64,000 nt of DNA, taken from the NCBI GenBank assembly GCA_943736015.1, contig OX031061.1:55248192-55312191 (forward strand), given 5' to 3'. The notes under the pieces are model-generated. The model had not been told where the DNA came from. It did no database searches and worked only from the letters and a program-made list of their open reading frames with translations. Below are positions 1 to 64,000 of the stretch, piece after piece. Numbering within the stretch: the first letter of the stretch is position 1; each line of letters begins with the position of its first letter. Both the position numbers and the translations under genes were made by a program. Source of the DNA: Tridacna crocea. Taxonomy: Eukaryota; Mollusca; Bivalvia; Cardiida; Cardiidae.

Positions 1-694
1 TACCGTGACAACAAATCTATTTACGTTGACTACCGTCTCAAAGGTGCCGGTTACGTATACGCGAAAACGCGCAAAATCAACTTTCGGAACATTTCATGGC
101 AGAGGACACCTGTTGCTTAATAGGTCAAATATAGGGAATTTAATTTCTAATATCTGTTTTTCATTTCTGCAATCCTTTTTTACCGTGACAACAAACCCTT
201 TTAGGTTGTGTATTGTCTCGCAGGTGCCACTTACGTGTCCGCAAAAACATGAAAAATCGACTTGCGGAATATTTCATAGCAGACGACAACTGTTGCTTAA
301 GTCAATTAAAGGGATTTTTCTTTTTCTTTTTCTCTCACTAGGGCCATCGATTTGGTTACGGTGACCATCTCACCCATACGTGACTGTTACGTGCCGCGCA
401 TAAAATCGTAAAATCAACTTTGACACTTTCGGAGGCAACTGATACCTGTCGTACAAATCAAAGAAAGGTAAACAGAATTTTTCCCTGTTTTCTTACCAGG
501 GTCACGAAAACATTGAACCAATTTTGACGACCACGCGAGTCAAAAGTCAATTTTATGTTTAATCGCTGCGCAAAAATATGAAATTCAAAAGCAACTTTTT
601 CCGATAAAAAAATCTTGTTCTCGTTTGAAGAATTTAGAAGAAGGCCATAAAGACACAATAAGATGTAAGAATAACTAAAAATCGATTGCTTCTT

Positions 695-826
695 TGACAG
701 GGTAGAAAACATTGTGGGAAAAGGAGAAAATGCTGGTAACCTGCATTGTCTCCTTTCCTCAGATTATTTTCAAAAGCCTTCTCTTTCAGGGGTGTTAAAA
801 CGTGTCAATGTGTGGTAAAAGATTAA
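695..826 (-). repeat. Hairpin-MITE relic fixed inside each satellite unit
   Basis: GGGTAGAAAACATTGTGGG, a decayed hairpin centre and an end reading GTGTGGTAAAAGATTAA match the TTAA-MITE family of 23-64 kb in minus orientation; the distal half is not recognisable. The same relic lies at about 2534-2665, 4380-4511, 6220-6350, 8050-8180, 9880-10010, 11710-11840 and 13540-13670. It therefore inserted before the array was amplified. Confidence 0.8.
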
Positions 827-857
827 TAAGAATAAACAGATATCCCCACCCCCCATC

Positions 858-1049
858 AGCCAATCAAATCTCTTCCCTGTCTGAAATTATCCAATCAGAG
901 AAGCTTTAAGGAAATCGGCATGGATACCAACAGCCAATCAGAGAAGACTTTAAGAAATTCAACAGCCAATCAGAGAGCTTCAAAATGGCTCCAAAATGGT
1001 GCCCAAATTCATCGATAAGAAACAGTGAAAGAAACGGCATAAAAGTGGA
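858..1049. promoter_or_regulatory. CCAAT-box cluster with a TATA-like word, repeated in every unit
   Basis: Four CCAAT pentamers start at 860, 891, 934 and 966, most followed by CAGAGA, and ATAAAAG lies downstream near 1040. The cluster recurs at about 2698, 4544, 6382, 8212, 10042, 11872 and 13702. Multiple spaced CCAAT boxes are the usual context for NF-Y binding. Promoter activity is inferred; no transcript is visible. Confidence 0.35.
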
Positions 1050-1840
1050 TTTAAAGTCTTCTTTAAAGGCTGCTGTGCAGTCCTTGGCAAACTGCCAGGC
1101 CTGCACCATCCACACATGCCAGATTTCACTGAAAATGGGCAACCATTTAAGAAAATAGGGGCGTAGAAGACCATGTTTTGGTCTTTTCAAGCCCCTTTCA
1201 AGCTTTCAAGAGTTACTTCCCTTAAACCCTCAATGCACTCGGCCCCCGCCCACCTCCCCAGCCCTTAAATGGTTTCGCTTTTCTAACTCAGCCCACAATA
1301 AATGCTGCACATTGAAACTTTCCATAAACCAAAGTGATCAATGTACAGTGTAAAAAAAAAATGCCCAGAAATTAATGCGACAAGTGGCTAAAAAAAGACT
1401 GAAAACTCTTTCAGTTGCTTCCTATTGCATATATCAAACAAGGGCAACTGAAGTGTAATTTTTCTGGTCTCTTCAAACCGCAACAAGAAACCCAGTTACG
1501 TTGACTATGTGCCAGTTACGCTCATGCGAAAACCCCAGAAATTAATGCGACAAGTGGCTTAAGAAAGACTGAAAACTCTCAGTTGCTTCCTATTGCATAT
1601 ATCAAAAAAAGGCAACTGAAGTGTAATTTTTCCAATCTCTTCAAACTGCAACAAGAAACCCAGTTATGTTGACTACGGTCACACACGTGCCAGTTACGCT
1701 CATGCGAAAACCCCAGAAAATAATGCGACAGGTGGCTAAAAAAAGACTGAAGGCTGTTTCAGTAGCATCTGCTTCTTATTGCATAAATCAAACAAAAGGA
1801 ATTAATTTTCAATGTATATTTTTTTCTCTAATCCCTTTAT

Positions 1841-3686
1841 ACCGTGACGACAAATCTATTTACGTTGACTACCGTCTCAAAGGTGCCGGTTACGTATACG
1901 CGAAAACGCGCAAAATCAACTTTCGGAACATTTCATGGCAGAGGACACCTGTTGCTTAATAGGTCAAATATAGGGAATTTAATTTCTAATATCTGTTTTT
2001 CATTTCTGCAATCCTTTTTTACCGTGACAACAAACCCTTTTAGGTTGTGTATTGTCTCGCAGGTGCCACTTACGTGTCCGCAAAAACATGAAAAATGGAC
2101 TTGCGGAATATTTCATAGCAGACAACAACTGTTGCTTAAGTCAATTAAAGGGATTTTTCTTTTTCTTTTTCTCTCACTAGGGCCATCGATTTGGTTACGG
2201 TGACCATCTCACCCATACGTGACTGTTACGTGCCGCGCATAAAATTGTAAAATCAACTTTGACACTTTCGGAGGCAACTGATACCTGTCGTACAAATCAA
2301 AGAAAGGTAAACAGAATTTTTCCCTGTTTTCTTACCAGGGTCACGAAAACATTGAACCAATTTTGACGACCACGCGAGTCAAAAGTCAATTTTATGTTTA
2401 ATCGCTGCGCAAAAATATGAAATTCAAAAGCAACTTTTTCTGATAAAAAAATCTTGTTGTCATTTGAAGAATTTAGAAGAAGGCCATAAAGACACAATAA
2501 GATGTAAGAATAACTAAAAATCAATTGCTTCTTTGACAGGGTAGAAAACATTGTGGGAAAAGGAGAAAATGCTGGTAACCTGCATTGTCTCCTTTCCTCA
2601 GATTATTTTCAAAAGCCTTCTCTTTCAGGGGTGTTAAAACGTGTCAATGTGTGGTAAAAGGTTAATAAGAATAAACAGATATCCCCACCCCCCCATCAGC
2701 CAATCAAATCTCTTCCCTGTCTGAAATTATCCAATCAGAGAAGCTTTAAGGAAATCGGCATGGATACCAACAGCCAATCAGAGAAGACTTTAAGAAATTC
2801 AACAGCCAATCAGAGAGCTTCAAATGGCTCCAAAATGGTGCCCAAATTCATCGATAAGAAACAGTGAAAGAAACTGCATAAAAGTCGATTTAAAGTCTTC
2901 TTTAAAGGCTGCTGTGCAGTCCTTGGCAAACTGCCAGGCCTGCACCATCCACACATGCCAGGTTTCACTGAAAATGGGCGACCATTTAAGAAAATAGGGG
3001 CGTAGAAGACCATGTTTTGGTCTTTTCAAGCCCCTTTCAAGCTTTCAAGAGTTACTTCCCTTAAACCCTCAATGCACTCGGCCCCCGCCCCCCTCCCCCT
3101 CCCCAGCCCTTAAGTGGTTTCGCTTTTCTAACTCAGCCCACAATAAATGCTGCACATTGAAACTTTCCATAAACCAAAGTGATCAATGTACAGTGTAAAA
3201 AAAAAATTGCCCAGAAATTAATGCGACAAGTGGCTAAAAAAAGACTGTAAACTCTTTCAGTTGCTTCCTATTGCATATATCAAACAAGGGCAACTGAAGT
3301 GTAATTTTTCTAATCTCTTCAAACCGCAACAAGAAACCCAGTTACGTTGACTATGTGCCAGTTACGCTCATGCGAAAACCCCAGAAATTAATGCGACAAG
3401 TGGCTAAAAAAAGACTGAAAACTCTCAGTTGCTTCCTATTGCATATATCAAAAAAAGGCAACTGAAGTGTAATTTTTCCAATCTCTTCAAACTGCAACAA
3501 GAAACCCAGTTACGTAGACTACGGTCACACACGTGCCAGTTACGCTCATGCGAAAACCCCAGAAAATAATGCGACAGGTGGCTAAAAACAGACTGAAGGC
3601 TGTTTCAGTAGCATCTGCTTCTTATTGCATAAATCAAACAAAAGGAATTAATTTTCAATGTATATTTTTTTCTCTAATCCCTTTAT
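1841..3686. repeat. Satellite higher-order unit 2
   Basis: 1846-bp unit, the longest. It has an expanded C-rich tract near 3085-3105 and lacks one A at about 2823 compared with its neighbours. Confidence 0.9.
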
Positions 3687-5528
3687 ACCGTGACAACAAA
3701 TCTATTTACGTTGACTACCGTCTCAAAGGTGCCGGTTACGTATACGCGAAAACGCGCAAAATCAACTTTCGGAACATTTCATGGCAGAGGACACCTGTTG
3801 CTTAATAGGTCAAATATAGGGAATTTAATTTCTAATATCTGTTTTTCATTTCTGCAATCCTTTTTTACCGTGACAACAAACCCTTTTAGGTTGTGTATTG
3901 TCTCGCAGGTGCCACTTACGTGTCCGCAAAAACATGAAAAATCGACTTGCAGAATATTTCATAGCAGACGACAACTGTTGCTTAAGTCAATTAAAGGGAT
4001 TTTTCTTTTTCTTTTTCTCTCACTAGGGCCATCGATTTGGTTACGGTGACCATCTCACCCATACGTGACTGTTACGTGCCGCGCATAAAATCGTAAAATC
4101 AACTTTGACACTTTCGGAGGCAACTGATACCTGTCGTACAAATCAAAGAAAGGTAAACAGAATTTTTCCCTGTTTTCTTACCAGGGTCACGAAAACATTG
4201 AACCAATTTTGACGACCACGCGAGTCAAAAGTCAATTTTATGTTTAATCGCTGCGCAAAAATATGAAATTCAAAAGCAACTTTTTCTGATAAAAAAATCT
4301 TGTTGTCATTTGAAGAATTTAGAAGAAGGCCATAAAGACACAATAAGATGTAAGAATAACTAAAAATCAATTGCTTCTTTGACAGGGTAGAAAACATTGT
4401 GGGAAAAGGAGAAAATGCTGGTAACCTGCATTGTCTCCTTTCCTCAGATTATTTTCAAAAGCCTTCTCTTTCAGGGGTGTTAAAACGTGTCAATGTGTGG
4501 TAAAAGGTTAATAAGAATAAACAGATATCCCCACCCCCCCATCAGCCAATCAAATCTCTTCCCTGTCTGAAATTATCCAATCAGAGAAGCTTTAAGGAAA
4601 TCGGCATGGATACCAACAGCCAATCAGAGAAGACTTTAAGAAATTCAACAGCCAATCAGAGAGCTTCAAAATGGCTCCAAAATGGTGCCCAAATTCATCG
4701 ATTAGAAACAGTGAAAGAAACGGCATAAAAGTGGATTGAAAGTCTTCTTTAAAGGCTGCTGTGCAGTCCTTGGCAAACTGCCAGGCCTGCACCATCCACA
4801 CATGCCAGATTTCACTGAAAATGGGCAACCATTTAAGAAAATAGGGGCGTAGAAGACCATGTTTTGGTCTTTTCAAGCCCCTTTCAAGCTTTCAAGAGTT
4901 ACTCCCCTTAAACCCTCAATGCACTCGGCCCCCGCCCCCCTCCCCAGCCCTTAAATGGTTTCGCTTTTCTAACTCAGCCCACAATAAATGCTGCACATTG
5001 AAACTTTCCATAAACCAAAGTGATCAATGTACAGTGTAAAAAAAAAAAATGCCCAGAAATTAATGCGACAAGTGGCTAAAAAAAGACTGAAAACTCTTTC
5101 AGTTGCTTCCTATTGCATATATCAAACAAGGGCAACTGAAGTGTAATTTTTCTAATCTCTTCAAACCGCAACAAGAAACCCAGTTACGTTGACTATGTGC
5201 CAGTTACGCTCATGCGAAAACCCCAGAAATTAATGCGACAAGTGGCTAAAAAAAGACTGAAAACTCTCAGTTGCTTCCTATTGCATATATCAAAAAAAGG
5301 CAACTGAAGTGTAATTTTTCCAATCTCTTCAAACTGCAACAAGAAACCCAGTTATGTTGACTACGGTCACACACGTGCCAGTTACACTCATGCGAAAACC
5401 CCAGAAAATAATGCGACAGGTGGCTAAAAAAAGACTGAAGGCTGTTTCAGTAGCATCTGCTTCTTATTGCATAAATCAAACAAAAGGAATTAATTTTCAA
5501 TGTATATTTTTTTCTCTAATCCCTTTAT
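3687..5528. repeat. Satellite higher-order unit 3
   Basis: 1842-bp unit. It shares the TTGTTGTCATTTG variant with unit 2 and has a longer A-run at 5037-5049. Confidence 0.9.
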
Positions 5529-7358
5529 ACCGTGACGACAAATCTATTTACGTTGACTACCGTCTCAAAGGTGCCGGTTACGTATACGCGAAAACGCGCA
5601 AAATCAACTTTCGGAACATTTCATGGCAGAGGACACCTGTTGCTTAATAGGTCAAATATAGGGAATTTAATTTCTAATATCTGTTTTTCATTTCTGCAAT
5701 CCTTTTTTACCGTGACAACAAACCCTTTTAGGTTGTGTATTGTCTCGCAGGTGCCACTTACGTGTCCGCAAAAACATGAAAAATCGACTTGCGGAATATT
5801 TCATAGCAGACGACAACTGTTGCTTAAGTCAATTAAAGGGATTTTTCTTTTTCTTTTTCTCTCACTAGGGCCATCGATTTGGTAACAGTGACCATCTCAC
5901 CCATACGTGACTGTTACGTGCCGCGCATAAAATTGTAAAATCAACTTTGACACTTTCGGAGGCAACTGATACCTGTCGTACAAATCAAAGAAAGGTAAAC
6001 AGAATTTTTCCCTGTTTTCTTACCAGGGTCACGAAAACATTGAACCAATTTTGACGACCACGCGAGTCAAAAGTCAATTTTATGTTTAATCGCTGCGCAA
6101 AAATATGAAATTCAAAAGCAACTTTTTCCGATAAAAAAATCTTGTCGCTTGAAGAATTTAGAAGAAGGCCATAAAGACACAATAAGATGTAAGAATAACT
6201 AAAAATCAATTGCTTCTTTGACAGGGTGGAAAACATTGTGGGAAAAGGAGAAAATGCTGGTAACCTGCATTGTCTCTTTTCCTCAGATTATTTTCAAAAG
6301 CCTTCTCTTTCAGGGGTGTTAAAACGTGTCAATATGTGGTAAAAGGTTAATAAGAATAAACAGATATCCCCACCCCCCATCAGCCAATCAAATCTCTTCC
6401 CTGTCTGAAATTATCCAATCAGAGAGGCTTTAAGGAAATCGGAATGGATACCAACAGCCAATCAGAGAAGACTTTAAGAAATTCAACAGCCAATCAGAGA
6501 GCTTCAAAATGGCTCCAAAATGGTGCCCAAATTCATCGATAAAAAACAGAGAAAGAAACGGCATAAAAGTGGATTTAAAGTCTTCTTTAAAGGCTGCTGT
6601 GCAGTCCTTGGCAAACTGCCAGGCCTGCACCATCCACACATGCCAGATTTCACTGAAAATGGGCAACCATTTAAGAAAATAGGGGCGTAGAAGACCATGT
6701 TTTGGTCTTTTCAAGCCCCTTTCAAGCTTTCAAGAGTTACTTTCCTTAAACCCTCAATGCACTCGGCCCCCGACCCCCTCCCCAGCCCTTAACTGGTTTC
6801 GCTTTTCTAACTCAGCCCACAATAAATGCTGCACATTGAAACTTTCCATAAACCAAAGTGATCAATGTACAGTGTAAAAAAAGAAATGCCGAGAAATTAA
6901 TGTGGCTAAAAATAGACTGAAAACTGTTTCAGTTGCTTCCTATTGCATATATCAAACAGAGGCAACTGAAGTGTAATTTTTCTAATCTCTTCAAACCGCA
7001 ACAAGAAACCCAGTTACGTTGACTATGTGCCAGTTACGCTCATGCGAAAACCCCAGAAATTAATGCGACAAGTGGCTAAAAAAAGACTGAAAACTCTCAG
7101 TTGCTTCCTATTGCATATATCAAAAAAAGGCAACTGAAGTGTAATTTTTCCAATCTCTTCAAACTGCAACAAGAAACCCAGTTATGTTGACTACGGTCAC
7201 ACACGTGCCAGTTACGCTCATGCGAAAACCCCAGAAAATAATGCGACAGGTGGCTAAAAAAAGACTGAAGGCTGTTTCAGTAGCATCTGCTTCTTATTGC
7301 ATAAGTCAAACAAAAGGAATTAATTTTCAATGTATATTTTTTTCTCTAATCCCTTTAT
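5529..7358. repeat. Satellite higher-order unit 4
   Basis: First of the 1830-bp units. It shares deletions (TTGTCGCTTGAAG near 6143, shortened sub-monomer near 6895) with units 5-8 but keeps GGGATTTTTC near 5839, so it is a transitional type. Confidence 0.9.
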
Positions 7359-9188
7359 ACCGTGACGACAAATCTATTTACGTTGACTACCGTCTCAAAG
7401 GTGCCGGTTACGTATACGCGAAAACGCGCAAAATCAACTTTCGGAACATTTCATGGCAGAGGACACCTGTTGCTTAATAGGTCAAATATAGGGAATTTAA
7501 TTTCTAATATCTGTTTTTCATTTCTGCAATCCTTTTTTACCGTGACAACAAACCCTTTTAGGTTGTGTATTGTCTCGCAGGTGCCACTTACGTGTCCGCA
7601 AAAACATGAAAAATCGACTTGCGGAATATTTCATAGCAGACGACAACTGTTGCTTAAGTCAATTAAAGGGATCTTTCTTTTTCTTTTTCTCTCACTAGGG
7701 CCATCGATTTGGTTACAGTGACCATCTCACCCATACGTGACTGTTACGTGCCGCGCATAAAATTGTAAAATCAACTTTGACACTTTCGGAGGCAACTGAT
7801 ACCTGTCGTACAAATCAAAGAAAGGTAAACAGAATTTTTCCCTGTTTTCTTACCAGGGTCACGAAAACATTGAACCAATTTTGACGACCACGCGAGTCAA
7901 AAGTCAATTTTATGTTTAATCGCTGCGCAAAAATATGAAATTCAAAAGCAACTTTTTCCGATAAAAAAATCTTGTCGCTTGAAGAATTTAGAAGAAGGCC
8001 ATAAAGACACAATAAGATGTAAGAATAACTAAAAATCAATTGCTTCTTTGACAGGGTGGAAAACATTGTGGGAAAAGGAGAAAATGCTGGTAACCTGCAT
8101 TGTCTCTTTTCCTCAGATTATTTTCAAAAGCCTTCTCTTTCAGGGGTGTTAAAACGTGTCAATATGTGGTAAAAGGTTAATAAGAATAAACAGATATCCC
8201 CACCCCCCATCAGCCAATCAAATCTCTTCCCTGTCTGAAATTATCCAATCAGAGAGGCTTTAAGGAAATCGGAATGGATACCAACAGCCAATCAGAGAAG
8301 ACTTTAAGAAATTCAACAGCCAATCAGAGAGCTTCAAAATGGCTCCAAAATGGTGCCCAAATTCATCGATAAAAAACAGAGAAAGAAACGGCATAAAAGT
8401 GGATTTAAAGTCTTCTTTAAAGGCTGCTGTGCAGTCCTTGGCAAACTGCCAGGCCTGCACCATCCACACATGCCAGATTTCACTGAAAATGGGCAACCAT
8501 TTAAGAAAATAGGGGCGTAGAAGACCATGTTTTGGTCTTTTCAAGCCCCTTTCAAGCTTTCAAGAGTTACTTTCCTTAAACCCTCAATGCACTCGGCCCC
8601 CGACCCCCTCCCCAGCCCTTAACTGGTTTCGCTTTTCTAACTCAGCCCACAATAAATGCTGCACATTGAAACTTTCCATAAACCAAAGTGATCAATGTAC
8701 AGTGTAAAAAAAGAAATGCCGAGAAATTAATGTGGCTAAAAATAGACTGAAAACTGTTTCAGTTGCTTCCTATTGCATATATCAAACAGAGGCAACTGAA
8801 GTGTAATTTTTCTAATCTCTTCAAACCGCAACAAGAAACCCAGTTACGTTGACTATGTGCCAGTTACGCTCATGCGAAAACCCCAGAAATTAATGCGACA
8901 AGTGGCTAAAAAAAGACTGAAAACTCTCAGTTGCTTCCTATTGCATATATCAAAAAAAGGCAACTGAAGTGTAATTTTTCCAATCTCTTCAAACTGCAAC
9001 AAGAAACCCAGTTATGTTGACTACGGTCACACACGTGCCAGTTACGCTCATGCGAAAACCCCAGAAAATAATGCGACAGGTGGCTAAAAAAAGACTGAAG
9101 GCTGTTTCAGTAGCATCTGCTTCTTATTGCATAAGTCAAACAAAAGGAATTAATTTTCAATGTATATTTTTTTCTCTAATCCCTTTAT
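7359..9188. repeat. Satellite higher-order unit 5
   Basis: 1830 bp, nearly identical by eye to units 6 and 7. G at 8721 corresponds to C at 10551 in unit 6. Confidence 0.9.
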
Positions 9189-11018
9189 ACCGTGACGACA
9201 AATCTATTTACGTTGACTACCGTCTCAAAGGTGCCGGTTACGTATACGCGAAAACGCGCAAAATCAACTTTCGGAACATTTCATGGCAGAGGACACCTGT
9301 TGCTTAATAGGTCAAATATAGGGAATTTAATTTCTAATATCTGTTTTTCATTTCTGCAATCCTTTTTTACCGTGACAACAAACCCTTTTAGGTTGTGTAT
9401 TGTCTCGCAGGTGCCACTTACGTGTCCGCAAAAACATGAAAAATCGACTTGCGGAATATTTCATAGCAGACGACAACTGTTGCTTAAGTCAATTAAAGGG
9501 ATCTTTCTTTTTCTTTTTCTCTCACTAGGGCCATCGATTTGGTTACAGTGACCATCTCACCCATACGTGACTGTTACGTGCCGCGCATAAAATTGTAAAA
9601 TCAACTTTGACACTTTCGGAGGCAACTGATACCTGTCGTACAAATCAAAGAAAGGTAAACAGAATTTTTCCCTGTTTTCTTACCAGGGTCACGAAAACAT
9701 TGAACCAATTTTGACGACCACGCGAGTCAAAAGTCAATTTTATGTTTAATCGCTGCGCAAAAATATGAAATTCAAAAGCAACTTTTTCCGATAAAAAAAT
9801 CTTGTCGCTTGAAGAATTTAGAAGAAGGCCATAAAGACACAATAAGATGTAAGAATAACTAAAAATCAATTGCTTCTTTGACAGGGTGGAAAACATTGTG
9901 GGAAAAGGAGAAAATGCTGGTAACCTGCATTGTCTCTTTTCCTCAGATTATTTTCAAAAGCCTTCTCTTTCAGGGGTGTTAAAACGTGTCAATATGTGGT
10001 AAAAGGTTAATAAGAATAAACAGATATCCCCACCCCCCATCAGCCAATCAAATCTCTTCCCTGTCTGAAATTATCCAATCAGAGAGGCTTTAAGGAAATC
10101 GGAATGGATACCAACAGCCAATCAGAGAAGACTTTAAGAAATTCAACAGCCAATCAGAGAGCTTCAAAATGGCTCCAAAATGGTGCCCAAATTCATCGAT
10201 AAAAAACAGAGAAAGAAACGGCATAAAAGTGGATTTAAAGTCTTCTTTAAAGGCTGCTGTGCAGTCCTTGGCAAACTGCCAGGCCTGCACCATCCACACA
10301 TGCCAGATTTCACTGAAAATGGGCAACCATTTAAGAAAATAGGGGCGTAGAAGACCATGTTTTGGTCTTTTCAAGCCCCTTTCAAGCTTTCAAGAGTTAC
10401 TTTCCTTAAACCCTCAATGCACTCGGCCCCCGACCCCCTCCCCAGCCCTTAACTGGTTTCGCTTTTCTAACTCAGCCCACAATAAATGCTGCACATTGAA
10501 ACTTTCCATAAACCAAAGTGATCAATGTACAGTGTAAAAAAAGAAATGCCCAGAAATTAATGTGGCTAAAAATAGACTGAAAACTGTTTCAGTTGCTTCC
10601 TATTGCATATATCAAACAGAGGCAACTGAAGTGTAATTTTTCTAATCTCTTCAAACCGCAACAAGAAACCCAGTTACGTTGACTATGTGCCAGTTACGCT
10701 CATGCGAAAACCCCAGAAATTAATGCGACAAGTGGCTAAAAAAAGACTGAAAACTCTCAGTTGCTTCCTATTGCATATATCAAAAAAAGGCAACTGAAGT
10801 GTAATTTTTCCAATCTCTTCAAACTGCAACAAGAAACCCAGTTATGTTGACTACGGTCACACACGTGCCAGTTACGCTCATGCGAAAACCCCAGAAAATA
10901 ATGCGACAGGTGGCTAAAAAAAGACTGAAGGCTGTTTCAGTAGCATCTGCTTCTTATTGCATAAGTCAAACAAAAGGAATTAATTTTCAATGTATATTTT
11001 TTTCTCTAATCCCTTTAT
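9189..11018. repeat. Satellite higher-order unit 6
   Basis: 1830 bp, nearly identical by eye to units 5 and 7, which suggests very recent amplification or homogenisation. Confidence 0.9.
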
Positions 11019-12848
11019 ACCGTGACGACAAATCTATTTACGTTGACTACCGTCTCAAAGGTGCCGGTTACGTATACGCGAAAACGCGCAAAATCAACTT
11101 TCGGAACATTTCATGGCAGAGGACACCTGTTGCTTAATAGGTCAAATATAGGGAATTTAATTTCTAATATCTGTTTTTCATTTCTGCAATCCTTTTTTAC
11201 CGTGACAACAAACCCTTTTAGGTTGTGTATTGTCTCGCAGGTGCCACTTACGTGTCCGCAAAAACATGAAAAATCGACTTGCGGAATATTTCATAGCAGA
11301 CGACAACTGTTGCTTAAGTCAATTAAAGGGATCTTTCTTTTTCTTTTTCTCTCACTAGGGCCATCGATTTGGTTACAGTGACCATCTCACCCATACGTGA
11401 CTGTTACGTGCCGCGCATAAAATTGTAAAATCAACTTTGACACTTTCGGAGGCAACTGATACCTGTCGTACAAATCAAAGAAAGGTAAACAGAATTTTTC
11501 CCTGTTTTCTTACCAGGGTCACGAAAACATTGAACCAATTTTGACGACCACGCGAGTCAAAAGTCAATTTTATGTTTAATCGCTGCGCAAAAATATGAAA
11601 TTCAAAAGCAACTTTTTCCGATAAAAAAATCTTGTCGCTTGAAGAATTTAGAAGAAGGCCATAAAGACACAATAAGATGTAAGAATAACTAAAAATCAAT
11701 TGCTTCTTTGACAGGGTGGAAAACATTGTGGGAAAAGGAGAAAATGCTGGTAACCTGCATTGTCTCTTTTCCTCAGATTATTTTCAAAAGCCTTCTCTTT
11801 CAGGGGTGTTAAAACGTGTCAATATGTGGTAAAAGGTTAATAAGAATAAACAGATATCCCCACCCCCCATCAGCCAATCAAATCTCTTCCCTGTCTGAAA
11901 TTATCCAATCAGAGAGGCTTTAAGGAAATCGGAATGGATACCAACAGCCAATCAGAGAAGACTTTAAGAAATTCAACAGCCAATCAGAGAGCTTCAAAAT
12001 GGCTCCAAAATGGTGCCCAAATTCATCGATAAAAAACAGAGAAAGAAACGGCATAAAAGTGGATTTAAAGTCTTCTTTAAAGGCTGCTGTGCAGTCCTTG
12101 GCAAACTGCCAGGCCTGCACCATCCACACATGCCAGATTTCACTGAAAATGGGCAACCATTTAAGAAAATAGGGGCGTAGAAGACCATGTTTTGGTCTTT
12201 TCAAGCCCCTTTCAAGCTTTCAAGAGTTACTTTCCTTAAACCCTCAATGCACTCGGCCCCCGACCCCCTCCCCAGCCCTTAACTGGTTTCGCTTTTCTAA
12301 CTCAGCCCACAATAAATGCTGCACATTGAAACTTTCCATAAACCAAAGTGATCAATGTACAGTGTAAAAAAAGAAATGCCCAGAAATTAATGTGGCTAAA
12401 AATAGACTGAAAACTGTTTCAGTTGCTTCCTATTGCATATATCAAACAGAGGCAACTGAAGTGTAATTTTTCTAATCTCTTCAAACCGCAACAAGAAACC
12501 CAGTTACGTTGACTATGTGCCAGTTACGCTCATGCGAAAACCCCAGAAATTAATGCGACAAGTGGCTAAAAAAAGACTGAAAACTCTCAGTTGCTTCCTA
12601 TTGCATATATCAAAAAAAGGCAACTGAAGTGTAATTTTTCCAATCTCTTCAAACTGCAACAAGAAACCCAGTTATGTTGACTACGGTCACACACGTGCCA
12701 GTTACGCTCATGCGAAAACCCCAGAAAATAATGCGACAGGTGGCTAAAAAAAGACTGAAGGCTGTTTCAGTAGCATCTGCTTCTTATTGCATAAGTCAAA
12801 CAAAAGGAATTAATTTTCAATGTATATTTTTTTCTCTAATCCCTTTAT
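11019..12848. repeat. Satellite higher-order unit 7
   Basis: 1830 bp, nearly identical by eye to unit 6. Confidence 0.9.
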
Positions 12849-14633
12849 ACCGTGACGACAAATCTATTTACGTTGACTACCGTCTCAAAGGTGCCGGTTA
12901 CGTATACGCGAAAACGCGCAAAATCAACTTTCGGAACATTTCATGGCAGAGGACACCTGTTGCTTAATAGGTCAAATATAGGGAATTTAATTTCTAATAT
13001 CTGTTTTTCATTTCTGCAATCCTTTTTTACCGTGACAACAAACCCTTTTAGGTTGTGTATTGTCTCGCAGGTGCCACTTACGTGTCCGCAAAAACATGAA
13101 AAATCGACTTGCGGAATATTTCATAGCAGACGACAACTGTTGCTTAAGTCAATTAAAGGGATCTTTCTTTTTCTTTTTCTCTCACTAGGGCCATCGATTT
13201 GGTTACAGTGACCATCTCACCCATACGTGACTGTTACGTGCCGCGCATAAAATTGTAAAATCAACTTTGACACTTTCGGAGGCAACTGATACCTGTCGTA
13301 CAAATCAAAGAAAGGTAAACAGAATTTTTCCCTGTTTTCTTACCAGGGTCACGAAAACATTGAACCAATTTTGACGACCACGCGAGTCAAAAGTCAATTT
13401 TATGTTTAATCGCTGCGCAAAAATATGAAATTCAAAAGCAACTTTTTCCGATAAAAAAATCTTGTCGCTTGAAGAATTTAGAAGAAGGCCATAAAGACAC
13501 AATAAGATGTAAGAATAACTAAAAATCAATTGCTTCTTTGACAGGGTGGAAAACATTGTGGGAAAAGGAGAAAATGCTGGTAACCTGCATTGTCTCTTTT
13601 CCTCAGATTATTTTCAAAAGCCTTCTCTTTCAGGGGTGTTAAAACGTGTCAATATGTGGTAAAAGGTTAATAAGAATAAACAGATATCCCCACCCCCCAT
13701 CAGCCAATCAAATCTCTTCCCTGTCTGAAATTATCCAATCAGAGAGGCTTTAAGGAAATCGGAATGGATACCAACAGCCAATCAGAGAAGACTTTAAGAA
13801 ATTCAACAGCCAATCAGAGAGCTTCAAAATGGCTTCAAAATGGTGCCCAAATTCATCGATAAAAAACAGAGAAAGAAACGGCATAAAAGTGGATTTAAAG
13901 TCTTCTTTAAAGGCTACTGTGCAGTCCTTGGCAAACTGCCAGGCCTGCACCATCCACACATGCCAGATTTCACTGAAAATGGGCAACCATTTAAGAAAAT
14001 AGGGGCGTAGAAGACCATGTTTTGGTCTTTTCAAGCCCCTTTCAAGCTTTCAAGAGTTACTTTCCTTAAACCCTCAATGCACTCGGCCCCCGACCCCCTC
14101 CCCAGCCCTTAACTGGTTTCGCTTTTCTAACTCAGCCCACAATAAATGCTGCACATTGAAACTTTCCATAAACCAAAGTGATCAATGTACAGTGTAAAAA
14201 AAGAAATGCCCAGAAATTAATGTGGCTAAAAATAGACTGAAAACTGTTTCAGTTGCTTCCTATTGCATATATCAAACAGAGGCAACTGAAGTGTAATTTT
14301 TCTAATCTCTTCAAACCGCAACAAGAAACCCAGTTATGTTGACTATGTGCCAGTTGCGCTCATGCGAAAACCCCAGAAATTAATGCGACAAGTGGCTTAA
14401 AAAGACTGAAAACTCTCAGTTGCTTCCTATTGCATATATCAAAAAAAGGCAACTGAAGTGTAATTTTTCCAATCTCTTCAAACTGCAACAAGAAACCCAG
14501 TTACGTTGACTACCGTCTCATACGTGCCAGTTACGCTCATGCGAAAACCCCAGAAAATAATGCGACATGTGGCTAAAAAAGATTGAAGGCTCTTTTAGCA
14601 GCATCTGCTTCTTATTGCATAAATCAAACAAAG
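12849..14633. repeat. Satellite higher-order unit 8, last unit before the array edge
   Basis: It follows the 1830-bp type but gathers private changes towards its right end (13834, about 13917, 14336, 14356, a lost A near 14397) and departs from the consensus after about 14633. Confidence 0.85.
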
Positions 14634-14905
14634 AAGGAAAACTTTAGAAATCTTCTCTGAAACTTGAAGGTACGTATCTGTAAAAACATGAAAAATTGAC
14701 TCATGGAATATTTTATATCGATCAAAAACAGTGAAAAATACGGCATAAAAGTGGATTTAAAATCTTCTTTAAATGCTGCTGTGCAGTCCTTGGCCAACTG
14801 CCAGGCATGCACCATCCACACGTGCCATATTTTACTGAAAATGGGCAAACAATTAAGAAAACAGGGTGGCAGAATATCTTGTTTTGGTCTTTTCAAGCTG
14901 AAAAT
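14634..14905. repeat. Decayed, internally deleted satellite unit at the array edge
   Basis: 14670-14715 resembles the second sub-monomer (AAAAACATGAAAAAT, GGAATATTT). It then jumps to the segment normally ~1 kb further on (AACAGTGAAA, GGCATAAAAGTGG, CTGCTGTGCAGTCCTTGG) and stops near 14905. The deletion and high divergence are typical of a satellite edge. Confidence 0.8.
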
Positions 14906-15453
14906 TGATTTATTATAAGAAAGTAGGCTATCATTTTTTTGAATGACCAATGTTAGTAAGGCTTTTTACAAGGTAATCGCATGTGAAGCCATAAATCTTG
15001 AGAGGAAATTTCTGTGAACCCCACCTTCCGAAAAAGACATGGTAAAGGTTGATGATAGATACATGTAGTTTAACAATAATTCATAGAAGATCGAGGTATA
15101 CTTTTTTTTTGAAGTTTGAGTAGCGCAGTTGGTTATGCTGCCTACCCAGATTCATTCCCTTATGTAATGAGATTGGATTGTAAAATCGAGACGCACCCAG
15201 AACCAATTTCCTTTTCTTCCTCTTGTCTCCTTATTGTTTTAACATGTAAAAATGTTATTTACTTTTTTTCCCTCAACACTATTTTGTTTGTAGAATGTTG
15301 ATTTATAAATCCAACCCATTATTCCAACCCTGCTTTTTGTTTCTTCCTTCAGGACATCTAGAGTTACTCTGGGCGGACGCCAATCAACACACCAAGATGG
15401 CTCATTACCATGTGTCATTAGCTCTACTGGCTGAAAGCCAGCACAGCTTATGT
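14906..15453. other. Unannotated spacer after the satellite array
   Basis: No gene is recognised. TAGCGCAGTTGG near 15120 fits the RNA polymerase III A-box, but no convincing B-box or tRNA fold follows; at most this is a degraded tRNA-derived SINE head. Confidence 0.4.
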
Positions 15454-15932
15454 CAGGGGTAACAACCTACGTCATAACATACGTCATCTTAGACATTTAA
15501 AATCTGCCATTTTCGTTTTAAAAAGGTAAGTTTTTCAGCTTGTACATTATTGTTATTGAAGATCTGTCCAAACAAAGCAGTGCATATTGTACTTGACAAC
15601 TTTCTTCGTTAGTATACATTAATAATTTGTTCATTAGTTCCGTTGATTATGCAATTACCTCCGCACAATTTTCGAAGCCGTTGACACATGTGCGATTTAA
15701 AAATAGATGTCGTATAGAATGCCGCTAAGAATAAGTGTGTTGTTCAAAGTGTTTAGAGCTACAACATTGTTTCATGGCATTTTGATTTTACGAATAGGTC
15801 AAATATATTTACCGTCACCAGATGACGTAGGTATTATAAGTAAATTTTAGATACGTATATCTTTATCTGCACTTTGCGCACAAAATGGCGGCTATTCCGA
15901 CACCCCTGCTATGACGTAGGTTGTCACCCTTG
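15454..15932. mobile_element. Non-autonomous DNA element with ~30-bp inverted ends
   Basis: The left end CAGGGGTAACAACCTACGTC and the right end GACGTAGGTTGTCACCCTTG are inverted copies. The element is flanked by TTATGT at 15448-15453 and 15933-15938, a likely 6-bp target duplication. GACGTA words recur inside. No coding capacity is seen. Confidence 0.7.
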
Positions 15933-15939
15933 TTATGTC

Positions 15940-17080
15940 ATGGTGTGGTTTCCGTTGTCCGTCCTTCCATCTGTCGGTCTTGTTTACGCGATAAAGTCTG
16001 CATTTTTCGTCAGATTTTCTTGAAACTTGCACAGTTTGTTTATCTCATCAATAGCATTAACCATATTGATTTCGAACAAAATTTGGTCAAATATATGGGA
16101 AAAGTAGCTATTTCAAATTTTTAAGATTTCCATTCTTGTTTACGCGATAAAGTGTGTCTTTGAGGTCGGATTTCCATGAAACTTGCAGAGGATGTTTATC
16201 TTATCAATAGCTTCAACCCTATTTATTTTGAAAAAAAAATCCGACAAACAGTATGGGAAAAGCAGCCATTTCAAGTTGAAAACTTTCTTTTCTTGTTTAC
16301 GCGATAAAGTCTGCACTTTTGGTCAGATTTTCATGAATCATACATAGTTTGTTTATCTCGCAGCTTTAACCCTATCAATTTTGAACAAAATCTGATAATA
16401 TAATCAATATTGGAAAAGTAGCCATTTCAAGTTTAGGATTTCCATCTCTTTTTTACGCGATAAAGTCTGTCTTTGTAGTGTAGTCAGATTTCCATGAAAC
16501 TTGCAGAATTTGTTTATCTTATTAATCGCTTAAACCCTATCGATTTTGAAAAAAAAAATCCAATGAATAGTATGGGAAAAGTAGCCTTTTCAAGTTGAAA
16601 ACTTTCTTTTCTTGTTTATGCGATTAAAGTCTGCTTTTTAGGTCAGATTTTTAATGAAACTTGCATAGCTTGTTTATATCATCAATGGCTTGAACCCTAT
16701 CGATTTTGAAAAAAATCCAACGAACATTTGGGAAAAGTAGCCATTTCAAGTTGAACATTTTCATTGCTTGTTTACGTGATAAAGTATTTGTACTTAGATT
16801 TTTGTAAATTTTTCAGTTTGTTTATCTCATCAATAGCTTTAACCTGTTGACTTTGAAAAAATCCAACAAACAGTAAAGGAAAAGCAGTCATTTTAAGTTG
16901 AAAATTTGGATTTCTAATTTACATGAGGAATTCAGCATTTCTGGTTGGATATTCATGAAACTTGCCCAGTTGCTTTGTCTCATCAGCTGCTGGAACCCTA
17001 CAGATTTTGAAAAAAAATCTGACGATCAATATTGGAAAAGTAGCAATCTTAAGTTGAAAATTTCCATTTCTTGTTTTGTT
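15940..17080. repeat. Tandem-core element, ~157-bp monomer, about seven copies
   Basis: GTTTACGCGATAAAG-type words recur at about 15978, 16137, 16293, 16452, 16612, 16768 and, degraded, 16912. Each is followed by GATTTTCATGAAACTTGC and GTTTATCTCATCAATAGC. The copies decay towards the right. It resembles the tandem core of bivalve interspersed (Helentron/pearl-type) elements; the element ends were not identified. Confidence 0.8.
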
Positions 17081-17189
17081 TATACGTGCTTTCCATCGCA
17101 CTGTTTTTACTGGTTTACCTATTGCACCATAAATTCATAATGTATGCTAGCATAAAAGCAAAATCTTTGCCGGGAGAGCGATTTCAGGC

Positions 17190-17276
17190 CCTTAACACAC
17201 TGATCAACGTGAGCCGCGGACACCATGTGTTCTCGGGGCACCAGATCGAATTTTCCATGGAAGAACCGGAGGTGGT
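17190..17276 (+). pseudogene. Exon-like fragment 1 in the left arm (unrecognised protein)
   Basis: An open stretch reads ...LINVSRGHHVFSGHQ IEFSMEEPEVV and ends at a good donor, GTGGT|GTAAGT (intron from 17277). With the acceptor TTTTATTTTCAG near 17634 the reading continues in frame as VVCTWTPDQKKF. The family is not recognised. Because flanking exons look broken and duplicated, it is listed as a gene fragment. Confidence 0.4.
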
Positions 17277-17634
17277 GTAAGTATTTTCATTTTTATGGAC
17301 CTGATTAACCTAGATAGAAATGCTGATTTACAGCAATGTCAAGACGAATGATTGATCTGTTTTCACACATACTAGGGAATAATAATACCATCATATAAGC
17401 GAGCTGTGGCTTTATGAGGAACTGGGGTCTTATTGTTTTGAAGTTTGTTGCCGATTTTCGGACGAAATCCCCCAACCATTGTTCATTTTACAAGTTTGTA
17501 TGAAAAGATAAATGTATTCCCTAAAGGAACACAAAATTTCACTTAGAAATGTCCATCCAGAGCGAAGATACACGTTTTTGAATGGTCCTGGGTAGAGGAA
17601 AATATGCTAACAAGACACCATTTTTATTTTCAGA

Positions 17635-17946
17635 GTATGTACATGGACACCAGATCAGAAAAAGTTTGTGGTAACTGGACACCAACCTTTAAATCATCAA
17701 TATTTCTGCCTGAAACTCGATGCATGGGCTGTATACGAAGACTATTTTTGTAAACATTATGTCACTACGGTCCATTACCTGATAAAGAGCATGTTCAACG
17801 CAATTTCATTACTTGTAGCGCTTGCTTTTTTGAAATATTTGCAATGTTACGGAGTAGACCTACGATGCTTGATCACAATTGACCAGTCATTGCCTCCAAT
17901 GTTGGTGCAAGACATGTTCTTTTTTTTTTACAGCGTTTCAGTTTTA
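17635..17946 (+). pseudogene. Exon-like fragment 2 in the left arm (unrecognised)
   Basis: Starts after an AG acceptor and stays open to a TGA just after 17943; it includes CTWTPDQKKFVV followed by a hydrophobic, cysteine-rich stretch. A donor-like GTAACT near 17672 could instead end a ~40-bp exon. The inverted copy (about 19930-20242) is also open, so a frame has partly survived. No domain is recognised. Confidence 0.3.
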
Positions 17947-18209
17947 TGAATGGCGTATTAATCCATTACCACGCAATCACGAGCTTTAATGTCCCTGGGA
18001 AAGATGGCTTCGAAGAACATTGTCTAATACAGAGTACACATTATTTACTATATTTGGCCGGATTCTTAGTTTAAATAATTTTCAAATCCGCTTGGCCAAC
18101 TGCCGGCGGGCTCTTAGAATGGCGTTCTTCCCTTCGTACATTTGCATGCGTGCGTTTGTTCGTCTACGCGTTCATTTCTAAAATTTCTATTTAATTGACT
18201 TCTCCTCAG

Positions 18210-18481
18210 AAACCACAAAGTGGAAATCAACAAAATTCAACGTGGATGATTTGCAAAAATTTCTTTCGAGATACTTCGATCCTTCAAAAAAGATGGTTTT
18301 TGTGGAAGGAGCTTATTTTCCGTGTATGGTGCGTTGTGAAAATTGTAAAATTTGTCCTCTAAAAAGAACTCAATTACGAGATTGGCATTTGGTTGCTTTC
18401 TATCACATTCCTTCAATAAATTTTGATCTGCTGAAAAATTTGGCTTTTGTTGGTGGGACTTATTTTCTCTTTGTGTCATAA
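18210..18481 (+). pseudogene. Exon-like fragment 3 in the left arm (unrecognised)
   Basis: After the acceptor TTCTCCTCAG one frame reads TTKWKSTKFNVDDLQKFLSR and stays open to TAA at 18479. The right-arm copy has an expanded run near 19551-19565 that shifts this frame. Composition is protein-like, but no family is recognised. Confidence 0.3.
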
Positions 18482-18681
18482 AGCAGAAGTACTTGCAGCT
18501 CTTTAAATAAATTCATTCATAATACATGTATGTAGATCTACATGTATTTCATAACACAGATGATCACTGATAATGTTTCATTTTATCCAATATGCTGGGT
18601 GATCATGATATATGAGATATTGATCTTTATTGTTACAAACTTACATAGTTCTTGGAAATGCAGCATTAGTGCTCAGAAATA

Positions 18682-19167
18682 GTTTTGTACGTAGTGTGTT
18701 AGGGAATTATTAGAGAGGTTAACTGCAGCCATGGCAAATTACTAAATTAAATCTTTTCTTAAATTCGTCATCTAAAAAAAATAAAACACGTCGATTTCCT
18801 GTTTCGGTTTTTTTATTTCACTTTCTTTACAAAACCATGACGAAACAGACTGTGTATCAGAACAATTATGCTCGAAGAAATAGAATTAGACAGCAAATTC
18901 TGTGGCAGTCTGCAATTTGAGCTCACCACTGTTGGTGGGTCTGATGACCTCTCCAATAAATTTCAGCAATACGAAATACAGTAAAACCTGGCATGTTGGC
19001 CACCTGTATTAAGCAAGCAACCTGAATAAACAAGCATACTTGTATGTAGTTCCCGACAAATAGCAATGCACAGATATTAATCTGTATCAAGCAAGCACCT
19101 GCCTTTGGCAAGCTCTTGTGACCGTCCCTTTGGTAATTGATTAACATAGGTTGAACTGTAACTATTG
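18682..19167. other. Spacer between the inverted arms
   Basis: About 490 bp. 18783-18965 resembles 24505-24690, with shared words CATGACGAAACAGACTGTG, GGCAGTCTG and TCTGATGACCTCTCCAA. No gene is seen. Confidence 0.6.
18783..18965. repeat. Dispersed repeat R1, copy 1
   Basis: Shares about 180 bp of alignable sequence with 24505-24690 and lies in the loop of the large inverted duplication. Family unknown. Confidence 0.65.
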
Positions 19168-20688
19168 CTGAGCCCTAATGCTGCATTTCCAAGAACTATT
19201 TAAGTTTGTAACAATAAAGATTAATATCTCATATATCATGATCACCCAGCATGTTGGATAAAATGAAACATTATTAGTGATCATCTGTGTTATGAAATAC
19301 ATGTAGATCTACATACATGTATTATCAATGAATTTATTTAAAGAGCTGCAAGTACTTCCGCTTTATGACACAAAGAGAAAATAAGTCCCACCAACAAAAG
19401 CCATGTTTTTCAGCAGATCAAAATTTATTGAAGGAATGTGATAGAAAGCTACCCAATGGCAATCTCGTGATTGAGTTCTTTTGAGAGGACAAATTTTACA
19501 ATTTTCACAACGCGCCATACACGGAAAATAAGCTCCTTCCACATAAGCCATCTTTTTTTTTTTTTAAAGGATCGAAGTATCTCGAAACAAATTTATGGAA
19601 TCATCCACGTTGAATTTTGTTGATTTCCACTTGGTAGTTTTTGAGAAGACGTCAATTAAATAAAAAAATTAGAAATGAACGCGTAGACGAACAAACGCAC
19701 GCATGCAAATGTACGAAGGGAAGAACGCCATTCTAAGAGCCCGCTGGCAGTTGGCCAAGTGGATTTGAAAATTATTTAAACTAAGAATCAGGCCAAATGT
19801 GGTAAATAATGTACACTCTGTATAAGTTAATAGGGGCTTTTCTTCAAAGACAATGTTTTTCGAAGCCATCTTTTCCAGGGTTATTAAAGCTCGTGATTGC
19901 GTAGTAAGGGGTTAATACGCCATTCATAAAACTGAAACGCTGTAAAAAATAAAAAGAACATGTATTGCACCAACATTGGAGGCAATGACTGGTCAATTGT
20001 GATCAAGCATCGTAGGTCTACTCCGTAACATTGCAAATATTTCAAAAAAGCAAGTGCTACAAGTAATGAAATTGCGTTGAACATGCTTTTTATCAGGTAA
20101 TGGACCGTAGTGACATAATGTTTACAAAAATAGTCTTCGTATACAGCCCATGCATCGAGTTTCAGGCAGAAATATTGATGATTTAAAGGTTGGTGTCCAG
20201 TTACCACAAACTTTTTCTGATCTGGTGTCCATGTACATACTCTGAAAATAAAAATGGTGTCTTGTTAGCATATTTTCCTCTACCCAGGACCATTCAAAAA
20301 CGTGTATCTTCGCTCTAGATGGACATTTCTAAGTGAAATTTTGTGTTCCTTTAGGGAATACATTTATCTTTTCATACAAACTTGTAAAATGAACAATGGT
20401 TGGGGGGATTTTGTCCGAAAATCGGCAACAAACTTCAAAACAATAAGACCCCAGTTCCTCATAAAGCCACAGCTCGCTTATATGATGGTATTATTATTCC
20501 CTAGTATGTGTGAAAACAGATCAATCATTCGTCTTGACATTGCTGTAAATCAGCATTTCTATCTAGGTTAATCAGGTCCATAAAAATGAAAATACTTACA
20601 CCACCTCCGGTTCTTCCATGGAAAATTCGATCTGGTGTCCCGAGAACACATGGTGTCCGCGGCTCACGTTGATCAGTGTGCTTAAGTG
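19168..20688. repeat. Right arm of the large inverted duplication
   Basis: Reverse-complement partner of 17190-18681, including the donor and exon-like pieces. It has insertions such as the T-run at 19551-19565. After 20688 the sequence is unrelated to the left flank. Confidence 0.9.
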
Positions 20689-21045
20689 CCTTCTAGTTCA
20701 CATATCCGATGAGGAAGATGACGATGGAGATCCTTACATCAACATCAAGTGACGGGTTCTACAGTTTATCCAATAATTAGGCCAATGTGTTGGTACTGAG
20801 GCTGATATAGAGGACTTGTGTGACCAGGAAGACGGGAAAAAATAGAGATTCAAAGAACGGTGATCCGTACTTAGCATTAGTCAAGGGATGTTAGATCTGG
20901 ATCATGATGAAGGTTTAATGAAGGTGAGAAGTTTGAAGAGAGATTAGTGTAGATGTTTACATACTGTCCGTCAAAATTCACAGAGACAGACATGATCGAA
21001 CATATACAAATTGTGCGCGAAATGGAGAAAAATTATAAAGGCATG
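20689..21045. other. Unannotated region
   Basis: A short + strand frame near 20703-20753 reads HISDEEDDDGDPYINIK and then stops. It is acidic and exon-like but has no identifiable family. The rest shows no gene. Confidence 0.35.
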
Positions 21046-21047
21046 TA

Positions 21048-22150
21048 GGGTCAATCCGGGTAAAGACGGACAGAGGTATAAATACGGACATGCACCATAT
21101 TTTCGGAAAATACCAGAGCGTATTTCAGCTCACAATATCCATGCCACAATCTATATATATGGCACTCCCATCTTATTTCTGTGTCAGTGCGCTATTTTTG
21201 ATGACGATTAAGTTTATGTGATGATACAAACACATTTAGTGTCAAACTTGATTCGCCCTTTCTCAACTATACTTGAATTTAAAGATTTGTGTTACAACTC
21301 TGATAGGTACTTGAACGCTTTCACAAGTTAAAGAATTTTTTCACTAAGCCGTAATGGTGTTAAAAACTATGAAAAATGATTGAAGAAAAGTAATAAATCA
21401 TCAAAATAATGGCAAAATACACATTAGCAGAAATAAAGAAGAAAAAGACAACTGTCCGTATTAAACCAGTCGTTTGAACACACTGTAAAATTACGGACAC
21501 TTACAAAAAGTATCTACAGACACCATCGATAATTATCTACAGAATTCAAACTTATCAAATATTTGAAAATGACGATATCTAGAAGTTAATTTATAGCTCG
21601 AGTCGCACAAGTAGAATCCAATACTTTTCCAAAATTAGGCACATTAAATAAAATTAAGCCACAGATGTATGGGCTACCGGAATGCCTTTTCATTTCACTG
21701 CATTTTGTAACTTGTCCAGCCTAATGTGCAGGTTGTGCCAGATCTATTGCTATTATTGTCCGTTTAGACCACGAACAATCAGTTGTTTTATATTAGGTTT
21801 TGGCAGTATTGTTCTTTTGAAAACATAATAGGGAAAAAAGAGATATCTTGTGCCTAGCAATACCGTATATAACCCATTTAAAGTAAGGTGTCCGTAATTT
21901 TCCAATCTGTGTCCGTACTTTGCCCCTCATGTCCGTATTTACCCGGATTCGACTAAGTAACTTCAACTGCATTTTCGCAATATCTCGGGCATAGTAAACT
22001 ATAGATATAGCGAAAATATCAAAGAGGAAAGTGTTGAAATGTTAACTCATAGGTTAGATCTATAGGGGTCATGGCTTTTACATTGTAACAGTAGTTGAAT
22101 GGCGAAGTGAGCTGTGTAAAAATCGTCCGTATATTTACCCGGATTGACCC
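21048..22150. mobile_element. 1.1-kb TA-flanked non-autonomous element with GTCCGTA repeats
   Basis: The ends are inverted: GGGTCAATCCGGGTAAA on the left and TTTACCCGGATTGACCC on the right, each next to TA (21046-21047, 22151-22152), as in Tc1/mariner-type insertion. GTCCGTA or TACGGAC words recur near both ends and inside, and ATTTACCCGGATTCGACT near 21937-21954 is an internal copy of the end. No transposase is seen. Confidence 0.75.
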
Positions 22151-22159
22151 TATATAATG

Positions 22160-22390
22160 GAAACTCTGATGGATTTTTTATACAGAAATTAACAACAAAG
22201 GGAAAGAAAAGGAAGAGGAAGGCGTTTATGTTTTGGGGAAAATGCGTGTGCAGGACATTTGTTATGGTTGTGTTTGCCATCGGACGGAGGCAACTCAAAA
22301 ATTACTGCAGCGCATGGACAAAAAATGGACCAGTTGTGCGACACATGGAAACACTGGAAAAAAATAGCCACACCGCCTACTTTTTAAGTA
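22160..22390. other. No feature recognised
   Basis: Purine-rich on the + strand (GGGAAAGAAAAGGAAGAGG near 22200). No gene is supported. Confidence 0.4.
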
Positions 22391-22392
22391 AT

Positions 22393-22504
22393 AGTTTAAC
22401 GCTAAGAAGTCAAAATTAAACGATTTAAACAGCCAAAAGGAGGGAGCATAGCGACCGACTGTGGCTGTTTAAATCGTTTAATTTTGAATTTCTTAGCGTT
22501 TAAC
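22393..22504. mobile_element. Short palindromic MITE, ~110 bp
   Basis: The left arm TTTAACGCTAAGAAGTCAAA and following bases through AAACAGCC is mirrored by GGCTGTTTAAATCG to TTCTTAGCGTTTAA. Loop of about 25 bp. Confidence 0.75.
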
Positions 22505-22557
22505 TGACTTAGTCTTTTTACGCCCACATTACATCATTGCTAAAATAATGTTCCATA

Positions 22558-23018
22558 TATCACGGCGGGGAATCACGTGACACAACAACAACAACAATGA
22601 CCGTTATTTGAAAAAATTCCCCGACTTCAGGTAAGAAAATCTTCAATAATTCCGTTAATACATGACCGATTGGAATTTGGTTTGAATCAGAGAAGGCGGA
22701 AGGACTCCAGGGATTTGCTTGATGTGTTAGATTTTTTAAACAACACCTGATAAAAAAGTTATTGACGAGCAAACAAATTTTTTAACCTGGATAATTTGTT
22801 TGCTCGTCAATAACTTTTTTATCAGGAGTTGTTTAAAAAATCTAACACATTAAGCAAATCCCCGGAGTCCTTCCGCCTTCTCTGCTTCAAACCAAATTCC
22901 AATCGGTCACGTATTAACGGAATTATTGAAGATTTTCTTACCTGAAGTTGGGGATTTTTTTCAAATGACGGTCATTCTTGTTGTTGTTGTGTCACGTGAT
23001 TCTTCGCCGTGATATATA
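22558..23018. mobile_element. Large palindromic foldback element, copy 1
   Basis: Two arms of ~215 bp are inverted copies around a loop near 22775-22795. The ends read CACGGCGGGGAATCACGTGA and its inverse, followed inward by AAC/GTT triplets. ATATAT flanks both ends, compatible with a 6-bp target duplication. A second copy is at 55337-55649. No conserved protein. Confidence 0.85.
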
Positions 23019-23174
23019 CGGAATCCACTATTCACAAAAAAACGCCCTTCACCCATATATGGAGTTGGCTGATTCGCTAAAGAAACGTCATCATTGCATC
23101 ATCGCTAAAAATGACGTAATTTCCACGTAACTATTGGGGCTAAACCTCGTACACGACCACGTGGTATAAACCCT

Positions 23175-23381
23175 TTAACCCTTTACCAAACAATCAATTT
23201 GGAAGGAAGGTTATTTTTGGAAAAGGAGAAAATTCTGGTTATTGGCATTTTCTCCTTTTCCAACAAAATTTTCTATCCTGTCATAAAAACTCGACTTCAT
23301 TTGTTTCACTTTCAAAATTTGATATTTGCCAATGCTTTCAATTTAGAATTGTCTAAAATTTGTCATATGGGAAAGGGTTAA
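23175..23381 (+). mobile_element. TTAA-MITE copy (subtype A, degraded short arm)
   Basis: TTAA|CCCTTTACC start and GGGAAAGGG|TTAA end. The hairpin GGAAAAGGAGAAAAT is mirrored by ATTTTCTCCTTTTCC. Confidence 0.85.
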
Positions 23382-23765
23382 AGAACCTTCATTATGATCA
23401 GCTTCATTTCCAGTTCACGCTTGACTATCGCTAGCTAGATCTAGTGTTAAACAATGTCAAATTTGGCAGAATTTGACCAAGATTTTGAGGTAGTAACGAC
23501 TAGACTCAGCCTATGAAAATTTCTACAGATTTACTACAGCATTATTTTTTCTTAAAATTTCAACATATCGTCGGTTTACTTCTTAAACCCTGTAACAACA
23601 GCTTGTTTCAAGCTTCAGGTGGTATGTTTCAGAGGACAACCGACCATATAGATCTAGATTGATCGGTTTTTATTACATAAATTGTATAGATCTGTGTTTT
23701 ACCTCTTTTTTTTTCAACGGCGTAACTTGTAGATCTAGATCTACTTGGCATGTGCTAGACCTAAT
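23382..23765. other. No gene recognised
   Basis: AT-rich DNA with several AGATCTA words (23650-23745). No coding or RNA feature is seen. Confidence 0.4.
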
Positions 23766-23997
23766 TTAACCCTTTCCCAAACGACAAATTTCAGACTCTT
23801 CCAAACTGAAAGAGTTTGCAGACCACAATTCTAACTTTCATAACAATGGTAGGAAATTATCCGAACGGACAGAAAACATTGTGGGAAAAGGAGAAATTGC
23901 TCGTTACAAGCAATTTCTCCTTATCCCACAATTTTTTCAAAAGACTTGTACTGCAGACACGTAAAAACAAGGGCTTAATTGTTTGGGAGAGGGTTAA
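23766..23997 (-). mobile_element. TTAA-MITE copy (subtype B)
   Basis: TTAA|CCCTTTCCCAAACGAC end. The core TTGCTCGTTACAAGCAA defines subtype B. The other end reads GGGAGAGGG|TTAA. Confidence 0.9.
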
Positions 23998-24504
23998 GTA
24001 ATTGTTGAATATTAATGAGGGGGTAGGCTTTAGGTACGCATGCGCAGTAAATCCAGATAAACTCCAGGTAAACTGCGACGTTTAAATGGATAAACAAGTG
24101 GCTTCTTTAAAAAAGAAGCCAGGAGAGGTCGACATCATTTTTTTCTAATACTTTTTATGCTTTTAGATTAAATATAATCTAGGTACATGTAAAGAAACAA
24201 GCAAGACAATAAACGGGTAGCTGAAATCTGTTCAGTTGTAAATACACATTCATCAAAGTGGATGGCAAAAACAGGATTCCGTATTCATCCGTCCTTGTAA
24301 TTTATGTAAGTCACACGACCTTCTTCCCGCGTTTTAAGGTCACGTGATTTTTTCCGCTGTGTTCGTTTCTATTTTTAACGAAATTCTTTTTTTTTTCTTC
24401 TTTTTGTTACGATTTAAGATTGTAATACAAAATTAAAATTGTTGGAAAGGGAATATGCAATTAAATCCTTACAATTTTGTTGAAATTCGTGATATAGAAA
24501 CAAA
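23998..24504. other. No gene recognised
   Basis: AT-rich; contains a short self-complementary GTGGCTTCTTTAAAAAAGAAGCCA at about 24098-24121. No gene or known repeat. Confidence 0.4.
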
Positions 24505-24690
24505 CCACGTCTATTTCCTATTTCAGTTTTCAGACTTCGATTTCTTTATGAAATCATGACGAAACAGACTGTGTATCGGAACAATTCCCCTACAAAGATT
24601 GGATTTAGACAGCAATTTCTGAGGCAGTCTGCCTTTTAAACTCAACACTGTTGGAGAGGTCTGATGACCTCTCCAATGATCAAAATAAAC
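24505..24690. repeat. Dispersed repeat R1, copy 2
   Basis: Alignable with 18783-18965. TTGGAGAGGTCTGATGACC and the following bases form a short hairpin. Confidence 0.65.
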
Positions 24691-24829
24691 CTGCGTTGGG
24701 TAGTTTATGGAAGATAGACGGTCAAAAATTTTCAAATATGAGCGTTCTGATTGGATAGAAAAGTAGGACAAAGACTAAAGACATTAGAGTAGCTGTTCAG
24801 TTCATTGTGAACTAGATGCGCGCCCCCAG

Positions 24830-25085
24830 GCAACAAAAATTATGGGACCGATATGGGCCCCATGTGGAATTTTATATGGGTCCTAAATGGGCTGCCCATG
24901 TGAGACTGAGCTGGTTTTTGCAACAGGAATCCATGTGGGACCCACATGGGCAAACATATATGGGTCATATATGGGAACTATATGGGTCCAATGTGGGCAA
25001 TTTGTATTACCCACACTGGGCCCATATGGTTCCCAGATCTCTATTATAAGGGCAATATATGGGAAACCCTGTAGGTCCAATGCTA
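24830..25085. repeat. TGGG/CCCA word-rich region
   Basis: Dense degenerate repetition of ATATGGG, ATGTGGG and their complements (CCCATAT, CCCACAT), open in frames on both strands. Probably a decayed minisatellite; not evidence of a protein. Confidence 0.7.
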
Positions 25086-25089
25086 CTGC

Positions 25090-25715
25090 TTGAGTCCCAT
25101 TTTAGTCCTGCTTTCCATAAAATTTGCTTGATATTGGAATCACGTTGGTCCAATTTCGGTATACTGTGTGGGGCTGGCCTGGTTATCATATGGTTTGGCA
25201 GAAACATCCTTGAAATTCATAGACAGCATAAATATCCAAGGGATCACAGCTGCTTGCCTTTAGCAATTCATACATAGGTGAAGTGATATTCTTAAGTCCT
25301 GTGCCCAGGAAGTAAACTGATTAACGAATAATCACCGCAGACAGAATGCATATCAACTTGCTATAAAATCATCTAGAATATATAGGTCAAACTAACATAA
25401 ACTACTGTAAGACAAATACATGTAAATGTATGTTCAAGTCATTTCTTTATTTTGTTTCAGTATACATTTTCATACAAAATCACAATAATGCACAAGTGTA
25501 GAAAAACTATGGTACATGACAATCACAGCTATAAAACAAAACAATTACATGTATGTTGCTGCTTTGAAAAGACATCTGGCATGATACATGTATATCTCTA
25601 AACAGCAAGGAGTGTTATTTAATAAATGTAGAAAAAGTCCTATAACTTTAAATCGTAGTGACCTCTCCATTTTTCTAAAATTTCTGTTGAGGAAATAACC
25701 CCTTCAGGCCCGTAG
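25090..25715. other. No gene recognised
   Basis: AT-rich sequence without coding signal. Several ATACATGTA-type words (25410-25590). Confidence 0.4.
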
Positions 25716-25917
25716 GAACAGGGGGGGGGGGGGCTGGGGGGGGGGGGGCTGAGCCCCCCCCCCCCCCCCGAATAATTTTGAAAATCATAGTAGATCTAAC
25801 TAAAATATGAGTTTTTAGCGCAATGCAATTACCACGCAAAAAATCTCAGTATTTCGAAGTTAGCCCCCCCCCCCCCTCCCCCAATCTTGAAATGCTTCTT
25901 ACGTGGCTGCCCTTACC
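25703..25917. repeat. G/C-tract dispersed repeat, copy 1
   Basis: G-runs at 25722-25749 face C-runs at 25755-25770, followed by AATTTTGAAAATCATAGTA, ATCTCAGTATTTCGAAGTTAGC, a second C-tract and CTACGTGGCTG-like sequence. Copy 2 is at 26738-26956. Confidence 0.8.
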
Positions 25918-26737
25918 TTAGAACATAATGTTGGATTTGTCAAAAATTAAAGCATCTGCAGATGACAACAATTAAGTGTCGTTCAAAAGATGCATTTCTT
26001 CTAGAAAACATTTTGGTTATAAGCATTGTATTCTTTTCCCCAAAATGTATTCAGAAGCCAACTTCCTACAGGTCATTAACCAGTAGACTGCTGAGTGCAT
26101 CTCAAGGACCTGTTTCAGACAGTGGAGATCAAGATCAGACTGCAGAGAATGGGCAATCTGATTTTTGATGCTTACTGTCGATAAAGAGGATATTTTCCCC
26201 AAAAAAGTAACTTTGACAAGAAAATTTAGAACTTACTGTTTGCTTGAACGTTTCATTTCACTTCTTTAGTATGTTAAGGGTTAAAGCATGGGACTTTATA
26301 TGGCAAGGGTAAGGGTTAATCTTCATTACTGTTTACACAGATCAGGAATCAGGAGCTACATCAGTGTTAGTTAAAAAATTGCGAGATTTAACAAGTCTCT
26401 AACATCCTTTTCGCCTATTATAAACCAATCAAGGTCCTCTTCTACAGGATTTTTAGGCACCACCCTCTTCAACATCTCTCTTTTCTGCCCTCAATTTCCA
26501 TCTTTGGCACCACTTTTCAGTTGCCTCCTCCAGATCATAGTTTGCAGCCTATCATGTCAAAGGGTTCTTTCACAGTCATCCTGTAAATTCATAAAGAGCA
26601 TATTTAATGTTGCCATACGCCATTTTCAGCAACATTGCAGTAAATTCCCTGCAAGAGCCCATTTATTCATAGTGTTGTATAAATGCATGGGACTGCAAGA
26701 AAAAGTGATGCACCTATATTCATCTGACCTCAATAGG
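25918..26737. other. No gene recognised
   Basis: 25926-26000 vaguely resembles a MITE long arm (AAAGCATCTGCAGATGACAA). Frames here are short and without domain signal. Confidence 0.4.
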
Positions 26738-26884
26738 AACGGAGGGAGCTGGGGTGGGGGGGGGGGGGCTCAGCCTCCCTCCCCCCGCCATAATTTTGAA
26801 AATCATAGTAACTAGAATATGACTTTTTACGCAAGTCAACAACCACGCAAAAAATCTCAGTATTTCGAAGTTAGCCCCCCCCCC

Positions 26885-26931
<47 letters not shown>

Positions 26932-26956
26932 TTTGAAATGCTTCCTACGTGGCTGG
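26738..26956. repeat. G/C-tract dispersed repeat, copy 2, with a CA microsatellite
   Basis: Same order as copy 1 (G-tract, CATAATTTTGAAAATCATAG, TATTTCGAAGTTAGC, C-tract, TACGTGGCTGG). A (CA)n run at 26888-26930 sits where copy 1 has only C-tract. Confidence 0.8.
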
Positions 26957-27051
26957 TGATTGTTAGGTTAATAACTGACAGGTTTGATTGTTCAAGATAT
27001 CAAATGTCAGATGAAATATTCATTCTCGTCTGACATAGTATTATCACTATA

Positions 27052-27279
27052 TTAACCCTTTCCCAAACAATCCCTGGTTTTTACGGGTCGGGAATTGTAG
27101 CCTTTTGAAAACATTGTGAGAAAAGGAGAAAATGCTGGTAACCAGCATTTTCTCCTTTTCACACAATGTTTTCTACCCTATCATAGACAGAAATCATCTT
27201 TTCAGCAAGAGTTGAATTGTCGTCTGCAAATGCTTTCAATTTGGACAAGCCTAAATATTGTCGTTTGGGAAAGGGTTAA
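27052..27279 (+). mobile_element. TTAA-MITE copy (A core, CCCAAAC-type ends)
   Basis: TTAA|CCCTTTCCCAAACAATCC start, a near-perfect GCTGGTAACCAGC palindrome centre and GGGAAAGGG|TTAA end. 43813 and 60875 share the TTTTTACGGGTC arm. Confidence 0.92.
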
Positions 27280-27555
27280 TGTCACAATATATGATTTACC
27301 ATGTTATTTCTAATGTTAATGTCAAATTAAATAAACAAAAGATTTAAATACAAATGGCTCATCCAACTCTTACCAACAACAAATCTTTGAACTTACCTAT
27401 ATTGAAAGCATTTGCAGGCAACAAAATAGACATGACTATTGAACATTAGAAATAACATTGTAAATCATATATTGTGACAATAATAAATTGAAATTTGTTT
27501 AACTTCTGAAAGGGTTTAAAACATTGTGGAAAAGAAGAAATATTGGTATCTATAT
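27280..27555. repeat. MITE fragment interrupted by an inverted duplication
   Basis: AATGTCACAATATATGATTT at 27280 is mirrored at 27447-27485. Between and beyond them lie pieces of a TTAA-MITE (GAAAGCATTTGCAGGCAACA near 27402; AAAACATTGTGGAAAAG near 27517). Confidence 0.6.
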
Positions 27556-27642
27556 TTGACTCGGGATAAACCCAAAACCCTTTCAATATTATCCAATCAG
27601 AAATAAGCACGTATTGATTTCGGAAAACTCCGGAAATAAAAC

Positions 27643-27741
27643 ATGTTTCTATTTGTTGACAGTGGTGACACCGGTTGCGTTATCGTGTGTTTATCTAACA
27701 ATTTTTCGACACGTCAAGAATCCCTAAATTTACATGAGTGA
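27643..27741 (+). promoter_or_regulatory. Possible upstream ORF overlapping the SLC35B1 start
   Basis: ATG at 27643 opens 32 codons ending at TGA 27739-27741, overlapping the main ATG (27734) in another frame. If the transcript starts upstream of 27643, this would reduce initiation at the main start. The transcription start is unknown. Confidence 0.3.
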
Positions 27742-27918
27742 TACGTCACAGGACAAGGAAGTGGACGCAGAAAAGGCGTCTGAAACCGGAACTGACGTTT
27801 TCCTTCAGACAGGGGAAGCCTCGGAGAAGATGACCAGTGGATCAGGCAGAAAGCTGTTAATTTGCGCCCTTGGAGTCTTTGTTTCCTACTTCTACTATGG
27901 AATTTTACAGGAATCTAT
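27734..27918 (+). CDS. SLC35B1: SLC35B1 coding exon 1 (form a)
   Basis: 61 codons plus two bases. An acidic cytosolic tail is followed by membrane segment 1 ([18 protein letters not shown]). The donor AT|GTAAGA splits an Ile codon completed by exon 2. This is the conserved SLC35B1 N-terminus, so it is probably the main form. Confidence 0.95.
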
Positions 27919-30900
27919 GTAAGAATTTTATGCTATTGTACCCTAAGCTGAATTAACGTTACTTTCCAGAAACATATGTCTATGCTACATAGTGCAAGAA
28001 ATCATGGGTTCGGATAACACATTATTTTGGATGAGTCTAGCTTTGTAGGCATTTGGCATAACACTTTTGCTGTGCAATCAATCCTAGTATGGCCAAAGAC
28101 TTCTTTAGGACTATTATTGGCTTTTCTTGTGTGTGACTTGTAACTGACAAATGCCCTCTTGAATCAGCAGATCTCTGCTTGACCTGGAAGAGGCTTAAAT
28201 TTCCCACATGTATACCGGTCCTCACTGGTACCGCGTCATCTGTGATACCGCGGTAATCCGGAAAATACCTAATTTGCATACATAGTGCCACCTAACCACT
28301 GTTTACTCTTTCAAATCGAGAGCAGAAGTGTTTTTTGTATTGCATCAGTCAAAAATAATAGATATTTCTTCATAAATGATAAGTTACTTTCAATATTCAC
28401 AAATTGCAATGATAAAGCACACTTTTCCTCCATGTTTTGAAAATAATTACCCCCAACTCTTCAAAACACCGGCAATTTATTTTTGACGAGTAAAGGTCAT
28501 CAGCTATGGGGTCATAGTCCTTGCCGGAAACAAAAACTATGGTACTAACTCGTACTTTGAAAAAAAATCACATATTTTTTATGATTTTCCAGGGTTCTAA
28601 ATTCCCACATATTTACTCGCAAAATGCAAGCCAAAATTGGAAAATGCAAGTTGAAATTTCAAGCACTTGCTAAAAAATGAGAGATAATTATTGAAGAACA
28701 GTTACCGAATGTACTAAATTTCATACGTGAATACAAAAAAAAGGTATTTTCCTTTCGTTCTGGATAAACATCAGTCATGTCTCACCGAGAATACCCTTTG
28801 ACGGCTGTTGACAATTTTACATGTCGCCATTGAAGCCTCCGAGCTGTCGTTCGTTATCCGAATTTCGTGAGGCAAGTGCGTTCGTCTGCACTCACAGCCG
28901 ATACTGAGGTTTTGCGTTTTTATACGGAAAAAACAGTAGGCGAATTCAATCTCTGATTATAAAGCAAAAATATTTGTCAATTTTTCATAAGAAGTTAATT
29001 ATTATGCACAAATAGCAACGGGAAGCAAGACCGACGTGGTACACTCGATAAACCAGTTACCGGACATGCAGATATTCGGATGTGATACGTCACAAAATTT
29101 TCCACCATTGCAAGTTTTATAGAAATTTAACTTGGTTTTAGAACAGAAATTTAATTGGAATAAATCGATTGCTAAATGAGGGTTTTAATATCAATTAACG
29201 TTCCTTTTTTTGTTTAGTTGTTGTCTCAGTTGACAGGTTACATAACAGAACAGAATTGAACAGTTTGTACAGGCCATTTGTTCATTACAATTGATAGGCA
29301 AGCTGAGCTTCAAAAGAAAATGTGAGTCGAATTTTGATTTTGCAAGTGGAAATAAAAGCTACTTGCTAAATTTTGCAAGTGGATAAAAAAATTGAAATTC
29401 GAACCCTGATTTTCCAAATTTCAAATGTTAAGGCGGTATCATAGCGGACTCCTTTCGGAGCACCTGTAGTGAACATGTTAGCTTGACCTAGATATTTTGT
29501 CTTAAAAACACGAATTCGGCTTTGATAGTTCAGTTATTCTAATTTTACATGCAACAGTTTATTACAGTATTAGAAAATAATACATGTGAGTTTGCTATCT
29601 TGTAGTAATTTTTGGCAAAATTAAGTACCGCGGTACCATCGAGGACCATCCTATGTATTCAGATGGAATTTTTAACCCTTTACCACACAACAAGATGTTA
29701 GACCTGTCCAGATTTAAAGCATTTGCTGACGACAGTTTCAGTGTTGCTCAAATGAAATGAGTTTTCTTTGCTAGGGTAGAAAACATTGTGGGAAAAGGAG
29801 AAAATGCTGATAACCAGCATTTTCTCCTTTTCCCACAATGTTTTCTAAAGCCATCTCTTTCAGGAGTGTTTAAAGTCCTCATTGTGTGGTAAAGGGTTAA
29901 ACAGCTAATTTAGGTATAATTTTGAAGTGTACATATTCACCTGGATTCCTAAAATATGCATCAGAGGTAGGGTTAACACCTAATTTGGTGATTAATATTT
30001 ATGCACAAAACTTGCCTATTGATGAGCTTTATCCATCCAGATTCCACACTGCTGTTTATTTGCCCCACTGGCTGGGAGGTTTGTTATTTAACCATCTGCA
30101 ATATATTTGGGGAGAGTGTTGTATTACACGCTATAAAGTAGCAATGGAGAGAATGGCTTTTATCAATACGTTCAAGAACAGGATGCCCAAATAAGATAGA
30201 TGAGTATTTGTAGAATGCCTTCTATTGGGAGATAATGACCATCTGCATAAATGACAAACATGGCAGAAGCAGGCTCTGAACACTCAGCAATCTCTTTCAG
30301 TAAAACAGTGGTTGAATATTTTCAAACAATACTGGTCCGTTTTTGAGAGATCAAGTTTTAGAGCATTGTCTGCGCATGTCATATTGTTCAAAGATTCGAC
30401 GGTCTTGTATGACACATTACTAGCCCCAAAAGCGGGCAGACTGTAATATTACGTTCTATAAAGTAGCAATGTAGAAAATGGCTTTTATCAATACGTTTGA
30501 GGAGAAATGGACCTGCTTTAATTCCAGATTTCTCTAAACTGCTGATCATGGCTGATTGAATTGCACGAGGTAGTGTTTTATTGAGTAAACGTTTATTTTA
30601 GTTTGAAATTCAAAGTTACGGTTGTCGCATAGAAAAGTGGTTCGGTTCTGTAACCAGGATGCCCAAATTAGATAGATGAGTATTTATAGAATGCCATCTA
30701 GCGGAGATAATGAGTTTTAGAGAGAACTAAGTGGATCCATTTTGACATTATACGCAAACAAATAAAATTTGAAACATTTGATTGCTGTAATAAATGTTGA
30801 AGGGTAAACAGGTGTGTTTTTGTCTAAATTAGACTATCAGTGGCTAGGAAAAGTAGTGTAGAGATTACACGGGTAGGAAACTTTATATTCAATGGCTCCG

Positions 30901-33900
30901 ATCAGAAAATGTTGTGTTGGTCTTCCGTTTCTGAAGATGTCGGCTGAAAAACAACCCCAAAACAGTTAGGCACGTCAGTATTTGTAATTATGTGTTCTTA
31001 TGCCTTTGAAATTCAAAGATAGGAGAATGTTATTCGATCCTCTGGTCTTTCAACATGTTTTCTGCACTACGGAAAGTTGGGACAGGTGTACCATGTTGTT
31101 TGAATCATTTGTGGTGTGGGTTGACCATGGCCAAAATAATACGTCTGGGAGATAAATGCAGGTTCTTTCTGCCTTTAACTCTTTACCACACGAGAACATT
31201 TTAGACTGGTCCAAATTGAAAACATTTGCAGACGACAAAATAAAGGTGACTGAAAAATTGAAATTTGTTCCGGGAAGGGTAGAAAACACTGTGAGAAAAG
31301 GAGAAAATGCTGGTTACCAGCATTTTCTCCTTTTCCCACAGTGTTTTCAAAAGGCTTCTTTCTCAGAGGCGTCAAAAGTAGGGATTGAGTGGTAATGGGT
31401 TAAAATAAGCAAAGTAAAGAAATTTTCCTGTTCTACAGGCTAAGATAATTGTCTTTGATGTTTTCATTTGCTCAGTGCAAGAAAACAGGCGTAATTTAAG
31501 AAAGGCTCTGATTGTGTAGGTCGTATACGAAAATATGGGTTGGCTCTGATGGAAGAGGAATTTCGTTTATTTTTCCTCTAATTTCCAGGTATATAAGAAG
31601 GTACGTCGAGTTAAATGTGAAGCAACAAGTTCATCTTAAGCCTATTTTCTCGTTGTGTTTTATATATATAAATAGCAAAGAGAAGTATTTTACCATTTTT
31701 ACATATTGTCAAATTGGCATTTTGCTATTATGAATTTACAATCAGAAAACGTAAAAGATGCCATTCATTCCAATTAAAGCAATGTGATCAAGGGGAGCTT
31801 TCAGATCAAGATCTGTCCATCGTGCATCATCCCTCGTGTCGTCCAACGTGCGTCGTCCATCGTCAACGATTCCTTTAAACATCTTTACCTCCTTTACCAC
31901 CTGGCCGATTTGGACCAAAATTGGCTGGAATGTCCATGGGAGGTCCTCTTTAAAAACTTATCACACTATTTAATTCAATAAAAAAACCTGGTTACCATGG
32001 CAACCAAATGAAATTCCCAAGAAATTCTTTAAAAATCTTCCCTGAAACCGCTCGTCAAATTTTGAAATAATCTCACAGATTTTTCTTGGGTGACCGTTTT
32101 CAAAAGTTGTTGGCCAAATTTTGATCCCTCAGGAAACATGGATCTGGTGAATGGGGGCTACTTGTACTATAAGGACGGAATGAAGAAATTCTCAAACATT
32201 ATTCTTCTCTGAATCGGCAGGTCAGAGTATAAAATAATTTCACAAAAATGTTCCTTGGATAACCATTTTTAAAACTATTCGCAAAATTTTGATCCATCAA
32301 TAAACATGGCTCTGGTGGTGGTAGATGGGGGGGCAGGTTTACTCGCAGTATACAGAAATAAAAAAAATCTTAAAATTCTTCTTCTGTGAAACCGCTGGTG
32401 AGATATTGAATTAATTTCACAGAGATGTTCCTTGAATGACCTTTTTCGAAAAGTGGTTGCGAAATTTTGATCAGCCAATAAGGCTCTGGTGATTGGGGGC
32501 TACATGCATTATGTGGCCATTAAGAAATTCTTAAAAATTCTTCTTCACTGAAATGGTTTGTCAGATTTTAAAATAATTTCACAGAGATGTTCCTGTGGCG
32601 ACCCTTTCCAAGAACTTTTGATCCATCGGTAAACATGGCTCTGGTAAATGGGGGCTACTCGCACTATACAGAAATAATTCAATATTAGTTGTTTTCATGG
32701 ACAATGGTAAGTTCTGATTTGCTGAAAAAAGTTTTTTCATAGCTCCATGAAAAAATTTTTTCAGCAGTGCCGGGACTACTTTTGCAAAGTAATGTAAACA
32801 AACATGTATACGAGATTTCATAATGGTCTTCTTTCTGATCTTTATCGAGTCCGAAGTTCAGCTTGCTTGCTGAATTTATTATCTGTAAATATTGATAAAA
32901 ATATCCAACAGCAAATTCAAAGAGAGAGCTGAAAACTCATTGTCACTTTACTGGGTTCGAACAATCTTACTTTCAGCTTAGTTCTAGCGTATTGAACTTC
33001 TAGTAATAAGGCTACTGAACCTGCAAATGTTCAATACTATAGTGACGTCACGTATACGTCATTGTTATGTCATGAACCAGCAGTTTTACCGCGCTATGAA
33101 CTATGAATGAATGGACAAGCCCTGGTTTTTACGTGTCTGCATTAAAAGTCATTTGAGAACACTGTGGGAAAAGGAGAAATTGCTCGTAACGAGCAATTTC
33201 TCCTTTTCCCACAGTGTTTTTTATATCCTTTTTGAGAACTTTCTGCCATTTTCTCAAAATCTAAAATTGTCTGCAAACTCTTTTGGTTTGGAAGGGTCCC
33301 AAATTTGTTGTTTGGGAAAGGGTAACGGTGGTCAAAACACAAGGTCATTTGTTAAAGATTTAAATTAGTATTATGAAAGGCAAACACATCACGAGCAATT
33401 TCTCCTTTTCCCACAGTATTTTTTCAATCCTTTTTGAGAACTTTCTGCTTTTTTCTTAAAATCTAAAATTGTCTGCAAACTCTTTTGGTTTGGAAGGGTC
33501 CAAAATTTGTTGTTTTGGAAAGGGTTACGATGGTCAAAACACAAGGTCATTTGTTAAAGATTTAAATTTGTCGTATGAAAGGCAAACACATCACGAGCAA
33601 TTTCTCCTTTTCCCACAATGTTTTTTCTATCCTTTTTGAGAACTTTCTGCCATTTTCTCAAAATCTAAAGTTGTCTGCAAACTCTTTTGATTTGGAAGGG
33701 TCCAAAATTTGTTGTTTGGGAAAGGGTTACAGTGGTCAAAACACAAGGTCATTTGTTAAAGATTTAAATTAGTAGTATGAAAGGCAAACATATCATGTAA
33801 TTTCTTTTGTGAGTAAAACTGTAAACATTTTTGTCAATATAATTATAGTATTTATGCTATAGGTTATCATTCTATAAATTGTGTTTGTTCAGTGTTCGAT

Positions 33901-36900
33901 TTTTTCAATCCTTTACCAAACAATCTGGAGTTTTACCAGGCAAAAGACTTGCGAGAACATTGCAGGACAAAAGAAAAAATTCTGGTTAGGGAAAATCATG
34001 TCCCACAATGTTTTCAAACACCTGTCTTTTCTTGGGTTTGATTTCTTGAGATTACTTAATTGATAATAGCTTTACTGCGCATATAACACTTTATAGTAGG
34101 GATGGCAACGGTTAACCGGTTAACCGATCGAATGACCGATTAACCGGTTATAAAATTGGTAACCAGTTAACCAGAAACAAATATAGGCCTATATTATCAA
34201 AAGTTTACCAAAATAATCATTATGATAAAAAAAAATACAAAGTTGACTTTGCCAGTTCTGACAACCAAAACTGCGTCATACGCGCATCCAATATTGCCAA
34301 GACGCGGCGAAGGTGTGATATACAGTTTGACATGTCTGTGCAATATTAAACATTGTTAATTCGCTAATTAGTCCCCAGTCTCCGGTAATAAACAGTCAAA
34401 CACGTGTCCTCTTTGGATCAAAGGCACTGGCTTATCCTAATTGATTTGCTTGGATTATTTCATTAAGTACCCGCCCCTAATCAAATATATGCATGGATTG
34501 ACCAATCAGCATAAGAGGGATTGAAATTTATAAAGTCAATCAATCTGTGTTCAAGCAGGCATAGCGGTTTCTCTTCGTTCATAATCATTTCGATAAGTAT
34601 CTTCGATAGTCATAGTATAGTGCAGAGGCTTTGAATTTGGGAGAGTCTAAAATTTAAACCTGTCGTTTGGGTAATGGCTAACACCCGATCACTTAGCAAT
34701 AGCCGCTTCGTTTGATGATCAATAACCATACCATCATCTGTATGATTCTGTTTGTAGATTTTTTGAAGTTGTAAATAGCAGTGATCCCACTAGTTTTTTC
34801 TTTCGATGCAGCACTAAAATCTGTTGTTAATATATCTATGGAAATTTACTGCTTAAAATCATTAAAAAGCTAAAAAGACGATCTGAAGTGACTCTGATCG
34901 GACAATGTCGAAAGGAACATTTTGTTCTGTCATGGGTTTCCGTGTTTCTTGCATCGAGCATTTTTTCATGTATTTTAATTTATGGATAGGTATTTCCGCC
35001 TGATTTGATAATAATTTATCAAAATGGGTAGCAAGTAACTTCAAATCCTGGTATTTTACACAAGTTAAGCAGATACTGTTTTTTTCTTTTCTTTCCAACG
35101 TGAGGTCTCGCGTGAAACTAAACTTTTTTTACGTTAATTTCAGTTCTATTAGGTGATTTACGTAATAATTTGCGTATCGGAAACACTGAAATGGCCTGAT
35201 AATTTCTAGTCCTCTATAGAAAATATTGTGGGAAAATGATTTTATTGCCGAGAGGGTGAGAGATCGTCGAAAGATTGGCCGTCTTTTGCGCTAAAGTACA
35301 GAAATAGTAAACATCACGGGAATGCATTACTCACGCACCGGTTGTCAATGTTGACATAACGAGCAGGTGCCTTCATCTCAAATGTTTTTACTTGGTCGTT
35401 CGGTTTACTGGTTAACCGATCGAAAGATTGAACGGTTAACCGGTTAGCAAATTTACTAACCGTTGCCATCCCTACTTTATAGTAATGGACAGATCTTTTT
35501 TTAAAAGTTGCACATACAAAGCTCATCATTTCTCTAGAAAATAAGTAAAAAAAAAAATGCGTCAGCTTGCTCATTTCTGAGAAATTTGTCTTTGAAAAAG
35601 GTAAATACAATTCCAAAACTGAGCTTACATTGGATGTACATGTAAGTCATTACCACACAATCCCGACTTTTAACGACCCTAAAGAATAAATCTTTAGAAA
35701 ATACTGTGGGAAAAGGAGAAAATGCTGGTAATCAGCATTTTCTCCTTTTCCCTCAGTGTTTTCTACTATATCAAAGAGAGAAATCGTCATTTCATCAATA
35801 TTTAATTTGTTGTCTGCAAATGCTTGTAATTTGGTCACATCCCAAATTTTGTCATTTGGTAAAGGTTTAACAGGCCTAATTCTTTAATTGTCTGTTAACC
35901 CTTTGCCAGACGTCACAATTTTAGCCATGTACAAATGAAAGTATTTGTAGAGGATAACTTTAATGATGCTCGAATTGTGAGATTTTTCTTGGATAGCATA
36001 GAAAACATTGTGGAAAAAGGAGAAAATGCTGGCTACCAGCATTTTCTCCTTTTTCCATAATGTTTTCAAAAGACTGCTTTCCAAGGGTCATTAAAGTCGG
36101 CATTGTGTGATAAAGGTTTAAGATGCATGTGAACATCTGACTTTCATTGAGAATGTTTAGCTGAATGGGTCACATGACTGCGGATCATTTTACAAGACTC
36201 CAACAAACATGACAGATTACAAACTTTCAAGGTAGTCTGTGAAATCTGATAGTATTTTCCTAACAATTTGCAGTGTCCTTTTGCTCTGCAGATTAGTATA
36301 AAAAAAAAAAGTTGAAAATTAATTGTGTTACCACCAGTTGAAAGGACTATTTTGCAGCAAAGTTGAGACTATATTTATCTGTTAAAACCTCCTCTGGCAG
36401 TGTATGAAAAACATGACTTAATTTTAGTAATTAATTAATACATTAGTGTATTAATTATATTTTTGGGGGTCCTGTTTCTGATCAGTTTTCAGTCATGAGC
36501 GCATGAAGCCAGGGAAACCAACCACAGTTTGTGCAGGAATTTGTACTGTTACGCCATTTCGGGAAAAAATGACGTCACTGTTGCTAAGACGTGTTTGTGA
36601 GGAAAGGTTTTGGGTTTTATAATTTATGATATGAAACCGAGAAATGCAGAAATAGGTAGACTTAACCTAGAGCTATAAAATATTTTATTCTTCTTTCGGT
36701 GTAAATGTCAAAGAAAAACTCTAAGAAGGATGGCTTTTTAAAACATTGTGGGAAAAGGAGAAAATGCTGGTTAAACAGCATTTTTTTCTTTTCCCACAAT
36801 CTTTTCTATCCTATCAAACACAGAAATCACCATTTGAATTACCAAATTACCGGTACACCTAAATTAATGACTTCAAATGCTTTCTGTTTGGTTCTGCTCA

Positions 36901-39900
36901 AAAATTTTTGGGTGGTAAAGGGTTAACTCTTTCCCAAACAAGCCCTGGTTTAGGTGTCTGCAGTACAAGTCTTTAGAAAACACCGTGGGAAAAGGAGAAA
37001 TTGCTCGTAACGAGCAATTTCTCTTCCCACAGTGTTTTTTGGCCTATCGGAAAACTTTTCTGCCATTCTCATCAAATTCAAAATTGTAATCATTCTGCAA
37101 ACACTTTGAGTTTGGGACAGTCTAAAATTTGTCATTTGGGAAAGGGTTGAATAATATACTTTCTTATACACAAGCATGTATAAATGGCTTGCTACAGGCA
37201 AAAAGGGGCATTCAGACAGTTGCGTGAATCAAGATGTAAAGTGCCGTCTTTGATTAGTCTGTGCTGACTGCACAGGCTGATCAGAGACAACACTTTACCC
37301 AGATGTCTAAAGGCCTCTTTTCTCATGTTGCAAACCAAATGGTAATGGCTTTCCTACATGTATTTATGGCAGTTCATTGAAATTTTGTCAATTGTTTTAT
37401 TCAAATATGCCATAAATAAACCAGTGTCATGATGTAGTACAAAGTCAAGATGTTTCCCCAGGTCCTTGCTTTTGTAGGTAAACAAAGGAAAAGTAAACAC
37501 ACCTTTCATTTTATTGCACATTCTGTCAAATTCTCTCCTTTTTCATCTGTTGATCATCTTTTGATTTATCAGTCTCTGTATTTGACTTGAATTTGGGCAA
37601 GTGAAAATTTTCATTGTGCGGTAATGGGTTAAAACTTAAAAGCATGGGGGTCACTGTGCATGGGTTGATAAAAACTAGGAAAGAGATGAAAGTGTGAGCT
37701 TTTGCATCTTGGTGTAACCTGAAGTATTGCAGATCAATAAAAAGGAGTTCAATTTAATGATTTAAAGATGGGATAAGTTCTTGTTTAACATTCAGCTGTA
37801 AAAGTGTAGAACAGAATATCTAGAAACACAAAAAATGACGAACGAAATGAATCTAGTGGATATGAGTATAGTGGAAGATGATGTGATTGGTGGTCCTGAA
37901 ACTGATTTACTTACCGATGATCGTAGGAAGTTTGTGATTTGTGCATGTGGGATTCTTATCATTCACTTTGGTCTTGGAATATTAACAGAAGTCATGTAAG
38001 TGAAAATTTAGCACAGCTTTGTCAAGGAGTAACAGTTAACTCATTAAGTCATTACCCACCAACAAAATTTTAGGTTTGTCCAAATCGAAAGCATTTGCAG
38101 ACGACAAAATAAAAGTGATGGAAAATTTGAAATTTTTCTTTGGGGAAGGGACGAAAACATGGTTTGAAAAGGAGAAAATGCTGGTTGTCAGCATTTTATT
38201 CTTTTCCCACAATGTTTTCTAAAGGCTTCTTTCTCAGGGTCGTTAAAAGTTGGGATTGTTCGATAAAGGGTTAACATGCTAACATGCTAACTAAAGTTTT
38301 ACTGACCCTGAGGAAGGTTTTTGAAAAAATTTTTGGAAAAGGAGAATACAGCATTTTCTCCTGTTCCCAGAATATTTACTACTCTTTACCACGCAATCCC
38401 CACTTTCAACGACCCTGCAAAAGAAGCCTATGGAAGACATTGTGGGAAAAGAAGAAAATGCAGGTTACCAGCATTTTATCCTTTTCCCACAAGGTTTTCA
38501 AAAGCCTTTTTCTTCAATTGTGTCAAAACTCAGGATTGTGTGGTAAAGAGTTAACTCTTTACCTTTTGAGAAAATTTTCGGCTAGTCCAAATTGAAAGCT
38601 ATTGCAGATGACAAAATAAATGTGACTGAAAATTTGAAATTTGGTTTAGGAAGGGATGACAAGCGCGGATCCAGAGGGGGGGACCGGACCCCCCTGGAAT
38701 TTTGGCAGAAAAGTGGTTATCGGATTCGTGATTAGGACAGGTTTGATATCGCACAGCATTTATGTACATGTAAAATACAGCCATGAATTTAAAAAGGGTT
38801 CAAAATGTGGAGACCTCCTCATGGTTAGAACTGAAAACGTTGACTTTTCTTGTAAACGGCTTACATCCACTGAAATCCGGAAATCAAAGTACCATATAAT
38901 AAGACGAGTGCGTTTTCGGTTGAACCCCCCCCCCCTGAGAAAGATATCTGGATCCGCGCATGGATGAAAACATCGCAGTTAAAGAAGAAACTGCTGGTTA
39001 CCAGCATTTTCTCCTTTTCAAACAATGTTTTCAACAAGCTTCTTTCTCGGGGTCATTAAAGGCGGGATTGTGTGGTTAAGAGTTCAGCTTAAAAATTTTT
39101 GTTTTGTACAAAATTTATGCTTATGGAAAGGTTTAAACATTTTGTTGTTTGGTAAAGAGGTGACAGCTTAACTAAGACTTTACCAATTTATATACTCCCC
39201 CATGTTTACCCTTTTTACCATACAATCCAAAGTTATGGATATTGACTGAGAAAAGCTTTTGAAAATATTATGGGAAAAGAAGAAAATGCTGGTATTTAAC
39301 TCTAGCATCTCTATTGACTTGCGTTTTTTTAAGTTCTTCATTGTACAGAGTTAAAGCTGCAGTAAAGCCAATTAAAGAATAGGTAATTTTCACCGTGTAT
39401 AACTCGAAAATATAGTGGATAACCTATTACAAGGCACACATGTATATATGACCAGAGAAAACTCGAATGTGTCAGTTACTGCATTGGTTGCCATGATATA
39501 TGTGAGTCAGAATGCATCGAGAAACCTGTCGATTTCACAGACACCATTGATCGAGACAACCTTTGTTATTGTATGTGTATATATTTGAACTAGGTCTTCG
39601 AGAATGTCTCATGATAACATTGCATCTCAGTAGTGCTATGACGTAGTAGACAAGACTATTGTTTACAAGTCCAATATTTTGTCATTGGAGAGTAAGATTG
39701 CTCATTCCGAACCTGTTTTCTTTTTACCTCACCTGAGCACAACATGCTCAAGAGGAGCTTTTAGGATCACCCGGTGTCCGTCGTCCGTCGTGCGTCGTCA
39801 ACAATTCTTTAAACATCAACTCCTCCTAAACCGCTGGGCCAATTTGGACCAAACTTGGCTGGAATGTTCCTTGGGAGGTCCTCTTTAAAAATTGTTCACA

Positions 39901-42900
39901 GAATTTGATTCCATCAAAAAATCTGGTTGCCATGGCAACGAAATGGAAATTCTTTAAAAATCTTCTTCTCTGAAACCATTGGCCAGATTTGAAAATAATT
40001 TCACGCAGATGTTCCTTGGGTGACCCTTTTCAAAAACTGTTCGCGAAATTTTGATCTGTTAAGAAATATGGCTCTGGTGAATGGGGCTTCTTGCACTATA
40101 CAGAAATGAAGAAATTCTTAAAAATTCTTCTCTGAAACCGCTGGCCAGATTTTAAAATAATTTCACAGAGATGTTCCTTGGGTGACCCTTTTCAAAAATT
40201 GTTCGCGAAATTTTGATCCATCAAGAAACATGGCTCTGGTGAATGGGGGCTTCTTGCACTATACAGCAATGAAGAAATACTTAAAAATTCTTCTTCTCTG
40301 AAACCGATGGCCAGATTTTAAAATAATTTCACACAGATGTTCCTTGGATGATCCTTTTCAAAAATTGTTCGCGAAATTTTGATCCGTCAAGAAACATGGC
40401 TCTGGTGAATGGGGGTTTCTTGCACTATACAGAAATGAAGAAATTCTTAAAAATTCTTCTTCTCGGAAACCGCTGGTCAGATTGTAAAATAATTTCACTG
40501 AGATGTTCCTTGGGTGACCCTTTTCAAAATTGTTTGTGAAATTTTGATCTGTCAAGAAACATGGCTCTGGTGAATGGGGGACTTCTTGCACTATACAGAA
40601 ATGAAGAAATTCTTAAAAATTCTTCTTCTCTGAAACCGCTTGTCAGATTTTGAAATAATTTTACAGAGATGTTCCTTTGGTGACCCTTTTCAAAAATTGT
40701 TCGTGAAATTTTGATAGGTCAAGAAACATAGCTCTGGTGAATGGGGGCTACTCGCGCTATAGGGAAATGAAGAAATTCTTCTTCTCTCAAATGGCTGGTC
40801 AGATTTTGAAATAATTTCACACAGATGTTCCTTGGGTGACCCTTTTCAAAAATTGTTCGTGAAATTATTGATTCATCAAGAAACATGGCTCTGGTGAATG
40901 GGGGCTACTTTCACTATAGGGCAATGAAGAAATTCTTAACAATTCTTCTTCTCTGAAACAGCTGGTCAGATTTTGGAAAATTTTCACAGAGATATTCCTT
41001 GGGTGACCCTTTTCAAAAATTGTTCGTGAAAGTTTGATTCGTCGAGAAACATTGCTCTGGTGAATGGGGGCTACTTGCACTGTACAGAAATTAAGAAACT
41101 CCTAAAAATTCTTCTTTTTTGACACTGCTGGCCAGATTTTGAAATGACTTTTACAGGTGACCTTTTAAAAATTGCTTCGCAAAATAATGATTTTGTTTCC
41201 AGTGTTTCAATACCTTAAAAAAAAAAAAAAGGCTATGGTCCTCTCAAAAATTCAGGTGAGCGATCTAGGGCCATCTTGGCCCTCTTGTTTAGATGTAGTA
41301 AACTCTTCCAGTATTGAAGATAAAAAAGCGATGATCATTGTTTCAGTTTGCCATGTTGATAAACTTACATTTTTCAAGCCTACAGTGGGGGCAAAATGAT
41401 CAAGTGAATGATGAGTTTGTTTGACACTTTGAATGATCACGTGGTGTTTACTTCACTAACATTTATAATGAAAAGTTGGCTAATCGTCAGCGAGTATCAA
41501 TGTAAACAAACAGATAATGCGGCATGGTAGGATCTGTTCTAGTTTCAAAATTCTTTTTTCTGCCACTGACTGGAACTTTTGCAACTGCACCTTTACACAT
41601 TGTGAAAGTTATAATAACCGCCATATTTTTACTTGGTGAAAATGAAATTTACTTTCATTTTATCAACAGGTAGTTTATTCAATTGGATGCTACTGAGACT
41701 TCAAACAAAATCTTACAGGGTATAGTAACAGTGAATGTGTACAAGAATTGTATGGCTGCTGTATGGTGGCCTCACGTGGGAAGATTGCCATAAGCTCATT
41801 GCAGTCCAAATGTAAACTTGGCATTAAGAATGAAAAAATCATTGTAGCAAGTTGAACAAGTGCTTATTAATTGTTTACTTTAACCCTTTACCAAATGACA
41901 AAATTTTGGCGGGGCCTGAATTGAAAGTATTTGCAAGTGACAAAACAGATATGACCTGAAAATTGAAACTTGTTATAAGAAGGGTAGAAAACATTGTGGG
42001 AAAAGAAGAAAATGCTGGTTACCAGCATTTCTTCTTTTCCCACAATGTTTTCCAAAGCTTTCTTTCCTAGGATTGTTAAAAGTCGGGATTATGTGGTGAA
42101 AAGTTAAACCAGGTGAAAAGTTTTAGATTCTTTCATTTTGAAAGCATAAATTTTGCAAATATCAAATTACAAAATGTTTCTCATACCATAGGATTTGTCT
42201 ATGTAAAAAAGATGGAGGAACTTGGCTTTTTCTTACGACCCTGAGATAGAAGTCTTTTCAAAACCTTGCTGGTAACCAGCATTTTCTTCTATTCCACAAT
42301 GTTTTCTCCCTGCTGGAAACAAATTTCAATTTTTGAGTTATGTTTATCATTATAATTGTCCGTCGTCTGCAAGTGCTTTCAATTGACCTTTCTGCCGATT
42401 TGATTGACAGGTCTACCAATGTCTTATCAGCTAATGAAAACACAGCATTGGGCGTCATGTAAACAAAAAAGTCTGACACCATTTCTGGTTAGCTTGTCAG
42501 GCTTGACAACCAATATAGCCTGTTACGAAGGTGAGCGTGCCAAAATCGTGTTAACAGAAAGGTCAGTTTAACCCATTACCACATAATCCCTACTTTTGAC
42601 GACCTGAGAAAGAGGCCTTCTGAAAACATTGTGGGAAAAGGTGAAAATGCTGGTAACCAGCATTTTCTCCTTTTCCCACAATGTTTTCTAACATTCCCAA
42701 AACAAATTTTAATTTTTGAGACACATTTATTTTGTTGTCTGCAAATGCTTTCAATCTGGACAAGTCGAAGATTTTCTTGTGTGGTAGAGTTAAACCAGTC
42801 TAAAATTTTGTCGTATGGTATAGATTTAAGTAAATTTGTACATTTTGCCTTACTTGTTCATTACAGTACAAAAGGAAAGTATGGGACAGAACCTCACACA

Positions 42901-45900
42901 GAGAAGTTTACCTACACAATGGCATTGGTATTTATACAGTGTGTCATCAACTATCTGTTTGCAAAATGTGGTGAGTTAGTTTGTAAAACTTTGTCTTAAC
43001 CCTTTACCATACAATGACAACTTTCAATGACCCTGAGGAAGAGGCCTTTTGAAAACTTTATGGGAAAAGGGGAAAATGCTGGTGACTTGCATTTTCTCCT
43101 TTTCCCACAATGTTTTCTGCTCTTTCTAAATCAAATTTCAATTTTTGATTCACATTTATTTTGTCATCTGTAAATGCTTTCAATTTGGATTCAACCAAAA
43201 TTTTGTTGTGTGGTAAAGAGTTAAGCATGTCATAATTCTTAATTATTCTTCTTTAACCCTTTCCCAGACAATTCCAGGGTCCATATTCACCATCCATTCT
43301 GAAGAACATTCTTAGTCTTATTCCTCAGAATTTTGTCAGTGTGAAAGTAAGATATTCTGATTGGCTAAACCATATGGTTTAGCCAATCAGAAGTTCTGTT
43401 TCTTTCACAATTAGAAAAATTTGAAGAATAAGACAAAGAATATTTTTAAGAACGGTTGGTGAATACAGAGCCTGGTTTTCATTACCTGGAGAAAGAAGCC
43501 TTTTGAAAACATAATGAGTTTAATTTTAATAACTCCGTAATTGTGTTTTTGGTAAGGAGTCAGTGAGTACCTTTTAAAGAAGTTGAAAATTTTGAAAATT
43601 GTTGCAATTATGTTAAAAAATTGGGGAAAGTGGTTTGCCACTAAAGAAAAACACTTGCTGACATGTGATTGGTAGTTTGTACAGTATACATACTGGAACC
43701 CATAGCAGTACCTTGGCTTTTGTCAAAGTTCCATGAAATGGTAACTCTTTAAAAGGCCTTTTACAACTCTAGTTGCCTTTTGTGTTAGTATAGATCAAGA
43801 TCAAACTTTGCATTAACCCTTTCCCAAACAGTCCCTGTTTTTTATGGGTCTGGAATAATAGCCTTTTGAAAACATTGTGGGAAAAGGAGAAAATGCTGGT
43901 AACCAGCATTTTCTCCTTTTTCCGCAATGTTTTCTACCCTATCATAGACAGAAATCTTCTTTTCAGCAAGAGTTGAATTGTCGTCTGCTTTCAATTTGGT
44001 CTAGTCCAAAAGTTTGTCGTTTAGGAAAGGGTTAAAAATGGTTAAAAAAGAAGAAAAAGAAGGGAGTTTGAACAACCCTGAGAAAGAAGGATTTTGAAAA
44101 CATTGTGGGAAAAGGAGAAAATGCTGGTAATCAGCATTTTCTCCTCTTCCCACAGTTTTCTACTCAAAGGCAAGTGGACACTAAATAACAGCAAGGATGA
44201 AGCTGTTTCTTATGTGTATATTACACCTTATGATAGCATAGAAAACATTGTGACAAAAGGTGAAGCTGCTCGTGATGAGCAATTTCACCTTTTGCCAGTG
44301 TTTTCCAAAGGCTCCGACAAGCAATGCATAGAAATGAGTATAGATCTATGGAGTAAAGGTTTAACCCTTTCCCAAACAAAGCCCTGGTTTTTACGTGTCT
44401 GCAGTAAAATTATTTTGAAAATACTGTGGGAAAAGGAGAAATTGCTCATAATGAGCAATTTTTCCTTTTCCCACATTGTTTTCTACCCTTTTTGAGAACT
44501 TTATGCCATTTTATCAAAATCTAAAATTGTCGTCTGAGAACTCTTACAGTTTGGGAAAGTCCAAAATTTGTCGTTTGGGAAAGGGTTAACCTTCAAAAAG
44601 GAGGATTTGCAATTGTTGCGAACGTTCATGTTCGCAATACTGTGAATACTGGTACTTCGTAGGCTTAGGGACACTTTTCGATGCTTTAATCTAGTTTTAT
44701 TTTTCAGCCTTGACACTATTTGCTAAAGAGAAGGACACAACTCCAGCCAAAATGTATGGTGCATGTTCTTTGTCATACCTTGGTGCCATGTTGGCCAGTA
44801 ATAAAGCACTACAGTATATCAGCTATCCAACACAGGTAAAATACTTCATTGAATCAGTAGCATTTATCCCTATACTGCATAATCAGGACTTCAACCAAAT
44901 CTGAGAACAAAAAAAAAGTTAATTCTTTACCACAGGACAAAAGTTTAGATATGTCCAAAGTGAAAGCATTTGCAGATGACAATTTAAATTTTGTTTAACT
45001 CATTACCAAACGACAAAATTTTAGGTTTGTCCAAATCAAAAGCATTTGCAGACGACAAAATAAAAGTGACTGAAAATTTGAAATTTGTTTTGGGAAGGAT
45101 GGAAAACATTGTGGGAAAAGGAGAAAATGCTGGTTGCCAGCATTTTCTCCTTTTCCAACAATGTTTTTTAAAGGTTTCTTTCTGAGGGTCATTAAGGGTC
45201 AGAATTGTGTTACAAAGGGTTAATATGAGAGACCGACCCCTTTCCATATGACCACTGTCTTCCTCGGTGTTGTTAAAGCATTGGAATTGTTTGGTGACAG
45301 ATTGTTCATGACCACACTATTAAAGCTTTTTGGCTCCCATATAGCTTCAAAAAATCAAAAGTCGGGAAAGAAGTTACTGCTTGTTGCCAACCCTGAACTA
45401 AGATTCTTTTGATCAAAACTTTTCTCTGTGATGACAAAGTTATAGATCTAGACTGGTCCAAATTGAAAGTAGTTGCAGATGACAAAATAAATGTGACTGA
45501 AAAGTTGAAATTTGTTTTTGGAAGGGTAGAAAACATTGTGGGAAAAGGAGAAAATGCTGATTACCAGCATTTTCTCCATTTCTCACAGTGTTTTCAAAGG
45601 GGTCCTTTCTCAAGGTGGTTAAATGTATGGATTGTGGGTTAAAGAGATAAAGTCTAGATCATGACTTGTGATGTAGATCATGTGGTAAAGGGTTAAGAAT
45701 TACTTAACCCTTTACTCCATAGATACTCATTTCTACACATTGCTTGTAGGAGCCTTTGGAAAACATTGAGGCAAAAGGTGAAATTGCTCGTCACGAGCAA
45801 TTTCACCTTTTGCCACAATGTTTTCTACACTATCAAAAGATTTCATATACACAAAAGAAACAGCTTCATCCTTGCAGTTATTTAGGGTCAATAAGAGATA

Positions 45901-48900
45901 CCATAGAAATGTCTTATGGGGTAAAGGGTTAAAATTGCAAGTGTTATATACTTTCCATTATCTAGTAATCAAAGCTATGTCCTGATTTATTTTCTCTTTT
46001 TAAGGTATTAGGAAAGTCGGCCAAACCTATACCAGTGATGATTCTAGGTATGCTGTTGGCCAGAAAAAGATATCCACCAGCAAAATTTGTGTTCATTTTC
46101 ATGATCTGTATTGGAGTAGCCATGTTTATGTACAAAGATAGGCAAACTTCCTCCAAGGAAGGCACCTCTTTTGGGCTGGGAGAGATCTTACTGGTAAGAT
46201 ACATGTATTGCTATCATGTCAAAGATAGATGGTTTTATTTCATGCTTTCTGGTAGATGATCGAGAAATATCGCTGAAATATATTTTGATATTTCACGGTT
46301 ACGACCAGTGAAAATCCAGATTTTTATATTCCAGTTACTTAGGTAAATTGTGCATGACTCGCTACCAGATGGAAATTTGACATAATTTACCTTACATTTC
46401 TCGTGCTTGACATAATACTGTAATGTGTCGCTATGTGGAGGGGCTACGCCGCCTGAAATTTATAACTGAAAAAAACTGCACTGGAATTGGATAAAGTTCC
46501 TCCCAGAAAGGGTTAAAAGCATGAAATAAATAGAGTAGATATATTTTTTATTTTGGTTTAAACTAAAAGTTTATTTCATCTTGTGAACACCATTGGTAAT
46601 ATTTTCACTTGTAGTTGTGGCACTCATGTAAATGTTACCAATGACGTTCACTCCATGAAATATATTTTGATCTTTAACTCTTTACCAAACGACAAAATTT
46701 TAATCTGGTCTAAATTGAAAGCATTTGCAGACAACAATATAAATGTGACTGAAAATGGAATTTTTTTGGGGGAAGGGTAGAAAACATTATGGGAAAAGGA
46801 GAAAATGCTGGTTATCAGCATTTTCGGCTTTTCCAACAATGTTTTCAAAAGGCTTCTATCTCAGGGTCGTTAAAAGTTTGGATTGTGTAGTAAAAAGTTA
46901 AGATGTAGGCCAGTAACTACCAATAGAATGATTGAAGCCCAAACTTAGTGAAAATACATGTTACAAAGCTTTGCATCTTGTTAAGCAATATACTCTTATA
47001 TTTATATGTCCACAGCTAGTTTCCCTTACGCTAGATGGGCTGACTGGTGCTACACAAGATAGAATGAGATCTGATCATAAAACAGGGGCCTATAGTATGA
47101 TGTCCCAAGTGAACTTGTGGTCTGTGTTGTGGTTAGCTATCGGTGAGTTATTCATTTCTGTTCTTCTTTATTTCCTTAACCCATTACCACACAGGAAAAT
47201 GACCGTGCTGTGGAATTATCTCCCCTTGAACTCTTTTCAACTCTTACTTTTGTACTATACCATTCTGCATTCTGTGACAAAGACCTGTTATTGTGACAAG
47301 GATCAGGTGGGGGGGTATAATCATGTTTAGTGATGGCTCTAGTTCTTTACTGTAATCTCATAGAGACATGACAAGCTTTTTCTGTGCAAAGTTAAAAAAT
47401 CTGTCTTTTTGGAAAATTTGTGGTATATGTCTCTAATGGGCTTTCTCTCATTTCAGGACTTTCAATATCTGATGAAGGCTTAGATTTCCTTGCCTTTGTC
47501 CAGCGACATCCATCTGTTCTCTATAAAATGGTCACTTTTGGGTTAGCCAGTGCAGTTGGTCAAGTAAGTAGTAGCCTTTATATACTACTCAAAATTTGCT
47601 AGGGATCACCCTAAAAGATTCACTCTAAATATATATGTGGCATGTATCATTTTTGGTTTTACAATAAGTTACATTGCCACACTGAGCAATAAATTGACCG
47701 ATGGAAATGGATCTTTAAGCCTTTACCTGACAATGCCGACTGTTAAAGACACTGAGAAGCCTTTGAAAACATTGTTGGAAAAGGAGAAAATGCTGGATAC
47801 CAACATTTTCTCCTTTTCCAACAATGTTTTCTACCCTGAATTAAATTCAAAAGTATTATGACAGCTGCTTCAATATTCTGGCCTTTACTGGGCCTTTAAG
47901 CAGAGAGAAAGAAGTGAATGCAATCTTAATCAGTCACAGTGATCAATTCTTGAAACAAGGTTAGTAATTCAGAGATAAGACTGAGTTCAAAAAGACAACA
48001 CTGTCAAAGGAAGTATTAATAGTGTTACTGGAGACCACTCCTTCATGCATGTCTTTGTCCCGATTTAACCCATTACCACACAATCCTGGGAAAGAAGCCT
48101 TTAGAAAACATTGTTGGAAAAGGAGAAAATGCTGATAATCAGCATTTTCTCCTTTTCCCACAATGTTTTCTACTCTTCACAAAACCAATTTCAAATTTTC
48201 AGTCACTTTTATTTTGTCGTCTGCAATTGCTTTCGATTTGGACAAACCTAAATTATTGTCATGTAGTAAAGAGTTAAATGCAATACATAACAACTGCTTT
48301 GGGGAGATATCACTTTAGCTTTATAAGTAAGGTATTGCCCGTTGGCTGTTCATCTGGGCGATCTAGCGTTCGAATCCTACCCGGTCCCTTATTTCTGCCA
48401 TTCATTTGTTCATTAGTTTCTTTGTTGAGAACTTTTTTCGTAAAAATACAGTATAAAAATCAGAATGGTTAGAGCTTATAGTCTAATCTAAGATCTCAGT
48501 GATAAGGCACTGCCTGAGATGTACTGACAAAATCAACCCTGAAGTCTCATGGCTTTCAATTTTTGTTTTATTTTCATTCATTTGGCATTTTCAGGCATAG
48601 CAAGTCCTTAACAAAGCATTAACAAAAGACACAGCAACCTGGCAGGCATTAATCTAGTTTTAATATTAAAAATCCGATTGAACCCTTGTTCTTCTAAATA
48701 AATTTAATAAAACTTTCGAGCCGAAGATTGATTCCAAAATAATGCCATTGAAAATTTACTTTTTGAAGAAAAAATACCTTCTTAGCAGACATTGTACATG
48801 CAAGATCAGACTGCATTTTTTGTGCAGTCTGATCTTGGATCTACGATGTCCACTAAAGGTCAATGAGTCATGCTTAGTAGCCGAAGGAATGATATATATC

Positions 48901-49445
48901 AACATTGTAACCATCGTCTATATTTGATGTTTCTAAATTTCATTCCATTTTTCTCAAGAAGTTTGTAAACAGCATTTTCTCCTTTTCCCACATTGTTTTC
49001 TACTCTCTTGAAGTCAAGTTTTTGTTGTTTTTTTTTCTCAATGACATTTATTTCATTTGCAAAATAATTTGGACATCTAAAATTTTGCGGTTTTGTAAAG
49101 AGTTAAATTACAACATTCAAGTCTTATTTTACCGACCAAAAGAATCTGCTTCATTGATATGGCATTCAGGGAGAGATCTGGATCACTAAAACACACTAAT
49201 TATATTGTCATATCTCTTTTTGTGTTTTGCAGGTGTTCATATTTGTTACTGTCACATCATTCGGACCTTTACCATGTTCCATCATTACAACCACAAGGAA
49301 ATTTTTCACCATTCTAGGATCTGTGATTATCTTTCAAAATCCAATGTTACCACGGCAATGGGTGGCCACAGTGTTCGTATTCCTTGGACTGGGTCTAGAT
49401 AGTATGTACGGAAAGGAGAAAAAAGAAGAAAATGCGTCTAGATAA
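27734..49445 (+). CDS. SLC35B1: SLC35B1-like ER nucleotide/nucleotide-sugar transporter, seven coding exons
   Basis: Joining 27734-27918, 42867-42970, 44708-44835, 46005-46193, 47016-47142, 47457-47563 and 49233-49445 gives 350 residues plus TAA; every intron is GT-AG and the phases fit. Family hallmarks include [55 protein letters not shown] and [12 protein letters not shown]35B1 proteins are ~10-helix ER membrane proteins of the nucleotide-sugar transporter superfamily, described as UDP-galactose-transporter related and as an ER ATP/ADP exchanger; substrate cannot be read from sequence. The N-terminal tail (~38 residues) is acidic and hydrophilic. The C-terminus ([10 protein letters not shown]) lacks a KKXX at the standard position. 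Introns are full of MITEs. A second first exon is at 37835-37995. Confidence 0.95.
27919..28190. other. Start of intron 1, no further feature
   Basis: No repeat or exon is recognised before the TIR-like sequence near 28206. Confidence 0.4.
28206..29653. mobile_element. Putative element with ACCGCG-containing inverted ends
   Basis: GGTCCTCACTGGTACCGCG near 28216 is mirrored by CGCGGTACCATCGAGGACC near 29630-29648. Interior words such as GATACCGCGGTAATCC and GCGGTATCA recur near the ends. No target duplication was established. A separate hAT-like element sits inside. Confidence 0.45.
28591..29407. mobile_element. hAT-like non-autonomous element nested in intron 1
   Basis: GATTTTCC is duplicated exactly at 28583-28590 and 29408-29415, the 8-bp target size of hAT elements. 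The ends AGGGTTC and GAACCCT are inverted, followed by inverted GCAAG/CTTGC-rich sequence. 817 bp, no transposase. Confidence 0.75.
29672..29900 (-). mobile_element. TTAA-MITE copy (A)
   Basis: TTAA|CCCTTTACCACAC to GGTAAAGGG|TTAA. Long arm first (minus). Centre GCTGATAACCAGC. Confidence 0.92.
29901..30113. other. Intron 1, no feature recognised
   Basis: A 90-codon open frame starting at 29922 has no domain signature and partly lies in a local repeat, so it is not called as a gene. Confidence 0.4.
30114..30234. repeat. Local direct repeat, copy 1
   Basis: CTATAAAGTAGCAATGGAGA and AGGATGCCCAAATAAGATAG recur at 30446-30712, where an extra ~145 bp separates the halves. Confidence 0.7.
30446..30712. 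repeat. Local direct repeat, copy 2, with ~145-bp extra segment
   Basis: Left half 30446-30507 and right half 30655-30712 match copy 1. The intervening segment, absent from copy 1, may be an insertion, though no target duplication is clear. Confidence 0.65.
30713..31174. other. Intron 1, no feature recognised
   Basis: Unique-looking sequence without exon, RNA or repeat signal. Confidence 0.4.
31175..31403 (-). mobile_element. TTAA-MITE copy (A)
   Basis: TTAA|CTCTTTACCACACG to GGTAATGGG|TTAA. Centre GCTGGTTACCAGC, minus orientation. Confidence 0.9.
31404..31780. other. Intron 1, no feature recognised
   Basis: AT-rich, short frames only. Confidence 0.4.
31781..32680. repeat. Tandem-core element of the CTCTGGTGAATGGGG family, copy 1
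   Basis: The head has TCCATCGTGC/GTCGTCCATCGTC words and TTTGGACCAAAATTGGCTGG. About four diverged ~165-bp units follow, each with AAACATGG(A/C)TCTGGTG at about 32137, 32303, 32472 and 32633. Same family as 39725-41290. Confidence 0.75.
32681..33110. other. Intron 1, no feature recognised
   Basis: Contains a short inverted pair around AAAAAATTTTTTCA/TGAAAAAATTTTTTC near 32740. No gene. Confidence 0.4.
33113..33333 (+). mobile_element. TTAA-MITE copy (B), truncated at the short-arm end
   Basis: Starts within the arm at GACAAGCCCTGGTTTTTACG. Centre TTGCTCGTAACGAGCAA, ends GGGAAAGGGTAAC. The stem pair CACTGTGGG/CCCACAGTG is symmetric. Confidence 0.85.
33189..33795. repeat. Tandem array of ~203 bp made from half a MITE plus flank, three copies
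   Basis: CGAGCAATTTCTCCTTTTCC occurs at about 33189, 33392 and 33595. Each is followed by the MITE long arm, its GGGAAAGGG-type end and the same flank (GGTCAAAACACAAGGTCATT). Confidence 0.9.
33896..34045 (+). mobile_element. Degraded TTAA-MITE copy
   Basis: AATCCTTTACCAAACAATCTGG start and CATGTCCCACAATGTTTTC centre-right remain. The palindrome and long arm are largely lost. Confidence 0.55.
34097..35474. mobile_element. hAT-like non-autonomous element with perfect 8-bp target duplication
   Basis: CTTTATAG flanks both sides (34089-34096 and 35475-35482). The ends TAGGGATGGCAACGGTTA and TAACCGTTGCCATCCCTA are inverted; inward lie dense GGTTAACCGGTTAACC words on both sides. 1378 bp. No hAT transposase domain is recognisable in its short frames. 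A possible fragment of TTAA-MITE long arm lies at 34621-34681. Confidence 0.88.
35646..35870 (+). mobile_element. TTAA-MITE copy (A)
   Basis: CATTACCACACAATCCCGAC start, GGTAAAGG|TTTAA end, centre GCTGGTAATCAGC. Left TTAA is mutated. Confidence 0.88.
35895..36121 (-). mobile_element. TTAA-MITE copy (A)
   Basis: TTAA|CCCTTTGCCAGACGTC to GATAAAGGTTTAA. Centre GCTGGCTACCAGC with GTGGAAAAAGG/CCTTTTTCCAT stem ends. Confidence 0.88.
36122..36728. other. Intron 1, no gene recognised
   Basis: Short hairpin TTAATTAATACA/TGTATTAATTAT near 36431-36450. Otherwise AT-rich spacer. Confidence 0.45.
36729..36926 (+). mobile_element. TTAA-MITE copy (A), short arm eroded
   Basis: Hairpin plus long arm to GGTAAAGGG|TTAA at 36923-36926. 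That TTAA is also the first base group of the next element. Confidence 0.85.
36923..37149 (+). mobile_element. TTAA-MITE copy (B), abutting the previous one
   Basis: TTAA|CTCTTTCCCAAACAAGCC start, centre TTGCTCGTAACGAGCAA, GGGAAAGGG|TTGA end. Confidence 0.9.
37200..37335. repeat. Dispersed repeat with CAGTCAGCACAG-type inverted centre
   Basis: AAGTGCCGTCTTTGATTAGTC ... CTGACTGCACAGGCTGATCAG ... ACACTTTACCCAG. A hairpin-centred interspersed repeat type common in mollusc sequences (recalled, not searched). Confidence 0.5.
37565..37633 (+). mobile_element. TTAA-MITE fragment (long-arm end only)
   Basis: TTGACTTGAATTTGGGCAAG ... GTGCGGTAATGGG|TTAA. The rest is missing. Confidence 0.6.
37634..37834. 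promoter_or_regulatory. Upstream region of the second SLC35B1 first exon
   Basis: If form b has its own promoter it should lie here or just upstream. An acceptor-like TTTAACATTCAG near 37783-37794 leaves open splicing from an unseen upstream non-coding exon. No clear TATA box. Confidence 0.25.
37835..37995 (+). CDS. SLC35B1: SLC35B1 alternative coding exon 1 (form b)
   Basis: ATG at 37835 (AAAAATGACG context) opens 53 codons plus two bases and stops at the donor AT|GTAAGT, the same phase and split codon as exon 1a. The ends align: [20 protein letters not shown] against [20 protein letters not shown], 10 of 23 residues alike. The acidic tail before it also matches in character (EDD, DLLTDD). 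Splicing to 42867 would give 342 residues with a different tail and first membrane segment. Intact frame despite strong divergence argues for a functional duplicated exon with its own promoter; a dying paralogue fragment is the alternative. Confidence 0.8.
38045..38274 (-). mobile_element. TTAA-MITE copy (A)
   Basis: CATTACCCACCAACAAAATTT start and GATAAAGGG|TTAA end. Centre GCTGGTTGTCAGC. Confidence 0.87.
38300..38381 (+). mobile_element. TTAA-MITE fragment (short arm and decayed hairpin)
   Basis: CTGACCCTGAGGAAGG ... GGAAAAGGAGAATACAGCATTTTC. The hairpin has lost part of one stem. Confidence 0.6.
38382..38554. mobile_element. Fully palindromic TTAA-MITE with two short arms
   Basis: Both outer arms are of the short type: CTCTTTACCACGCAATCCC on the left, GGATTGTGTGGTAAAGAG|TTAA on the right. 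The element is ~170 bp with no long arm, unlike its relatives. Confidence 0.8.
38551..39085 (-). mobile_element. TTAA-MITE copy (A) split by a nested element
   Basis: TTAA|CTCTTTACC start and GTGTGGTTAAGAGTTC end. Interrupted at 38660-38961. Centre GCTGGTTACCAGC. Confidence 0.85.
38660..38961. mobile_element. 302-bp element with GCGCGGATCCAGA ends inserted in a MITE
   Basis: GGATGA is duplicated at 38654-38659 and 38962-38967; removing one copy restores the MITE sequence. Ends CAAGCGCGGATCCAGA and TCTGGATCCGCGCAT are inverted, followed inward by a G-run and a C-run. Confidence 0.85.
39121..39165 (+). mobile_element. TTAA-MITE end fragment
   Basis: TTTTGTTGTTTGGTAAAGAGG matches the long-arm end. 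Nothing else of the element remains. Confidence 0.4.
39205..39354 (+). mobile_element. Shortened TTAA-MITE copy
   Basis: TACCATACAATCCAAAG start, CTTTTGAAAATATTATGGG stem; the return stem is lost. Ends GTACAGAG|TTAA. Confidence 0.65.
39355..39724. other. Intron 1, no feature recognised
   Basis: No exon or repeat identified. Confidence 0.4.
39725..41290. repeat. Tandem-core element of the CTCTGGTGAATGGGG family, copy 2
   Basis: The head has CACCTGAGCACAACATGCTC and GTCCGTCGTCCGTCG. About seven ~160-166-bp units each contain CTCTGGTGAATGGGG (40073, 40234, 40400, 40566, 40733, 40890, 41055) and TGGGTGACCCTTTTCAAAA. The tail is a hairpin AGGGCCATCTTGGCCCT followed by CTTGTT. The structure fits a non-autonomous Helentron/pearl-like element; that class is an inference. 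Confidence 0.85.
41291..41879. other. Intron 1, no feature recognised
   Basis: No exon or known repeat seen. Confidence 0.4.
41880..42107 (-). mobile_element. TTAA-MITE copy (A)
   Basis: TTAA|CCCTTTACCAAATGAC to GGTGAAAAG|TTAA. Centre GCTGGTTACCAGC. Confidence 0.9.
42223..42400 (+). mobile_element. Degraded TTAA-MITE copy
   Basis: ACGACCCTGAGATAGAAG, a half hairpin GCTGGTAACCAGC without the first stem, then long-arm words (AAACAAATTTCAATTTTTGAG, GTCGTCTGCAAGTGC). Confidence 0.7.
42568..42793 (+). mobile_element. TTAA-MITE copy (A)
   Basis: TTAA|CCCATTACCACAT to GGTAGAG|TTAA. Near-perfect hairpin centred on GCTGGTAACCAGC. Confidence 0.92.
42867..42970 (+). CDS. SLC35B1: SLC35B1 coding exon 2
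   Basis: Acceptor CATTACAG and donor G|GTGAGT. Encodes TKGKYG and membrane segment [13 protein letters not shown]. Residues 62-97 of form a, with split codons at both ends. Confidence 0.95.
42996..43224 (+). mobile_element. TTAA-MITE copy (A)
   Basis: TTAA|CCCTTTACCATAC to GGTAAAGAG|TTAA. Centre GCTGGTGACTTGC is imperfect. Confidence 0.9.
43253..43512 (+). mobile_element. Truncated TTAA-MITE interrupted by a palindromic element
   Basis: TTAA|CCCTTTCCCAGACAATTCC, insertion at about 43272-43482, then CTGGTTTTCATTACCTGGAG and AAGCCTTTTGAAAACATAATG. The hairpin and long arm are missing. Confidence 0.7.
43272..43482. mobile_element. Palindromic MITE nested in a TTAA-MITE
   Basis: Ends CAGGGTCCATATTCACCA and TGGTGAATACAGAGCCTG. 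Arms of ~100 bp meet at GGCTAAACCATATGGTTTAG. About 208 bp. Confidence 0.85.
43513..43812. other. Intron 2, no feature recognised
   Basis: AT-rich intron sequence. Confidence 0.4.
43813..44035 (+). mobile_element. TTAA-MITE copy (A core, CCCAAAC-type start)
   Basis: TTAA|CCCTTTCCCAAACAGTCCC to TAGGAAAGGG|TTAA. Centre GCTGGTAACCAGC. Confidence 0.92.
44070..44166 (+). mobile_element. TTAA-MITE copy (A), both ends lost
   Basis: CAACCCTGAGAAAGAAGG, then the hairpin with GCTGGTAATCAGC. Breaks off at GTTTTCTACTC, where a subtype C copy begins. Confidence 0.8.
44167..44364 (-). mobile_element. TTAA-MITE copy (C), joined to an A fragment
   Basis: TAACAGCAAGGATGAAGCTG arm, GACAAAAGGTGAAGCTGCTCG hairpin and end GAGTAAAGGT|TTAA. 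Lacks its first ~30 bp. Confidence 0.85.
44361..44589 (+). mobile_element. TTAA-MITE copy (B), sharing TTAA with the C copy
   Basis: TTAA|CCCTTTCCCAAACAAAGC to GGGAAAGGG|TTAA. Centre TTGCTCATAATGAGCAA keeps perfect symmetry. Confidence 0.92.
44708..44835 (+). CDS. SLC35B1: SLC35B1 coding exon 3
   Basis: Acceptor TTATTTTTCAG, donor CAG|GTAAAA. Encodes [19 protein letters not shown] and ends YISYPTQ, a conserved membrane segment pair. Ends in phase 0. Confidence 0.95.
44919..44994 (-). mobile_element. TTAA-MITE fragment (long-arm end)
   Basis: TTAA|TTCTTTACCACAGGACAAA and AAAGCATTTGCAGATGACA, directly followed by the next copy. Confidence 0.7.
44995..45223 (-). mobile_element. TTAA-MITE copy (A)
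   Basis: TTAA|CTCATTACCAAACGAC to TACAAAGGG|TTAA. Centre GCTGGTTGCCAGC. Confidence 0.92.
45400..45651 (-). mobile_element. TTAA-MITE copy (A), eroded ends
   Basis: From 45434 the long arm is clear (GACTGGTCCAAATTGAAAG), then a hairpin with GCTGATTACCAGC and an eroded short arm ending GGGTTAAAGAG. Confidence 0.8.
45704..45932 (+). mobile_element. TTAA-MITE copy (C), full length
   Basis: TTAA|CCCTTTACTCCATAG to GGGGTAAAGGG|TTAA. Hairpin GGTGAAATTGCTCGTCACG and its return. The arm words (AACAGCTTCATCCTTGC) differ from A and B. Confidence 0.92.
46005..46193 (+). CDS. SLC35B1: SLC35B1 coding exon 4
   Basis: Acceptor TTTTTAAG, donor CTG|GTAAGA. 63 codons. Encodes [15 protein letters not shown] and VAMFMYK, with a helix-loop-helix character; the loop [13 protein letters not shown] is hydrophilic. 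Phase 0 at both ends. Confidence 0.95.
46194..46673. other. Intron 4, no gene recognised
   Basis: Contains inverted-looking words (GGTAAATTGTGCATGACTC, CATAATTTACC) that may be a decayed element, unresolved. Confidence 0.35.
46674..46901 (-). mobile_element. TTAA-MITE copy (A)
   Basis: TTAA|CTCTTTACCAAACGAC to GTAAAAAG|TTAA. Centre GCTGGTTATCAGC. Confidence 0.9.
47016..47142 (+). CDS. SLC35B1: SLC35B1 coding exon 5
   Basis: Acceptor TATGTCCACAG, donor ATCG|GTGAGT. Starts with the family signature [19 protein letters not shown] and continues into [12 protein letters not shown]. Confidence 0.95.
47143..47456. other. Intron 5 with a MITE end fragment
   Basis: CTTAACCCATTACCACACAGG at 47177-47197 matches a TTAA-MITE end; nothing more of the element follows. 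Confidence 0.5.
47457..47563 (+). CDS. SLC35B1: SLC35B1 coding exon 6
   Basis: Acceptor CATTTCAG, donor CAA|GTAAGT. Encodes [19 protein letters not shown] and [11 protein letters not shown], matching the family between helices 7 and 9. Confidence 0.95.
47715..47862 (+). mobile_element. TTAA-MITE copy (A), long arm lost
   Basis: TTAA|GCCTTTACCTGACAATGCC start. Stem GTTGGAAAAGG and its exact inverse CCTTTTCCAAC show a symmetric base change. Fades after TTTTCTACCC. Confidence 0.8.
48065..48277 (+). mobile_element. TTAA-MITE copy (A)
   Basis: TTAA|CCCATTACCACAC to AGTAAAGAG|TTAA. Centre GCTGATAATCAGC is symmetric. Short arm slightly reduced. Confidence 0.9.
48330..48400 (+). repeat. Possible tRNA-derived SINE head
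   Basis: AGCGTTCGAATCCTACCC matches a polymerase III B-box region with a T-arm-like sequence. The A-box and tail are not convincing. Confidence 0.25.
48401..48965. other. Intron 6; a short perfect hairpin, otherwise no feature
   Basis: AAGATCAGACTGCA at 48801-48814 is mirrored by TGCAGTCTGATCTT at 48824-48837. No gene. Confidence 0.5.
48966..49107 (+). mobile_element. TTAA-MITE right half
   Basis: AACAGCATTTTCTCC return stem and long arm to GTAAAGAG|TTAA. The left half is absent. Confidence 0.75.
49108..49232. other. End of intron 6
   Basis: Pyrimidine-rich acceptor region TCTCTTTTTGTGTTTTGCAG immediately before exon 7. Confidence 0.6.
49233..49445 (+). CDS. SLC35B1: SLC35B1 coding exon 7 with stop
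   Basis: 70 codons and TAA. Encodes [20 protein letters not shown], the conserved TTTRKFFT motif (R302-K303 in form a), [15 protein letters not shown] and a basic tail ending NASR. The dilysine is seven and eight residues from the end, not at KKXX spacing. Confidence 0.96.
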
Positions 49446-49582
49446 TGTTAATTGCAACCTAGGGACTTTTAACTTGAGGGTCACCTCTTACCTGATGGGG
49501 CTTAACTTTGGCCCTTTTGTTGTCAAGTGGGACCATGTTGAAGCGATGCTACGCAAGTCTGTTGTTTGTCTGTCGTTGCTTG
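49446..49582 (+). other. Probable 3' UTR of SLC35B1
   Basis: No AATAAA or ATTAAA is visible from the stop to 50199; the first AATAAA on this strand is at 50257, inside the LTR remnant. Polyadenylation site unknown. Confidence 0.5.
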
Positions 49583-49811
49583 TTAACCCATTACCACACT
49601 ATCCCAACTTTTGACGACCCTGAGAAAGAACCCTTTTGAAAACATTGTGGGAAAAGGAGAAAATGCTGGAAACCAGCATTTTCTCCTTTTCCCACAATAT
49701 TTTCTACCCATCTTAAAACAAATATTAATTCTTCAGTCACCTTTGTTGTGCCTTCTGCAAATGCTTTCAATTTGGACTAGTCTAAAATTTTATCCTTTGG
49801 TAAAGAGGTAA
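49583..49811 (+). mobile_element. TTAA-MITE copy (A), probably within the 3' UTR
   Basis: TTAA|CCCATTACCACAC to GGTAAAGAGGTAA. Centre GCTGGAAACCAGC. Confidence 0.9.
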
Positions 49812-50195
49812 GCTCTGAGAGAAAAGAGCTTGTCAGTAGGCAGTGATTTATTCTGTTTTGTTATCTATCTAAGAATTTTTTAATGGATTTCTGTAAAATT
49901 TAATTGAACATCGTAAGTTCTGAGCTTCTGTAGTTGACCTGTTTTTGAAAACACTGTGAGAAAAGTAGTAATTTCCTTTGACAAGTAATCACTCCTTCTG
50001 TGCAATATGTTCACAAATCTTTCTTAGATTCAGTGGGTTGTGTCTTCAGCCATGGAAAGTTGTCAAGTGCGTCTATTTGGTGCTGAAGGAGTTAAAATAA
50101 GACAAAGTCTAATATTATTCTATTAACTGTTTACCAATCTTCGCGAGCCAAGGTTACGATCACTACATGGATTTTACCTTGGCGGTTCAAGCCCA
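49812..50195. other. Spacer with a doubtful MITE trace
   Basis: TTTTTGAAAACACTGTGAGAA near 49942 recalls a MITE stem; the rest is not alignable. Confidence 0.35.
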
Positions 50196-50199
50196 ATTT

Positions 50200-50529
50200 T
50201 GTAACACGACCGTCCAGTAAGAATAACAGGGGTTCACTTCAGTTCTTTCAAAGTTTAATAAAATTTTCAACACCAGGTTCGATATAAGGTTAACAGTACA
50301 GACGTATATCTGGAGTGCAAACAAAGCCAAAAGTATCCAATGTGAACATCAGTTGTAGACTGAAATTATAAATGTGGTGGTTTATATAGTCATACTGAGA
50401 GGAAGTTTACGAGGTAACTGTCCTTCAGTGTGACAAGTGGCTAGCGCTTATGGCTATTTAAATGATCTAACAGCGACCAAACAATGACAGCTATAGGAAG
50501 TATTGAACTTAAATTCAATGTAGGTTTTC
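50200..50529 (-). repeat. 3' LTR remnant
   Basis: Aligns with 53156-53488 (shared GAATAACAGGGGTTCACTTC, AAGTATCCAATGTGAACATC). It lacks the last ~56 bp present in the other LTR; transposase-like sequence begins where LTR similarity ends. Confidence 0.9.
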
Positions 50530-51740
50530 CCAAGATCCCATATCAGTATCACAAGTCCTAAATTCACTATCAATGTGGATAATTTCTTGCAATTCACATC
50601 CAAAAAGTTCCAGTGCATGTTGATGCAGAATGCACATTTGTTTCAAGATCACCACTTGCTACACTTTCACTGCTAACAGACTCGCATAAAAATCCACTCT
50701 TTTTGAAGCACACAAAACATCATTCCATGAGGAATTCGCCCAGTAGATGGCCTGTAGAATGTTGATGTCTCTAAGAATCTGGGGACCTCTGGCAGATTGA
50801 TTATGCTCAAGTTCTACAGTAACATGTTGGAGCTGTCGTTTTCGATATTTTAGTTTCAGTGTTTGAATGATGCCCTTGACCATGGGCTGTGGTATTAGCA
50901 GGTAAGAATTTTATCATTATGTTCTTGAGAGGAATCTGTGGGTGTGATGGAGCATTATCCAAAAAAAGTAAGATGTTTCTTTTCTGCTGTTGCATTTTGT
51001 GGTCAAACCATTGTAACCAGTCTTCCATTATCCCACTTGTCATCCCAGCTTTTTTGTTCGAGTAGTACCTGACTGGTAGTTTTTTTTATTTCCTTATGAC
51101 TATGAGAGGCAGCTTCTCACTAGTAGCAAATGAACAAAGGCCAATTGTGATACGTTCTTTGGATCTTTTGCCACCAGCACATGTCTCACCTTTCTTAAAG
51201 TAAGTCGATTGGTAGTGTCTCTGTAGAAGAGGCCTGTTTCATCCATGTTGAATGTCTTCATCTTTAAATTCCTCACACAATGTTGGAATACGAGATTTCC
51301 AGTCCTTCACAATGTTTAAGTTCACTTCTGCTCTCTCCCCAGATTGTTTCTTGAAAATAATGTTATTCCTTTTAAGAAAAGTATCTAGCCAACCATTGGA
51401 AGCTTTGAATTCTGTCAATTTCAAATCTTCTGCAAATTTCAATCCTTTTTCCTTCAAGAGGGGACTAGACACATTGACCTGTCGGGATGTGGCATTTAAA
51501 AACCATTTGTATACTAAATCGTTCAAATCGTCATACTCCGTAGTGCGTCTTGCACGTTTCAGTGAAGCATTGGAGTTGCTTTCATATTCTTCCAAAATTT
51601 CTCTTTCTTTTCAGAATAGACTGGATTTGGGTCTTTCCTACCCCCATCTTAGGGGCAGTGGTTCTGCAACTTCTGCCTGACTCCATCATTTTCAGGGCCT
51701 TCACCCGATCTTCAAGCCTTAAACGTTTTCTTGAAACCAT
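50530..51740 (-). pseudogene. pogo/Tigger-type (CENP-B-like) transposase, frameshifted
   Basis: In order on the minus strand: an N-terminal helix-turn-helix (RLRLEDRVKALKMMESGRS, then VGKTQIQSILKRK), a CENP-B-type DNA-binding part (GWLDTFLKRNNI) and a DDE_1 core with DETGLFYR (Asp at 51242-51244) and LFLDNAPSHP (Asp at 50957-50959), then FLPANTTA and GIIQTLKLKYRKR. ATG at 51740. Frame is lost near 51255 and 51195, an in-frame stop lies near 51087, and sequence is missing near 50887. Similarity appears to run to the LTR edge. No Tigger inverted ends are obvious. Dead copy of a DNA-transposon gene. Confidence 0.85.
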
Positions 51741-52240
51741 TGTAGCACGTTGATAATATCCGATTGTTATAACTTGCAACACGAGATCATGAATGAATGT
51801 GACTTTGTTTTCCATTTCCATTTAGATTAAGATCTAACTCAACAAAATCGGTGAAAAGCGGCAACAATAGCGCAATATACCATTCCTTAAACCCTCTAGA
51901 TTTATTTCATAAGTTGGTATTGATTTTTGATTGCTAGAATCCTCTTTGTTGGGCTCATCACAAAAAAGACTTCCTAGTTTTCCAACTTAATTGGTGTTCG
52001 ATTTCAATTTGCTCTGCAGTTCCTCTGAAAATGGCCAGGTCGATCACACCTATAACAAAGTCTTTGATATCTATGTCTTTGATTTTCATTTCTGTCTTTT
52101 ATTTTCCGTTACTTCATTTATGTGATGCCAATGCCTATCCAGCCTATACCTATTGTTCCAAGGCAATGTGAAGTGTGTTGGTTATGGTAATTTGAGTGAT
52201 TGCTTGTTCTTAAATTGGAACATTTTCTAAGGTTTTGTTC
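51741..52240. other. LTR-element interior, unassigned
   Basis: No domain recognised on either strand. May hold the upstream flank of the transposase gene or eroded gag/pol sequence. Confidence 0.4.
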
Positions 52241-52254
52241 TTGTAAAGCAATTC

Positions 52255-52645
52255 TCATCGCATTTTGGAAATTGTAAGGGTTATTCCGCATCAATTTCAT
52301 TTTCAATGAATCTTCACAAAGCCATTAATGAGAATTCGTATTAACTGATTCTCAGTTGTTTTTCGATCAGTACCAGGTGAAAAGCTATCCCTTCCAAGTG
52401 AAAGTAACCTTTCCGCATAAATTTGTATTTTTTTTGGCGGTCTTTGCAATTTTCACTGCATTTTTGAAATTGTTGGGGTTATCCCGCATCAATTTCATTT
52501 TCAATGAATCTTGACAAAATCATCAATGAGAATTCCTATTAACTGATTGTCAATTGTTTTTCAATCAGTACCGGGTAAAGAGCTATCCCTCCCAAGTGAA
52601 AGTAACCTTTCTGCATAAATTTGTATGTTTTCTGTCGGTCTTTGT
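52255..52645. repeat. Tandem duplication inside the gag region, ~205 bp x 2
   Basis: CCGCATCAATTTCATTTTCA recurs about 205 bp later (near 52278 and 52486), as do AGTGAAAGTAACCTTTC and GCATAAATTTGTAT. The second copy contains the 3' end of the gag-like frame. Confidence 0.85.
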
Positions 52646-53049
52646 TTGACAGTTCTAAGCAGCGTAAATGTGTGCCTTTGGTCGGTTTCTTCCAAGAATC
52701 GTGTGGCCAATTCGCGCTGGAATGCTTGCCAATTTTTGGCTGGACTTTCTTGCAGAAATCTCTGCATGAAATCAGAAACCGTATCTCTGCTAGACCTAGA
52801 AGTGAGCCGTTTTATGACCTCATTGTCTAAATTTTCAAGCAAGGCTTGTTTGTTGATACACTTAATCAAATTATTAAATGATTTACTATCCCCTGAAAAA
52901 GAAGGACTTGATATTGATGAGCTTAAGTTGCCAATGCAGGAAATGATGCCTGTCATTTGATTAGATAGCCCTGTTAATTTGAGCTGTAAAGTTTTGAAAC
53001 ATAGTTGGTAAGGCTTCCATTTTGAAATACAATACAATGCAAGAAACAT
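52561..53049 (-). CDS. Gag-like protein fragment of the LTR element
   Basis: From ATG at 53049 the frame gives ~162 residues. The C-terminal half has the retrotransposon gag pattern: WQAFQRELATRF, then FTLLRTVKQRPTENIQIYAE and RLLSLGRD. The N-terminal part is hydrophobic and less convincing. Stops at 52561 before a duplicated segment, so the capsid part is truncated and no zinc knuckle is seen. Confidence 0.7.
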   Translation of the reverse strand: MFLALYCISKWKPYQLCFKTLQLKLTGLSNQMTGIISCIGNLSSSISSPSFSGDSKSFNNLIKCINKQALLENLDNEVIKRLTSRSSRDTVSDFMQRFLQESPAKNWQAFQRELATRFLEETDQRHTFTLLRTVKQRPTENIQIYAERLLSLGRDSSLPGTD

Positions 53050-53155
53050 GGCTAAAAAAAAGTAACAATGAGTAAAGATACAACTTACTTGAAGCACTGT
53101 TCCTCTTCTTCTATCAGGCAGATAGAATCACTGGTCTCGGTGCCAAAATGCATTG

Positions 53156-53544
53156 TGTAACAGGACTGCTTGGTAAGAATAACAGGGGTTCACTTCAGTT
53201 CTTTCAAAGTTTAATAAAATTTTCAACACCAGGTTCGGTATAAGGTTAACAGTAAAGATGTATGTCCGGAGTGCAAACAAAGCCAAAAGTATCCAATGTG
53301 AACATCAGTTGTACATTGAAATTACTTATAAATTTGGTGGTTTATATAGTCATACTGAGAGGAATTTTATGAGGAAACTATCCTTCAGTATGACCAGTTG
53401 CTAGCGCTTATGGCAACTAAAATGATCTAACAGCGACCAAACGATGACGGCTAAAGGAAGTATTGAACCTAAATTCAAAGTAGGTTTTTGCGTTTTAAAT
53501 AAACAATACTGAGCCCAAGCACTGGGGAACTCAATATTGTTACA
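53156..53544 (-). repeat. 5' LTR (389 bp)
   Basis: Starts TGTAACAGGACTG and ends TCAATATTGTTACA on the + strand, giving TG...CA ends with short inverted TGTAACA. Confidence 0.88.
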
Positions 53545-53548
53545 ATTT

Positions 53549-54053
53549 CAAGATTCCCGCAATAGGTCTCCTATTGGATGCTAGTTATTTATAATCCCCC
53601 TTTACATCATATTTCTTAGAGCCAATGAAATATCGTTTTAAAGACCACTTACGAATACAATAATTCAACATAATTATGAAACAATAACCACAAACATACT
53701 TTGACATTCCATGGTCATTTGCTGGAATATAGCTTAAATCCTCTGATAATTGATTTTTCACACTGAAACTTTCTGTATATATTGTTATTCTGTGTTTTTT
53801 TTTCTTTGGTCATGAATCATTACAGATCATGCACACATCCACATAGGTATCCATGTATATCTTCTATTTTTATCAGAAAGGTCACCACCTTGTTCTATTT
53901 TTATCAAAGATGAAATGCTACCTGCGATTTGATTCGTGCAATTAGAGCTAGCTGCAACCAATGAAAATATGTATGGAGGGGGACTGTTGAAATCAAGCTT
54001 GATCTGCAAAGGATAGAGTAGTGTAGTGGATCGTCACCCTTGGCTTGTGAAAA
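53549..54053. other. No gene recognised
   Basis: Spacer between the LTR element and a MITE. Direct repetition of TTGTTCTATTTTTATCA/TCTTCTATTTTTATCAG near 53855-53910 only. Confidence 0.4.
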
Positions 54054-54268
54054 TGCTGTTTACCTCACTATCCAGACTTTAAATGGCCCTTAGGAAGAAG
54101 CCTTTTGAAATCATTATCAGAAAAGGAGAAAATGCTGATATATTTTCTCCTTCCTCACAATGTTTTTTATCCCTTCTAAGCCAAATCTTATCAATTGAGC
54201 TATATTTAATTTTTCATCTGCAGATGTTTTCAACCTGGACAAGTCTTAACATTTGTTGTTTGGTAAAC
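54054..54268 (+). mobile_element. Degraded TTAA-MITE copy
   Basis: TTACCTCACTATCCAGAC start, GAAGAAGCCTTTTGAAATC arm, collapsed hairpin (GCTGATATATTTTCTCC) and long arm ending TTGTTTGGTAAAC. Confidence 0.75.
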
Positions 54269-54331
54269 TGTTTATTAGAAGTACTTAAAAAGACTGTGTG
54301 TTGACATAATTATGAGCTATAATAGATGTGT

Positions 54332-54430
54332 TTAACCCTTTACCACACAATCACGAATTTTAACATCCCTGATGGAAGAAGCCTTTTGAAAACATTGAGG
54401 GAAAAGGAGAAAATGCTCGTAACCAATAAA
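54332..54430 (+). mobile_element. TTAA-MITE left half
   Basis: TTAA|CCCTTTACCACACAATCAC to GAGAAAATGCTCGTAACCA, where it breaks inside the hairpin. Confidence 0.8.
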
Positions 54431-54644
54431 GAAGAAATAAAGATTTGGTTTTTGTCACTTGCTCTACATGTACACAGAATAATGGAACAAGTAGGTGGAA
54501 GAAAAATCAGAGTTTGTCAGCCCAGTGGGCTAACTGGAATATTCTTGCCTATATAAGTTGTGAGTTGATCCAATGGACTGACAAACAATCACATCAATCT
54601 GATTGTTTTGTGCGTGTGTTAGATGTAGCTTTGTATACATTATT
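54431..54644. other. No feature recognised
   Basis: Open frames here are short and lack domain signal. Confidence 0.4.
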
Positions 54645-54788
54645 AGTTGTACGGTTAGGTGGCAGGGGACTTGGAAACTTGTTCACAGCTGTGGTTAATC
54701 ATGTCGTCCAGAGCCGAAGGCAAGGTGGCGACATGATTCACCACAGCTGTGAACAAGTTTCCAAGTCCCCTGCCACCTGACCGTACAA
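54645..54788. repeat. Near-perfect 145-bp hairpin
   Basis: Arms of ~60 bp: left begins TTGTACGGTTAGGTGGCAGG, right ends CCTGCCACCTGACCGTACAA. Loop of ~20 bp (CCAGAGCCGAAGGCAAGG). Three mismatches or so were seen in the stem. Confidence 0.88.
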
Positions 54789-55336
54789 CAAATTTATTAT
54801 ACTGCAAAGTTTTACCTTTTCAAAGCGCGTTATACGAAATTTTCCTGTTTTATAATTTCATGAATCGAGTATGCTGAGGAAATAGAAATTCCCTGCTGAG
54901 TGTCCCAATTCAATGAAAACTGACGTCACTGGAAACTGACGTCATTAAAACATGCAGTTTGGTGCATAAATGTCCAGTCTGGTGATGGATAGATGCGGCC
55001 TTTTTTGATGTTGTGTTGCACGTGTAGTGATGTTTACGGGGCACTCAAAAGGGAAACTGGCTTTACATGGTTTTTGACAGGGAATATGATATATGTTCCC
55101 GGCATCAGATCATGTGAAATTTCTTTGCAGTATAATAAGTTTATATATCTTAGCAATGCCATATAAAAAAGGTAGCTTAATGCATCTGCAAAAAGTTTCA
55201 ACTTGGGTCAGCCTGCAGTCAGCCAGCAGTCTTTTTGGTAACTGAAACATAGAGACAAAAAAAATAATAGAGATAATGTGATGCAAGACATTCACACAAA
55301 AAACCCACAAATGAAAATGTTGTATCAATGTATCAC
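54789..55336. other. No gene recognised
   Basis: ACTGACGTCACTGGAAACTGACGTCA at 54919-54944 holds two CRE-like TGACGTCA sites; nothing else identified. Confidence 0.4.
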
Positions 55337-55649
55337 AGCGGGGAATCACGTGACACAACAACAACAATGACCGATATTTGAAAAAATTCCCCGACTTCAG
55401 GTAAGATTTTTTAAATTTTTTAACCTGGATAATTTGTTTGTTCATCAATAACTTTTTTATCAGGTGTTGTTTAAAAAATATAACACATCAAGCAAATCCC
55501 TGGAGTCCTTCCACCTTCTCTGCTTCAAACCAAATTCCAATCGGTCATGTATTAAAGGAATTATTGAAGATTTTCTTACCTGAAGTCGGGGAATTTTTTC
55601 AAATATCGGTCATTGTTGTTGTTGTTGTGTCACGTGATTCCCTGCCGTG
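55337..55649. mobile_element. Large palindromic foldback element, copy 2, one arm deleted
   Basis: Right arm 55430-55649 matches the right arm of 22558-23018; the left arm is reduced to ~75 bp. Ends CACAGCGGGGAATCACGTGA and its inverse. ATGTAT flanks both ends, supporting a 6-bp target duplication. Confidence 0.85.
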
Positions 55650-55861
55650 ATGTATGTTGACAACAACATTTAATGCTCATAGCATGCATTTCTACATGCT
55701 ACCAATATGTTTGTCTGTTTCAATCGAGAAAGGGTTATTTATTTTTCCATTAGCATTCCTATATTGAATCATAGAACAAATTCATATAATTATACTTTTA
55801 CATTTCAGTTTTTCCATGCATATATTTCAGACACATGGAGTGCAAATAAATATTTTTATTG

Positions 55862-56030
55862 TTTAATTCTTTATCATTTGCACTATTCTGCATTTTGACG
55901 ACACTAAAGAAAAGGCCTTTTCCAACTGTAGGGGGAAAGGTAGAAAATGCAGACACTTTCCTTCTTCCCAGTTTTTATGTATTCCCCAGGAACTTCTTTT
56001 CAGTCATCTGCAAATGCTTTCAATATTCAC
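55862..56030 (+). mobile_element. Degraded TTAA-MITE copy
   Basis: TTTAATTCTTTATCATTTGC start, GACGACACTAAAGAAAAGG arm, eroded hairpin, CATCTGCAAATGCTTTCAAT long-arm word. Confidence 0.6.
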
Positions 56031-56458
56031 ATTCTCCTTTTGTGAGTTTTTATCTCCACTGGCCAAAGGCCAGGGGGGCTTATGTTATGGCCTGGTGTCC
56101 ATCATGCATGCGTGTGTTGACTTTTATTTCAAACATCTTCCCAGAAACTACCCATTCCAATTTGATGAAACTTCACAGAAATTATCCTTGTGTTGTCCTC
56201 TTAAGAATTTTTGAAAGCATTTGATTCCTTCAAAAACTCTGGTTGTCAGGGCAACAAAACTAAAAGAAATTCATATTTTCAAAAATCTTCTTCTCTGAAA
56301 ACACAAGGCCCAAGGCTACTAAATTTGGCATGTAGCTTTATCTAATAGACCTTTAACAAGTTTCTACATTTTATAGGCCTGAGGTCAAAATTGGGTCCAT
56401 TCCAGGAATTACAAGTTAAACAAGGGCTTCAATATGTAGTCACTATGATTTTAACCGT

Positions 56459-56520
56459 AATCAAGGGAAGTAAATCTTGTTATAAAGGATAAAGTTTGTT
56501 ACTATTTACCTCCCTTGATT
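56459..56520. repeat. Short hairpin
   Basis: AATCAAGGGAAGTAAAT is mirrored by ATTTACCTCCCTTGATT with one unpaired base. Loop about 28 bp. Confidence 0.7.
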
Positions 56521-56744
56521 ACTAGTATCACACCATTGATTCATGACCATTGCCTGATATAGAAGTTTTTTGATAGAAAATATACCGTTTTCAGGGAGAG
56601 TGATTAATTTTGATGTTAATAGTTATGCTCACATGAGTTGAATATTAGGTTCAAAGTAAGCTTTTTGTCATTAAGGTTTTTTTTTTTTCCAAGAACTTTA
56701 CCTTTCATGCCAATGAATAAACCTTCTCGTATTGCCTTAAAGTG

Positions 56745-56812
56745 TGTTCATTGTTTTCAAAAGCCCTCTTTTTCAGGTGATGAACATTTCAGATTGTGAG
56801 GTAAATGGATTA
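56745..56812 (-). mobile_element. TTAA-MITE short-arm fragment
   Basis: TTGTTTTCAAAAGCCCTCTTTTTC to GTGAGGTAAATGGATTAA. Only the short arm remains. Confidence 0.6.
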
Positions 56813-56860
56813 AGAAGCCAGTGGTGCGATACCTGGCCATCATGGCCCTCTTGTTAAGAC

Positions 56861-57214
56861 TTCTACCGTCGGGTTTTAAAATCACAGAAGAGTTTTGGAA
56901 AAGGCTTATATTGTATAGACATACATGTATTCAGGTGGATAGTGAAGAAAATGATCAGACTGAATGAAAAAAACACTATGTAATCTCAGTGACTCTGCAT
57001 CCAGTATTTCTGCTGTTTGTAAAGCTTTGATTTTGCAACCTTTTTTTGTTTAAATCGTTGTGACTTTTGTTTGTAAATAGATTTTTGTGGAGAAAATATT
57101 TTAATTCTCAAAAAGCTTCACAGTATTTACTCATCAATGACATGTAGATTTTATTTTCTTCTTGCATTATTTTATTTAACATAGATATTTTTTATGACTT
57201 GGACAACATTAATA
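56861..57214. other. No feature recognised
   Basis: AT-rich spacer. Confidence 0.4.
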
Positions 57215-57218
57215 CTAG

Positions 57219-57440
57219 TTCAACTCATTACATAACAACACAAACTTAGTAAAGACCAAATTAAAAGCACTTGCAGAAAACACATTAAGTAAATTCAGTA
57301 TGAGTGAAATGTCGGAGTACCTCTTGAAATGAGTAAAAATCATGACGGAAAAAGAAGAAATTTCTCCCTTTTTCCACAATGATTTCAGAAGCTCCATTAA
57401 TCAGTTCTTTTTAATCACAGGACTGTATGGTGATGGGTTT
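57219..57440 (-). mobile_element. Degraded TTAA-MITE copy
   Basis: CAACTCATTACATAACAAC start, AAAAGCACTTGCAGAAAAC arm, shortened stem GAAGAAATTTCTCCC and end GTATGGTGATGGGTTTA. Confidence 0.7.
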
Positions 57441-57614
57441 ACTCTGTTCCACACAATCCAGAGTTATAATGACCCAAGAGAAGTAGGGTTTCAAAAACTG
57501 AGAAAGGAAGAAATTGCTGACAACCAGTATTTCTTCTTTTCCCACTGTTTTCTACACCTTCACGGACAAATTTAATTTCTTGAGCAACATTTAACTTGTC
57601 CTCTGCAGGTGTTT
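57437..57614 (+). mobile_element. Degraded TTAA-MITE copy, interrupted by the next
   Basis: TTTACTCTGTTCCACACAATCC, hairpin GAAATTGCTGACAACCAGTATTTC, long arm to CTGCAGGTGTTTT where TTAA starts the next copy; the arm may resume at 57841-57885 (AAATTGGACTAGTTTAAAAT). Confidence 0.7.
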
Positions 57615-57844
57615 TTAACTCATTACCAAACGACAATATTATAGACTTGTCCAAATCAAAAGCAATTGCAGATGACAAAATAAAAGTGACCGAAAGTTTG
57701 AAATTTGTTTTGTGAAGGGTAGAAAACATTGTGGGGAAAAGAAGAAAATGCTGGTTTCTGGCATTTTCTCCTTTTCCTACAATGTTTTCTAAAGGCTTCT
57801 TTCTCAGGGTTGTCAAAATTAGGGATTGTGTGGCAATGGGTCAA
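57615..57844 (-). mobile_element. TTAA-MITE copy (A), possibly nested
   Basis: TTAA|CTCATTACCAAACGAC to GGCAATGGGTCAA. Centre GCTGGTTTCTGGC imperfect. It may split the copy that starts at 57437. Confidence 0.88.
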
Positions 57845-58023
57845 ATTGGACTAGTTTAAAATTTTGTCATATTGAAAGGGTTTACATGACAAATATTGCA
57901 ATATTCAATGTTAGTTTATTATTGTGACTGTCACAAAATCTGAAATTAAAATTACTGTAAGAATACTATAATAAGTTAGTTGTTCTTTTTCCCAGGCATA
58001 TAACAAGAGCTTCGCAAAGTGGC

Positions 58024-59272
58024 GCATATACGCCCGAAGGGGCTTGTCAGTGAAATGAGTTGAAATGATGAAAGGGCCATGAATGAAGAGTAGTTAATCT
58101 CCATTAATATGTGAAAAATATTAAAGGGCAATAGCTAAAAAAAGAAGGGTGGCACAGTTACAAATTTTGTGAATTGCTGTTCTCCACAAGGTGTTCTATC
58201 AGTCTTGAAAGGTTCAAGATCATAGCTTTTATATTTTAGAAATGATGGCCTAGACGAAAATTCTCAGAGAAAACTAACAAAGGGCAATAACTAAAAAAGA
58301 GGGATGGCAGAGTTATGGTTCTTGTGCAGTGCACTTCTTCATATTGTGTTCTATTAGTCTTTGAACTTTCAAGATAATAGGTTTTAAAGTTTGGGAGTTA
58401 TGGCCTGGACAAAAATTCCAACTGAAAATTAACAAAGGGCAATAACTAAAAAAATAAAGGTTGCAGAGTTATGGTTCATGTGCACTGCATTTCTCCATTA
58501 TGGGTTCTATCAGTGTATGAAGTTGCAAGTTATTAGCTTTTATAGTTTGGAAGTTATTGCCTGGACAAAAATTCAAACTGAAAATTAATAAAGGGCAATA
58601 ACTCAAAAAATAAAAGTGGCACAGTTATGGTTCATATGCCAAGCAATTCTCCACAATGTGTTTTATCAGTGTATGAAGTTCCAAGTTAATAGCTTTTCTA
58701 GTTTAGAAGTTATGGCCTGTACGAAAAATTCAAACTGAAAATTAACAAAGGGCTGTAACTAAAAAACTAACGGTGGCAGAGTTATGGTTCATGTGCACTG
58801 CACTTCTCAATAATGTGTTCTATCAGTGTATGAAGTTGCAAGTTATTAGCTTTTATGGTTTGGAAGTTATGGCCTGGACAAAAATTCAAACTGAAAATTA
58901 ACAAAGGGCAATAACTCAAAAAAAAAAGTGGCAGAGTTATGTTTCATGTGCACTGCACTTCTCCATAATGTGTTCTATCAGTGTATGTAGTTTCAATATG
59001 ATACCTTTTATGGTATGGAAGTTATGGCCTGAATAAAAATTCAAAGTGAAAAGTTGGTTATTTCAGAAATCAAGGGCAGATAATTTTGGAACGCAAACAG
59101 CGATCAAAATTCTAAGACCCAGGTGCACAACTAGACATCATGGAGATTCATTGTGGCAAGTTTCAAATAATTCCGATGAAAACTGTAGGAGGAGTTGCAC
59201 ACACAAGAAATTGCTAACTGACGGACGGACGACCGGGGTATAACATAATACAACCCTTCGGGCATATAAAAA
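58024..59272. repeat. Tandem-core element with CCCGAAGGG-type inverted ends
   Basis: Start CATATACGCCCGAAGGGG; end CAACCCTTCGGGCATATA. The core has about six ~156-bp units each with AAAGGGCAATAACT, GCAGAGTTATGG and GAAGTTATGGCCTG (near 58121, 58278, 58434, 58590, 58747, 58903). The tail carries CTGACGGACGGACGACCGGG. No protein. Confidence 0.85.
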
Positions 59273-59387
59273 GTGTATGTGAAGTGTTTCGTTCATTTTT
59301 TCTATTTAATTATAAACTCAGACATTCTTTTTGATAATTGGCCAAGACTTTTAGTTGTCTGATGTCTGAGCCATTGCATTGGCCCAA

Positions 59388-59841
59388 TTAACCCATTACA
59401 AAACAATCTATGGTTTTAATGACCGTATGAAAGAAGGCCTTAGAAAACATTGTGGAAAAAGGAGAAAATGCTGGTAACCATTATTTTCTCCTTTTTCCAC
59501 AATGTTTTCTACCCTTTTAACTCTTTACCACACAATCCTGACTTTTAGAGACCTCGAAAAAGAAGCCTTTTGAAAACATTGTAGGAGAAGGAGAAAATGC
59601 TGGTAACCAGCATTTTCTCCTTTTCCTACAATGTTTTCTGCCCTTCCCAAAACAAATTACAATTTTTGAGCCATATTTATTTTGTTGTCTGCATGTGCTT
59701 TCAATTTGGACAAGTCTAAAACTTTGTTGTTTGGTAAAGAGTTGAAGACAGAAATTATCTTTTGAGTTACATTTGTATTACTGGCTACAAGTCCTTTGAA
59801 TTTGGTCTGGTTCAAGATATTGTTGTGTGGTAAAGGGTTAA
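59388..59841 (+). mobile_element. TTAA-MITE copy (A), host of a nested copy
   Basis: TTAA|CCCATTACAAAAC to GGTAAAGGG|TTAA. Split at 59517-59745; rejoined halves make a normal-length element. Stem GTGGAAAAAGG/CCTTTTTCCAC is symmetric. Confidence 0.9.
59517..59745 (+). mobile_element. TTAA-MITE copy (A), nested inside another copy
   Basis: TTAA|CTCTTTACCACAC to GGTAAAGAG|TTGA, full length. Stem change GTAGG/CCTAC is symmetric. Confidence 0.92.
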
Positions 59842-60008
59842 AAAAAAGTCCATTCCTTATAATGTTGTGTCAGGCAATTGCATTTGAAATGATACTGATG
59901 TACTTTAACCCTATAGTGCCTATACTACTACATTCCAAGTTTTTATGACCCTGAAGAATAAAGCCTTTGAAAACTAAGGAGAAACTGACAGTAACCTTGC
60001 TTACAATA
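59842..60008. other. Spacer with a possible MITE trace
   Basis: ATGACCCTGAAGAATAAAGCC near 59945 recalls a MITE short arm; no hairpin follows. Confidence 0.4.
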
Positions 60009-60542
60009 TGAGGGGCGTTCAGTAAGTAATGCGCCTTACCCTTTTCCAGTTGTCTGATCTAGCTGATATTTTGCATGTGTAATGACTTACATCTCTATGA
60101 GTTGTGTGGCAAATTACAGCCCCGAACCAATTGTGCTTTCTGATTTACAGGTGTTTGAAGTGAGTCAGGTGTGAAATGGGAGCCTGTTGAGAGTCGCACA
60201 CCACAGGAGACTTTTGATGAAATTAAAGTTACTTATGGTGATAATGCCCCATCATATGACCTTGTAAAATGCTGGCATCGTCAATTCAAACATGGCTGGA
60301 AGTCTGTGCTAGAATTTAAATGACCATTGGGTTACAAGAAGTAATTTTTTATCATTTTTCTATCAGATTTCAGTCACACACCTGACTCAGTTCAAACACC
60401 TGCAAATCGGAAACCACAAGTAGTTCAGACCTGTAATTTGCCACATAACCCATAGAGATATAAATCATTGCACATGCAAAAATTTCAGCTAGATCAGACA
60501 AATGGAAGTGGGTCAGGGGCATTACTTATTGAACGCCCCTTG
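60009..60542 (+). mobile_element. mariner-derived element with long inverted ends and transposase remnant
   Basis: Flanked by TA (60007-60008 and 60543-60544). The ends AGGGGCGTTCAGTAAGTAAT and ATTACTTATTGAACGCCCCT open inverted arms of ~170 bp. Between them, about 60205-60323, a + strand frame reads QETFDEIKVTYGDNAPS, then W..QFKHGWKS, the helix-turn-helix pattern of mariner transposases, ending at TGA 60321-60323. The rest of the transposase is missing. Confidence 0.85.
60205..60323 (+). pseudogene. mariner transposase N-terminal fragment
   Basis: About 39 codons of the paired-like DNA-binding region (VTYGDNAPSYDLVKCWHRQF) in one frame to a stop. No catalytic D,D region remains. Confidence 0.75.
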
Positions 60543-60874
60543 TATCTTTATGCAGTTAAAATTTTTGCACAGTTAAACTGAATCTGTTTTTTGCACAGTT
60601 AATAAAGTTACTGACAGGAAACAAACATTACCCAAAATATTCAATTTTTATCAAGAATTTCTTTAGGCCCGACCTTTGAACTTGTGGCATATTCTAACCT
60701 TATGACACATTGTCAGAATGTGGTTGACATTTCTGTGCAGTTATGCTGAAATTCCTTCATAGTTAAAAAAGTCACATACCTGATGAAAACATAACCCCGC
60801 AAAGGTTCCCTTTTTAAACTTATTTGTTCCTGATGATACTATGTTTGTTTGAATTGAGTTCAATGCCCTTTTAA
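60543..60874. other. No feature recognised
   Basis: AT-rich spacer; GCACAGTTAA occurs twice near 60568-60602. Confidence 0.4.
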
Positions 60875-61103
60875 TTAACCCTTTCCCAAACAATCCCTGG
60901 TTTTTACGGGTCTGGAATAGTAGCCTTTTGAAAACATTGTGGGAAAAGGAGAAAATGCTGGTAACCAGCATTTTCTCCTTTTCCCACAATGTTTTCTACC
61001 CTATCATAGTCAGAAATCATCTTTTCAGCAAGAGTTGAATTGTCGTCTGCAAATTCTTTCAATTTGGGCTAGTCCAAGAGTTTGTCATTTGGGAAAGGGT
61101 TAA
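60875..61103 (+). mobile_element. TTAA-MITE copy (A core, CCCAAAC-type ends)
   Basis: TTAA|CCCTTTCCCAAACAATCC to GGGAAAGGG|TTAA. Essentially perfect hairpin with GCTGGTAACCAGC. Confidence 0.95.
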
Positions 61104-61547
61104 CTGCATTGGGTATAGGTGGAAAATTTTGTGACATGGAAATTTTTGTGAATTTGAAAAATTCGCAATCTTTTCTGTTTGTGTATTTTACGTAAGTATA
61201 CTAACAAATAACGATTGTCTTGAATTTGCAACTACATGTATTAGCATTCGTAAAATGTCTGCTATTGGTCATTCTACCCTATCATTGATCAATACCATTA
61301 TCTTAGCTAGGATAACTGGGTTTACCTTTGATGCTGCATGCGAAAGTAAATTATGTGAAATACTCCCATAAGATGAGGAAAGTAATAAGAGACAAAATTA
61401 ATCAAAGTTGTTATACTTTAATGTAATTATCACTTGTTACAAATAACTTAAAATTGGACGGAAGACAGTACAAAAATATTAATACATGAAAAAGATAGAA
61501 AGTAACAATTTATATGACATACAGTTACACAAGACCAAAAGAAAAAC
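61104..61547. other. No feature recognised
   Basis: No gene or repeat identified. Confidence 0.4.
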
Positions 61548-61775
61548 TTAACCTGTTACCACACAGCAAAATTTTAGACCTATCCAAATTCAAAGCATTT
61601 GCAGACGGCAATTTCAAAGTGACTCAAATGCTGTAATTTCTTTAGATAGGGTAGAAAACATTGTGGGAAAAAGAGAAAATGCTGGTTACCAGCATTTTCT
61701 CCTTTTCCCACAATGTTTTGTAAAGGCTTCTTTCTCGGGGGCGTAAAAAGTAGGGATTGTGTGGTAATGGGTTAA
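61548..61775 (-). mobile_element. TTAA-MITE copy (A)
   Basis: TTAA|CCTGTTACCACAC to GGTAATGGG|TTAA. Centre GCTGGTTACCAGC. Confidence 0.92.
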
Positions 61776-61824
61776 CCAAGTTTAGTTTGTACCGAAACTG
61801 CATCAGGTTGTATTATCTCAGTCC

Positions 61825-62046
61825 TTAATTCTTTACCAAACAACAAAATATTAGACTATTCCAAATCAGAAGCATTTGCAGACGACAAAATAAATGCGAC
61901 TCTAAAAGTTGATATGGGATGGGTATAAAACGTGGGAAAAAGGAGAAAATGCTGGTGACCAGCATTTTCTCCTTTTCCCCCAATGTTTTCAAAAGACTTC
62001 TTATTCAGGGTCCTGAAAACGAGATATTTGTTCAGAAAAGGGTGAA
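61825..62046 (-). mobile_element. TTAA-MITE copy (A)
   Basis: TTAA|TTCTTTACCAAAC to CAGAAAAGGGTGAA. Centre GCTGGTGACCAGC. It abuts the next copy. Confidence 0.88.
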
Positions 62047-62271
62047 ACTCTTTATCACACAATCCCTACTTTTAATGACCCTGAGAAAAAAAGTCTTTGA
62101 AAACAATATAGGAAAAGGAGAAAATGTCCCACAATGTATTCTCCTTTTCCTACAATGTTTTCTACCCTTCCCCGCATAAATTTCAATTTTATTGGTCACA
62201 TAAATTTTGTTGTCTGCAAATGCTTTCAATTTGAAGAAGTCTAAATTTTTGTCGTTTGGTAAAAGAGTTAA
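62043..62271 (+). mobile_element. TTAA-MITE copy (A), altered hairpin tip
   Basis: TGAAACTCTTTATCACACAATCCC start and GGTAAAAGAG|TTAA end. The tip reads GTCCCACAATGT instead of the usual core. Confidence 0.88.
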
Positions 62272-62496
62272 ACTCTTCCTCAAATGACTAATTTTTAGAC
62301 TGGTCCAAATTAAAAGTATTTGCAGGCAAAAAATAAATGTGACTCAAGAATTGAAATTTGTTCTTGGAAGGTAGGAAAAAATTGTGGGAAAAGGAGAAAA
62401 TGCTGGTTACAAGCATTTTCTCCTTTTTCCACAATGTTTTAAAAAGGCTTCTTTAACAGAGTCATGAAAACCTGGGATTGTTTGGTAAAGAGTTAA
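62268..62496 (-). mobile_element. TTAA-MITE copy (A), sharing TTAA with the previous one
   Basis: TTAA|ACTCTTCCTCAAATGAC to GGTAAAGAG|TTAA. Centre GCTGGTTACAAGC. Confidence 0.9.
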
Positions 62497-62722
62497 ATAA
62501 ATAACACATGTATATCAAAATTTACATTAACAACTCTGAACTTACTGGTGAAAGATCATTTATTTACTATTATGACAAGTTTTCTTTTTCACAAAAAAAT
62601 CAGAGAAACTCAGATTCAACTTGTAGAGTATAAAAAACTGATCGATGAAATTATCTCCAGCTGGTCGAAGGAGCCCAAATAATGTAGTGTCAAAGTTGTT
62701 AGGCATGAAAAATAAAAATGTC
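62497..62722. other. No feature recognised
   Basis: Short AT-rich spacer. Confidence 0.4.
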
Positions 62723-62951
62723 TTAAAGCTGTACCAGACAATCCTTGCTTTTTACAACCCTGAGAAAGAAGCCTTTTGAAAACATTTTGGGAAAAGGAGA
62801 AAATGCTGGTAACCAGCGTTTTCTCCTTTTCCCGAAATGTTTTCTAACGTTCTGGAAACAAATTTCGATTTTTGAGTCACATTAATTTTGTCATCTGCAA
62901 GTGCTTTCAATTTGGATTGGTCTAAAATTTTGCCCTGTAGTCATAGGTTAA
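62723..62951 (+). mobile_element. TTAA-MITE copy (A)
   Basis: TTAA|AGCTGTACCAGACAATCC to GTCATAGG|TTAA. Centre GCTGGTAACCAGC. Confidence 0.9.
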
Positions 62952-63175
62952 CTCTTTACCACACAATCCCGACTTTTTACGACCCTGAGAAAAAAGCCTT
63001 CTGAAACACTGAGGGAAAAGAAGAAAATGCTGGTAACCAGCATTTTCTCCTTTTCCCACAATGTTTTCTTCCCTTCCAAAAACAAATTTCAAATTTTCAG
63101 TCACTTTTATTTTGTCATCTGCAAATGCTTTGAATTTGGATCAGTCTAAACTTTTGTCGTTTGGTAAAGAGTTAA
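62948..63175 (+). mobile_element. TTAA-MITE copy (A), sharing TTAA with the previous one
   Basis: TTAA|CTCTTTACCACAC to GGTAAAGAG|TTAA. Centre GCTGGTAACCAGC. Confidence 0.93.
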
Positions 63176-63254
63176 CTGGAAACTGAAGATCCAATATCAG
63201 ACTTATCTACACTGTCTGTAAGAAGGCCTCCAGTCACCCTATACAGCCTTAGGA

Positions 63255-63429
63255 TTAACTCATTACCAAACGATAATATTTTAGGCTTGTCCAAATCTAA
63301 AGCATTTGCAGATGACAAAATAAAAGTGACTGAAAATTTGAAATTTGTTTTGTGAAGAGTAGAAAACGTTGTGGGAAAAGGAGAAAATGCTGGTGATCAG
63401 AAAGTAGGGATTGTGTGGTAATGGCTTAA
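63255..63429 (-). mobile_element. TTAA-MITE copy (A) with return stem deleted
   Basis: TTAA|CTCATTACCAAACG, long arm, first stem to GCTGGTGATCAG, then directly AAAGTAGGGATTGTGTGGTA and GGC|TTAA. Confidence 0.88.
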
Positions 63430-63465
63430 AAGTATAGTAGCATCCAATTGTATATGAAGCAGGCA

Positions 63466-63672
63466 TTAACTCTTCACCAAACAACCCCTGGTATTTACGA
63501 TCCTGAGATGGAAGCCTATTTTAAGCATTGTAGGAAAAGGAGAAAATACTGGTAACAAGCATTTTCTCCTTTTCCCACAATGTTTTCTACCCTGCTGGAA
63601 ACAAATTTCAATTTTGGTGTAATGTTTATTTTGTTGTGTGCAACTGCTTTCAATTAGGACCAGTCTTAAATT
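63466..63672 (+). mobile_element. TTAA-MITE copy (A), right end lost
   Basis: TTAA|CTCTTCACCAAACAACCCC start, centre ACTGGTAACAAGC, long arm to CAATTAGGACCAGTC. Confidence 0.85.
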
Positions 63673-63696
63673 TGCAGAAAACAAATTGAATGTTAC

Positions 63697-63925
63697 TTAA
63701 CCCTTTACTCAATATTTACTCATTTCTACGCGTTCCTTGTGGGAGCCTTTGGAAAGCATTGTGGCAAAAGATGAAATTGCTCGTCACGAGCAATTTCACC
63801 TTTTGCCAAAATGTTTTCAATGCTATCAAAAGGTGGAATATACACATAAGAAACAGCTTCATCCTTGCTGTTATTTAGGGTCAATTAGAGATACCATAGA
63901 AATGCCTCATGGGGTAAAGGGTTAA
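63697..63925 (+). mobile_element. TTAA-MITE copy (C), full length
   Basis: TTAA|CCCTTTACTCAATA to GGGGTAAAGGG|TTAA. Same arms and centre TTGCTCGTCACGAGCAA as 45704-45932. Confidence 0.93.
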
Positions 63926-63939
63926 AGCAGAAAATATGT

Positions 63940-64000
63940 TTCTCATAGGGTAGAAAACATTGTGAGAAAATGATAAAATGCTGGTCACCAGCATTTTCTC
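63940..64000 (-). mobile_element. TTAA-MITE copy (A), cut by the window end
   Basis: GGGTAGAAAACATTGTGAG and the first half of the hairpin, centre GCTGGTCACCAGC. Confidence 0.8.

Follow-up and report, generated by a model that had tools for sequence, protein, structure and literature searches.

A candidate alternative first exon in intron 1 of Tridacna crocea SLC35B1 predicts a second transporter form with a diverged first transmembrane segment

SLC35B1, or AXER, is the ATP/ADP exchanger of the endoplasmic reticulum (ER), and its role as the route of ATP into the ER was confirmed only recently, according to passages of a study on the human protein (PMC12267056). In the mechanism described in those passages, E33 at the end of the first transmembrane segment (TM1) bonds N290 in luminal closure, and the E33A mutant is a mostly luminal-facing carrier. 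Y25, also in TM1, contacts Q254, the residue that holds the ribose. Y25A is inactive, and the Y25, T273, and Q254 mutants, for which one joint range is given, retain 40 to 60% of ATP-induced stabilization. Tyr25 is the one nucleotide-site residue of exon 1 named in these passages, in which Y27, Y28, and Q32 were not found discussed.

Human SLC35B1 mRNA variants differ at their N-terminus, as reported in passages of PMC6113206: isoform 2 has 37 additional residues, and variant 2 carries an 11-residue peptide in place of the first 78 residues, including two helices, and shows much lower transport. Four isoform terms had no match in PMC6763289. In the Manila clam transcriptome, alternative first exons are one of the event types that make up much of the splicing in every tissue, according to a passage of PMC9803972 that deals with event types only. 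Among the records listed for SLC35B1, transporters, and alternative first exons, no title or abstract opening describes an alternative homologous TM1 for SLC35B1.

The SLC35B1 locus of the bivalve Tridacna crocea compares with these systems on several points. Like the human gene in PMC6113206, it is predicted to give one transporter with N-terminal variants, and its second first exon, here called exon 1b, would represent the same type of event as those recorded in the Manila clam. In contrast, the three human forms named in the passages of PMC6113206 include no exchange of TM1 for a homologous but diverged version of it, which is what a duplicated exon is predicted to bring about here. N-terminal SLC35B1 variants and alternative first exons in general are known, and an alternative homologous TM1 exon for SLC35B1 would be new.

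We analyzed a stretch of 64,000 nucleotides (the window, C6:55248192-55312191) from the T. crocea assembly of 1.05 Gb and 31 contigs. An SLC35B1 gene lies on the plus strand of the window, with exon 1a, candidate exon 1b, and six common exons (Table 1). Exons 2 to 7 were placed by enumerating GT/AG sites near the regions that tblastn aligned with human SLC35B1. GT-AG introns therefore result by construction, and the gene model is the best of 28 open models longer than 320 aa, with 363 bits versus 362 for the runner-up. Recomputation from the sequence confirmed what the first-pass annotation had stated of the positions of exons 1a and 1b, their ATGs, the common AT/GTAAG junction (the slash marks the exon end), and the in-frame join to 42867. 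Either exon 1 has the same donor phase and, joined to exon 2, reads Ile-TKGKYG across the junction; the donor of exon 1b, CAT/GTAAGT, is near-consensus, and that of exon 1a is TAT/GTAAGA.

Table 1. Positions of the SLC35B1 exons and associated features in the window
Feature	Position	Strand	Remarks
ERSE-like site	27593..27611	+	CCAAT-N9-GCACG, one mismatch; 122 bases from exon 1a ATG; lead only
Exon 1a, coding part	27734..27918	+	Acidic N-tail followed by TM1; Y25, E33 (human numbering); end AT/GTAAGA
Repeat-free stretch around exon 1b	37353..38040	+	No repeat found; interspersed repeats flank both sides
Exon 1b, coding part	37835..37995	+	Acidic N-tail followed by divergent TM1; H25, E33; end AT/GTAAGT
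Exon 2 (common)	42867..42970	+	Acceptor TTACAG; in frame with either exon 1
Exon 3 (common)	44708..44835	+	5' end is the least certain
Exon 4 (common)	46005..46193	+	Carries K117, K120 equivalents
Exon 5 (common)	47016..47142	+	
Exon 6 (common)	47457..47563	+	
Exon 7 (common) and stop codon	49233..49445	+	Carries R276, K277, N290 equivalents

Both starts lead to full-length conceptual proteins. Form A, which starts in exon 1a, has 350 aa and is 58% identical to human SLC35B1 over 307 residues (69.6% over the 23 aa of TM1), and form B, which starts in exon 1b, has 342 aa and is 55% identical over 313. Residues 25-337 of form B align to human SLC35B1 (PDB 9grz) with an E value of 9e-111, the best of its PDB matches, which at E<=1 comprise three distinct sequences, all of them SLC35B1. 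Against the UAA profile PF08449 (cut-off 26.2 bits), form A scores 174.7 bits, form B 163.3, and the common part alone 159.8; the gain over the common part is 14.9 bits for exon 1a and 3.5 bits for exon 1b, a low value that is consistent with a diverged TM1. Exon 1b has 161 coding bases with 53 open codons and an intact donor, without stops, frameshift, or donor loss; its ATG has an A at -3, and an in-frame stop lies upstream of it at 37799-37801. Its helix is strongly hydrophobic (Kyte-Doolittle mean of 2.39 over 19 residues), and insertion as TM1 is therefore plausible. In exon 1a, the first ATG (27734) has a T at -3, and a second in-frame ATG with an A at -3 occurs at 27830, from which form A may also be made as a shorter version beginning MTSGSGRK.

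The likeness between the two first exons is confined to the protein level. The first-pass annotation had counted 10 identical residues among the 23 of TM1; the low identity stands, and the count is corrected to 11 of 23 by our recount. The YFYY stretch of exon 1a is indeed lost in exon 1b, where it reads HFGL, and both tails are acidic as described, with 9 D/E and 3 K/R in 38 residues for exon 1a and 9 D/E and 0 K/R in 29 for exon 1b. An ungapped BLOSUM62 scan of stop-free 23-mers in the six frames of the whole window, scored against the exon 1a segment, ranked exon 1b second only to exon 1a itself among 37,288 segments, with a score of 57 and the third best at 33. Among the 1,915 stop-free segments that precede NN/GT, the third best, behind 1a and 1b, scores 10. 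The same scan over 65,223 bases of 20 other loci, some mutually overlapping and two of which (L005 and L007) overlap the window, gave 48 as its best score, for TM1 of a paralogue (L002), followed by 34. Exon 1b is closer to the TM1 of exon 1a than is this SLC35B-family paralogue, which lies on C3 and is covered by one open frame. A chance match of exon 1b to the exon 1a TM1 was ruled out by the score ranking, and the placement of exon 1b fits a first exon of this gene: same strand, within intron 1, and in matching phase. Exons 1a and 1b were not paired by blastn (plus strand, E<=10), and the duplication is therefore probably old.

Whether exon 1b could belong to another gene was considered at the scale of the genome. 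Among the best candidates scored, a PF08449 profile search gave 20 matches, two of which are exons 4 and 7 of the SLC35B1 gene. Of the UAA loci away from the SLC35B1 gene, those on C3 and C4 and a single one on C7 resemble form A, with 31-39% identity (L002, which L027 overlaps; L003; and L004, which L012 overlaps), and the remaining loci have no match to form A at E<=1e-3. Queries made of exon 1b plus exon 2 and of exon 1a plus exon 2 each had three matches in the genome, and the best outside the locus, among the best candidates scored, had E values of 5.3 and 0.79, respectively. We rejected exon 1b as the head of a second SLC35B1 gene: among the best candidates scored, no further SLC35B1 exons occur in the 1.05-Gb assembly or as duplicates in the window. 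It is thus unlikely that exon 1b heads another gene, and since no other SLC35B1 exons were found, exon 2 of this gene is the sole partner found for it.

An origin of exon 1b from a repeat was likewise ruled out: at E<=0.001 its DNA is matched once in the genome, and the stretch around it gave no sign of a repeat. A genome search with 37155-38040, in which the best 40 of 2,752 candidates were scored, listed matches other than the locus itself only in the repeat to the left. Within 37000-38600, comparison with the rest of the window placed repeats at 37000-37154 and 38041-38599, and a genome repeat occupies 37176-37352, left of exon 1b. Viral contigs gave 19 pattern matches, none of which was confirmed, and phage records gave no match.

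Repeats and putative mobile elements also occur farther from the gene. Between 1364 and 14587, a 168-bp repeat forms eight rows, each holding about two copies and spaced by 1,830-1,850 bases, and open stretches recur at the same spacing, which suggests a head-to-tail array of a unit of about 1.83 kb. A large inverted repeat spans 17196-20680 around a center near 18.9 kb; its arms show 99% complementarity over 461 and 278 nt, 95% over 399 nt, and 92% over 233 nt. On the minus strand, an open stretch at 52564-53127 matches Pfam Retrotrans_gag with 24.5 bits (cut-off 24.1), and 51585-51821 resembles the helix-turn-helix and CENP-B_N profiles weakly, with scores under the respective cut-offs. The stretch at 51103-51306 (minus strand) has no Pfam match and contains 'MDETGLFY', which we take to be a pogo/Tigger-like transposase likeness; the short stretches in 51103-51821 may derive from such a transposase.

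By codon position, exons 1a and 1b agree at 11, 17, and 9 of 23 first, second, and third positions, respectively. Third positions look saturated, since they agree no more often than shuffled letters do (mean 6.05, P 0.12), and second positions are far above the shuffled level (P 0.0001). This pattern by itself is no proof of constraint on exon 1b; constraint on exon 1a could give part of it, and simulations were therefore run in which only the 1b branch drifted. In these simulations, present-day exon 1a served as the ancestor, mutation was equal on both branches (range 10-90 for drift and 10-160 for constraint), exon 1b was left to drift or was constrained, indels were omitted, and runs near the observed nucleotide identity were accepted. 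Stop-free copies scoring at least 57 arose in 49 of 97,697 accepted runs under drift (0.05%) versus 1,438 of 42,906 under constraint at a ratio of 0.3 (3.4%), a 67-fold difference. When only runs still detectable (score of at least 35) were counted, about 1.2% under drift and 7.4% under constraint reached 57, a ratio of only about sixfold. Stop-free copies that kept at least 11 of the 23 residues made up 0.5-0.7% of accepted runs under drift and 11-25% under constraint, depending on the ratio set, and 0.24% in a drift simulation with all change assigned to exon 1b. A stricter joint test, in which an uncharged helix core and G20, G29, and E33 had to be kept, gave 0 of 2,829 and 0 of 2,594 under drift and 0.05-0.16% under constraint; it was discarded as evidence because exon 1a itself fails it (Gln32). 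Indels would be expected to favor constraint further. Neutral drift of exon 1b is disfavored by these comparisons.

The same results bear on the rival view that exon 1b is an unused, decaying relic, either a duplicated first exon or all that is left of a tandem copy of SLC35B1 since lost, whose frame and donor stayed open by luck. Its coding part is short, and 4.6% of the 54-codon frames sampled from intron 1 lack a stop; the modest ratio among detectable copies, the CpG-poor DNA upstream, and the loss of Y25, Y27, Y28, and Q32 all fit decay. However, a relic would have had to reach by drift a score that so few accepted drift runs attain, keep its second codon positions despite the saturated-looking third ones, and retain the frame, AT/GTAAG, G20, G29, and E33 together, and we consider it improbable.

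To characterize the two predicted proteins, 24 positions of human SLC35B1 were mapped onto forms A and B. The common exons keep Q113, K117, S118, K120, D183, Q190, R194, Q254, I257, V261, C269, T273, R276, K277, and N290, and the ATP/ADP site set (Q113, K117, K120, Q190, Q254, I257, V261, T273, R276, and K277) together with the gate pair E33-N290 is complete in both forms (12/12). From exon 1, F26, G29, and E33 are present in both forms, and G20 is likewise retained in exon 1b. The second luminal gate pair, R37-N109, is not kept, being Lys and Ser in both forms, and makes no distinction between A and B. Compared with the human mechanism in the passages of PMC12267056, the mapped site and gate residues outside exon 1 are therefore kept except R37 and N109, and form B differs in having His at position 25, where the human Y25A mutant is inactive, and Gly, Leu, and Thr for Y27, Y28, and Q32. 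The first-pass annotation had proposed two transporter forms; a second N-terminus holds up as the best reading, and the swap of Y25 for His at the nucleotide site had been overlooked. Exon choice would thus exchange Tyr25 without altering the gate residue E33 or the charged part of the site.

By descent, form B would be an SLC35B1 form, and its ATP/ADP exchange is putative. We expect an altered carrier, the nearest rival being a dead or regulatory form. In the latter case, exon 1b would be transcribed into a transport-dead SLC35B1 form that competes with or tunes form A, a sub-case that is compatible with the preferred reading. The inactivity of human Y25A (PMC12267056, in the passages available) points in this direction, as does the existence of N-terminal variants of low activity, such as human variant 2, which lacks TM1-2 and transports much less (passages of PMC6113206). 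Nevertheless, His differs from Ala, and a hydrogen bond from it to Q254 might persist; form B also retains E33 and the remaining mapped site residues, and human Y25A retains part of the ATP-induced stabilization, measured jointly for the three mutants cited above, so that binding is not lost (passages of PMC12267056). A transport-dead form B is, on this balance, rather unlikely.

The DNA preceding the two first exons differs in CpG content. Upstream of the exon 1a ATG, the CpG observed/expected ratio over 250 bp is 1.34, within the highest 3.3% of windows in 15-64 kb, and that over 500 bp is 0.88, within the highest 15%. Upstream of exon 1b, the corresponding values are 0.16, within the lowest 14% of these windows, and 0.07, within the lowest 1.3%, which speaks against a constitutive promoter at exon 1b. 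In many invertebrates, germline-methylated gene bodies are marked by CpG depletion. If the depletion seen here marks a methylated gene body, a constitutive promoter would lie at exon 1a, and exon 1b would have at most a restricted promoter or be preceded by a non-coding exon upstream. Before exon 1b, the CpG-poor DNA contains a TATA-like ATAAAAAG at 37737. Before exon 1a, an ERSE-like site was called from CCAAT-N9-CCACG, presumably the ER stress element consensus; the window holds two such matches versus 1.97 expected by chance, and the site is therefore a lead only. Two promoters, as the first-pass annotation had suggested, may exist.

As an alternative to a promoter of its own, exon 1b might be preceded by a non-coding 5' exon upstream, and a single promoter could then serve both forms; this conflicts with the preferred reading only over the promoter. 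A pyrimidine-rich stretch ending in AG at 37778-37795, with the in-frame stop just beyond it, would suit an acceptor for such an exon, and the CpG-poor DNA before exon 1b agrees with it. Against this, no upstream 5' exon was noticed, and exon 1a is directly preceded by CpG-rich DNA and would itself be a first exon. We regard an upstream exon as doubtful, at about the same level as a transport-dead form B.

Taken together, the homology, matching phase, and intact frame of exon 1b make it probable that this exon arose long ago by duplication of the SLC35B1 coding first exon, has stayed functional, and yields a second transporter form. In the mechanism we propose, the coding first exon of SLC35B1 would have been duplicated long ago into intron 1, and transcripts starting at or before 37.8 kb would splice exon 1b, instead of exon 1a, to exon 2, perhaps from a restricted promoter of its own. 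Their product would be a full-length transporter with a different acidic tail and a different TM1, in which the luminal gate residue E33 is retained and His, Gly, Leu, and Thr stand at Y25, Y27, Y28, and Q32. Nucleotide handling by form B would then be altered: it might transport more slowly or with another selectivity, or be inactive and have a regulatory role.

A more specific proposal, which we put forward tentatively and hold to be possible more than probable, is that, in the one SLC35B1 gene that the genome searches found, first-exon choice acts as a switch that replaces Tyr25 by His and changes the aromatic face of TM1, giving the ER carrier a preference or rate specific to tissue or state. 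A natural His25 form with the other mapped site residues unchanged would offer a ready-made probe of the role of Tyr25. If the proposal is true, ER ATP supply would be tunable through the choice of first exon.
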